A stretch of DNA of 64,000 nt from Pagrus major (Eukaryota; Chordata; Actinopteri; Spariformes; Sparidae). Position 1 is the stretch's first letter; the number at the start of each line of letters is the position of its first letter. The DNA lies in contig NC_133230.1 of NCBI RefSeq assembly GCF_040436345.1, positions 12,038,197 to 12,102,196 of the forward strand. The letters are read 5' to 3'. The notes under the pieces were generated by a model. That model searched no databases. It had not been told where the DNA came from and was given only the letters and a program-made list of their open reading frames with translations. The position numbers and the translations under genes are program-made. This document shows positions 1 to 64,000 of the stretch, piece after piece.

Positions 1-950
1 CAGTTAGCAACTAACTGGTGAACATAGTGGAGCATTTATCTTACTTTGCGAGGCAGAACCAAAGAAGCTGAGTGATTCGGTCACAAGTGGACAGCTTTAA
101 GCCCGTCAATTCACACCTGGCATTAATTCCAATTTTTTGTACACAAAGAAATATCTTCATGTACGATGTTTGCCGAATCAATAAGTAGGTCTGAATAGTT
201 AAGAATTTGTTGTAGACAGTGTTTCACAAAGTTTATGAAGTCACACCTGACGCACCAAGTCTCTAAATTGAGAATTTTTTAAGGGAGTCTGGGGACTTTT
301 TCCACGGACAACAAAGAAATATCATTTATTAGTTACTGTTTACTGTATTTGTGAATTTAGACATGTTTACCGTCAATATGTTAGATTTTAAAATCGGTGT
401 TGTTCAAACAGCTGCGTGGAAGTATGACCTCAATGCATCTTGGTGATGATTTCAGGATGACTTATAAAGACTTTATTGAGCTTTGCGCTCATCAATATTT
501 CTCTCCAGGAACCAACGCCGTGTTTTTATTAAGTAGAAATGTTAGTTTCCTAGCAACAGTAGCTTATTTCACCGTCAAGATAATTCACAGGAGTAACCTG
601 CAGATTTCAAAGGGTGGGAAATTGAGAGCGATTTGAAAGAGCAATGAAAGCTCTTTGTTGTTTTTCTGACACAAACTCAAGCTTTGCAAAATAAATGCCA
701 CTGGAAACAGAGAAACAGGTCGCCTGGCTTTGTCCAAAGGTTAAAAAAAAAAAAACACCTTGAAAGCCAAGTTAGCTGCAGTAAGAATATTTCTCAAAAT
801 GTCAAACCTTTCCTTTAACTTACTGTGTTATTTGACCGCTTTGCAAACATCTTAATTGCCTTCATTTATCATTTATTGTACACATGCCTCTTACTTTGAA
901 AGGTTGTTTGCAGGCGGTGTTTGTTGATGTTGATGTGATTCTGTTTGCAG
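1..950. other. eloa intron sequence, no gene seen
   Basis: This AT-rich stretch precedes the first visible eloa exon, whose acceptor (TTTGCAG) ends at 950. It holds scattered stop codons, one short poly-A run near 745 and no repeat or RNA gene I can support. A 79-codon open frame at 397-636 shows no family resemblance and is taken as chance. The upstream eloa exons (TFIIS N-terminal domain) lie outside the window. Confidence 0.6.
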
Positions 951-3464
951 GTGGTCGAGGCCGTTCCGACTCTTCCTGAAATCCCTCTGCCAGCGATTCA
1001 ACCCAACTACAGACCTCTGCCCTCCATCGACGTCACACCGCTGTCCCCTCAGAGACGGAAAGGTAAAACTCTCACCTTATTTATGAAACTTCATAGTTGT
1101 TCCTTTTAAACACGATGACATCACATAACATATAACTGTAACTGTAAAGCTGTAAACCTCTGAGGGAAGAATGTAGTTCTTCCTGACGGTTTTCTTGTCA
1201 GTGTAAGCATTTCTGTGTCACCCTGCCCGACCTTCACTCCCTTCCTCACTTTCAGTTCCTGTCTGCAACGACGAGGAGGATGCCGGCTTCACGGGGAAGA
1301 GATTCAACTCTAAGATGGTGGTCTACTCGGGATCGAAGACCTCTTACCTGCCCAAGATGATGACTTTGTACGAGCAGTGCATCCGTGTGCTGCAGAACAA
1401 CATCGACTGTGAGTGGAGCTGCTGTTTATTTTTTTATATTCACATGAACAAAAAAAGCTACAACAACAATCACAGAGTTCCCACTAGATGGCAGTAGAGC
1501 ACCTGTAGATACTATAAAATAAGCCCCAAAATGTGTTAACACTATTATTTTTTATTCTACATTAAATGTCAATCCAATGAATTTCATGTGGAGTAGCGAA
1601 AAAGAGGGCAAGGCTCACCACAAAGGTTAAAAGATAACAAACTCTACGGGATTACCTGATTAATACTCGATCACCATTATGTACTCTTCTGTGGTCACTC
1701 TGCACTCCACCCAGCTATTATCTCAAGTTGAATAAAACAAACAAACACCACAGCACAGGTTTGACTGCTCTGTGCTCTTTTAGCCATCGCTGAGGTGGGT
1801 GGAGTGCCGTTTGAGATCCTGGAACCGGTGCTGGAACGATGTACACCAGAGCAGCTGTATCGCATCGAGCAGAGCAACCAGGTAACACACACACGTCTGT
1901 CTGTGTTTGTATTCTTATGAAGATCCTCATCGACTTAATGCATTGCCCAACCCACTGGTGTCAGACCTGGGGGTCCCGAACACCGCTAGGGGTCGCCAAA
2001 GCTTCACTGTGGGTCACAAAGACTCACAGAGGGCAGAAGTTTTGTTTGTTTTGAGTGTTTGCTGTCAGGTTGAATGAGTCAGTGATCCCTTTTAAATCCT
2101 TTCTTAAAGCATACTATTATCAGAGAGCCTTTCCTGATTCTACCTAGGTTTTAATGTTTTTTTAATCTGTTTTCTTATTCTTTTACCTTTTCTGTTTTTT
2201 TTTATCTATTTTCAGTATTTTAATCTGTTTTAAACTTGATGATATGCATATCTGTTTTATTTTGCAGTCTTTGTGAAGCACATTTTAACAAGGATTTTGA
2301 TAAGTGCTCTATAATCAAAGATTATTATTATCTTGGTCCTCAGTACATGTGTGCATCATAAAGTTCACCAAACACACATCTTTGATCGAGGAAAAAACTA
2401 GAGATGAGACACGAGAAGCAAATGAGTCTGGAGCCTGGGGAGACTGATGGCCTTCCTTGTTTCTTCTTCAGTGGTTCACGGAGGAATCTGACGAGCTGTG
2501 GATGCGTCACTGTCAGCGGGACTTCAAGCGAGAGTCTCCTCAGGAGTACGAGTCGTGGAGGGAGATGTATCTTAGGCTGCACGACGAGCGCGAGGAGCGA
2601 CTGAGGCTGCTCACCCAGAACATTTCCTCCGCACACGCCAACAAGCCAAAAGGTAGGAGAAGCTTGAGGATCTGAATGAACTGAATTTTGTTTTATATTA
2701 ATCACAAACCATTAAATTTCTGGAGTGTTGGTCTTTTTAGTCAAAGTGCTGTGTTTGTCCTGGCAGGACGGCAGGTTAAGATGGCGTTTGTGAATTCTGT
2801 CGCCAAACCGCCACGTGACGTACGCCGCCGCCAGGAGAAGTTTGGGACCACGAGTGGATCATCCTCAGCCTCCACCGCGGCTGCAGCTCCCATCAAGTCA
2901 GTACTCTGCTGCCTCGCCTGTTCACACTGTCTTTACCTCCACAATACAATAGAGGCCTCTCAGCTTGATGAACTCAATATAGACAACATTATCATCTTCG
3001 TTGTAAAGATCCAGTTGTTGACATAGAAACATATATATATATATACCTATGATTACATAAATAGTCCACCATCATTTCTTTCCTGAATTCAGCGCAATCA
3101 CCAACCTTTCGTGTCTTCCTGTCTCTTTCAGAATAAGGCCAGCCACAGACTATTCTGGTGAATCAAGCCGCTCCGCTTCCTCCCAACATACTCCTCCTTC
3201 TAGCTCGTCTCGCTCCTCAGCACCAGGAGGAGGTGGAGGAGTAGGGGGAGGAGGACATGCCGCCCGGGACAAGCCACAGGTCAAAAGTAAGTGTGTGTTA
3301 ACACTCCTGAGCTATAAGTTTAGGATCTTTAAAAGGACAAGAGTTATGTTTCTTTTCAATCTTACAAACAAACAATTTGTTCTTGTCTTCTCCGTCTCGC
3401 AGAAATCGCCCCCATGATGGCCAAAACTATCAAAGCTTTCAAGAACAGATTCTCCCGCCGATAG
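951..3464 (+). CDS. eloa: Elongin A, C-terminal part (7 coding exons)
   Basis: Elongin A is the large subunit of the nuclear Elongin (SIII) complex. It stimulates RNA polymerase II elongation and, through Elongin B/C and Cullin-5, helps ubiquitinate stalled polymerase. Coding exons are 951-1062, 1256-1408, 1784-1881, 2472-2652, 2767-2896, 3132-3286 and 3403-3464. They join in frame to 891 nt (296 aa plus stop), all with GT-AG introns. The BC box that binds Elongin C is visible as [10 protein letters not shown] (1363-1392), followed by the F-box-like [15 protein letters not shown]. The block [11 protein letters not shown] and the C-terminus [10 protein letters not shown] are hallmarks of the family. 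The exon at 3132 encodes a Ser/Gly-rich linker, the part least like the mammalian protein. The 5' half of the gene is missing because the window starts inside it. Confidence 0.96.
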
Positions 3465-3551
3465 TGTGAAAGAGACTTGATGTATTTTATGAATTCCAAC
3501 TGTGTTTTTAATTTAAGTCGAGAAAAATCTTACTGGAGGACCCCTTCATCC

Positions 3552-3586
<35 letters not shown>

Positions 3587-4160
3587 AACACACAGCATCA
3601 TCATTACCCACCAGACATATCAAATTATCTTTTCAGTATTGGTGGAAAAATGTTGTTTTGTTTTGTTTTTTTTAATTTAATAATGGCATTTCTTTTGGGC
3701 ACCTTTTTAAATTAAGTATTTAAATGATGAATGTCGCTCAATGGGTGCGACCTGTGTTGAGAAAATCCTGTCACCAACTTTTTACAAGATGCAAAGGACA
3801 CACAAACACACACAGTCTGTTACTTTTTCTTGTTTTGTAGCGGACATTTTTAAAAGGAATTGCTTGAACTTTTGGGAAATGCGCCAATTTGCTTTCTTGC
3901 TGAGAGCTAGATAAGAACATAGATACCATTCTCATGTCTTTACACTAAACTAGTCAGTGCCCATTTAAAACATGCAGTTTGGCACAGATTATCTGGCAAT
4001 GTGACGCGTTTACAGATCCAGTCTAAATCTATTTTTGATTTACAAAAAAATAAATTCTGAGCCAGAGCAGCTGACAGTGCCGCCAAGCAGCAAGTTGTTG
4101 CATGACACTAATCTCCATTTTGTTTACATCTGCTTCCCAATAAGATCACGAGAGGGTCCC
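3465..4160. other. eloa 3' UTR and downstream sequence
   Basis: Noncoding sequence after the eloa stop. It contains a CA microsatellite and an AATAAA at 4049-4054 that could end the transcript. There are no further coding exons; the short open frames here carry no recognisable domain. Confidence 0.5.
3554..3582. repeat. (AC)n microsatellite
   Basis: Uninterrupted AC dinucleotides in the presumed eloa 3' UTR, about 14 units, followed by degenerate CA-rich sequence. A plain simple repeat. Confidence 0.95.
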
Positions 4161-4167
4161 TGTGCAG

Positions 4168-4242
4168 AGTGCAGAGTCTAAATTGGTGCAATTTGGACAA
4201 GCGACACACTTGTCCAAATTGCACCAATTTAGACTCTGCACT
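4168..4242. repeat. Perfect 34-bp inverted repeat with 7-nt loop
   Basis: Positions 4168-4201 are exactly the reverse complement of 4209-4242, with the loop CGACACA between them. A transcript would fold into a 34-bp stem without mismatch. Similarity stops abruptly outside both arms. It lies 0.7 kb after the eloa stop and could be in an extended 3' UTR. It may be a young fold-back insertion or a hairpin RNA precursor; the sequence does not decide. Confidence 0.9.
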
Positions 4243-4429
4243 TCTTTGGGTCCTCAGCAACAAACCTGCCAAATGTGAACTAGATCGTATTAACAGTTCT
4301 CGAGATATGCAATAAACAGACAGACAGGGGAAACAGCTGGCCTGGCTTTGCACGAAGTAAAAAAAATTCCCACCTACCAGCACCTCTAAAGCTCACTAAT
4401 TAACAGCCATATTTTGTTTGTTTAAAAGG

Positions 4430-5072
4430 CATTAAAGTTCATATTGATAACATTTTTATGTAGACATATCATTTCAAAAGAAATAATACATACAAGCTTG
4501 TAGAAGGTGCAGAATAAAAGTATCTCTTCTCTTTTAAAACATTATTATGATTGTGTCTGTCGGGTCCAAAATGATGGTTTTGTTTATCTCTATGTCAGAA
4601 TTCTGACAGTTGGTTTCCAGCTTCTAACAAGGTTATTGAGCCAGAAGAATAACACTGTTGGTATCATGTGGTATCTGTGTTTCATCAGTGATTTAGAGTC
4701 TTGGTAGTTGTCAGTTTGTGCAATAAAGCATAACATGGTTACATTATGTGGCCAGCATGCTGTACCACCATCTGGCAACTACCAAGGCGGTTGACGTTGA
4801 TGAAACACAGATACCACAAGATAACCATCTCTGTTTACCATTTTCTCACAAACCTTGTTGGTGCTGGAACCAACCGTCAGAATTCTTACACAGAGATCAA
4901 CAAAACAATCATTTTGGACCTGCCAAAGTCTTTTTAATTATTAATTTACACAATCATAATGATGTTTTTAGGAAAAGAGATTTTATTCACCACCTTTCTT
5001 CAAGCTCTGTAGATGTATTATTTTTTTTTAAATGATTTGTCTACATAAAAATATCAATATGACCTTTAGACT
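4430..5072. mobile_element. Fold-back (long inverted repeat) DNA element
   Basis: The left arm (about 4430-4710) and right arm (about 4770-5072) are imperfect reverse complements over nearly 300 bp. Matching landmarks are TTATGTAGACA near 4457 against TGTCTACATAAA near 5038, GGTCCAAAATGATGG near 4563 against the complement ending at 4920, and CAGAATTCTGAC near 4598 against its partner near 4880. There is no transposase frame inside. This is a nonautonomous MITE-like fold-back element; the superfamily is not assignable by eye. Confidence 0.85.
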
Positions 5073-6119
5073 TCAAGTAAAACTGACAAGTCTGGGATCT
5101 GTTGCCAGGCAACCTGTGAAGAAACCAGGTGGTTACTAGTTTACTACTGAAGGTTAGGGTTAATAGTTTGCCACCTAACCTCCTGTGAAATGCAGTATTG
5201 TCATTTTTATTAAACAAATGAGACACTTCCTGTTAGTGAGTGAGCCACCAGGCTATCTGTTCTCTTTTTTCCAGTCTTAATGCTAAGCTAAGCTAACCGG
5301 CCGCTGGATGTAGCATCATGGTTATGGTACAGACATGAGAGTGGTATCGATCATTTCATCTCACTCAAGAAAAGAAAGAAAAGAAAGCAAAAATGGCCTG
5401 TTTCCCAATATATCGAATTTTGCCTCCATGGGACACAAAAACAGAATCATTCTTTTGATTTAAAGAATAGTTGTTTGTTACTTTCCTTCCTGATCAGGCG
5501 ATGAAACATAATGACACTACTTGAGGAAAAACCTTGACGCGCTCTTGTTTTATCTTTTAATGGCATGCATGGTGCAAGTCAGCCGACTCCACCAGAGACA
5601 TCAACTGGCTGGTTAAAGACTCTGCTTTTAAAAACAAACAAACATGCATATTTAAACATGATATCAATGAACGACACACACACAAGCACATTGTAGACTT
5701 ATTTGAACCCTCCTGTGGCTTGAGTCATGTTTTCCTGCTGTTGAATGTGTGTGTCCCTGTTTATATCTGCTTCACTGTGACAAATAGCTTGAGCGAGGGC
5801 TGAGGAGACTGAAGGAAGACAAGAACAAGGAAAAACAACAGTAAAGGAAGGTAGTTGATAGGACGTCTGCACAGCTTCAGTCGACAACAATGATGAGATG
5901 TATTTATTTTCAACACTGGGACCTGGTACCCCACAACATGGGCCTGAAAGGAAGTAGATTTCAAATTGTAATTTTATTAGATTTTAATAAATGTTATATG
6001 GTCATTTTTATTAAAATTGACTTTTTGCCCTTAAATCTTTCTGTGTGGTGTTTTTTTTATCAAGCATCATAAACATCCCGAGTGTCGCCTGGAGAAAGGA
6101 GTTTCTTCATTCTCTCTCT

Positions 6120-6990
6120 GAATGACTGAATACATTCAACACTCACTAAAGTACAATTTTGGTAGGTACTTATACTCTACTCTCTACTTCTACTCCTACA
6201 TTTTGGATGCAGATATATTTATTTGAATGCTTTTGTTACTTTTCAGATTGAGATTATAAATACTAAATATAATTTAGTTAATAAATAATGATGTGAAATT
6301 AGTGAATAAGTATTGTACGTAAATACAAACTTGAGGTTCTTATACGCTGCTTGAGTATTTCATTTTTCTGCTACTTTATACTGCCACTTCACTGTATTTT
6401 GGATACAAAAAAACTTACAGTGATGGAATGTAGCTAAGTATATTTACTCAAGTACTGTACTTGAATACACACTTGAGCTACTTGTACTTTGCTTGAGTAT
6501 TTCCATTTCCTGCTACCTTGTACTTCTACTCCTCTGCATTTTGGATCCAAATATATTGACAGTAATGAATGTAACTAAGTACATTTACTCAAGTACAGTT
6601 CTTACAATTTGGGGCTCTATTCTGAACCCACCAAGGTAAATACAATTAACTACATTTATATTGACTGTCATGGAAAGTAAATTTACTCAAGTAATGTACT
6701 TAAATTAAATGTACTTGAGTATTTTCGGCTACTTTATACTGCCACTTCACTGCTTTTTGGTTTAAAGTATACTGACAATGATGGAATGTAACTAAGTATA
6801 TTTACTTAAGTACAATACTTTACAAATTTCTGTACTGCACTAACCTTACTTGATTATTTCCATTTTCAGCTATTTTATACTCCTCTACATTTTTACACAT
6901 ACTTTACTGTTACTTGTACTTTTTAAACTTAAGTACATTTAATATCTAAGTACTATTTGTATGGGTGACTTTCACTTATTTACCAAAGTA
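6120..6990. repeat. Degenerate AAGTACTGTACTT dispersed repeat, several partial copies
   Basis: The segment repeats the phrases TAACTAAGTACATTTACTC, AAGTACTGTACTT and TTTCTGCTACTTTATAC at irregular spacing, at least four times, just upstream of pithd1. The same family recurs at 12050-12720 and as a fragment near 17100-17225. Its short self-complementary core suggests a MITE family that has inserted into itself. No coding content. Confidence 0.75.
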
Positions 6991-7060
6991 ATGTTTTAAC
7001 AACCTTAACCCTCTTAAAACCCTCTTCAACCACCAGCCTGTTTTATTTTGAAAACCTCGA

Positions 7061-7211
7061 ACCGGAAGTGTTTTTCTAACGTACGCTCGCTTCCGGCCGT
7101 GAAGTGAAACTTACTGACAGCGTTTCACTTTCCCCCAAAAACACTCCGGACGAGCTGCTGCTGTGAGCCACTGGCCCCTCTGCCCGAGCTACCTTCAACA
7201 TAAATAACACG
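7061..7211 (+). promoter_or_regulatory. Probable pithd1 promoter and 5' UTR with ETS-type sites
   Basis: A sharp change from AT-rich repeat to GC-rich sequence occurs about 150 bp before the pithd1 ATG. It contains ACCGGAAGTG at 7061-7070 and CTTCCGGC at 7090-7097, two ETS-family consensus sites in opposite orientation, a common arrangement in TATA-less housekeeping promoters. No TATA box is visible. The transcription start is inferred, not seen. Confidence 0.55.
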
Positions 7212-9297
7212 ATGTCCGGCCACGGTCACGGACACGGACCCGGACAGGGCTGCGGGTGTGCGGCGGAGCACGAGCCCGCGGAGAGGGGCCTGGAGTACGG
7301 ACTGTATCAGCGGATCGACCTGGAGAAGCTGCAGTGCCTGAACGAGAGCAGAGACGGAGACGGAAAGCTGGTGTTCAAACCGTGGGACCGGCGGAACGAG
7401 CGGGACACGGTAACTGTCCGTCTGTGTCCCCTGTGGTGGGACAACAGAGTAAAAAGAAGTTACACGGGTGTCCGCTGCCTGTGTGGCCGCGGTGAGAGCG
7501 CAGGTCTGCGGGGCTGCTGGAGCTGAGAGCCTCGCTGTTGGGGCTGCGCACGCAGTCATTCAACACAACTTTATTAATACCACCGAGGCTGACAGATTAC
7601 AGTAGTCACGACAATAGCAGCCTGACCTCAATTTGGGAACACAAGAGTAACAATACTACAGCGCTTTTACATGTAAACTATTTTTTAACTTGCAATAGTA
7701 AAAGTATTGTCATCAAAACGTCACAAGAAAAGGCACTCATTCAGCAGAAAAGACTATTTGATAATAATAATAATAATAATAATGTGCAACTCTTTGTTTT
7801 CATGACTGAATAAACAAACTGACCATAAAGGACGAATTTCCTACTGCCTTACTTACTGTTTGTATGTGGCGGACCCTGCCACCTTTCTAGCTTCAAACAG
7901 TGTTCTGGAGACCTTATTTTCCTCTGAGAACAGCTTGTTTATTCCATCATGGAAAAACAAATATTTCTGAGTTTGTATTATTACCTCATTAATATTGTAA
8001 ATATCAAAATTCTGAGTTTGATTTTCTTCTCCAAACGTTCCAGTGCGTTCAGTTGTTTCATTTATTTATCAGCATCGTATCACTTTATTGATATGATGCT
8101 TTATACGACACAAAAATAAACAGATATGTTTGTGTCGTCATTGTTGTGACTCATTTATATTTTTTGTTTTAGTATGTCGAGAGCGACGCAGATGAAGAGC
8201 TGCTGTTTAACATCCCGTAAGTCCTAAAATCATCATCATAATTATCATCATGATTAGTCTTAGCTTTAAACCTTTCTCCTGTGTGAACAGATGTTTAGCT
8301 TTCTGAGTTTCTGACTTCTTCTTGTCTGTCACAGTGTCCTGTTTTTTTCTGTCTCTTTGTGGTTTTACCTTGTTGTTGTCAAAGACTGCAGCAAATGTGT
8401 CATCTCTTTCAGTTTTACCGGCAGCGTGAAGCTGAAAGGCATCATCATCTCTGGAGAAGATGACGACTCTCATCCGGCTGAGATACGACTGTGAGTGTCT
8501 GTCACTGCTTCTTTGGTTATTTATTTTTAATATTTACATGTTATTTAACCTTTATTTTCCAAGGAACATTTCCATTTAGATCCAGAATCTCTTTTACAAG
8601 GGAATCATCTTCAAGTGCTGGACTGATTAGACCACTGCCATCACAAAATCATACAATATAAATCTTTTTGATGATCTATCCATTCCTTCTCTTATTGTAC
8701 TCATCTATTCTTATTTTTCATTCCAGGTACAAGAACATCCCTCAGATGTCCTTCGACGACACCGGCAGAGAACCTGAACAAGCCTTCAGGCTCAACAAAG
8801 ACCCCGTCGCTGAGCTGGAATACCCAACAAAGTGAGGGCATGAAAAGTTTCTATCACAGCAGCATCTTCCTATCAGATTCCCAAATCAACACTTTCTGTC
8901 TGTCTCTGTATGAGATGGCATCTAGACAAGCTGTTTCAGGCACACAAAGTAGCTTTAAGTGACACATCTGCCTGATTTTGCCTCAATTTCTAAGGCTTTA
9001 AGATTTGCTAACAACGTATAATTCAGGCAGTTTGAAGGCTGAACAGCAAGACAAAAGATAGATAAAGTAATGTAGCGTGTTGATACAGATTTTTGGGGCT
9101 GATACTGTTATTAAGGAGTAAAATATTGAGCTTGTATATAAGATAGATAACGTGCAAATCCTGGACGCTCAATGACATGATGCAGTGCAATCCAATCTCT
9201 GTGATTTGAGCAAAGAAGCGTTCAAAACGCAAGTGCATCCAACTCTGTCATGCTTGTTTTCACTTCATAGGGATGTGTTTGCATTTCCATTATTTTT

Positions 9298-9340
<43 letters not shown>

Positions 9341-9880
9341 ACACCCACACATACGTCATGGCTCATGATGAACATGTTTGATTTCCCCCATGGTTCATGA
9401 CCAAGTGTCAAACTCCATCCTGCTTTTACAGACACAGACAATTTAGTTTTGCTTCAAGTACGCATTTCCAACATGTTGTCTCCTCCTGTGTCACGATTTC
9501 CAGGATCGCTCGTTTTTCCAACGTTCAGCACCTCTCCATCCACATCTCAAAGAACTTTGGATCAGAGAGCACCAGGGTCTACTACATCGGCCTGAGGGGA
9601 GAATACTCAGAGGTACAGCGTTTGAAAAGAGACTATTGAACCTGTTTGAGTTTATTCCACTTTTTCTGAGAATATAAAATACCTTAAAGGATAAGTTATT
9701 TTCTACTCACTCCCATGCCAATGGAAAGTCGGGTTAACTTTCATAGTCCGCCTGTCTTTGTCTCTTTGTGCTTCTCAGGCTCACAGACATGAAGTGACGA
9801 TCTGTAACTACGAGGCATCAGCAAACCCTGCAGATCACAAAGTGGAGAGCATCATCCCGCAGACCAACTTCATCTCCTGA
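7212..9880 (+). CDS. pithd1: PITH domain-containing protein 1
   Basis: PITHD1 is a small PITH (DUF1000) protein; this fold is shared with thioredoxin-like TXNL1, where it binds the proteasome. Coding exons are 7212-7409, 8173-8216, 8413-8490, 8727-8831, 9504-9612 and 9779-9880, with GT-AG introns throughout. They join to 636 nt, 211 aa, the same length as human PITHD1. The N-terminus MSGHGHGHGPGQG is the family's His/Gly-rich start. The PITH core runs from about residue 25 to 190 with GSVKLKGIIISGE, the IPQMSFDD block and VYYIGLRGEY. The start is the first ATG in the GC-rich leader. Poly(A) signals lie at 10131-10136 and 10226-10231. Intron 1 carries a repeat fragment (7858-8035) and intron 5 a fold-back end fragment (9686-9758). 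Confidence 0.96.
7858..8035 (-). repeat. Copy of the dispersed repeat also found at 58157-58393
   Basis: Read on the minus strand this part of pithd1 intron 1 matches the element near 58160-58330: shared phrases are GAATAAACAAGCTG, CAGAGGAAAATAAGGTC and AATATTAATGAGG-like sequence. The segment around 7865-7905 (GGACCCTGCCAC) lies in the opposite orientation to the rest, so this copy has an internal inversion. Nonautonomous element, no coding capacity. Confidence 0.65.
9299..9338. repeat. (CA)n microsatellite
   Basis: About 20 CA units in pithd1 intron 4, followed by a few CCCACA variants. Confidence 0.95.
9686..9758. repeat. Terminal fragment of a fold-back MITE
   Basis: The phrase TTAAAGGATAAGTTA followed by ACTCACTCCCATGCCAATGG matches, in complement, the right end of the fold-back element near 61995-62060. 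It lies in pithd1 intron 5 without its partner arm, so it is a solo or truncated copy. Confidence 0.55.
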
Positions 9881-10299
9881 AAGTTTCAGAGAGTCGGGAA
9901 GAAGAGGAGAGAGAAGGTGGAGGTGAAGGAGAGGTTTCTGTGATGTCTGCCTGACAGGTGTCAAAAAGTCAAAGATGAGTCCAACGCTGCATACCGGCAG
10001 GTTGATTGACCTCGACCGGAGGCTGAGCACGAATATCTGAAGACCAGAGAGCTTCAGAAGTGTCTGGAAGATGTTGCTCTGTTTTCTATCGCAATTAAGG
10101 ATGAGGCTTGATGTGGGCAGAAAGCTTAATAATAAACGCATGAAACATTCGACACTCAGATATATTCTGTTGTTAGCAGTTTAACCTGTATACTCTGATT
10201 CATGTCTAATGATATCCACAGCTTCAATAAAGTGACAGCTACTCTTCAAAACAATGATGAAGGCTGGAAATAAACCAAATGATGGTCCTGTTTGAGTAA
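9881..10299 (+). promoter_or_regulatory. pithd1 3' UTR with two poly(A) signals
   Basis: After the pithd1 stop the sequence stays free of repeats up to two AATAAA hexamers, 10131-10136 and 10226-10231, either of which could end the transcript. No GT-rich downstream element could be singled out. Confidence 0.6.
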
Positions 10300-10580
10300 T
10301 TAAAGGAGACCTTTTATGCTTTTGCATTTTTTTCCTTTACTTCAGTGTGTTATGTAGGTTCTTGTAGTCCGCACCGACAGAAGCTCCTCTTCCACAGAAA
10401 ACACTGCTCCTGAACGCCTTTTCAGTAGTCCTGCCTTTAATTCTGTGACTTTGTGACATGACACTACATCACCATGTACCACTTTTGCATAATTTATGCC
10501 TAGAAGCTAGTTTGGCACGTAAGAATTGATTTAGCACAGCTGCTCTGTTGTTGTTAGTGGTGCTGGTTCAGGCATGTCTG
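10300..10580. repeat. Dispersed repeat, copy 1 (pair with 18250-18545)
   Basis: Shares long collinear phrases with 18250-18545: CACAGAAAACACTGCTCCTG, TTTGCATAATTTATGCCT, TTGGCACGTAAGAATT and CAGCTGCTCTGTTGTTGT. Starts with AAAGGAGACC-type sequence like other MITE ends in the window. A nonautonomous family; only two copies are seen here. Confidence 0.8.
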
Positions 10581-10802
10581 AGCTGACCAATCCGAGCAAT
10601 CAATCAAAGAGACAGGAGCATTTCAGACAGGGGGAATACAGTGCTGCAGCACAGGACAGAATGAGAAAACTGGTGTGTTTGTGGAGTATTAAAGCATGTA
10701 AACCTGTTCCAGCAGTTACCTAAAATAAAGTTACTAACCTGAAAATGAACATATGTCTCGTTTAAAGACTTTGTTTGCCATGTTTACACCCTGGATTTAA
10801 AA

Positions 10803-11216
10803 GTACAATCCTGATTCCAAAAATGTTGGGATGCCGTTTAGAACAGAATGTAAATGTTTTACCTTTATCAACTTCATTGATTTTTGTAAATATATGCTTA
10901 ATCTGAATTTAATGTCAGTAAGAAGTTTCTAACGGGTTGTGACAGGAGCGACGAAAAACAGAACGTTTTCATCCCACAGGTGAACAGGTTCCCTGGTAAC
11001 AGGTGATAGTACCATGATCGGGTATGAAAGGGGCATCCTCGAAAGGCTCAGTCATTCACAAGCAAGGATGGGGCGAGGTTCAGTACTTTGTGAAACACAT
11101 GATAGTATAAAGGATATTACTACATGGGCTCAGGGACACATAAAATTGCTGGCGGTAGTCAGATTTTATTGCCATTTTACAGTATCCCAACTTTTTTGGG
11201 AATTGGGGTTGTAGCT
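10803..11216. mobile_element. MITE with 28-30 bp terminal inverted repeats
   Basis: The left end TACAATCCTGATTCCAAAAA is the inverted partner of the right end near 11185-11216 (TTTTTTGGGAATTGGGGTTG then TA). Both ends begin and finish with TA, compatible with a TA target-site duplication as in Tc1/mariner or ISL2EU elements. The interior, about 350 bp, encodes nothing convincing. The 66-codon frame at 11014 is inside it and is rejected as a gene. Confidence 0.75.
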
Positions 11217-12049
11217 TTACACAATGATTCTTAGGTATAAAAAACCTCTGTAGAAAAAGATACACTACATAAATAGATAGATACACCTTTTAAATGCCTT
11301 TAATTTAATATATCGCCTATAAAACTAGATTATTTGCCCTTTGTAAAGCCATCACATTGTTTACTAACTAGTGCTGGATATTTTCTGCCACCTAGTGGTT
11401 TGTTTAGTGATTGATGTCTTGTTTGAGCAGGTTTCTGTAGTCCAAATTAAATTAAAATCTATTTGTCTTTCCTCAGTTTGTCTCTGAGATGAATTCTCAA
11501 CAGCTGCATGGTGTGTTGACAGTAAATTAAATAAAACAGCTGCTGGAAAATGGAGAGGGATTGATGGGAAGCCTGTGTGAAGGTATTGAGACTCAGGATT
11601 GGACCAGGTCCAAGGCTTCCTGCAGTAGAGGTCTGTGCTCTTCTTTTATTCACAGCAGCAGCAGCAGCAGCAGCAGCAGCTGACATTAACAGGCTGAGCT
11701 CCTCTGCAGTAACACTTTAATACAAACATGTCACCTCCATGTTGCCATTTGACAAAGCTGTTAGACCAAAGATTATTGCTGTGTTCTTCTCTCCACACCT
11801 TCCACTTTCTCCGCAAAGGAGTTATTATGTCATTTATGATTTCATTGCGTTAGTAATGCAGTGTGTCATCATGCAGGGGCAGTCCGAGTGCATTATGGGG
11901 ATGTGTAAGCTGAGTGTGGAGGTTTATATGTGAGGGGAAAACATGATGTTTGAGCTTGACAAGATTGTAAAAAATAAAAGAAAATGGAAGAGTTTGGTTC
12001 CTGAAATGGTTCAGGTAACTGTTTAACCAGTGAGGGAGGAAGTATTCAG
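11217..12049. repeat. Intergenic sequence with a (CAG)n tract at 11653-11681
   Basis: Between the MITE and the next repeat block the only clear landmark is about nine CAG units. On the minus strand this reads as polyalanine in a short open frame, but no splice or family support accompanies it, so it is treated as a simple repeat. Confidence 0.7.
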
Positions 12050-12720
12050 ATCCTTTACTTAAGTAATGGTACAAACGCCACATGGTAAAAATACTCTGTT
12101 ACACTGCACAAGTACATTAATTCAGGTACTCTACTTAGGTACAGTTTTGTGGTACTTAATTTATTTGAAAATGTTGTTAATTTACTTGTGGTTTACTTTT
12201 GATACTTAAATAGGTATATTGCCAGAAAATATTTTTTTATATATAGGTACATTTAATATCAGATACTTTCAAGCTTTATGGGTGACTAAAGTAATATTTT
12301 AACATAATACCTTTGCTTTTAGTCAGTGATGGAATGTAATTAAGAACATTCACTCAAGTACTGCTCTTAAGTACAATGTTGAGGTACTTGTGTATTTCCA
12401 CTTTCTGCTACTTTTTACTTTCACTCCACTACATTTTGGAGGCAAATATTGTACTTTTTACTCACTTAGACTTATTTGATTACTTAAGTTTACAAGTTAC
12501 TTTGCAGATTACATGCTGCATCATAAGTAGCACATTTTTAAATTAGTTATTTTATCAGCAATCAGATACAAAAAAAAAGAAGCAGGCAAATTACTTATGA
12601 TACTTTTAGACTTTTACTCAAGTACTGTTCATACGGGCGACTTCAGCTTTACTTCAAGTAATAGTTTAATCTGATATCTTTATTTTTACTCAGGTCTGAC
12701 ATTTGGGTAATTTATACAAC
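12050..12720. repeat. AAGTACTGTACTT dispersed repeat, second cluster
   Basis: Same family as 6120-6990: GATGGAATGTAATTAAGAAC, ACTCAAGTACTG and CTACTTTTTACTTTCACTCC recur, with at least two partial copies head to tail. It lies upstream of the lypla2 promoter. Confidence 0.75.
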
Positions 12721-12939
12721 ACTGAATATATAGATATTTACAGGTGCATTATGTTGTTTTGACTTTTTTTTCTGCCTAAACAAACTAAACACTGTTATAG
12801 TATCATTACACACTATAGTCACGGGGTGTATTGACACTATTTAATCATTTTCAGTCACTTCAGTATTAATAACATGTTGTACTCTGTGAGCAATCAAGTG
12901 TCGTGATGGTGGCTGTTGTCGCCCGTCTCCACGGTCGTG

Positions 12940-13051
12940 ATCTACGGCAGGGCGTTGCTATGCGGTGACGTCACCACGCTGTGCCCCGACCCCTGCCTGT
13001 GTGCGGCCAGTAGCGGAAGTTCCGTCACGTCGAGAATCGGGACAGCAAGCG
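12940..13051 (+). promoter_or_regulatory. lypla2 promoter with CRE and noncoding exon 1
   Basis: A GC-rich island interrupts AT-rich sequence. It contains a perfect cAMP response element TGACGTCA at 12966-12973, and a second CGTCA half-site (CCGTCACGTC) near 13022-13031. A consensus donor GCG|GTGAGTG follows at 13051/13052, so a noncoding first exon of lypla2 probably ends at 13051 and is spliced to the acceptor at 18906. The exact start is not visible. No coding exon is possible here without breaking the lypla2 start at 18922. Confidence 0.55.
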
Positions 13052-13665
13052 GTGAGTGTATGAATTTGTATCAGCTAGCGGGCCGCGGGTTTAATTTTTA
13101 TCACTTTATCCCGGTCCAATGTGATTCTTATCTCGGCCTTTTTGGTGCTTAGCGTGTCTTCTGAAAAAAAACAAAAAAACCGTCCCGTGTTGGAGGTCCG
13201 ACTTTGAATCGCGGCGTTAGCCGGAGTCAGACGAAGCGGGACGCCGGCAGCAGACAATACAATTATCCGTTAATGTGTATGTGTGCGCGACGGGGAGCTA
13301 GCGGCTCTACCGCCACTAGCCCGGGTTATTGTGTAGGTGTATGTGCGGCCAGCTAAACCGGGATTAAACCCGAGTGCTCTGCCCCGCTGAATGCCATCAC
13401 TACCGAGGGTGAGGATGGGTCGTGTAGCGGAGCTAAAGCTTCAACCATTCATTGTCTCCTTCCTCTCCGACACCCCCGCCTCCCGCTTCACCCAGCGCAC
13501 CGACGCTAATTCTGTATTTTACAGCCGATTTAACGTCACTGTTTTCGGCTTGCGGTGTGCTTCAACATCAGCTAGCCGGGAGTTATTAACCTCCATCAGC
13601 AGAGTACAGCAGCGGGCGGTGATCGGGGGTAGCTGCTGGTGGATGGTGTGTATGTGTGTGTATGG

Positions 13666-13697
13666 GAGGAGGAGGAGGAGGAGGAGGAGGAGGAGGG
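13666..13697. repeat. (AGG)n trinucleotide repeat
   Basis: About ten AGG units, purine-only on the + strand. Confidence 0.95.
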
Positions 13698-13933
13698 GTG
13701 CCTGTCACTCAATGCCGCATATTATCCTGTTGTTTGCCAGCCATCCGTGGCCACCGAGCAAAAGGCCGTCTGAATGCAGCAGCCTGGTGTTTGTGTGTGT
13801 GTTGAGCCGTTTGACGTCCACACAGACTGCAGCACGCTTCTGGTTTTTTTTTTTTTTGGTGTTTGAGTTAAATGTAATTGGAGTCATGCAGGATGGAGAC
13901 TCGTGATGTGCTTTAAGTTGGCTGCAACACAGG

Positions 13934-13966
<33 letters not shown>
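13934..13966. repeat. (CTTT)n tetranucleotide repeat
   Basis: About eight CTTT units, pyrimidine-only on the + strand. Confidence 0.95.
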
Positions 13967-13967
<1 letters not shown>

Positions 13968-14104
13968 GTCACATAAAAAGAATCCTGATACATTTCTAAT
14001 GACTCACATTCTCCAACATTTGGACTTTATCATCTGACAGCATTTGTGGAATCGCTGTTGTTGCTTTGGTTACGGCTCTGCCACAATAAAATGACCACTT
14101 AAAG

Positions 14105-14560
14105 AAAATATATCTTTTTTATATAGCCCAAAATCACAATCATGTTGCCTCAGTGGGCTTTAATGTACGTACAGTGAACAACATCCTCTGTCCTTAGACC
14201 AGGGGTGGGCGACATTATTTTCCAGAGGGCCGTACTGACTTACAAAATGTAAGTGAAGGGCCACAAATTGGGCAACTGTATCAAAACATTAAACACAGCG
14301 CTGAATTATGTATTCTCGGGACCAAATGCAGCACTAAATGAAGAAAATATCAGGCTTATATTAACTATTCATGAACAAACATGTGGGTCTCCATCTAATC
14401 AACCGCTATTGTAACTTGTCGCTTGAGGTGAGTGAGCAAGAGTCAACCTGAGGCCTATCGTCCAGTCGAAATGTAGACATCGCCCCCTGAAGTAACCTCA
14501 GGAACAGCCACAGAGGAAGGATAGACATAGAGGTGGCATGTACAGAACAGAACAAAATCA
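14105..14560. repeat. Dispersed repeat interrupted by an hAT-like MITE
   Basis: The outer sequence (ATATAGCCCAAAATCACAA, then CTCTGTCCTTAGACC, resuming near 14510 with CACAGAGGAAGGATAGAC) resembles a common teleost repeat. From about 14198 it is interrupted by CAGGGGTGGGCGACATTA, a start typical of hAT-derived MITEs, ending near CGCCCCCTG at 14480. Boundaries are approximate and the family name is by resemblance only. Confidence 0.5.
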
Positions 14561-15261
14561 CTTTTTTTTTACAAATTTCTTTGATAATATGTCTGATACA
14601 AGTAAATTATATTAAATATATGTGAAGAGTGTGGATCCAGGATCCAAATGGGGATCCAAGGGATTTGATTGAAACAACATGTCATCTTTGACGTAAACAG
14701 ATGTTAAGTAAGCAGGGCATCACCACACATTTGTGGTCTCATCTCAGATTTCATTACCCAGCGCTGTCCACTCAGCCAGACCACACAAACAAGTCATATT
14801 TGGCCGAGACAATATTGTGATCTAAAATTTTGCATATTAGCCCAAGCCAATAGGCTATAATGCAACACACATTATATATATTGATATTTTTATATCTCCC
14901 GAAAATCTGACAGCTTTATAGGGATGATTATTGCTACTTTTACAAAATATTAAGCCTGAGATCTTGACTTGCAAAATTATCTTTTATTCTAACAAACATC
15001 ATATGTGTAAATCATGGCACTATTCAAACGGGATCAAAAATGTATTTGTCTTCGGCCATTGTCTACTGTACAGTTGTTTTGCAAAATAAGGTCCCATGGG
15101 GCACACTGGCAGGGGCAGGACTTCACCTCTATTTAAGACCAGACCGCTACCAAATTTGATATGAATGCCAAGCACACCAAGCTGAGCCACTCTGCCCAGG
15201 CATGGCAAGTTCAGTTTAGACCACAAAAATCCCAAGCCGACGCCCAAAAGGAGGATCTAGA

Positions 15262-16995
15262 CTAAACTTTTCCACTGCTTGCACTGGTGCGCCTAACTTT
15301 TCCATTCATTTAAGTTAGGCGCACCCAAAAATTTTGATTTAATTTCTTAGCACATTATGTAAATTATTGTAAACACGAATAAAGGTGCAAATACATGTTT
15401 TTCTTCATTTAAATCACAGCACCCGCAACAAGAAATGGCCGTAACCTCAATTGTTTAAAAATATAAACTTCTTTGTTTCAGGTGCAACAGTGTGAGCGAT
15501 GAAAATGTTTTTTTGAGTCCATGTGCAAAGTAGTCACACCCTGGAGCTCTGCCTCCTATCCCTCATCACAGCCTTTGTCATCAAGAGAAGACTTAGGATA
15601 TCTAAATAATAAAACTTCCCTGGAGGTAAACGTATACTTGGTGCATTACCGTCCACAGCTTAAATATTCATCATTACTGGCAAAGGGTCGTGATGAATAA
15701 ATTAATAATCAGGTTGCTGCTGCATCCTTTCAGTTGTTTAAGGAGTGAACGGTCAGGAGATGGATGCAGTCATAGATTAAATAAAATTTGTTTATTGGAA
15801 CAGCTCCTGTTTTCAGTTGTTTTTGGACGAGATGCTCGTACACAGCATGACACTATTTTTAACCACTGGCCTCCTCCAGAAGAGATTGAGCCATTGTTTC
15901 TCAGAGCGTGCTCTGAAAACCCACACGGTGCTGTATGCTGGCAGTCCGCGTTACGGGTCAGTGTTAATCTGCTGAATAATAACAGGTGGAAAGAACGGCT
16001 ATGAAAGTGATTAATCTGCTCTTTCCATATGCTACCTATTTTAGGGTTTGTCCTACTTGTTCAAACGGATCGTCCAATGTTTCTCCACTCCTCTCTATCT
16101 TTTCTTATCATCTCTTTCTTTCACTCCTCCCCCTGTGCAGTCTGTTTTTAGTCATTATCTGTTATTCTGTTCCCAGTTGAGCCAGAGAGCAGCTGAATTA
16201 CAGTACATATCTTATAAAAAGTGTTTTTACACTGAATTGTAATTAGGTGACAGTGAGTGAACGTCTTGTGATGTAAAGATTCATACTAAGGGGTCGGTGA
16301 AAACATTTAGCAGTGTACTCGCATCTTTTACTTCAAGGAAAAGTTCACCCAAAAATGAAGACTCAAGTCATTATGTAGTTTTTTTTATCACTCTAAGCAA
16401 AATGTGTGACACACCAGCATTTTAATGAAGTACTGTAGTGCTGCAGAGATGTCCTGGCCTACAAATCGTGTTCTCCAAATGTCAGAGTACATGTTTGTTT
16501 GGTCCAGACTGCAACAAATGTCACATCATGATTTTAATCTTTTTTACTGTGAAAATGACCATCTCAGAAAATATCAAGGTGTCACAGTAAACAGTATTAC
16601 ACAATTAATATTATTATTATCAGGTACAGTGACTCTCAAAAGGAATGAACTAATAAGTTATGTACAGTTAGTTACAAGAGTCAGGTCCAGGGTACGACTG
16701 TTTTGGTTGTACATGTGCCCAAAGATCTGTCAGGTGCGACTCACAATTTTCAGTGATTGCATCAGTCCCTATGAAATTTAGCAGGTCCGATTAAAGAGAA
16801 AATGTAACCTATAAAATTATTTTAGGTTAGCACAATTTCCTGTTGCATGTGCTGTGATTTTAGATATTATATATGAATTATACCTGTTCACAGTAATTTA
16901 TACAGTATGTTAAGAAAGTATACCTAAATTATATGCTGTTGCACCGAAATGAAAAGGTGAGGCGCACCAGTGCAACCAGTGTAAAAAGTTTGTAA
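15262..16995. mobile_element. 1.7-kb DNA element with long imperfect inverted ends
   Basis: Left end GCACTGGTGCGCCTAAC (near 15284) pairs with right end GAGGCGCACCAGTGC (near 16962), with flanking ACTTTTCCACTG pairing with CAGTGTAAAAAGT. Similarity continues inwards for about 250 bp: AAATCACAGCACCCGCAACA (left) against the complement of TGTTGCATGTGCTGTGATTT (right). No transposase is recognisable; the 104-codon frame at 15690 has no known domain. A further MITE fragment (AAAAGTTCACCCAAAAATGA, near 16340) is inserted inside. Nonautonomous; superfamily uncertain, hAT possible. Confidence 0.7.
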
Positions 16996-17816
16996 GGTTC
17001 CTACAATGGGTCACAAGATAAATCTGAGGGGTGGGGAGATTATCAATGGGAGTTACATCAATACAGAAATGTGTTCATATATATTGATCCTCCATTAGTG
17101 GAGTAATAAAAAAACATTTCCCCATTAATGAAGTGAAGTAGAGGCATAAAGTAGCATAAAAATGGAAAGTAAAATGCACAGACTTTAAATCAGTACTGGA
17201 GTAAATGTACTTGGTGTCTCTCACCACTGAAAACACCTACACACGTGGAAAATTTCCTTCATTTTAGAACTTTGTACAGCACTGAAAGAGACCATTTCCT
17301 GGTGCTTAACCCTGCCCAGTTATTATTCGACTATTACTCATTTATCAGAGGTCAGGATGCAGGGCAAAAACAACCTTCTTTTGTCCTCAATTTGGCCACT
17401 TCAATCGCACATTTACCCTCCACTTCCACGTATTTTAGCTGTGAATGTGACCTTCAGGAGATAAACAGAGCAAACACACAAAGCTGAGCAGCACTTAGCT
17501 GCACAGCGGTGGAATTTTTACACCCGTAGTTGAGTATAATCCAACATAAGGTTTACACATTAACCTTTGTGTTTCAGACACTTCCCCATCTCCTCATTCC
17601 CTATTTACCAATGGGACAGCATGCCGTCTGACCCGCCTTGTCTCGTCCTGTCCTACACCATCAGAAAGTGAAAGGGCATTGAGGAGGAAAGGCTTTTACT
17701 GCTCGACTTTACTGTAACACCACAACCTGATCAACCTGATCTCATGCTTGTTATCGACGGCTGACTCACGGTGCAGAGGGACGGACGTCTGCGGCCGGAT
17801 TACAGAGTACAGTGCA

Positions 17817-17840
17817 GGGAGGGAGGGAGGGAGGGAGGGA
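17817..17840. repeat. (GGGA)n tetranucleotide repeat
   Basis: About six GGGA units in lypla2 intron 1. Confidence 0.9.
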
Positions 17841-18249
17841 GTGCGTTTCATTTAGTTAATGAGTCGTCACTTGCTGACTACAGAAACCTGCTCGACTCAC
17901 ACAAACACATACCTCATGACTGCTGTTTGAGGTTCAGCAGCAGCAGGTTCATTATGTGTTTGTGTGTATTAGTGGTATGTTGAGCTTTGTTGTCTGCAGA
18001 CTGAATGGCAGCGCTGATAACCAGACACAGAGTTGTAACTGAGTGAGTGCGAGCTGTTCATTGTCACCGCTGATGTAGATGACAGATAACACTATACACC
18101 ACACTACACAATACACAGTGTCTGCAGGTTCCCTGTTTTCAAAAAGCTCTGAATACAACCTGGTGATTTAAACATTTGATTTATGGCTTCTGTAAACAGG
18201 TAGTGAGGAAAAAACATGCATGCATTTCTTATCTAAGCAAAAGAAAATT

Positions 18250-18545
18250 TGAAAGAGACCTATTGTTTTTTGTTTTGCTCATTTCTTTCAGTGTGTTAGA
18301 GAGGTTCTTGTGCATGTAAAAGATCTTGAACGTTAAAAAGGTCAAAGTCCACACCAACAGAAGCTTTCCCACAGAAAACACTGCTCCTGAAACGCCTCGT
18401 CTGAAGTCCCGCTTTTAATGCCATGACTTTGTGAACGTCACCATGTCACACGTTTGCATAATTTATGCCTCGCGACTAGCTTGGCACGTAAGAATTAATT
18501 TAACGCAGCTGCTCTGTTGTTGTAAGCACTGCTGGGTCAGGCGTA
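18250..18545. repeat. Dispersed repeat, copy 2 (pair with 10300-10580)
   Basis: Collinear with the copy upstream of lypla2; it contains an extra segment near 18312-18345 (AAAGATCTTGAACG) that the first copy lacks. Both end shortly after the TCTGTTGTTGT phrase. Confidence 0.8.
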
Positions 18546-18906
18546 CGTTCGGTATAGCACCTGTTGAACCAGATGTGCTTTGCGTTTCCGCTGCGGACAG
18601 TACCCTTAAATGTAGGCAGGGTTGTTACTGGGGTAACCGCTTTCACTTTTCCAGCAGTCAGAAAACCTTTTTGTCCTCTCCTACGCTCTGCCGTTCTCTC
18701 TCTTTTGCTCAACCACACAATCTCTACACCCAGTTTACATGTGTGGTTGTTTATTACAACAAGTAAACAAGCCTAACTTGAGAAAATCAGATCAGTCTAA
18801 TGGTTAATATTAAGGTGTTGGAAAATGTCTGAAATGTTAATAAGGCTGTTTGTTCGGTCCCAGTGTTCATGTAAACCTCTGGTGTTTCTGTCTCTCCTGT
18901 CTCTAG

Positions 18907-23918
<5,012 letters not shown>

Positions 23919-26900
23919 CCTCACCTCATCCCCACTGTGACCCCCTGAGACACTGACCTCTCACCCTCGATCTGCCATTCTCCCACAGGAAACAGCCATG
24001 AGCACCCCCTCTACCACACACATCAACAAAACAACAAACACACGCATGATAACACACACATTCGATAATAATGATTTGATCCACACCCCTAAACTGAACC
24101 TCTCCATGCAGTCTCACACTCACACTGAAAACAGATTTGTCAAAACACACTGATTTGATCATAACATTACCAAGTGCTCACGCTCACAAATCTTAGCCTT
24201 TTTCGGAGGGAGAAACACTGACTCACACGATACATTCCCTTTGGTTTTATTTGAACAACCTCTGTCTGACGCCTCCACACGACCTCAGTTGTTCCTCACT
24301 GTTACCTCATTTTGCTTTGACCTTTTTTTCATTTGTCACATCCTCCAATGCTTCCACTGCCATGCCTTTCTCGCTTGCATTGCTGTGACATTTAGTGGAA
24401 ATCCAACAATAAGTTTGAGTCGGATTAGCAGGTAAACACCAACCTGATACTGTCAGTGATCATCATACTGAGTCGCTGTCTGACCGGATTTTGCTTCATT
24501 TTCTTTTTTATGTGGAACAGGGCGAGAACCGTTGATTGACATGCAAAATTTGAGCCAGGTTGGGCCGAGTTCTCGTTTAGATTGTTTATAATCTTGCTTT
24601 GTAAGTGCACAGTAATTGATACAAGCAGCAGAGTGCAACGACAAAATGTTAGAAAAACTGCTGTATAATTTACATCTTTATAGCCTGCTCGCCATCAATC
24701 CATCAATCAATCTTTATTTGTATAGCGCCAATTCTCAACAAAAGTTATCTCATGACACTTTCCAGTTGGAGCAGGTCTAGACCATACTCTTGAATTAATT
24801 TAGTTACAGAGACACAACATTTCCCCCATGAGCACACACTTGGCGACAGGGGCGAGAAAAACTGCCTTTTAACAGGCAGAAACCTCAAGCAGAACCAGAC
24901 TCATGCTATCTCTTGCAGATTTTTCGCCAAACCATACGGTAAATTCCCCATGTGAAATTCGGTCTGACTGCGGCTTCGCTCCTGACTCATCTGGTTTCCC
25001 ACCAACCCATCTATCCCACTTTCTCCCACACCATGACAGTGCACTTCTGCAGCCTGCCCGGGTCTCGCATCTGTAATCTACATCATTCAATTATGGACGC
25101 CCCTTTTCTTTTCCTTATTTTATTTTTTATTTTTTATTAAAACACCAACATCCATGGGGACCTCACATTTCTTTTCTTTTTTCTTAATGAGTGTGAAAAA
25201 ATATCATGAATTATATGAAGGAAATCCAATTGAAATAAAAGAAACCTAATCAATCGATGCTTTTGCCACCCTGTGCTGTTTATTTCAAATCTTCCACACC
25301 TGCATGCAAGCAATCTCTTTCTGCTTTCTGTAAAATTACCTCAGTTGATTCCTTTTTTTAAATTAAGATTGTAGGCTTAAACGGGAATGACTGACCAGTA
25401 TGACTTGCATGACGGTTGCAGGCCCGCACAGACTGCACACCATGAGTCGTTTCACTGTTCCTCCCACCGACTTTTCCTCTTTTAAACATTTCAAGTTTTC
25501 CTGTTTCAGCATCCGCTACCCATGAACAGCCTCCTCTCCATTACTCCCAGTTGATTATTTAATTTAAACTCTGAAAAACTGCTTCCTCTTAATCTTCCAC
25601 AACACAAAAACTTGCCATTAATTCCCACGAAAATGTAAGAAAATATTCACTTCCCAGCTCCCTCCTTTGGCAACTTACTGTAACCCACTAATAGAACATA
25701 AAAGGTCAGATTAAAAGTTAAACCTAACTCTGTTATAGGTCACTTCTTAACAAAAAAAAAAGACTATACACTGGGAGGGCTTTGGCAAGAAGCTGTTCCA
25801 ACATAACTGAAGGGTGATTTTACAAATTAATCTTTAACAACTTGTAATCCTTGGACATAAAGAGTGTAACCCTGAGGAGTCGTGTGTGTGCTTAATATAT
25901 ATATATATATCAGGTGTTCTGCATTTTCCTTTGTGAATGTTAATTTTTGCCCTCCTCATGATTACCTGTTCTATATTGCTGTTTTTAAACCTGAAAAGGA
26001 GGAAAGACATCTGTTTTGATTGTTGTTCACTAATCAATGAATGTCTCTTATCTCCTCGAGTCCATTTTTATTTTCCTCTAATGTCGCCTCTCTTTCTTTA
26101 GTGTCTTTCTTCTCCTTTTTTAAAACACCCCCCCTGTGTCGAGGACGATGCAGCGCCCTGTGTGTTTCTCCTGGGTTGTATGTCGTCATTAAAATTTCTA
26201 CGTGTTTTTTGTTTATTGGAATTATGTTTCGTTGTGTTTTGTCACTGTTGTCATTTCATCCTTTTTTGTGTCTGTTTATAATAATGAGCATTAAGAAAAC
26301 ATGTTGAGGTGAGACGGGTGGTCTCTCCACTTTTTTTGTTTCCAAAACACCTGTATGCGGAATAAATGACCAAAAAAAGTCCATCTGAGTTGAGAGTCTT
26401 TCATTGTCCATAGCTAGATGCATTGTATATCAGAAGATGGGTTAACTTGGTAAGAGATAGAAGATATATATATATAGAAAAATTCAAATTCAAACATATT
26501 TATAAAGTCTATATTACTTAACACAGTTTCCTCTAATGGAAAAAGTGTAACCAGTCCTTTAATTATTATTGCCCAGCCTCGCAACTGAGCTCATTGTTTT
26601 CTAAATCACAAAAAATGTCTTCAACACATTAACACCAAAAGACCAAGAATGAAAACAATTGTGCTAAATACCTCTAAGTGTATTTTTAAATGTTGTCATG
26701 TCTAAAGTCATCAAATGTGTGAATACAGTCCAAAGTCCTGCCTTAGAATGACCATGACAGGAGGTCAAAGGTTTCATATGCTTTTGTTATTCACCACACC
26801 ATTTAATCTTACCCCTGCAAGCCTATGCAGTCAATTTGCATATTTCAGGAACTACAACAATCAAAAATTTTTAAGATAAGTACTTAAGTATATAATAGGT

Positions 26901-27185
26901 ATGCTGATATGCAAACAAATAATACTCAAATAAGGATGCACCTGGATGAATTACTGCTGTAGTATGGGCAGTGATCAACAAAAATATTCAAAACACAAGA
27001 CTGCAACCCACAAAAACTCCCAATATTATTCAAAGATCTTTGAATATAAGGACTGAAACTGTTATTAACATTACATTAGAATCAGTTATGTTTTCTGGTG
27101 CTATTAAAGGGTCTTTACATCAGTAGATGTACTGAGACAGCATTGCATTTTTCTAAATAACTGGAGTGGAGACCTAAATTAGAAA
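23919..27185. other. lypla2 3' UTR and intergenic tract
   Basis: Noncoding. CA-rich sequence follows the lypla2 stop. AATAAA signals at 25234-25239 and 26361-26366 are candidate ends. A dispersed repeat lies at 24700-24910. The remainder is AT-rich with short TA and A runs (25896-25910, 26467-26478). No splice-supported coding exon was found before sfpq. Confidence 0.55.
24700..24910. repeat. Teleost-type dispersed repeat
   Basis: Contains TTTATTTGTATAGCGCCAAT, CATGACACTTTCCAG and TTTTAACAGGCAGAAACCTC. Phrases of this kind occur very often in fish genomes as part of a dispersed repeat; I recognise the type but not its formal name. It is probably the 3' portion of a retroposed unit, truncated here. 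Confidence 0.6.
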
Positions 27186-27584
27186 TTAAAGGGTAATTCC
27201 ATCAATTTTTCTCATTTCCATTTACAGGTCTTGGGGGTAGTAATGTATGCATAAAAAAAATAAAAATAGTATGAAGCCTTTTGCGGTTCCAGAGGCCACT
27301 GCATGTAATCTGATACATTGCCTCCAGTGATGTCACTCAGTGACTACGTTGCATTGTGGGTAATGTAGGCACCAGGTTTTGAAAAGGAAGAAGAATGAGT
27401 AGAATAAAATTGATTGATTTTGATGTATCAATTTTGATCACTTGATTTTAAACTGTTTATAATGAGTCTGACAGTGTTGTGGCAGTACAATGCTGGACCA
27501 GTGTACTGCTTACTTGCCCAAACCACAGCAGTAGACCTGTAAACACACTGTAATGTACACATTTGGTGGACTACCCCTTTAAGC
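27186..27584. mobile_element. MITE with TTAAAGGG inverted ends, upstream of sfpq
   Basis: Left end ATTAAAGGGTAATTCCATCA pairs with right end GGTGGACTACCCCTTTAAG; the element is about 400 bp. It ends some 500 bp before the sfpq ATG. A partial copy lies at 53845-54045, sharing TTGCCTCCAGTGATGTCACT and GTGGGTAATGTAG. Both copies carry GCAnTGTGGGTAATGTAG, close to the complement of the ZNF143/SBS consensus ACTACAnnTCCCAnnATGC. Ends with TTAA suggest a piggyBac-like target site, unproven. Confidence 0.75.
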
Positions 27585-28080
27585 AGTGGTTTAAATGGAC
27601 TTGCTCCTTCACGGGACTATCTGTGCATTCAAGTGCTGTTGGAATTATTAGGAAAATCCATGTGAATGCCCTCTAAAGTCGGACGGACACACCAATTATC
27701 ACGCAAATACTGGAAACAGGTCTCAACGTGTTGTCTAAACGCTCTGAGATAAAATGTAAAATAACTTCTTTCTGGCGTCCATGTAGGTCGCGCAATCCGA
27801 CATGACGCGCATGAACACACCAAAGTCGGAAGAACGACTTTTGGAAATGGGACCGTCCGAGGAGCACCTGAATGCAGCATCTGAACCGGTGACTCCTCCC
27901 CCTGAGCAGCGGACCAATGAGCGGAGCCGGGCGGCTCTCGGGTCTCTCTGTACTGGAGAAAGAAAGACACACGACGGTTAGTCGCCATTTTAAGAAGCTC
28001 GAGCTGCCGCTACACTCGTAGGAAGCGGTTGTTACGCAGCACAATTATTACGTTTTTAGTCTTTGCTGATATAAGGATCA

Positions 28081-31000
28081 ATGTCTCGATTTAACCATAA
28101 TCGCGGTGGCTTTGGGATGAATAACTTCCAGCCACGCAGAGGTGGGGTCGGTGGTCCGATGCGGGGTGGACTAATGGGAAATCCAAATTTTAGGAGCCAT
28201 CCTTTCCAGAATCAGAACCAAAATCGGAGAGGGGGAAATAACTTCAACAGAGGACCCAATCAGGGACCACATGGGACCCCCCAGAAGCCACAACAGAACC
28301 AGTCTCTGCCGATCATCCCTCCGCCGAGTCCCGGCCCGGCTCTCACAATGAAAGGCCCGATGCAGCAGCAGCAGAAACCGGCACCGCAACAGCAGGATCA
28401 GCAGCAACCGAAACAGACACCACCATCGCCCACACCGAAGATTCAGACACCTCCACCTAAACCAAACGTCAGCTCTCCTCAACCTAACCAGGCAAACAAG
28501 ACCCAGACTCCGAACCAGCAGCTGAAGTCGCCGGTGGGAAATACAAACGGCCAGCAGCAGAAGCAGACTCCTCTCCCCAGCCCGAAGCCAGCGCCCCAGC
28601 AGGGCCAGAGAAATAGCCCTCAACAGGGCCAGAGAACCCCTCACCAAGGCCAGAAGTCAGGCCCTCACCAAGGCCAGAAGTCAGGCCCTCAACATGGCCA
28701 GAAGACAGGCCCTCAGCAAGGCCAGAGGACAGGACCACCACCGATGAGGCCCAAACAGGAGCGGCAGGAGTCGGAGAAAATGAGCACAGACAGCGCTGCA
28801 GGCGATTCAATTGGGAGCCAGCTAAAGGTGTGTGTAATTCTTTGTAATATACATTTTGTTGAGGATGGCGTCGATAGTCTTTGTTGTTAGCTAAGCTAAT
28901 GCTAGCTTATTCAATGCGACTAACGGTGCGCTTGTTTTGCGACATCTACCAGCCTGTGTGGGTGGAGTTTAACATCACTGTGTCGACTGCTATATGTTGC
29001 GTTGCAAGGCGGTGCGAGCTGTGACTGAAATCAAGCGCACTGTATTTTAGTCGGTTTAGCTGTCCGCCATCTTGTGTAAGACACGTACAGTCGCTAAAAT
29101 GCAAATTTTGTTCGGTTAAAACAAAGAACATGAAGTCTGTAACTGGTTTTGTTTTTTATCGTTTGATTTTCTTTTACACCAATTTAAATTTATTTTGTCG
29201 ACTTGTGTGCGTCACGTTTCCTAGACATGGTTTGAAGAAAATATAGGTCAAATTGGCTTTTCACCTACATTTTGTGTGGGGGATGGGTGGTTGGTCAGAC
29301 GTGTATGGACGTGTCGTGAGCACTTAAGCGAACACATTTTGACAATGAAATGACTAAATTTGAATATATGATTATATTTTCAGTCATGTGTGAATTTTAT
29401 CTACCCGCTGTTCAATATCCTTTGCTTGTTTTCTTTCGTTGTCCGAATATAATGGTGTTTGTATCAGCAGAGATTTGAGAGTTTGATTGTACGTTGTTGT
29501 CAATCTACAGGAGTTCACACTGTCCATGCTGCTTAAACCCGGTGAGAAGACGTACACACAGCGGTGTCGTCTGTTCATTGGTAACCTGCCCAACGACATC
29601 ACAGAGGAGGATTTCAAAAGGCTGTTCGCAAAATATGGGGAGCCCAGCGAGGTCTTCATCAACAAAGGCAAAGGCTTTGGTTTCATCAGATTGGTAAGAC
29701 ATCCGATATTTGTAATTAAATACATTTTCTGTTTAAGTTTATTCAAAGTCTAAAAAATTGTGAAGAAAATTAATTTGGATTGCATAGAAGCTCAACGTCA
29801 ATTTTATGTGTGATTTCTCGCAGGAGTCCCGTGCACTTGCAGAGATAGCGAAAGCAGAGTTGGATGACACACCAATGAAAGGCAGGCCCCTACGTGTCCG
29901 ATTTGCCACACACTCTGCGGCCCTATCTATAAGGAATCTATCTCCATTTGTGTCCAATGAGCTCTTGGAAGAAGCTTTCTCTCAGTTTGGAATGGTTGAG
30001 AGGGCTATTGTCATTGTAGATGATCGTGGGCGCTCCACAGGCAAGGGCATTGTTGAGTTTGCCTCCAAACCTGCTGCCAGAAAGGCCCTGGATCGGTGCA
30101 ACGAGGGTGTTTTCCTTCTTACCACGTAAGTACTGTTGAAGTGCATAATGTTCTTACGTCCCGCTCAATGAATCAATATGCCACAAAAAATGCATAAAGA
30201 CCTTGCTTATTCCTCTTTTCATATGGTCTTTTCAGGTCACCACGTCCTGTTCTTGTTGAGCCTTTGGAGCAGTTTGATGATGAAGATGGTCTTCCAGAGA
30301 AACTGGCACAGAAGAACCCCAGATATCAAGCGTAAGCATATCCCTATCAGTCACTTTTATTATGCAGGTCATTTCTTTCAAGTCATTGTTTTGTGTCCAG
30401 CAGATGGTGTGATGTGAGTGTGGGGGGTTGCAGTGGTATGGTCTGGGGATTGTAGCTGTTACAAATCAATCTTTTGTGTGGAGTGGCAGATGTTAGCCTG
30501 TGTAAATCAATTGAAAGGGGGAGACATTTGTTCACTCATCATTTTCAAAATATAGTCTGTAGTTTTCGTCTTTCATCTGAAAAGACAAGTCTATATAGGT
30601 TGTTTCTGTCAATACAGTCATAGAGCTAACACACTGTCTATTGTGTTGCTTGTATCTATAGAGAGCGAGAGGAACCTCCCCGTTTTGCTCGTCCAGGCAC
30701 TTTTGAATTTGAGTACTCCAAGCGTTGGAAGTCCCTGGATGAAATGGAGAAGCAGCAGAGGCAGCAGGTGGAGAAGAACATGCTTGAGGCCCGCGAGAAG
30801 CTGGAGAGTGAAATGGAGGATGCCTACCATGAGCACCAGGCCAACCTGCTCAGACAAGGCAAGTTCAGCGATATTATTGTCAGGTTTAATGAAGAAACAG
30901 AAGCCTGCAGCTGTTTGATTGTATTTCCTGGAGTACGTTAGAATTCATGTGCCACAACTTAAGATGTTGGTTTTATGTTTGCTATCAGATCTGCTGAGGC

Positions 31001-34000
31001 GACAGGAGGAACTGAGGCGCATGGAGGAGATGCACAGTCAGGAGATGCAAAAGAGGAAGGAGATGCAGCTGAGGTATTTATATTCTGTAGAGTTCTTGTT
31101 TGTTGATCTCATAACTATCATTCTCTCTCATGCTCATTATTAAATCCTCAAATAGATCATCAGACATGTTAACATTAATGCTTAAAATGTGTTTCATGTG
31201 ATTGTTTTCTTCTTTGTAAATAGACAAGAAGAAGAGCGTCGCCGGCGGGAGGAAGAGATGCTTCGCAAGAGGGAGATGGAAGAACAGATGCGCCGCCAGC
31301 GTGAGGAGAACTACAGGATGGGCAACTTCATGGATGTGAGTTAACGTTAATGTTAGAATACAGGACTATTACATATATACAATGAAATGAATACTTCATC
31401 AATATTTGCTTTGTTTAATCTTTTTTTTTATTTTATTGCAGAGGGACAGAGAAATGAGAATGAATCCCAATGGAGGCATGGGCATGGGCGGTAAGTAATT
31501 CTCTTTTTAAAAAATAAATTTCATTGAGTCAGTTGTTTAGAAAAATGTCCCCGCACCATGTCTATTAGTTAATACCAATAATCAATGGCTAGATATTTTT
31601 ATAAGACAATTCAACTGGACAGGACCATAACTACAGCCTCAAACATGACCATACATTTGAATCCTTAGCATTTTAATCATGTCATGTTAAATTCATCAAA
31701 TCAAATGAGTGCATGTGCATCCAGCACATTGCTTACAGTGTCACACAGTGTATTTAAATGTAATATATTTGGACTCTGGACCTTTTTTTTTTTTTAACCA
31801 ATGATTTATTCTTTGTACTCACTCTGCCATTAACAGGCTGTAGTAGGAGTGTGTCTCCTATGTTTATTTTAAGTAAGTATGTATTAAGTGCGGCCGTGTT
31901 CTTGACTTGTTGCGCTGCCGTTTCTGTTAGATATGCCCTTTGGATCAGCGAATCCCAAGTTCCCAATGGGTGGACTGAACTTTGAGGGTCAGCAGGGAAT
32001 GGGAGCTGCAGGAGGCTTGATGGGCAACGAAATGGTAATGTATCCCACTTTTTGGAAAATCAGTAGTTAATGCAGTTTGTGTTTGGCTTTCCTTTTTGTT
32101 GGAGAGACTCTTGGCTGATTTAAAGCACAAGGGTCAACTGGCCGAACTGGATGGGAAAATATGAATGATATGTGTTCACAGCTGTCTTTGGATGGCTTGT
32201 TGGTTGTTGAAGGTGACACGATATGCTGCCTGCCTGATAGGGTTTCTCTCAATGGCAAGCCAAGCCCCCTCAGTTAGCTTCACCTGAGTCTCGCTGCTTT
32301 ACAGCTACAAAACCGTCAACCTGCACTAAAATCACAAGAAACTGCTCTCTGACAGCTGTAGACAGACTTCAGTGGCTCTTCTCACTCTAATCAAATTGTT
32401 TGTGTAGTGGACTGCTATTGCAAGCCCTGTCTCGTGAGCTGGACAGGCACTTTTTCTCGACCGTAGGCAGAATGGCATTTACCAGTGTTTTTCCCTTTTA
32501 ACTGTTGACAACGTAATTATTTAGCTTTTTAATTCACTTTTTCATACTGTTTTAGCAGTTTCACGTATCATCTGACATAACAGAAAATGAGCTATGTGTA
32601 TTTTTGGGTGGCAGTGTGAAATCATGTGCAAAGCTTTGTGCTGCAAGCCAATTTGAGTCCTGAGGTAGGTTTGTAGTTCATCTTCTGGACAAGCGACCTT
32701 TCCCTTCTCATCAACATGTTTTTGTTTCTGAGCATTTATAATGCTTTTAGTGCAGGTTGACGGTATGAGGCATTAAATGTGAAATAAAAAAAAATGTTTT
32801 AAAAAATGTGTATTACAGCAAGATTAATTGATGGGGGCAGGCAAAGCCTTGTAACCATTTGTGTTTAGGGTGGCACTTGGGGACCACTGGACTAAGCTTG
32901 AGACCTGTGCTTTTGGCAGAATTGTGGTACCAATGTTGGGTTTGTTTCTGGATTACAGTTGAGAATAAGAACGCTTAAATGTGTGAACATTCTCAGTCCT
33001 GAATGAAACACATTTCCAGAAACCTTTTTAATGAAACCTTGAAGTTCTATATAAAATGTTTGCCGTTGATTTATAGCGTATGCTCCAAAATACTGAAAGA
33101 GCTGGGTTTAGAGATGGCAATTTTCCAATTCACATTGATCTCCGTTTGAATCATCTGTTATCAATTTATTAAATCTCAGCATCAAACCGTAATATGTGAT
33201 TTCTGTGGATGCGTGATATTTATCACCTGACAAGTGCCAAAGGTAGATTTGTCTAAAGGCAATCCGCCAAACTAGTGGGTAAATGTTTGTATGGAAACAG
33301 TCAAGTAATTACAACTATGCAGACAGTTTTTTAACTTTCAGTCAAGGGTGTGCCACTTCTGTCCTCTGCTGTCTGTGTGCTGGAGTTTATCACACACAGC
33401 ACAGGGACCGCATTGCTCATAACCTCAAATCTATATTGGAATGGCTGAAGAAGTAGTAAAAATGGTTGTATTTTTTTAATTCTCTCACTTAGTTGAAATA
33501 CACAAATCGACATAATCACTGCTTTTTTCACTATCACTTTTAATAAGTAGATGCTAAAATCATAATGGTGTCCCATGAGTTTATCCACAAGCAGATTATA
33601 AAGACAAATCTCTGAAATCATTTCAATATCAACTATTAATGATAACATCAGACTGAGGGTTCCTTGTACAGTTTATAGCAATATTTCCCTCAGAATCTTA
33701 ATTTATATAGATCCAGAGGTATAGATAGATATGCAAGTACAATTGATATTGTAACTCAAATATCCCTAACCCAATCGATATTAAATCAGGAATCGGAATG
33801 AAATCGGGACCTTGTGAATTGGAATCAACTTCAGTTATGGAAATTTGTCTATTTACTGAACGACGCTTTGTATTTTAAAAATGGAGCGTTTTCACATTTG
33901 TAGCCTTTTGTTCAATGATAACAGTAGCCTGGCCTGATAACTAAGTCCTGCATTAAATTTTTAAAGCACCATTTCCCTTTAAGTGACTTCAGAAAAGGCT

Positions 34001-35746
34001 TTTATAGGAAAAAAAGCCAATGGTTCAAGCTTTTTTGCAATGCTGCTGTTGGCAATGCAACAGTTCCAAAATCAGAGAAGTTGCATTAACAGTGACTCTT
34101 GACACGCTACACATGTAGTTATACTGTCACACCTGATTATAAAGCTTAACTTAGTAGGCTGAGCAGGTTGATGTTGGGTAAATCCAGTTCAAGAGAATTA
34201 TATTATACATTCTTCCTACATTACAACATGTGTTCTGTCGTTACCATATTGCGCCGTCGAAGGCTTGTGTTGCAAACCAAAGCCTCTGTTTGGCACTTGG
34301 GTTTTGCGAGATTCACCATTTTTCACACCATTGTAGTTTAACTAGGACATGTCCTATTTCACATGTAAACTGCATAATGATCAACAAATTTTTTCCCTCT
34401 GTTGCAAAAAGTGGTTGTACTAAATGTGTTGTGCAATACTTACATTTTACTGTACCAAAGTGGAAATATTCTACACGTACATTTCTTGTTCAGTCCCCGT
34501 ACTTAAGATTCTGGTCACAATTGGGGTACTTTAGATGTAGTTATCAATGCAGTGCCATAAGAGGGGCTGCGATAACAGACAGCCGATTAATACACACTTT
34601 ATTTTCAGTGAAACTTTGGAACTGACAAAATTCTGTCAAAAAATTGTCACTGTACTGCTTTGAATTTCATATCTTGTCTCAACATTTCTAAGGAAACATC
34701 AACTCCGGCCACAACAAAAGGAATATGAAATGTTTGAGCTAGGGCTGGGCGGTATGGCTTTAAATTAATATTATTATATTTTTAGGCTGTATCGCAATTC
34801 ACAATATATTGCTCAATATTTTGAAGTGTTCTCAAAAGCACTTCATTAATGCTAGGCTTGAACTACAAAATCAAATATCGCGATAATTTCAACCAAAGCT
34901 CTATCAATGTTGCAACAATGTTGTAGGAATGACTATGGGTACTTTCATTAACACAACTAGATTTATGAAATATTATCATAGTAATGTGGATATAATGACT
35001 AAGTGGGTAAAGACGAGCATTATAACAAGTATAACAAAATGACATCACTTGACTGTAATGCAGCCTTCTAAACCAGGATGTGACAACACTTATGTCATAT
35101 CATAATATCCAAAATCTAAGTAATAGTCTCAAATCACAATAACAATATATATTGCATATATTGCCCAGCCCTAGTTTGGGCTTTATTTATAACCAATTAT
35201 AATTAATTATGTATATATTTGATAAAACCTCCATCAAGAGGTTATTTTATCTGTTGCAATATTAAATTAATGTGCATAGGTAAATATGGTCAGCATTTAC
35301 AAATGCTAGACCTAATACCTATTAAGACTATAGACTAGTCTTGGCATGCACTGGAGAGACCATATTAGGTAGGCACTGACTAACAAAAGCATTACCCTCT
35401 CTTCCTTTTCCGTATGTAACCTGTGGCACCTGTGGACCTTCATATTGGAACGAACGGTTTCTTCGGATGTGTCTCCTGCTGGTTGTGTTTTAAATCTGCT
35501 CACGATATAAAACAAATCACCTCTATTGCCATACCTTTCTATACACTTCCACATGGACATGAACTGTGTGCTTGCGCACCCCATATATTACTACCCACCT
35601 TCCTATCTGCCTCCCTGGTAAATTGATCCCCACAGCGCAATGAGCGCTTCTCCCAGGGTGGTCCCAGGGGAATGGGTCCTGGTAACGCTGGGTTCGGCAG
35701 GGTCCGCGAGGAGTTTGACGGTCCTACTAAGAAACCTCGTTTTTAG
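28081..35746 (+). CDS. sfpq: Splicing factor, proline- and glutamine-rich (PSF)
   Basis: A nuclear RNA/DNA-binding DBHS protein (with NONO and PSPC1) of paraspeckles, acting in splicing, transcription and DNA repair. Coding exons: 28081-28827, 29511-29693, 29824-30125, 30236-30331, 30662-30858, 30989-31073, 31224-31335, 31442-31490, 31931-32034, 35636-35746; 1986 nt, 661 aa (human 707). Residues 1-30 are Gly/Arg-rich, 70-240 Pro/Gln-rich. RRM1 spans about 269-340 ([16 protein letters not shown]), RRM2 about 344-420 (LSIRNLSP), then the NOPS segment with [20 protein letters not shown] and a long charged coiled coil (MRRQREEN). A Met/Gly-rich tail ends in the nuclear signal KKPRF. The intron after 30858 starts GCAAGT, a GC-AG intron needed to keep the RQ/D/LLRR reading. 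Poly(A) signal AATAAA at 36082-36087. Confidence 0.97.
28597..28736 (+). repeat. Coding heptad repeat GPQQGQK in sfpq exon 1
   Basis: A 24- or 21-nt unit encoding variants of GPQQGQ(K/R) is repeated about six times (PQQGQR, PHQGQK, PQHGQK and so on). Near-identical DNA (GGCCCTCACCAAGGCCAGAAG occurs twice) shows recent tandem slippage within the Pro/Gln-rich region. Confidence 0.85.
32035..35635 (+). other. Long last coding intron of sfpq (intron 9)
   Basis: At 3.6 kb this intron is about five times longer than any other in the gene; the next largest is about 0.7 kb. It is GT-AG (ATG|GTAATG, CCACAG|CGC). From about 32100 to 34700 it looks unique with few repeats; one MITE sits at 34739-35174. 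Vertebrate SFPQ intron 9 is known to be long, conserved and often retained in neurons, so the length is expected. If retained, translation runs on from the Met codon ending exon 9 into GTA ATG TAT CCC and soon leaves the normal tail. Confidence 0.75.
34739..35174. mobile_element. MITE with CTAGGGCTGGGC ends in sfpq intron 9
   Basis: Starts CTAGGGCTGGGCGGTAT and ends ATTGCCCAGCCCTAG; the ends pair over at least 13 bp. Interior is AT-rich with repeated CAATATATTG-like words. Flanks TTTGAG (left) and TTTGGG (right) could be an imperfect target duplication. Related by end sequence to 21588-22110. Confidence 0.75.
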
Positions 35747-38700
35747 ACGCTGGTCTTTGATGCTCCCAGCAGCACCATTTGTATAGATTCTTCAAAACAA
35801 ACGTGCATTTCTTGTATTTAAGTTTAAGTTGTTGCTACATTTTAGCCTGACAATTTACTCCTTTTTATGAAAAAGTCTATTTCCATTTTTATTTTGTATT
35901 GTCAGTAGTATTGAAAGATAGATCACCCTTGTGTGGTCTTAGTTCTTTCTGACCATGTATAATTTTCTTTTCTAGATGTATTATGCTCTGTGAGTCGCAG
36001 TGAAGTGATAATTGTAACCCTTTTCTCAAATTTCTATGGCTGTGTTTTGTGCCATACATTTGGAGTCAAAGCATGTATTACAATAAAGAGACACTGGTTC
36101 TATCAGGACAAACCGTAAACATTCATTCCTAAAATCTGAAACGTACAGTGCATTAAGAGAGCAGCCAAATCCCAACAATTGGTTGTTTGCACTAATTAGA
36201 TAATGTGGATAAATCACCCACATTAGGGCTTAAAGGGTCTATGTGTTATCTCTGCCGCAGCCTGACCTTTTGTTAAGCATTGCGTTGAACACAGTGTAAA
36301 AGACTTCTGGCCCCGTCATAAGCAAGCATTGCTAAACCAGTCTTTGCCACTTCATTTTCTGAAAATTCAGTTAAGTAGCTAACACGTGTCACGAATGGCA
36401 TTCTTAGGTCAGAGTTCAACAAAGACCTAATTAGGTGGGGACATGGTCAGTGCCGAATGGCACGAAACTTTGCATCTACAAAGGCTATAAACTAGTTAAC
36501 ACCCAGCACTTTACAAATCAGAAGACTTATTCCAGAGATGTTTCATTCAGTTGGATTTAGTAACTCAACTATCCTTCAGGAAAGCAGAAATATAACACAT
36601 AGAACCTTTAAGAAACCCTGTGTAGTAGTATGTTGGGTTGTGGGTAGCCTTACGAACACATTCTATCTTTCATATACTTAGTTTGTCGCTGACACACAGT
36701 CTACGTTGGAGTGCGTGTCTTGTGTTCATGTTTGTAGGCTGGGGTTATTGACTACGTTTACATGCAGTCCAGAATATATATTGAATTAATAATAATGATC
36801 ACTGCACTCGCCCTTTTTACTGCAGCAGTTCTCATCGATAGACAGATGACGTAAAACCTGCACTTCCAGTGTTTGGTTTCTTAGAAGCTAGATTAGATGT
36901 GTTTTGAAAATGTGCTGAGATTTCATCCAAATATGAAAACATCAACCTGATGTACTAGAATTTCTAAAGTTGCGTATTATACTGTGATGACCCAGGTTGT
37001 ATTTCTAATTTGTGTAACTGGACATCATTAAGCTTTTAGCCTCGGTTGTGCTTGTAGGTCTATTTGACAGCTCCGATGCAAACACCCGTCAGTTGATCGA
37101 ATTGCTAAGTGAATCTGAAGCATACTTTTGACATATCGCAGTAAAAGAAAACCCCCAAAATATGCGTATTATACACATTTCCATCAAGTGTTTTGGAGAA
37201 AATAAACTAGGCTATGCACAGCGTAGTTTCATCAGAAAATTGTTATATAGGCTACATACATGGTTGTAATAAATATAGAAGTAGAGGCGGCAAACAAAAC
37301 TAGTTGTTGGCTTATCGCCAATAAACCTGGAAGACGACAAGGAAACAAAATGTTTACAGTATAAACTTCGGTAATTGAGTTGCTGTCTGAGTTAAACAGG
37401 TCATCTTTTTCAAACCTGCATGTAACCGTAGTCATATCCAGAATAGGACTTATTTTTGGGTATAACAGAATGTTTAAAGAACAAAAAAGGAAGTCTTGAC
37501 TGTAGTAATCAAAATTTTATCTAAAGTTCATACTGTAGTTGTACTATTTGTTGGCATAGGTGAACCTGCCTATGCATGACTGGAAAGTGGCTCAGTTTTG
37601 AAGGCATGATGACCACCAGAAACTAAAGCATATATATAGTATATATCAAACTTGGTCTATCTATGGATGAAAACTTGAACCTTTAATTTTCATGAAGCAG
37701 CAACTGTCAGTCACCAATTGTTTTCCATTCATTATATTTACAATTGTTGTTGCTGTCAATCACAAATATTTGTTTTTTATCGAGCTAAATGGCATCTGTA
37801 TGATTCGGTGAGCATGGCCAACGTTGCACATAGAAAATGCATATAAGTCCTAAATGTGCACAACTTATACTCCAATGGTCAACAATTCATTGTGTGGGAC
37901 CTGTAAGAAGACAAGAAATCCAGAGTTTCAATTCTCTACCCTGGCTTTCAGTTTCAAGATTGATATGGCTCGTTACTACAGTGGACGTGTCTGCTGCACC
38001 TTTTCAACTCTTTGTTACTGACAGGACATGCTGATGTTTCACTGTCTCCAGCTTGTGAATTCCCCTTTACATCTAGTTATACCACAGGAGGAAGACGGAG
38101 TACTGTTATTGGTCTGGTATGAGCTGCTCTGTTTATTCTTATTTGATACACATATATTATATGGCTGGTTTATACTTCCAGCCATCTGGCTGAGAGTTCT
38201 TCCAGCATGCCCTGTAGTTGTTTGTAACCACAGAGCATGCTGGGACAACAATAACTACAGTTAGCAACTGTTTGTAATAGACAAGCCATACTGTGTTAAG
38301 TTCAGGTGGAGACCACAGTGCTTTTTTTTCTGCATTTCACGAGATAACATGTTTAAGTTGTAGTTGCATTAATGTCATCATTGGCAACAGTGGAAGAAGT
38401 AAGAGCTCAGCGTTTTAAAAGAAAACATTTAAAAACCTTTACCCTCAAACGAAAGGGATAAAAATATAATGATTGGTATTATTTACCATGACATAATAGA
38501 ACTACAACATCTGTGTTTTGAATATTGATGGGCTACCTTTTTGTTGACATCTGGAGGATCACAGATTGTAACTAAACTTTATGCCCACTATTTAGGTTAC
38601 TATCAACATATTAACTTTTTATATAATATGAAAGGAAAATTCACCAAGGTCTCCTTGCAATTAATTTTTTTCTCTGCTGCCCACTCTGGCCTCTCCCCAT

Positions 38701-39345
38701 TTATCATGCCAGTACCTGTTTTGAGGTGTTATTTTGTCATTTAGCATCAAGTGGACGCTAGCTTGCTTCAGCAAGCTTTTCTCAGTTGTGTGGTAGCAGG
38801 AGGTGGGGTATAAACTAAGTGTAAGTATTCTTGCATTATTTACAACTTTTTTTAAGTATAATTGTTTCATTTGACTGTGTTTTTGTTATGGAAATGGAGA
38901 ATTTGCTGAGAGATGAAGCAGGGCACTTTGTTCATTCGTCTTGGCACTAGCCTCGACTCTCTCTTGACACTCTGGATCATTGAAGGTGAATTTACATCAT
39001 ATTTTAAGATGAATGAGAACAGTAAGTGACTTTCTGCCTTACCTTTAGAGTCACCTTTAGTGCTCTCTTGTAAACACTAAGTGTCTGTCCAATGGCTGAC
39101 TTTGGACAACATTTGGACCTGTAACTGGGTGGCTACAATGCATCCTATGGTAGTTATTTTAATTTGCCAAATAGAAAATCTTCCCTCTTCTTTTGGCAAC
39201 CGGGAACCCTGCAAAACACACCTGAAATGGCTGCAAACTGAGCTCTACAGATACTTGGATGAATTTGGTAATATAATTAGATTATCCTGGAGTGTTCATC
39301 TGCAATGTCACGTGTGTTTGTGTTATGTACATCTTTTCTTAACAG

Positions 39346-39400
39346 GTTTGACCAGCTTTAAAGATAATGGACTGTGGAGGAATTTGTGGCTGCGTAGCTT
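39346..39400 (+). other. Exon-like segment A (acceptor then early stop)
   Basis: Acceptor TTCTTAACAG ends at 39345, followed by GTTTGACCAGCTTTAAAG. A near copy follows 1.2 kb later at 40553. Joined in phase to sfpq exon 9 the reading would be Val then stop. Splicing is inferred only from the acceptor motif. Confidence 0.3.
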
Positions 39401-40552
39401 GTACTAAGGAATATTTCAGCTAAGAAACCTAAACACAGGACATGTGCAAAAGACCTTAGTAAGATTCACAACAGAACAACAGGATGAAAATGAGGACTAC
39501 ATAGGGAGTGGGGCAATCCCCTGTGGCATACCTGTTGCATTAAGCATTTTCTAAACCTGTAGATGAAACTACTACATAGGTAAAACCAAAGATTTTTTCA
39601 ATGACAACAGTTATTTGAAAAGTTTAAACTATATGGATTTTGAAAAACCTTTTAAAATAATGGGGGGGGTGTCCTTTTATGTGAAAAAATGGACATCCTT
39701 AATGCTTAAGATGAGAGGACAGGAACTTTTTTTCCTGAAAGTGATTGGCATCAGGAAATTGCAGCAATCTTTGATAATTATACTGCCATAATCACGTTTA
39801 TGCAGACGACCACCAACTGTAGTTATGTAACCCCGTACACTTAAATTGTGGGAATAGATGTTAATGCAAAGAAAATTGGCTCCTCTGTAGTCCACACAAC
39901 AGATTGGTACTGGTTTGGTTCACATGTGTATACTTCTACACAACAAATAAGTTTAAGTGCGGAATGCAGCCAGTTTAAAAACGTTGTTTGTGGATCAATG
40001 TTGGTGTATTTGTTTTTCAGGTCACAGCCTAAATAGGAATGCAACATTAAACCAAATTTGCTTAAAATGTAACTCTCCCAAGTTCAACCTAGAGAGTTAC
40101 ACCAGATTTGATTTGCATAAGTTTTTTTATTGCTTATTTACTTGAAGAGCCTTTTCTTTTATCAGGATTTACAAAGAAAATGTATCAAAAACAATTAAGT
40201 CCTTTGGATTTAACTTTTTGTAGTGCTGTATTGTATATGGACTGTCCACTGTCTGACATAGTGGACAGCAATTGACAGATATTTAACTTAATTTTTTTAG
40301 TAATTTGCAACCTCTGCAGGAGATTTTGTTGTATAGCGAGTGAAAAAACCAGACGACCAACTATGAATCTTGGAAGGCTTATTTAGGGCTTTGCTTGTAG
40401 AAAACGCAAGACGTTATCCTCCACACATCATCGGAACATTCTGCAAAATAGCACTAAAAGTTCTCATTGACTTGGCTTAAGTGTAAATTTTTAAAACTTG
40501 TACTGTTATGTCTGTGTGTTGGTGTTGTGTACAATTTGTTTTTCTTTAACAG

Positions 40553-40610
40553 GTTTGACCATCTTTAAAGGTGTTGGACTATGAGAAGGAACTTTCCAAA
40601 CCAAGAAATT
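40553..40610 (+). other. Exon-like segment B (near copy of segment A)
   Basis: Acceptor TTCTTTAACAG ends at 40552, followed by GTTTGACCATCTTTAAAG. Both copies are preceded by TGTGTT(A/G)TGTACA and followed by a TGGACT word. Same Val-stop outcome if joined to sfpq exon 9. Confidence 0.3.
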
Positions 40611-41589
40611 CAAAGTCTGTAGCTTCTGTTGGAGTGGTTAAGTTAAGACAAAGCTATCATTCTTGAAGACCAAATGGCACCGATTTCTTGAAAATTGTAG
40701 TTATTTGTTATCATGTTAGGTAGCGGCGCTATGGTTTGGATTATGGCTTGTAAAGCTGCAAGTACACAAGATTAACTGACTTTGCCAGGAACACTTAACG
40801 CCCCTGTTGCAAAACACTCTGACTTGGATTAATTTCATTAAAATGGAAATCAAAACTTCGACATACATTTTAAGAAAAGGTTGCAGACAAAATTTGTTAA
40901 AAGATGGCACCACACGCATTTGACGGATTACACAGTAACTGTATTTGGAGTAGGGTTAGCATGACTTTCTCACTTTTTATTGTTAAAGCAGAAATTTAAA
41001 TCAAATCTTTCATGCTGATATTCTTAAAGAGATGTTATTTGTAAGGACTAATGTACAGTCGAGGCCAAGCAAACTTGCACACACCTACACGAATATATTG
41101 GCAGTTGCTGATGTGGTCAGATGGAAAATGTAGAGATTTCTCAACCCTAGTTTACGGCCTGGTAAAAAAAAAAAAAAAACAGTTCTGATTTTTATAGTGA
41201 ATTTTGTTGTTCATGACAGCTGTACGAGGGGTGAATTTTATACAATTTGTTTAACTTATATGGGGGCTTAAAGTTATGCATAATTAAGGCCGTGGGCACT
41301 TTGACTGACAGATTGTTGTTAGCTGTCTGCAACCAGGCTTCAATCGGCTTGCCCTAGCTTCACAAACACTACACTTTTTTGTCCATTTTTCGATTAGCCA
41401 GGAGTTAAATTGAGTCAGAAAGTGGCAAGATGGTGCTGGCCAGAGCCACCATGCTGAGCTTTACAATGGCTCCTCAGAAACCTATGGGTGTCTTCAGAGA
41501 CTACATCTATATATATTACATAGTCTGAGAGTGATTAAAATGTAGACATGAGCTTTTCACACTGAAGATCTTGAAGAGGACTTTCATTT

Positions 41590-42212
41590 AAAGTTGTACT
41601 ATGCAGGGTTTTACTGTGGCTGTTTTTAATCACCATTTAAAATTGGACCCTCTTCCCCAGCCCAACAAGCGAGACAGAGCAGTGGTGGTCAGCGAGTTAG
41701 ATGGTGAATGAAGAGAGGGTGTGATGATGGTGAGAACAAAGATTGTATTCCAAAGCAAAAAAACAAATACGCCTCCACCTCTGCACAACCCTCCATATTT
41801 TGTGCGAATACAGCTGAAGTGTAAGCTTCATCCTGGTCACTGTTTGCTGCACCGATTTTGCTCTGCTCTGTGTCTGTGTGTGTGTGTGTAGCTCAGCCCC
41901 ACCCTCGGTCAATCACACACAGACCTGCAGTTTTTACTATATCCATGATGAAGACAGCAATAACTACGTGTCTTTTAGAGACCAGACCTCACACCCTTTG
42001 CGCTGTCATTGGATTGGAGCTACACGCCACTGCCGAAAGGTTGGTGCCCAGAAATGTCCTTAACAGCAAAATACTAAGAAATGCATGTAGACTGCAGAGT
42101 CACTGTAGATGCAGACACCACCGCACACTTCTAGTGGGTGGCAAGTGAAGATTGGGACAGATTACTTTTGTATACACTGTTTTTTAGGAAAATCCTGCAT
42201 AGTATATCTTCC
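41590..42212. mobile_element. MITE with ACTATGCAGGGTTTT ends
   Basis: Left end AAAGTTGTACTATGCAGGGT pairs with right end GAAAATCCTGCATAGTATA; about 620 bp. It contains a TG-rich run near 41875. No transposase. The only clear transposon in the 10-kb tract downstream of sfpq. Confidence 0.7.
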
Positions 42213-42800
42213 CCCCCCCACAAAGCTAGCATCAAGCTCACTTCAAACTACACAGTGACTATATATCAGAGGTTCAGAACAGGGATGTCCCTAATTATCA
42301 ACACTTTTTGACAGCATCGATGACCTAAAAATTGAAATCAGCTTTGACACCAATTTTTGAAGAACTTTTTCAAAGTAACTACAGAATTTTGGAACATGGA
42401 CATGAACCTGTTATTTGAGTAAAAAATTGAAACCAAAGATTTGACACATGCAGTTTAAAGAGAAGTTCTGACTCAAGATTTGTTTAAAAGCCTTGTGGCT
42501 TTCAACCCTTAATCTGCCCCCCCACCCACCCATATTTGTTCTCTTCATGTGAAAATCTCTAATCCTAAAAGCTGATGGCAGAACCTGCACTAGTTGACGT
42601 GACCAACTTCATACACCGACCTACCCGAGGCAGGAAGTTCCATGCACCTTTCGGTTGAAGAGAGGATCGTGTGTGTGCCTGTTGCCTGTGTGGTTGTGTG
42701 TATGCTTCATGTCTTTGGATAAATGAGGTGTGTTAGCTGCAGTCAGCCAGCTTGTCAAAGACAGGCTGCCCCAGTCCACAGTAGAGGCTCTTCTCTGCAG

Positions 42801-42911
42801 TTGGGTTACATTGACGATGAGTAGTTCTGCAGAAGTCAGTGGACAGTAAAGCCTGGACTTGTTTGCACTGCAGCCAGAGGTATGCTTACACAGATCAGCT
42901 GAACAAGTAAG
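42801..42911 (+). other. Possible noncoding exon
   Basis: Bounded by a good acceptor (TTCTCTGCAG at 42791-42800) and a consensus donor (TAAG|GTAAGTG at 42911/42912). All three frames contain stops, so it would be untranslated. Could belong to an extended sfpq transcript or to an independent noncoding RNA. Confidence 0.25.
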
Positions 42912-45900
42912 GTAAGTGTTCCATCCATGTTTATAATACAAGATGCACAGTTGTCCCATAACTTGACTCTTCTCTCTGTCGTCTCTTTCACCATGTCACT
43001 GCTCACAGTGACGTTTACAGGGCTTCTGGCATCACACTTACAAAGAATGGCATCACAGTGCAGATCTCTTTTCTTCAACCTTTTTATGTGTGGATGTGGC
43101 AAAGCATTATAGTCCGTGCAGTGTGTGTGTGTGGTTGTAGTACTTTGGCTTCTCTGTATGCATGAAAGGGTCTGGATTGCCGAGTCAGTAGTTCAACACT
43201 ACGGTTTCTAACCACAGATGTGTGGAACAAAGTGCTGAAATTTGACACTGTCATATTTTTTGGAACACTGCAAGTCAAGAGAGGGGTATATTTTTATTTT
43301 CTGGCATTAAAGCAAAATGAAAATTAAAGCATTAGAAAGCTTAATTATTGCTTAACTGTGCACAATTTTTCTGAGTTCTTCAGTGAAAACAGAGCCCATC
43401 TCATGGGATGGCATTTTCCATTGTATTGCAGTAAGAAAGCTTTTTGAATAGTCCTCTGTGCAGCGGCTCTTTTACATATTTAACAGTTCAGGTTTGGTTC
43501 CTTTTTTTATTCATTAGTTTTTCTAACTGCACTGCCCTTTCAGATACAGAAGTACAAGTGTGCATGCAGTGCTGCCATTTTTAAGGTTCAGTAGTTTAGT
43601 GTGGATCACTGAACCATGACAATTATTAAAATCATTCAAACTATTTAAATGTAATCGTAGCACTTCTGTTTATTGTTGAGTTGTGTCACGATCTTGGTAA
43701 CTGATAGAACTGCTCTACCTGTCATCACTACTCCTGACTCCATCTGTCTGACTGTGAAATGTCTCTAAAACTATAAACTAAAATGTTTGTGGTACTGGGT
43801 TGGGACATCTTTGCAGTTTTGAAGTGAGCATGTCACATACTGCTGGGGTTGCGCTGGGTGGGTTTGTATAAAATGAAATTTCTATGTCAGAAATCCTGTT
43901 CTTAATCCAACACTCAATGCAGGTTTCCTTACTTTTTTGCTCCGACCTTTTGTGTGTTTGTGTCAATGGGGTTTGGTGATTTGTTGTTTTTTTTCTGACT
44001 CTTGAAAAATGCAAATGTGCATTCAGACAACTTATGACTAATATCTGAGTTCATGTTTAGCAGTTTTGCTCCTCTTTCAGTACATCCTGTCTATTAGGTA
44101 AAGATCTCTGAACTTCAGAAATACATTTTTCAGGGGAGAAAACAATGTTCTGAAAACAGCATGAAGAAATTTAAAATAGTGCGTATTCGCCCCACGCAAC
44201 CAGAATTTTTTTTTTTTTTCTACAAGCGAGCAACCGCAAGCACAGATGGTGTGTGTCTTTGTTTGGGTTCAGTCTCTAACTAAACACAGTACTCACCAGA
44301 GACTCTGGTTATTTCCATCCGTTAAATTTTCTATTCCTGCTCTTCTCTCTACACTTATGAAGTAAAGTACAATTATACCAAGAGTCAGCAGTCAACAACT
44401 TGGAGTAAATTACACCTGATGGAGGCCGGCACATCTGGCTCACTGCTGCTGACAGGTTAAGAAGTGAGAGTGAAGATAAATCCACTTTTAAATCGCAAAA
44501 CATTTAAGCTCTGGTAGATGGCTCAGGACTTTGTATGTAATCCGGCCCTGTAGAACCTTACTTTTTGTTTTATGTGAACTGCGGGGAGATATTTTAAAAG
44601 ACAACGTGACTGGACAGATTTAAATGTTATAATTTTTGATATTAAAAAAAACTATCTACAGGATAACCATGACCTAGGTCCAAACACACTGACATGATGT
44701 ACTGCTATCACATCTTTGGCACCAATTGAAATTAAACTTCCTTTAATCAGAACTTGTCTCGTTCTAGGTTTTCTTCAGTCTCAAAGCAAACCAGTGATGG
44801 TTATCTCCACATAAGTGGATAGATTGCAAACAGAAACTACTAATAGTTTATCAGGCATACCTTTTAATGGTGTTGATTTGGTGCATGTACTTTAACTCAC
44901 AGGATACATGGCAACTTTATGCCACACTTACTTACATCCCCCAAAGCATAATGGCAACTGCAGTTCCAAAACTATAAAGCACCCCAGTGTGAGACAACAG
45001 ATGACAAACCAGGAAAACAAAATGGAGGAACCACAATAAAAATGCACTGCTCTAATTTTTGCCCCAGCTATTGCTTCAAAAAAGTTGACCGAAAACCATG
45101 CAGTAAACTCACAAATACCACTTAATTACTAAACATTCCCAGTTAAAATAAATGACTTCTTCACTTACAAACTTTGAAAACCCCTGATCTAAAGGAAAGT
45201 GTTTGTTTTGAGGAGGAAGTGTTTTGAGTTTTTTTAGAGATCATACAATGTAAGCTGTGCAAACCAGACAGCAAAAATACTAGTTTTCGGCTGCTGGTTA
45301 TTTCACATCCAGCAGTCAGTTGTTTGTGTGGAGAAACATTGAGAGACATGTAGTTTTTCTCTAGTGCTGATCTCTTGCTTTTCTTTCCTCTCAGTTCCTC
45401 TTACTATTCATATTTTGTCAGTCTTCCTGTTAAACTTGCCCTGTCATGCCAGTGACCAGTATTTTGGAAAACTACCCGACTGCGGCATCTTCCTTTTTTT
45501 GTTTCTTGTACAGAGCAGTTGTCTTGTAGCTGTAAAGGACCGTGGTGCTACCTGGAGTTTATGGTTCTCAACCTCGATCAAGAGGAAACTCCACTGTGTT
45601 CAGCCAATGCCATGAATCAAGCCCTGGAGGCTGTCGAGATGTGTTTGTCTGCACTGTGATCCATTTTCCAACCAAACCTTAACTCCTGATTCAACAAATC
45701 CTTTCCATGTCCTGTCCTGAGTGTGATGCCAGAAAAACCCTTCAGGCCTCTTATGGCCTCTTCGAAAAAGGGCTCTGCCCAAAGTCCGCAAGACTGACAC
45801 CGAAAACGACCTTGTTTACTTTTGTATAAGGTCATGGTGCGCAGCTCCCAGCTCTGTTTGGGGTTTTTTCATTAACATCCCTGATGGGTCAGTACGAAGG

Positions 45901-46344
45901 TCAGCTTCACATGGCTCTAACAGAAAGACCTTCCCTGAGGATCCCAACAGATTTGAATGCTGTTGTCATGAATTTTTCTCGTCCTTTCTGCAGTTTGTAA
46001 ACACGAGTCTACTTCAGGGTGCTCAGATGCTTTTTTTTTTTCTTAAACTCTACCTGTATTTTAACTTTCACACAATTCATACAACATATTTCTCACATTG
46101 ACAATCACATTTAGAGTCCTTTACTTGTGATGCATGTTCACATTATAACACCATTGCTCCACAGCCACTTCCAACACAAACACGACCACATAAAACACAC
46201 ATAGATTCACAAGCTGTCTTTTTATTCTTTTTAAGGGTGGCAACCTCAAAGTAGTAATGGTTTTATAACGCAAACAAAGAAGTGATGGTAGGAACCTGCT
46301 GACCAGTTCACTACCAGGTTCTCATTGTTTTTCTCTCGCCACAG

Positions 46345-47413
46345 GAGCCTCGACCAATCGAAGGAGGCTGAGGGTCCGCAACACCAAACCATGGTGAGTC
46401 ACCGCAGTCAGTAAAATGTAACAGTAATATTGTAGATGCGTTATAATTTCAGTTTTTTATTTATTTTTAAAAAAAAGAACGATTCAAGGAAAGATTCATT
46501 TGGGGGATATATATAAGTATGCCATTAAAAGCGTCAAAATTTTTTAAAAATTAATGAAGGCTATTGTTAGACTTTGTGATTGTAGGAATTTTACTATTTA
46601 AAGGCTGTGCAAAGGCTGTACATATAATATGTAGGCCAACTGCTGAATACCCATATACCTTTGTCCTGTTGGTTTTTGTGTGTGTGCTACTTTATACTTT
46701 TTGAATATTAATCAGTTGGATTATATGACTCTGGTGTAGCACCACAAATTAAAACACACTGGGGCGACACCCTTTCAAAGATTAACTATATAATACAAAA
46801 GTTAATACAACATTTTTCTCATATGCCGAGTTTTAGTTCTCCCCAAGACCTGTTAACAGGCTGGAGTTCCCCCCTTTTAATAGCCCCTAATAACCCACAA
46901 TATATAAACACACCTGCTTTCACTTTTTGCGCATGATTGACATGAAAATAGTGACATTATTGTAATTTCCAGCATAGCTGTCCAAATAATTTAAAACATG
47001 AGGATATTATAGAAGTAGTAAATGCTGTTGTCTCACTTTAGAAACTGTCTGTTCATTGTATAATTTACTTGATCTTTTCTTCGACTTCTTCCTGTTTTGT
47101 AGATAAAATGAAGACTGATGTCTGATTTAAATGCCAGAGCTGCAGGAGACCCAGCGACTGCACCGTGGTGATACCAGGATGACTTCCAGGTTAGTTCCCC
47201 TGCAATTTATCATCTAGACATGATGTGACTTTGGAAAACTAATACTGGAAAATCAGATGTAATGTATGTTGTATTTAAGACTAGTTTTCTGTGCTTCTCC
47301 CTCGCAGAGCTGCAGGCGGTGAAGCAGATGCAGTACCAGGAGGCGTCCAGCAGAGGACAAGCAGCCAGAGTCCAGAGGAGATTTGTTTTTGCTTTGAAAG
47401 TTTTAATAATAAA
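46345..47413 (+). ncRNA. Three exon-like segments ending in a poly(A) signal
   Basis: Segments 46345-46393, 47103-47189 and 47308 to about 47430 have proper borders: CGCCACAG before and ATG|GTGAGTC after the first, TTTTGTAG and CCAG|GTTAGT around the second, CCTCGCAG before the third. AATAAA stands at 47408-47413. They look like the 3' end of a spliced transcript on the + strand. No long reading frame crosses all three. Joined in phase to sfpq exon 9 (ends 32034, phase 0), the first would add EPRPIEGG and stop at 46369-46371. Human SFPQ has a short isoform that diverges at this junction, which makes this plausible, not shown. It could equally be a separate noncoding gene. Confidence 0.35.
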
Positions 47414-47430
47414 TGATGTAAACCTGAGTT

Positions 47431-49133
47431 CTGTTGTTTTGTATTTCTTACACCTGTTTATTTATTTAAAGTTGTTCAACTTTAAACTGTCTCAGTACAA
47501 CTATACTGCAGGTTTTTTGTGTGGTTGAAGTATTCAGTCAAATTTCAGTTGCAGCAGCCGAACATAGTTAATCAGAAACACGATGACAGTTTAACTTGCC
47601 AAATGCTCCAGCTGAGCCCTGATCGCCTCTACCTGCCTGCCTACTGTCTTGCATCGGTGCCTCTGAAGCTCCCTGAGGCTTGGTCCGGTCACAATTAAGG
47701 GTAAAGGTGCAGTGTTTCCGCTGCTGGATCACACTTGCATCCTGAGGGTTGGCTGTGAACCCTGGAGGAGGTCCAGACCGGAGGGAGGGAGCAAGATGAT
47801 ACGAAGGAGCCCTGAAGGCACGAGACGCCTGAGGGAGGGCAAATGTGGGTCATTTTGGTGTCGTCTGACCTGAGCTGAACTTAAGCACTCCGACTCTGGA
47901 CACAGGCTGTTAGCAGCCAAATACACAGTCGAACAATTAAGTACAAACCTGAGTGAAGGAGCCAAATTGATGCAGATGATTCCATGAAGGGTCATTTGAT
48001 GGTTTGTGGATGAAAATGACGTGACTCAAACATTATGACCTTAGTTGGTGAAGGAAATATTCAGATCCTTTATCTAAGATACTGAAATTCTCTGTAGTCT
48101 ATAATTTAAAGTCCTTTAACGTTGAGTATGATCAGGAAAGCAAAGCAGTCAGGACAGTTTCCAGCTGTGTTTGTAGTGATCAATAAGGGGGTTTAACCGT
48201 AATGCTTTCTGAACCCTAACCAACTATTTTATTGTGCCTTAACCAGACTAAGTACAGCACTGTCACAACATAATGTAAACAATTTAATCTAAAGAAATAA
48301 AAGTTGCCACATAAGGAAACAAAGTTCCAACATTTCTGTGGTTTGTAGGAAAATTGATTCATTCTGAAGAACAATAAAGTTTAAAAGAAAAAGGAGAAAA
48401 CACTTTGTAGAATGGTTTTAGACATGACGTGTGAAAATAAGTAAGAAACCAAACTAAACCTAAACTGAAGTTCCTTGGTACTGAAGTGGCTGCCACACCA
48501 GAAAATGAAAAAGGGATCAGTTTCACATTATAACATGAAAATTTTAGGGGTGTGACCAGATATTTTCACATTATTACAACATAGACACTTATTGTTGTAA
48601 TGTAAAATGTTTTTTGTCATAATGTGAAAAGTTTGTAGGCCATATGTCGTAATAATGTAAAAATGTCTTGTTGTAACATGATAGTGATCCAGTGCTGCCA
48701 CAATCCAACATTTTAAAGTCCATGACCGTTAACCATCGAGTGACGGTGCTTTCTACTTGAAGTTCACTGTGTCACTTACACAACCCTCACTCCGCCCCGT
48801 CCGTTCACCACCTGCTGCCTCCGTCTGTAAACCGACCTGGCGAAGAGGGAAAGGGAGAGAGGAGGTAAAGTAGGTGGTGTCCACCTGACCAGCTGCAGCC
48901 ATGCATCATTCATGGACATGCATCATTGATGGCGTCCGCTGCCCACAGGTGGAGCGCTACATTCCCCTCTCCATTCACCCCCCACGGCCTGTAGCTGGAG
49001 ACACATATACATCCAGGTCTCTGCAGGCAGCTTCAGCTTCATGTCTGTTCTTCATGTGACTGTTTTTAGGCCACACATCTAGTTTAAGCAGCAGGTGAGT
49101 TCTCCTCCAGGTGTGACTCAAACTCAGACACCC
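47431..49133. other. Intergenic, no gene seen
   Basis: Mixed unique sequence. Around 48510-48690 the words CACATTAT(T)A(A)CA and TTGT(AA)TGT recur in both orientations, a degenerate inverted cluster. GC content rises after 48780 toward the exon at 49134; upstream untranslated exons of that gene may lie there but cannot be fixed. Confidence 0.45.
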
Positions 49134-52100
49134 ATGAGTGGCACCGCTGGAGCTGCACCCCCGACAGCCGTGCTGGGCTTGGGTTTGGACCTGAGCGGAC
49201 CGTGGCATCAGAGAGTCGTCCAGAGGAGCAGAGCTCTGGTTCAGACGTACCTGCTCACCTCCTCTGTTCACCCTCCACCGACAGCAAGAGGCGGCCGTGG
49301 GGCCGGGTCCCCTCTGAGGCTACCCTCACTGGTGGCTGCAACCGAAGGGCCTCGCAGGAGAGGCAGCATGGCTCGACTCAGGTGAGATGTTCATGAGGGT
49401 GTGTACACCCAGTTTGTGTCTCTCTTTACATGACGTGAGTCACTGAGCTTAGGTTTCTGTTAAATCCCTTTTTTCTGGGTTTTTCTAAACTTCAGTCCTC
49501 AAAGCAGAGCAACAATGATTAATCAATGCATCGATTAGCCGTCAACTATTAAATTAATCACCAAATATTTTGATCCATCGATCAGTGTGAGTAATTTTTT
49601 AAGGAAGATAAAAGTCAAAATTATCTGATTCAAGCTTCTTCAACGTGAATATCTTCTTGTTTCTTTACTCCTCTGTGACAGAAACTGAATATCTGCAACA
49701 TTTTCTAGTGTTGCTTCTTTAGTTAAAGTAAATATATCCTGTTAAATATTCCTTTGGTAAATGTGAAAGTCACATATGAACAGTAGTTGAGTAAAAGTCT
49801 TAAAGTATCTGATATTAAATGTATCAAAAGTTCAAGTAAAAGTAAATTATTCATATATTTACATGTATGTATATTCTGTATACTATGGGTTGATTGATTA
49901 ACCACCAACATCCAGTATTCAGCATTTTTCCAATTATTATTATTTTTCCATTAAAATGTTGAATCATTTCTTGATAAATAGTAAAATGTTGATAAAACTG
50001 AATAACCCATTTTGATAATAAACAAATAAATGAAGAAAAATTAAGAACGTTTCAAAGAAAAACAATATTTTCAACTAAATAAGATGTAAGAATTACTCTT
50101 ATCCATCTTTTTAACATGGTAATGCATCTGTCTGCCTATATTTCGATAGAATCTGAAGAGTATATAAACTGCTGTTTAATACAATTATTTAAGTGTAAAT
50201 TATATCATTATCATAAATAAAACATACAAAATGAAGCAGAGTCTAAAATGCCAGAATAAACACTTCGACGCATAACAATGTATTTTGTTACAGAAAAAAA
50301 TGCCCTCGAAAAATGTTCATAAAATTTGGATAAACGTATTTCTAACACCTTATTTAGTTAAAAATATATATATGGATTTTTTTTTTACTTTTTTTTTTTT
50401 GCCTGTCTGGTTTTTTGACAATAAGAGCATTTGAGTTATTCCAGAGGAAGGTGGTGCATCCTCTCTTGCCTATTAAAAATGACAAAAACATACAAAGTTA
50501 ATAATCAAATGTAATTGTGTCGAGGGCTTTGGGGGTTTCAGATTCAGATTCAGACAACTTTATTAATCCCACTAGAGGCAATTTGTTTGAACATCTTGCA
50601 CACATACTAAAACATACAGTAACATATGGACACAAAAACAGATGAGAAACTAATGAAATAAGAAAGAAATACAAATTAAATAAAGATGCCAAAGAGTTCA
50701 GTGGAATAAAGGAATCTATAATAAAGTGGAGGTGTTAATACATTTTATCATCAATTAATAAAATAATAATAATAAAAAAACATCGCGATGAGGGAATAAG
50801 AGAAGCGGTAAGTTTTACAAGCAGGTAAAACTCAACGATGGCCTGATGGTAACAGAGAAAATTGTTTGTTGACTGTTTCTGTCTTTCAGTGTGAGGCTGA
50901 TTAATGAAAAACACAGGAGGCTCTCAATTAAAGATGGATAAACTGACAGAGTCCAAATATCTGTCCACGCCACGCATGATTACATGATATCTATGTGCAA
51001 AAATAAAGATTTAAACTGGCCAATTTCAAGACATCTTAGACTCATACAGCAGAACAACATATAGTTATATATATATATGTGTGTTTTCTAACTCCGACCT
51101 CAGAGGCCCTCAGTGCAGCTTCATCACTGCCTGTTTGAATGTGATTAATCTCCTGTATGTCATCTCCACTCTCCCATCTCCACTATTCATTTCAGCAAAA
51201 GTGCCCGTCAGAGCGCACGTTCAACGCTTGACTGGAATTACAGTGTAATTGTTTCCTCTGTCCCCGTTTGATAGCATAATGTAGGCCGCTTCTCCGCCCC
51301 CCCCCCCTTGGTTTGCTTTGAGTACAGAAGGCCAGAGACCGGCGTGTCATAAATCTCAGGTGTGGAAGCTGATCCGCCGCCTGATGCGGCACCCACAGCG
51401 GCTGCACTCAGAGGAGGCAGAAACCTGAGCGAGGCACCCGTCGCACACACTTCAGGCTCTTAAACACACACACAAACAGCCGCCCGTCGCTGTCTGACAG
51501 AGTATTTGATGGCCTCCTCTCACCCAAGCAGAGCAGGTTTTGAATAACCATCGATTGAATGAGGAGGAGGAGGAGGAGGGACGTTTTTATGTGACTTGTT
51601 GGCCTTGATAGCTGTGTGGCTGTCGGGATGGAAAATGTTGGTCAGTGAGTTCACCGCTTCGCTAATCAAATAACTATTGGAAGGTTTGTTATGAAGATTT
51701 GAAAAAGACGTTCATGGTTCCCAGAGGATGAACCTCTGATGTAACTTTTCTTTACCGTCATGTGAAACTTTGAACTTTTGTTTTATGGACAAATACCCAC
51801 AAAACTAAAGACTTTCCTGTGTTCAGCAAACATTAACATGCATCACAGTCCTCAGGAGATGCACCTTACTGACTGTTAACAGTGAACATAGTAAATCATC
51901 AACAGCAAAGTAGTGCTGAGCCTAAGCAGCCTCACAGAGCTGCAAGCATGCAAGATCATTATTAATTTATATTCCTGAAAATATGTTTAACTAAACCCTC
52001 CATTACTGTCTCTTGTTTCCTGTCTCCTCAGCCTCAGTGAACCATCCCTCCTCACCCCGAACGAGAACGTCCTATTCAAGCGATTCTCTGGCAGCCGTCG

Positions 52101-52611
52101 CCCCAGTGTTTTACAAAAGCGACCGCCGCCACCTCCTCCTCCATTTTCCAACTCCTCAGTCCTTCTCCCCTGCCACCCATCCAGGACCAACCAACCCCAT
52201 CAGCAGGTCCAAAGCTGCAGCAGACCGGCCTTTATCCACTTCTCCCGGGCCATCCAGCCCAGCTCAAAGCCAAGACCAGTGAGGCGTCATTCACACAACC
52301 CGGTCCTGACCACAGAGACGATACAGGCTGACCCCCGACCTTCTCTGACACGACATCCTAACTCTTTGCCTCAGGGGGAGCCTTTGTCGATCGTTGGGAA
52401 GCCCTGTCTTCCGAGCTGCAGTGAACGCCCCGCTGTGGCTGCTGCCAGCGGTCCAGCTCGCGCTCAGCTTCATGTGTTTCTGCCCACAGAGGCCGAAGGA
52501 GAGGAGGTGGACAGTGAATCTGTGGACGAGGGCTTCATGGATGAGTTGGACTGTAAGATAACTTCTCTGAAGCTCCAGCAGAGGGCGCCAAAGACAGTTA
52601 CATACCACTGA
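49134..52611 (+). CDS. Unrecognised Ser/Pro-rich protein, two coding exons
   Basis: I do not recognise this protein. Exon 1 (49134-49381, donor CAG|GTGAGA) and exon 2 (52032-52611, acceptor CTCCTCAG) join in frame to 828 nt, 275 aa. The start is the first ATG after an in-frame run from 49095; an acceptor-like CTCCAG at 49100 suggests an upstream untranslated exon. Residues 1-80 are basic and Ala/Gly/Pro-rich (LGLGLDLSGPWHQRVVQRS). The junction region reads MARLSLSEPSLLTPNENVLF, followed by a seven-proline run. The acidic tail VDSESVDEGFMDELDCKITS, then KLQQ, looks like a short conserved docking or helical motif. No membrane segment or catalytic domain. AATAAA at 52726-52731. Support: frame continuity through the splice and gene-like ends. 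Confidence 0.55.
49382..52031 (+). other. Intron of the two-exon gene
   Basis: AT-rich from 49700 to 51070, then richer. A fish-type dispersed repeat fragment with CTTTATTAATCCCACTAGAG lies at 50530-50600. There is a poly-C run at 51295-51307 and an (AGG)n-like run near 51562-51577. No other coding exon. Confidence 0.5.
50530..50600. repeat. Dispersed repeat end (TTTATTAATCCC type)
   Basis: ATTCAGATTCAGACAACTTT followed by ATTAATCCCACTAGAGGCAA is a phrase common to many fish repeats, thought to be a retroposon 3' end. Truncated here. Confidence 0.55.
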
Positions 52612-52735
52612 AAGGCAAAAATAGGCTAAAAGTATACGAACAAATGAACTTTTTATGAACTTTTTTCATTGGTTGTAATAATATTTTTCTTTGTGATTTC
52701 ATATGAGGGTATTTACATTATGGCAAATAAATAAA

Positions 52736-53399
52736 AAGAATAGTATTGTTATGTACGGAAGCCTGAAAACAGTCATAGGTCGAACATTTCCTGAGTTTTC
52801 CTGTTATATAACGATGATTTTTTTTTCTCTCAAGATCACAACTTATTTATTTAATAATCACGGTATAACAAATATTGTTTTCTTAAGATGTCAAGGAAAC
52901 AAACTGTTCTGTGAGGTGAGTTTTGAGAGTTTCAAAGCCAACCATGTGAACTTTTTATGAATTTAAACCCATGGCCTTTCAGGGCTTCCGTAGTTATGTG
53001 CTGCTTGTTTCCTCATGGACTTTTTTTTTTTAGAGTGAGACACTTATGAGGAGTTGCTGGCTAGAGAGATCATTATGCCATGTGTGTAAAGCTGTGACGG
53101 ATTTAATAAATAATGTAATTGTCCTTTTTGTTCAGACAGGGCAGAATGAAACAGTAGGCTTAAATTCAGATGTGTTACAGTCCAGCAGGAGACAACGAAA
53201 GACACTGCAGACATATTCAGATTAATTCAGTTGTTGTCAGACTGGATATATAAATACATGCAGGGTTTATGGATTGGTTAAAGAGCATTTTTCTCCATAT
53301 AAAATACATTATATATTGTGTAGTCTTCTTTTTCTTTCTATGGTGGGGTGTCATATAAATCCCTCCACACTCCGGTACACTAGGTGGCGCTGTGCAGCT
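52736..53399. other. Intergenic, AT-rich, no gene seen
   Basis: Follows the poly(A) signals of the preceding gene. No domain, splice pair or repeat with clear ends. Confidence 0.5.
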
Positions 53400-53645
53400 C
53401 AGGTCGCGGTCGCAACCCGCCATTAAAACCATCCACAGCCGAAGAAGCGCCTGTCATGTCTTCTTCTCATACGTCTGCATCTTTCACAGCATCCCGCCGC
53501 TCGTCTCACAGGAGTTCACTCTTATAAATGTTAAAAAAAAAACCTTTATTAACGTCAAAACCAAACTCTTGTTTACTCGCCTGAGTTCAGCGGAGACGAT
53601 CGGAGAAGCTACAGGAGCAGCGCCGCTGTGATGTGAACTAAAACT
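53400..53645 (+). promoter_or_regulatory. Possible promoter and first exon of the STPR gene
   Basis: A CpG-containing patch (GGTCGCGGTCGCAACCCGCC, then GGAGCAGCGCCGCTGTGATG) ends in the donor AACT|GTAAGT at 53645/53646. Splicing to 54817-54856 and then 55001 would give the mRNA for the STPR protein. Inferred from motifs only. Confidence 0.35.
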
Positions 53646-53844
53646 GTAAGTTTGCCACATTAATCTTCTTTAACACATCTTCAGTTTTGACATACTAACG
53701 CGCAACACTCACAACATCACCTCCGCCATTTTACCGCCGCTAATTAAACACTACTCCACTTTATAAACGCCGAAACAAGCGACCAATGCGCCTGTATTGG
53801 AAATGAACATCTCCTCTGCTTCACCTGTGTTTCTGAGTAGACTT

Positions 53845-54045
53845 AAAGGGGAAGTCCACCAACTTTACACATTAAAGTGTGTTTACATGCTTCAATGTGT
53901 GAACTATATGTGAAAAAGAAAAGAAAAAAGTTTGAAGTCTTTTATGGCTCCAGAGGAAGCCGCTTGTATTCTGATAAATTGCCTCCAGTGATGTCACTCA
54001 GTGGCCAAGTTGCACTGTGGGTAATGTAGTCTATCGCCTAGCAAA
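53845..54045. repeat. Partial copy of the 27186-27584 MITE
   Basis: Begins TTAAAGGGGAAGTCCACCAA, continues with CTTTTATGGCTCCAGAGG and TTGCCTCCAGTGATGTCACT, and ends after GTGGGTAATGTAGTC. The right inverted end is missing. Confidence 0.75.
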
Positions 54046-55022
54046 TGACAAACCGAGCCGAATGCCACAGCGGAGCTCGTCTTCTCGTGCAGTTATAGTG
54101 CGAGTCGGTCGATCTAAAAGCGGAAAAATGGGGATGCTCGCTGCGATGGATGATTAAACGGCAAGTCTGCTAACTTCACAAGCAACTACAGCGGCTGATT
54201 TAACAGCTGATGGCGCTTAAAGAAAAGAAAGACAGGAGGAGTTTGACACAAACTTTCAAAGACCTAACCCTAACCCAAAAATTGATGAAGAGGTAAAAAG
54301 TAATTGCTTCAGGCTAAGCAGATCTTGCCCGAGTTATTTGTTTTCCGTGTCGGAGGTCTTTCTTTCCCGAGTTTTGAATAGAATGGAAAACCCCATTAAC
54401 GAATGCTGCATTCACTTGCTCCTCAGATGATCCCATTGCCCCAGTTGGGAAGTCGTTAGTGGGCTTCTGGGTTTGGAACAGCAAAGAGAAGTTCAAACAT
54501 GTTAGAGTTTAAACAACACGCTGACCACTGTTTCCAGTAGTTCAGTGAAAAGTGAAATGATACGATGATGATACAATCCATGACTTTAGTAAAAGTTTCC
54601 TACCATCCACCCAAGCTTTACTTTCGTCCGCCATGTTTCAGCAGCATATGATGCCGACTCTGCAACTTGTGTACCAAAATGTTCCCCAATTTTCTTCGAG
54701 TTGGTATTCATGTGAATTTTCCCAGTCAGAAAAAAACCTTTATCTGATAATTCCGACAGCGCATGAATGCACAGGTGTGCATTCATTCTGACTGTGTTAT
54801 CTAAACTTTGTTGCAGATGCTGGGTCGCTGTATGACATAATTCGTAAGGCTGCCTGGTGAGTGTTAACAAATGAAATGTTCGTATTACCACATGTAAACA
54901 ATTTAAAGTGTGATTTTAATTGTCAGTTTCATCTTCCATTGTGGAATATGGATGACATCTGACTTTAACCTCTGACTGTGGCGTCTAAACTTTGTTTCAG
55001 ATCACCTTTTGTTGCTTCTAAC

Positions 55023-55382
55023 ATGCCCAAAGATAGCCGTGCCGCACGTGAGCGGAGGCGACAGGCGGCACGCCGTGCTCGTGCAGCTGAGTCAGAAGAA
55101 GCACGAGCTGCACGCCTGGCAAAAGATGCCGCACGCATGGCTAAAAAGAGGGCACTGGAAACACCGCAGATACGAGCCGAGCGCCTGGCAGTGGAGGCTG
55201 CACGAATTGCTAAAAAGAGGGCGAAGCGAAGGCAGCAGAGGCGTGCGGACTGCCTGGCAAGCAAGGCTGTGCGCATTGCTAACATGTGGGCTACTGAAGT
55301 GTCTGAGGTGCGAGTGGAGCGATGGTCGTGGGACCTTCAACATCAAGAGGAGGAGACCTCTGCAGACCAGGTCTATTATTAG
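55023..55382 (+). CDS. Small stand-alone STPR-repeat (FMBP-1-like) protein
   Basis: A 119-aa Arg/Ala-rich protein composed of 23-residue units: a partial unit (1-22), then 23-45 (starts ESEEARAARLAKDAARMAKK), 46-68 (starts ETPQIRAERLAVEAARIAKK) and 69-91 (starts RRQQRRADCLASKAVRIANM), with a degenerate tail ending SADQVYY. The period and the R-A-x-R-L-A pattern fit the STPR domain, the 23-aa helical DNA-binding repeat of silkworm FMBP-1 and vertebrate ZNF821. STPR-like repeats also occur near Helitron proteins in fish. No zinc finger accompanies it. An acceptor (TTTGTTTCAG) ends at 55000, so the ATG at 55023 is preferred over the in-frame ATG at 54978. Possible earlier exons: 53400-53645 and 54817-54856. 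Likely nuclear and DNA-binding; gene status inferred. Confidence 0.5.
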   Translation: MPKDSRAARERRRQAARRARAAESEEARAARLAKDAARMAKKRALETPQIRAERLAVEAARIAKKRAKRRQQRRADCLASKAVRIANMWATEVSEVRVERWSWDLQHQEEETSADQVYY

Positions 55383-56130
55383 TAATTATTTAACACAGCA
55401 GTGATGTGGGAATTAGATGATTGCATAAATTATTGAAATATTAATGAGATTTTTTATTATTTAATTTGGGTATTTTAAGTTATTAAAAAAAGATCTATGA
55501 ATATCAATGAATTAGTCATTAATCAATTTTAATATGGTTTTTAACTTTCCATACTGAGTCCAACAGGCCTATAGGAGTGCAATGATAGACCAGTGGCCTT
55601 TTTTTCAACAGTTTTATTATTATAGTAATAATAATAATAATAATAATAATGATAATAATAATGCCATGATACAGCAGTGATTAATTAAGAAACCATGATT
55701 ATATACATATGCTGTTGGCCATTTATATATTTTTTTCATTTATTTTTATTGCAAAACTGAACAATCATAAACAACAATAGACATATCTGCCAAGCGTTAA
55801 ATAAATTGTATACTTAAAAAGGGAAAAAAGGTTTAGTGGTTTACACAATTTAGAGTGTTTTGGGGTTTGTTGAGTGCTGAGTAGTTTGTATATATTGCTG
55901 CATTTGATCAATTAAAAAAATGCAAAAAGGAAAGAAAAAGGAAAAAAACTTTTGTGGGTGTTAGATTTTGCTCAGCCAAAAAAAAAAGATTTATATATTT
56001 TTTTTCCAAACATTAAGGGGTAAATACATCATATATAAAGAGAAAGAACATTTGTATAGAAATGAAAATTGAACATAAACCCAATTAAATTAAATTAAAT
56101 TAAATTTCTTATTTGTTGATAATGATGTTC
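55383..56130. other. AT-rich spacer with (AAT)n tract
   Basis: (ATA/AAT)n near 55620-55660, A-rich and T-rich runs, and a short TTAAA repeat at 56086-56105. No gene. Confidence 0.55.
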
Positions 56131-57220
56131 AGTTAAAGGAATAGTTCACTCTAGAACGAAATTCAGTCATTATCGACTCACCCTCATGCTGATGAGAAAT
56201 CCAGTGTAGTTTTTTATTCCTCAAAGTGCAGCTGGAGACCCGCAGGGGTACCATCCTGCAGCAAAAGTCCATATAACGGGTCAATGGTACCCGAGACGAA
56301 AAGGTCCATAAAACTACACAAAAACTTTGTAATATTCCTCCATACTGCAATCCAAGTGTCCTGAAGTGGGGACATCCAGAGTTTACTCGAAACGACGTCA
56401 TTTAGTACATTTTTCTAGCCTAAACAGTCACTATACTATGTTTACCTGGAGGCACGCGAGTCTCCCTCAGCCGCTCGCACTACGGAAGCCGCGCCAGACA
56501 AGATCAACAGAAGTCGCGATATTCGCGGTGTTTACATCCAGCTGTGAGCGACACGAGAGCACAGCCATGCACGAGAACGAAGTCCGCTTTCTCCCCGAGT
56601 TGGATGTAAAACAACATGTTTTGTTATTTTCTTTGTCACTCAAAGGTTGACTCTTTTTTTTTTTAAATTAATATAAAAAGATGGTCCGAGTGTGTTCCTT
56701 TCCTAGATGCTTCAATCAGATGAAGCGTGCGCACAGGAGATCCATGACTTTCCACAAACTACCAGTTCAGGACCCTGAGAGACTACAGCTGTGGCTGAAT
56801 GCTCTTCGTCGCGATATCAACACCGTCAACGTCCGTGGACTCCGGGTCTGCAGTGAACACTTTTTTCACCGGAGGATTTCAAATTTTCTAAAGGAAGAGC
56901 TTTGTTGAAGACTACAGCTGTGCCGGCCATGTCACAACTAAGGACAGAGGTAGGTACTTTACAGACCTTTTATATAACTTACATGTTTGTATATTTATAT
57001 ACCTTTTAAATCGAGTAGCATGAAAACAAAAGACATACTACTCTAGTGAGAGCGTGCCTTTGGTCCTGCGGGTCTTGGCCTCTTTTCCCAGTTGATTTTA
57101 GGCACGTGGAAAAACATCTCGAGACCCCCCCTCACAGCTGGATGGATGTAAAACACCGGTGTGTATCTATCGCGACTTCTCGTTGATCTACGCGGCTTCC
57201 GTAGTGCAGAGCTGTGAGGG
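56131..57220. mobile_element. THAP-bearing DNA element with internal inverted arms
   Basis: Left end TTAAAGGAATAGTTCACT followed by ATTCAGTCATTATCGACTCA is a MITE-type terminus. Sequence 56461-56550 is the imperfect reverse complement of 57130-57220 (ACGGAAGCCGCG against CGCGGCTTCCGT; ACATCCAGCTGTGAGC against CTCACAGCTGGATG). Between the arms lies a broken THAP exon. No right terminus matching the left was found, so the element is truncated or rearranged. THAP-domain transposases are typical of P-element-like transposons, which suggests that origin. It ends about 200 bp before the start codon of the next gene. Confidence 0.65.
56681..56940 (+). pseudogene. Broken THAP zinc-finger exon
   Basis: Opens MVRVCSFPRC, then has the family Trp in LQLWLNAL and the second Cys-His pair in CSEHF: the C2CH zinc ligands of a THAP DNA-binding domain. 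Right after CSEHF, at a run of six T (56860-56866 region), the frame shifts. The expected continuation, including an AVP motif (CTGTGCCGGCC near 56919), is in another frame. The open frame stops at 56908. THAP domains bind DNA in P-element-type transposases and in host THAP proteins. Here the frameshift argues for a decayed transposon exon. Confidence 0.7.
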
Positions 57221-57434
57221 TGCAGTTCACACGCTGCACCATCGGGGGCGATAGCGAGCTACTGACGTGTGATCGCTGCCGTAAAGTGAACACAGAAGAA
57301 GACAGCGCCCCGCAACAAGCTAGACTGAATGCAAATAATGCAGCAAGGAACCGCATGAGAAGTAGTTCACGGCTTTAAAGTCTCTTTCTTTAGTCCACGT
57401 TGATTTTGCCAAACCCGAGGATTTTGGAGCCAAC

Positions 57435-60400
57435 ATGGCGACTACGGAAACTGGCGATGGACATCAACGTCTGGCCACCAATCAAGACTCGTCTGCTGGC
57501 GCGGTAATTTTCTGCACGTTGTTACGGCTGTGTACATTCCTGATAACGTTGTTTATGTAAAGATGTTTGTACATCTTCGACTAGAGCAGCTGATTCATTT
57601 GCACAGCACAGTTTAGCTAGTGTGGTGTGCGTTACGCGACGAGAGTTAGCTAACCGCGGCGAGCTAACACAGACAGACAGAGAGGTGTGCACAGATGTAA
57701 GCAAGCTAGCCTTAGCTTAGCCAGCGTTGAGCTAGTTATCTTGTTTATAGGTCATTTAATCTGAAGACATGTCATTATCACATGGCTGAATTAAAGGAAG
57801 CGACTCAGACGGAGGTAAATAAACCATATTTGTCCGGATTGGCGCTGGGTTGTAGCTGTTAGCTAAACATCCCTGCAGCAGTAGCGCTATTTGTGTTTAC
57901 ATTACAAGAGCAGTGCTGCCGTATCAGCAACAAGCTAATCTGTTTTCTTCGTGTGGTCGCACAAAACGAAAATAAGGCTGAAGTGACAGCGTGTGCACGC
58001 AGTGTGTCAGTGTCAGCTACACTTTCATCACCCGTGTTTTTTCCACAGCTATCTGTTTATACAAGCACATCGGCTTTGATCACGTGTAAGCTGGCTGCAT
58101 TGTAAAGTTAAGTACATTTTCCACATGAGCATATTGCGATTAAAACGCACAATGAGCCTTAAAGGGACACTATGTAGTTTGAGAAGAAATTGAAACTCAG
58201 AACATTAATATTCACAATATTAATGAGGCAATGATACAAACTTAGAAATATTAATTTTATCCCATTACTGAATAAACAAGCTGATCTCAGAGGAAAATAA
58301 GGTCCCAGAACACTGTTTGTTTATATGTGGTGGACCCTGCCACACTTCTCGCTTCAAAGCACAACAGTTTGAAATTGTGCTGTCCTTTAAAGGGGTAGTT
58401 CGGATTTTTTTGACATGAAGTTGTATGACATCCTCACCATCAGTGTCGTGCATCAGCAGTGACTTTTCCCCCACTGCGTCCTGTGAGCCGAGGTCTGTCC
58501 CGCTGTTGTTGCTGAAGAAAGTAGTTCCGGCTAGTTTGCGGGGTCACGAAGATAAAGCGTTTTGCTTCAAAAAACAATATCTGTTCAAAAGAGTAAAACA
58601 TTTGCATCACAAAATCGTTTACGACAAAAAAGTCAGACCTCACGATCACCTGGCACTATTTCCCCTCCCTTCGTATCACTGCGCGCTTCCGCCTGTTGAC
58701 ACACGGCACCGCTCCGTCAGCTGTTTCACGGTGTTTACATGCTCGGATGTGCGAGAGAGCTAACGTGAGAGCTAACGTGAGTACTAGCGAGATTATTAGA
58801 CAAGACGATATATAAAAATGGTGCGGACTTGCAGTTATCCGGGTTGCAACAACAAAGGTCACACCAAGTCGCCGTATATACTTCACCGCTTTCCTGTCAC
58901 GGACGTTGCTATTAGGCAACTTTGGCTTCTTGCCATTGGCGTGAACACTGAAGCGAGACTGCCAAGGGTGAAAAAGCTTCGTGTGTGTAGTGCACACTTC
59001 AGCAAGGACGATTATGTTCCTATACGCCCAGGAAAGAGGAAGAAACATGTTTTGAAGAGCACTGCTGTGCCACGACCCCATGTAAGTACAACTACCTACA
59101 AGCTAAAGACGGTGCCTTTTTATATGATGACTGTTATTATTATTGTCAGCAACTATGTACTGTCTGTACAGAAACATATTTGTCACTGTCACTGTTGGTA
59201 GTAAGTAAAATGTAAGATATATTATTACTATTACTGTGTGTTGTGTGTGTATAAATGTTTGTATAATACATTTGAGATTCTCTCTTGTAATCTACAACAC
59301 AATATTTGATTTTATGTTTTCAAAGGCATCGTCCTTGCTGAAGTGTGCCCTACACACACGAAGCTTTTTCACCCTTGGCAGTCTCGCTTCAATGTTCAAG
59401 CCTATGGCAAGAAGCCAAAGTTGCCTAATAGCAATGTCCGTGACAGGAAAGCGGTGAAATATATACGGCGACTTGGTGTGATCTTTGTTGTTGCAACCCG
59501 GATAATCGTAAATCCGCACCATTTTTATATATCCTCTTGTCTAATAATCTCGCTAGTACTCACGTTAGCTCTCACGTTAGCTCTCTCGCACATCCGAGCA
59601 TGTAAACACCGTGAAACAGCTGACGGAGCGGTGCGGTGTGTCAACAGGCGGAAGCACGCAGTGATACGAAGGGAGGGAAAATAGTGCCAGGTGATCATGA
59701 GGTCTGACTTTTTTGTCGTAAACGATTTTGTGATGCAAATGTTTTACTCTTTTGAACGGATATTGTTTTTTGAAGCAAAACGCTTTATCTTCGTGACCCC
59801 GCAAACTAGTCGGAACTACTTTCTTCAGCAACAACAGCGGGACAGACCTCGGCTCACAGGACGCAGTGGGGGAAAAGTCACTGCTGATGCAAAATAAGGT
59901 CCCAGAACACTGTTTGTTTATATGTGGTGGACCCTGCCACCCTTCTTGCTTCAAAGTACAACAGTTTGAAAATGTGCTGTCCTTTAAGGTCAGTTTGTTT
60001 CATTCAGTTTATTAAGTCATCAAAAAAAGAACGTTTATTTATTTAGTTTGTTCAGGGAAAGAAAAATCTGTCTTTCTCTTCTGATTTACGTTTCTCTCAA
60101 AACTACAAAGTGCACCTTTTTAAAGGAACGGTTCACCCAAAAAATAGATTCAGTCAGCCAATTCTCCGCCGTTTGTTCACACAGAGCCAAGCAGCTCCGG
60201 GGTAAAAGACAAACCAGTGTGTAATTCACACAGGAAGCTGGCGCCGCGGCTTTAAAAGAGGCGTGACGGTACACGTCATGATGATGACGTCTGTGTGGTT
60301 TTTTTCTACGCGTTTCCCCCGGTGTCCTCCTGTTAATCTTAACATGCACCCACTGACTGTTTATAATCATATGGATGCTGTTATAATGTGTTGTGATGAG

Positions 60401-62959
60401 ATCCTGACCCACCAAATATCCTGGAAAATGACAAAGTTACGTTTTTCTCTAAATTACATAATCACCATCAGTCAACAGGACGCCGTCTGACTCTTTCACT
60501 CGCGGGGAGGGAGGCTGTTTTATGGGGGAAAGTTCACTGAAGTCTCGGTTGGGAGGGCTGACCTTCACGGTGATTTTTTTCACCAAGACAAACAGTTGGT
60601 GAGTTAAAGTTTTTTGCCGGGGACAGACGCTGTTTTTCGGGCAGAAATGTGACGAAGAGTCGGTCGGACAGACACTTCTCCACTTATAACTGTGGTATTT
60701 TTTTCCTCATAAGTTGTCAAAGACAGGACCAGTTACTACGTTACTGTTGTTTGGTCCAGTAATGTTGCTTTGTGGGACATTTATCTATATTTTGTTGAGT
60801 GAAGGACCTGTATAGTTATCAGACAGTGAACACCATCAGACCGACACGCCCTCGCTCTGCGCCGCCGGCTTATCCATTCACGCTGGTTCAGTTCGCCAAT
60901 GCTGCGCCTCTGATACTACCTCTGATACTACCTCCGGAGCCACATCAGAGGCGCAGCGAAATTTCACCCCTCGCCGCATCTGAGACTTTCACACAGAGGC
61001 GGATGCGGAGAATTGGCGCAGGATCCCCGCATGCAAACATGCAAGTGTGAATGGGGTAGTATCTACTTAGCCCCATGCCAGTGGAAAATCAGGTGAAGTT
61101 TTGTCATCCACAAAACATTTCTGGAGCTTCACAGCAAAACAGTGTTGTTCATTCTCCTGAATAACTGAAGCAAATGGGGACTTGTTTTAAAACGAAAAGA
61201 AAACAACTAGGGGAAAAAAATGGCTCCATACAGCTGGAAAAGGTCAGTACATCACTGAATTTTCCTTTTTATGCCATACTGTGGTGTCAGCTTTATTGAA
61301 GTCAATGGGAGATGCATGAAGAAACAGACTTAAACCCAACGTATCTACGTTGTAAGACTTCTGAGGAGGAAATGGCTCCAGAAAATGAAAGAACACACTT
61401 CAGAGAGCAGGTTAACCACTGATTTTTTTTTTTTTTTTTTTTAATCTACACGTTGTGCAGGAAAGGCTTTTGTTCACAGCGTGATTGCAGTCATATCAGC
61501 GGAAATCAGTCGGACCTACCCCGTTTGTTGACAATATTATTAGCCCTGTCAATCATTTGGGCAAAAAAAAAAATCAGTGGTTAACCTACTCTCTGAAGTG
61601 TGTTCTTTCATTTCCTGGAGGCGTTTCTTCATTAGAAGTCATACGATGTAGGTAGGTATGTTGGGTTTTAGTGTGTTTCTTCTTGCACCTCCCATAGATT
61701 TCAGTACAGCTGTCACCACAGTCTGGCCCAAAGCAAGATTCAGTGACGTAATGACACTTTCTTCTTTTTTAGGTTCCCGACCACACTTTGAGGGTGTAAA
61801 TAACATATTTTCAGATCTATTTGAGATCTCTGGGCTTCCAGAGACTTGGATTACGCTGGAAGAGCTGTATGAAGCCGTTTCATTTCATTTCTCGGTTGTT
61901 TTTCACGTTTTGAAATAAGTCGCCATCGACTTGAGTTGTTTAGGGGAACGCTGCAACACTGTTTTGCTGTGAATCTCGAGAAATGTTTTGTGGACTTCAA
62001 AACTTCTCCTGACTTTCCATCGGCATGAGGATGAATTTTTGGGTGAGCTTATCCTTTTAAACCTGCTCTTTCAGTTGTTGTGTCGTGAGAAATCAGCCAT
62101 GTGAAGTATCGTATTTAAATAAAGCTTCAGCATAGCCATTCAACTAATGACAGGTTTTGTTTTACATGCACTTCACACCAGACAAACCAGCAATATGAAA
62201 AACTTATTTCTTGAAGTATTATTCTGGGATTGTACAGAATCATTGTTTATTGTCTGACACAGGTGAAAGAGGAGACAGACAGAGAGTCAGTGGAAGCTGT
62301 TTCGCAGCTGGGATCATCAGTGGAAGCTGTCTCGGAGCCAGGATCATCAGTGGATGTTAAAGACCCAGAGCTTGCTTGTCGAGCTTCTCTGAGACTCTCT
62401 GAACGTGGAGAGCAGGACGACTCTGTTGCTGCTGAAAAAGAAATGGAAAGTAAAGAAACTGAACATAAAGAAACTGAGGCTGATGTGGGCCCTTCTCCTG
62501 AATCTATATCTCCTCAAAATCAACCCTCCTCACAGTCGTCTTTCTTTACAGAAGTCAGCACGGTTTTGGTTCAAGGTGGTGAATCAGATAGCACATCAGC
62601 GTCTGAAAAAGAGGTGAAAACTGAGGAAGACTCTGAGTTATACGATGAAAATGTTGCAGCAAAGGACAACAGCTCAGAGGAAAGTCTCACAGGACCCGAC
62701 ATCAGTGAGGACTCAAGTATGGACAAGACATCTGAACTCAAGGAGGAGACAACAAACACGGATGAAAAGCCGAACACAGAAATCGACACACAGCAGGAAA
62801 AGTCGTCTCTATCGAGGGTTTCAACAGCGGACGACCTTGATGAGATGATGGACATTGGTACAGTGGATCAGGTGGAGCAGGAAGCTCAGATGAAAGAAGA
62901 GGAAGTGAACTGTTTGATGGATGTGGAGAGCAGCCGTTCACCTGCCTTTTCTAATACAG
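57435..62959 (+). CDS. Acidic N-terminal part of a large gene, possibly zmym4-like
   Basis: Exon 1 (57435-57503) starts in CCAACATGGCG and encodes 23 residues (MATTETGDGHQRL...), phase 0, donor GCG|GTAATT. After a 4.8-kb intron packed with fold-back elements, exon 2 (62263-62959, acceptor CTGACACAG, donor ACAG|GTAAAG) encodes 232 residues rich in Glu, Ser, Thr and Asp. An internal duplication repeats SVEAVS and GSSV near its start. Near its end DDLDEMMDIGTVDQVEQEAQ stands out as a conserved-looking motif. No zinc finger is reached before the window ends. Human SFPQ is followed by ZMYM4, so a zmym4 orthologue is the best guess from position. The protein itself does not prove it, and a matrin-type nuclear protein would look similar. 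Confidence 0.6.
58157..58393. repeat. Nonautonomous element with TTAAAGGACA-type ends
   Basis: Starts TTAAAGGGACACTATGTAGT and ends GTGCTGTCCTTTAAA, whose complement begins TTTAAAGGACAGCAC, giving short inverted ends. A related copy is in pithd1 intron 1 (7858-8035). Its last 100 bp (about 58292-58393) reappear in direct orientation at 59891-59991. Confidence 0.75.
58818..59081 (+). CDS. Intact THAP-domain exon in the left palindrome arm
   Basis: 88 codons from ATG to a donor (CCAT|GTAAGTA at 59081/59082), phase 0. THAP consensus residues are all present: Cys5 and Cys10 (CSYPGC), Pro26, Trp36, Cys57 and His60 with Phe61 (CSAHF), and the AVP motif at 83-85. This is a complete zinc-coordinating DNA-binding domain. 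No following exon with a transposase catalytic core was found, so it is probably the 5' exon of a P-element-like transposase that lost the rest, or a nonautonomous relic with an intact binding domain. It lies inside intron 1 of the gene starting at 57435, same strand. Confidence 0.65.
59328..59522 (-). pseudogene. Truncated THAP-domain copy in the right palindrome arm
   Basis: Minus-strand copy of the preceding exon: MVRIYDYPGC at the start and VCRAHFSKDD at the end, where similarity stops at the arm border. It has lost the first zinc ligand (Tyr in place of Cys5 in the IYDYPGC segment) and the AVP end, so it is not expected to fold normally. Confidence 0.7.
59891..59991. repeat. Direct duplicate of 58292-58393 beyond the palindrome
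   Basis: AAATAAGGTCCCAGAACACT through GTGCTGTCCTTTAA repeats the sequence found just left of the palindrome, in the same orientation, with few differences. The right arm is cut off at CTGATGC where this copy begins. Confidence 0.85.
60118..61065. repeat. MITE end and mixed intronic sequence
   Basis: TTAAAGGAACGGTTCACCCA at 60120 is a MITE terminus of the same general type as 56131. No partner end could be placed. GTCATGATGATGAC near 60276 is a small palindrome. Around 60890-61010 a GC-rich tract contains the duplicated word CTGATACTACCTC. The open frame at 60799 is not supported. Confidence 0.45.
61066..62040. mobile_element. Fold-back element, about 1 kb
   Basis: The left arm (61066-61432) and right arm (61562-62040) are imperfect reverse complements. 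Landmarks: CCACAAAACATTTCT (61110) with AGAAATGTTTTGTGG (61979), ACAGCAAAACAGTGTTG (61131) with AACACTGTTTTGCTGT (61954), TTAAACCCAACGTA (61330) with its complement near 61660, and GGTTAACCACTGATTTTT (61410) with AATCAGTGGTTAACC (61572). The right arm has about 100 bp extra near 61770-61880. T-run and A-run flank the centre. No gene. Confidence 0.85.
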
Positions 62960-64000
62960 GTAAAGTTAAGCAGAAGTTTTGTTTCTCTGTTATTTTTAGC
63001 TAAAAGTTTTTGTTTTCACGATGCAGAGAAACATTTTCAACACGGAGAGTTTATTGATGTTATGTAGTAAAAAAGTGGATGTTTTTAGAAAATTGTGGCG
63101 CTAATGAAGTGTTAACAGCCGTAGCTCCACATGTACCATCAGGTAAACTTTTTCTCCTTTTTTGCTGTGCATGCCTCCCATTTTTCAGCACCACCGGGCT
63201 TTACATTTGGGCCGCTGAAAAACAAAAAGAGCTCACAGTAGTTGATAGTAATGAGTAGTTGAAAAGCATGGCTATATATCACGTTGTTTAATGAATTGTT
63301 CGTACTGAAATATGGTCGAAACATTTGCCCTTCTGAACGTTACTTGCTTAATCTGTCTGCTAAGATAAAGTCTGGTGGTTTTGGACAAGGTTTTTTTTCA
63401 GCGCGTGTGAGAATTAATAGTTTAATCCGTTGTGGGGTTTTTTTCTTTCTGATTTGAGCCGTTGTTTTTTAGAAGATGACACAGGTGTTCGTTCATACAT
63501 GACAGCGGCGTGTACAATTACCATCTCGTTTACCTAACACCATGCATGTTTGAATGGGGCTTTTTTTTAAAGTTTATTTGCCAAATCTAAAAGAAAATTG
63601 ATAAATCATCAGCTTAATAGTAACTCTGGAATTTGCTGTGTGGCAGGTAATACATTCCTTTACATTAACTGAGGGGCCTGATGTGCCATCAGCCGACGTC
63701 GGGGCGGTCGATCAGTGTCTGTGGCCCTAGTTGTTGCCGTGTGTTCAGCATTGTTGGCGTCTCTTCGGTTGACTGACCATCTCAAATTGTTGGCAGAGCC
63801 CGTCAGTGGTAGAAATCACTCTGATTGGCCGTTCAGCTAAGCAAATCGAGAAGAGAAACAGAAAAAGAGGAATAGTCTCTTGATACTGTTGGTGTAGTAT
63901 CCATTATTTCACCTATCGAGTGTGGTTTCTCCTTATTTTTTTTAGCCTCCACCTCTTCACCAGTGCTGTTTCTTGTGTTGCACAGGCGATGTATGAAAAA
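62960..64000 (+). other. Intron 2 of the gene starting at 57435
   Basis: AT-rich with T runs. A small stem TTTTTCAGC / GCTGAAAAA spans 63181-63223. No further exon with both a good acceptor and an open frame before the window ends. Confidence 0.5.

Follow-up and report, generated by a model that had tools for sequence, protein, structure and literature searches.

How could two facing copies of a THAP exon come to lie on the arms of a near-perfect palindrome whose outer sides carry the same flanking sequence in direct orientation? The question was raised by the original prediction for one locus of the window, that is, of the whole stretch of 64,000 nt analysed here. The repeat finder detected two inverted arms (58449-59012 and 59328-59891) of 564 nt each that are 97% complementary and spaced by 315 nt, and the presence of facing THAP exons on them was confirmed. 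There are 18 mismatches between the arms, 13 of them transitions and 5 transversions (divergence 3.2%), with 12 of the 18 concentrated in 58806-59012. The direct repeat of the flank is also present on both sides, at 97 nt slightly shorter than the 58292-58393 and 59891-59991 that had been proposed, and its copies differ by 4 mismatches according to the repeat finder and alignment. Both copies terminate in TTAA (58387-58390 and 59984-59987), the left one being directly followed by AGGGGTAGTTCGG and the right one by GGTCAGTTTG. As predicted, the right arm ends exactly where the right flank copy starts, the A at 59891 being compatible with both, and it is devoid of the outer 59 nt and of the terminus of the element. 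The arm sequence occurs in only two copies in the window, with no three-copy order of forward, inverted and forward, and the locus does not possess both termini with a TTAA on each side, as an ordinary two-ended copy does. Simple insertion had been expected to leave only a short target duplication, and we agree, that duplication being TTAA here. The features are collected in Table 1. Adjoining the host repeat, 60120-62060 looks like another TTAA-bounded element, the third, whose short ends resemble each other (20 of 25 nt) and which contains an internal hairpin (61071-61433 with 61563-62030, 77-82%).

Table 1. Features of the palindrome locus and its flanks (positions in the window).
Feature	Position	Strand	Description
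Left host-repeat part	58159..58390	+	Older high-copy TTAA repeat, target of Kolobok-type insertion; ends with TTAA at 58387-58390
Left (original) 97-nt flank copy	58294..58390	+	Ends in TTAA
5' part of Kolobok-type element	58391..59327	+	Terminus TTAA/AGGGG, THAP exon 1, intron 1, first bases of exon 2
Left palindrome arm	58449..59012	+	From repeat finder and alignment
Left THAP exon 1, open frame	58818..59081	+	C2CH ligands kept; end inferred from GT splice donor
Inter-arm loop	59013..59327	+	Remainder of exon 1, intron 1, and a stretch resembling a splice acceptor
Right arm, inverted copy of left end	59328..59890	-	THAP remnant with Y at position 5
J1, forward-to-inverted junction	59326..59329	.	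2-nt overlap (AT)
J2, junction of inverted arm with left-flank copy	59889..59892	.	1-nt overlap (A)
Second 97-nt left-flank copy	59891..59987	+	Ends in TTAA, continues into native right flank
Right host-repeat part	59988..60123	+	Ends at TTAA 60120-60123

Relatives of the element were searched for in a genome of 785,883,843 bp in 25 contigs, the best 40 candidates being scored in the DNA searches, from which rare relatives may escape. A search for single-arm versions in the same genome had been suggested; the relatives found comprise a whole copy of 6,114 bp (C3, both TTAAs included), whose inverted ends of 362 nt (TTAA included) are 96% alike, and elements of about 1.33 kb with inverted ends, which make up most of the relatives examined and which correspond to the left 784 and the right 540 nt of the C3 copy. 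A second long copy is located on C23, with 98.6% identity across a compared length of 4,139 bp, and a search with the downstream exon detected only the C3 and C23 long copies (2 of 2 candidates). The left part of the window element is 95-96% identical to the long copies L009 and L011; the window follows two long copies up to ...AAAGGCAT, and the last bases of its left part, ...TTTTCAAAGGCAT, correspond to position 948 of the C3 copy, where exon 2 would continue. The definition of Kolobok elements includes a TTAA target and terminal AG / RR (PMC6004289). Target duplications of TTAA were found at both ends of the C3 copy and likewise in the 1.33-kb copies L012, L013, L015, and L020, the left junction in the window is canonical (TTAA followed by AGGGG), and AGGGATAG is present in the inverted repeats at both ends of the C3 copy, displaying the terminal AG. 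The THAP exon is present in the left part of the window element and, by translation, the same exon is found in L009 and L011. When three segments of the C3 copy were searched for a catalytic domain, one gave sub-threshold matches to MULE (0.0017) and DDE_Tnp_ISL3 (0.007) and the other two gave none of note. Judged by these sequence features, the TTAA target, the AG termini, and the THAP exon fit a Kolobok-type parent element. The family resembles the Kolobok superfamily in its TTAA target, AG(GG) termini, THAP exon on the N-terminal side, and several exons in the long copies, whereas the window copy differs in that its right terminus and the remainder of the gene are missing and a second left end is present in inverted form.

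The sequence into which the element inserted is itself repeated. A search with 58157-58390 yielded 1764 candidates, of which the best 40 were scored, and the long matches listed were 79-90% identical. Copies of this host repeat elsewhere continue from the left flank into the right flank, and its outer ends are alike at 31 of 42 nt. From the best 40 of the 1764, 30 host loci were cut, one of them being the window, which leaves 29 others. The insertion site is spanned by 21 of these 29, which display the site in its native empty form: TTAAGG is unbroken in 15, and the remaining 6 have point changes or small indels at the site. None of the 29 contained the 97 nt twice on the same strand (E 1e-4), which speaks against a pre-existing tandem duplication of the 97 nt within the host repeat, and none contained a Kolobok end (E 1e-8). 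Five states are common to both 97-nt copies of the window, each of them being present in at most one of the 21 other host copies; the left copy has two private states, the right copy has one, and at one site both are off the majority. Because five locus-specific states are shared, the 97 nt are this site's own left flank, which was duplicated locally. Another copy of the host repeat is located in the window at about 7.8-8.0 kb on the other strand. Host-repeat copies occur in two forms, the stretch after CTGTTTG being inverted in some of them (the 7.9-kb copy at 7801-8034, L039, L042, and L048), and the two forms, represented by 7801-8034 and 58294-58390, look as if they had been generated by a hairpin-mediated micro-inversion. 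The interval 6308-6893 contains several repeat copies, in tandem or close to one another, that have diverged (71-81%), one of them also resembling 12324-12449.

The junction strings of J1 and J2 had one match each in the 786-Mb genome when up to 2 mismatches were allowed, whereas control strings read backwards had no match in the genome; the uniqueness of the junctions together with the absence of control matches indicates that the layout is more than a chance arrangement. The left internal segment was found a single time in each of the 49 family loci examined (42 of them distinct in sequence), which are the best-scoring matches so that rare layouts may be missed. The ordinary arrangement, with the right internal segment and an inverted end on either side, is present in 46 of the 49, L068 and L080 among them having one end shortened by its outer 136 and 72 nt, respectively; of the remaining three, two are long copies that extend at their far end beyond the scanned locus, and one is a truncated copy (L076). 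Many genome copies with this same layout had been named as a finding that would make it a standard element structure, and no such repetition was found: with both junctions being single-copy and none of the 49 family loci sharing the arrangement, a standard element layout was rejected. The locus was also not assigned to a family of fold-back elements, for which dispersed copies of the same layout were looked for and J1 and J2 were found once each. Two exact patterns had no matches in viral contigs, and in a literature search on titles and abstracts no description of such a layout in Kolobok was recognised.

The open reading frames on both arms matched the THAP profile (PF05485), with E=6.6e-14 for the left and E=2.9e-10 for the right one. 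According to the translations, the left copy retains C5, C10, C57, and H60, which we take to be the C2CH ligands of the THAP domain, an assignment with which an alignment to THAP1 is consistent, so the left domain does keep every zinc ligand as had been claimed, and the right copy has Y at position 5. When 781 bp of the left side were compared with the family majority, 15 of 18 differences fell into a patch at 58806-59095, which comprises the THAP exon plus a few bases on either side. The contrast between 15 differences in these 290 bp and 3 in the remaining 491 bp corresponds to a hypergeometric P=6.6e-5 for an interval that was picked after inspection of the data; variability within the family is lowest in this interval (0.53% versus 0.74-1.51% in three other intervals). 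The right arm spans 10 of the 15 patch positions (58806-58948) and displays the majority state at all 10, and at 9 of them its state is universal or nearly so among 20 family copies. As the right arm does not carry the patch states, it was not copied from the left arm in its present form. Two explanations are available: the left exon was altered later, through conversion from an unseen donor or a cluster of mutations, or a different copy served as template for the right arm. A donor for the whole patch was not found among the best 40 of 130 candidates, the best other match to 58790-58960 being 95% identical, and single patch states occur elsewhere (58833 A in 3, 58905 G in 1, and 59095 C in 5 of 42 copies; 58828 C also in L093). 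In translation, the left exon differs from the majority at 10 of 88 residues, which is not read as selection. Elsewhere in the window, a long open frame at 28075-28890 is rich in glutamine, proline, and glycine and had no Pfam match at 0.001; from its resemblance we presume that it might be an exon of a gene for an RNA-binding protein.

In order to date the duplications relative to the insertion, private differences were counted. When the arms were compared with the majority of 20 family copies, 11 differences were private to the left arm and 7 to the right arm, and both shared one, namely the minority state 58527 C, which is also present in 6 of 42 family copies. With the 42 family copies as reference, there is no change that is private to both arms jointly. 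The probability of observing no shared change, given the 7 private to the right arm, is 0.17, 0.05, or 0.009 if the event occurred at 20%, 30%, or 40% of the time from insertion to the present; 3 of the 7 (58662, 58684, and 58705) occur in some other copies, and counting only the 4 changes absent from all other copies would loosen this dating. Divergence between the arms is not significantly different from that between the flank copies (18/564 versus 4/97, P=0.55), also when the arms are compared outside of the exon (6/357 versus 4/97, P=0.23). As no jointly private change exists, the duplication fits an early date after insertion, and both duplications fit one event soon after insertion, the data being few. 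The event had been predicted to be young, and in relation to the insertion this is correct, but the divergence of the arms is 3.2%, much of it within the exon-bearing segment noted above.

Failed gap repair is the most economical path to this arrangement, and we consider it somewhat probable that a young insertion underwent failed repair in which fold-back synthesis was joined to DNA lying 97 nt upstream, obtained from a chromosome with an empty site. A long Kolobok-like element of the 6-kb type inserted at a TTAA inside the older host repeat. For a young insertion, empty alleles should be common, and soon after insertion, while the empty allele was still common, gap repair would have been faulty, probably upon excision or breakage. 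The left chromosome end would have copied the element from a template as far as 59327, where synthesis would have switched to the opposite strand, with a 2-nt overlap, using itself (fold-back), the sister's strand, or that of another copy. Inverted synthesis would then have run toward the left end and halted 59 nt short of the terminus. Meanwhile, copying of the right side from the empty-site chromosome would have crossed the insertion point and extended 97 nt into the left flank, unless synthesis jumped there instead, and both sides would have been joined with a 1-nt overlap, the outcome being a palindrome with a duplicated 97-nt flank and removal of the right terminus. We infer the initiating break, the order of synthesis, and the empty allele as template. 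Overlaps of one and two nt are weak evidence and could be due to chance, and the family states of the right arm, in place of the patch of the left exon, argue against the view of a simple copy. In animal TIR transposons, gap filling with template switching is documented with overlaps, where present, of 1-36 bp (median 2), and breaks inside the transposons are favoured over excision for the cases described there (PMC8277862). The Pack-TIRs of that report resemble the window locus in short junction overlaps, a nearby template, and a single-copy product, but they capture host sequence, whereas here the filler consists of the element's own inverted left end and its own flank and most of the element is gone (PMC8277862). 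Of the two mechanisms originally put forward, the best fit is template switching in the course of repair; aberrant transposition into a sister copy is conceivable, with no direct support.

Two other paths could lead to the same final letters: an inverted triplication whose third copy was lost later, and a one-ended insertion. A triplication generated on the occupied chromosome by template switches in forward-inverted-forward order, consisting of flank plus element, inverted arm, and flank plus complete element, followed by precise loss of the third copy at TTAA, which would restore TTAA beside the right flank, accounts for the order observed (forward to 59327, inverted from 59012 to 58449, and forward from 58294, as in a duplication-inverted-duplication) and for the second 97-nt copy ending exactly at TTAA. 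We regard it as unlikely, as it requires a second event, the precise excision, whereas an empty-allele template yields the identical sequence in a single one. Small inverted triplications described in yeast and human cancer genomes share the forward-inverted-forward order and the short overlaps, but the window contains no third copy of the element, its last segment ends at TTAA and enters an empty-site flank, and its dimensions are larger than those given there (spacer 315 versus 30 nt; arms 564 versus about 150 nt; PMC13334657). If only the left end had been joined at TTAA, the free strand could have folded back and strand-displacement synthesis from the 3' end of the target could have copied the 97 nt, in effect a 97-nt target duplication. 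Such a one-ended insertion is compatible with the canonical left junction, the absence of the right terminus, and the roughly insertion-like age of both duplications; however, two-sided inverted ends are the ordinary state of the family (46 of 49 loci). We know of no example in Kolobok, which we count against this alternative, and hold it to be rather unlikely.

Transposition during replication might have led to re-replication of the element and its flank, followed by abortion and end joining, as in composite insertions formed by maize Ac ends. In these, transposon ends are accompanied by duplicated flanks of various, arbitrary lengths, and of the junctions mentioned one has a 3-bp overlap and one has no overlap (PMC4270019). 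The maize cases, however, are kilobases long and are built from the termini of two nearby Ac elements (PMC4270019), whereas a search of the remainder of the window for matches to 57500-60800 (E 1e-3) revealed solely the host-repeat copy at 7.8-8.0 kb, and we judge this path to be very unlikely. An assembly artefact, in the form of a fold-back misjoin, appears most improbable of all, given the 18 differences between the arms and the 4 between the flank copies, the start and end of the inverted copy within the element, and the absence of N from the window.

Failed repair with fold-back synthesis may have left traces at other copies. Two rearranged copies (C4 and C24) surfaced only in a search with the intron, in which the best 40 of 118 candidates were scored. 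In the C4 copy (L093 115-1001 plus L094 1-9; C4:2509114-2510009), element positions 1-808 are followed by an inverted part running from 441 to 329 and then by unrelated sequence, with no right terminus. Read from its letters, this copy is a second, independent left-end fold-back with other breakpoints. A copy of its left flank, of which 114 nt were examined, was not found on its right side. Its interpretation as proof of excision at TTAA was dropped, since its TTAA belongs to a repeat also present on C9 and C13, and this reading is also undercut by the left flank there being unrelated. In the C24 copy (L092 931-1582), an inversion joins element position 460 to 980 with a 4-nt overlap (GCAA, read by eye), and 221-351 are deleted; it was rejected as a second palindrome and classified as an inversion, because its inverted parts (1-220 and 352-460) do not overlap the forward part (636-980). 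Two fold-backs are insufficient to establish a rule, and it is a doubtful idea that Kolobok ends are prone to one specific failure, namely that the left end folds back when only half repaired and is then joined to a copy of the empty allele.

If this idea were true, fold-back derivatives would arise repeatedly, each of them being located by its flank duplication, and they might be a possible first step toward non-autonomous elements with long inverted repeats. In other respects one dead insertion, the locus legibly records a rearrangement with two junctions at a vertebrate-type transposon. Since it is known what the parent element is, what the empty site looks like, and where the duplicated flank came from, the steps can be put in order and tested in relatives. 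The locus also illustrates how facing transposase exons can end up on a palindrome in a single event, which is a conceivable route to hairpin elements.
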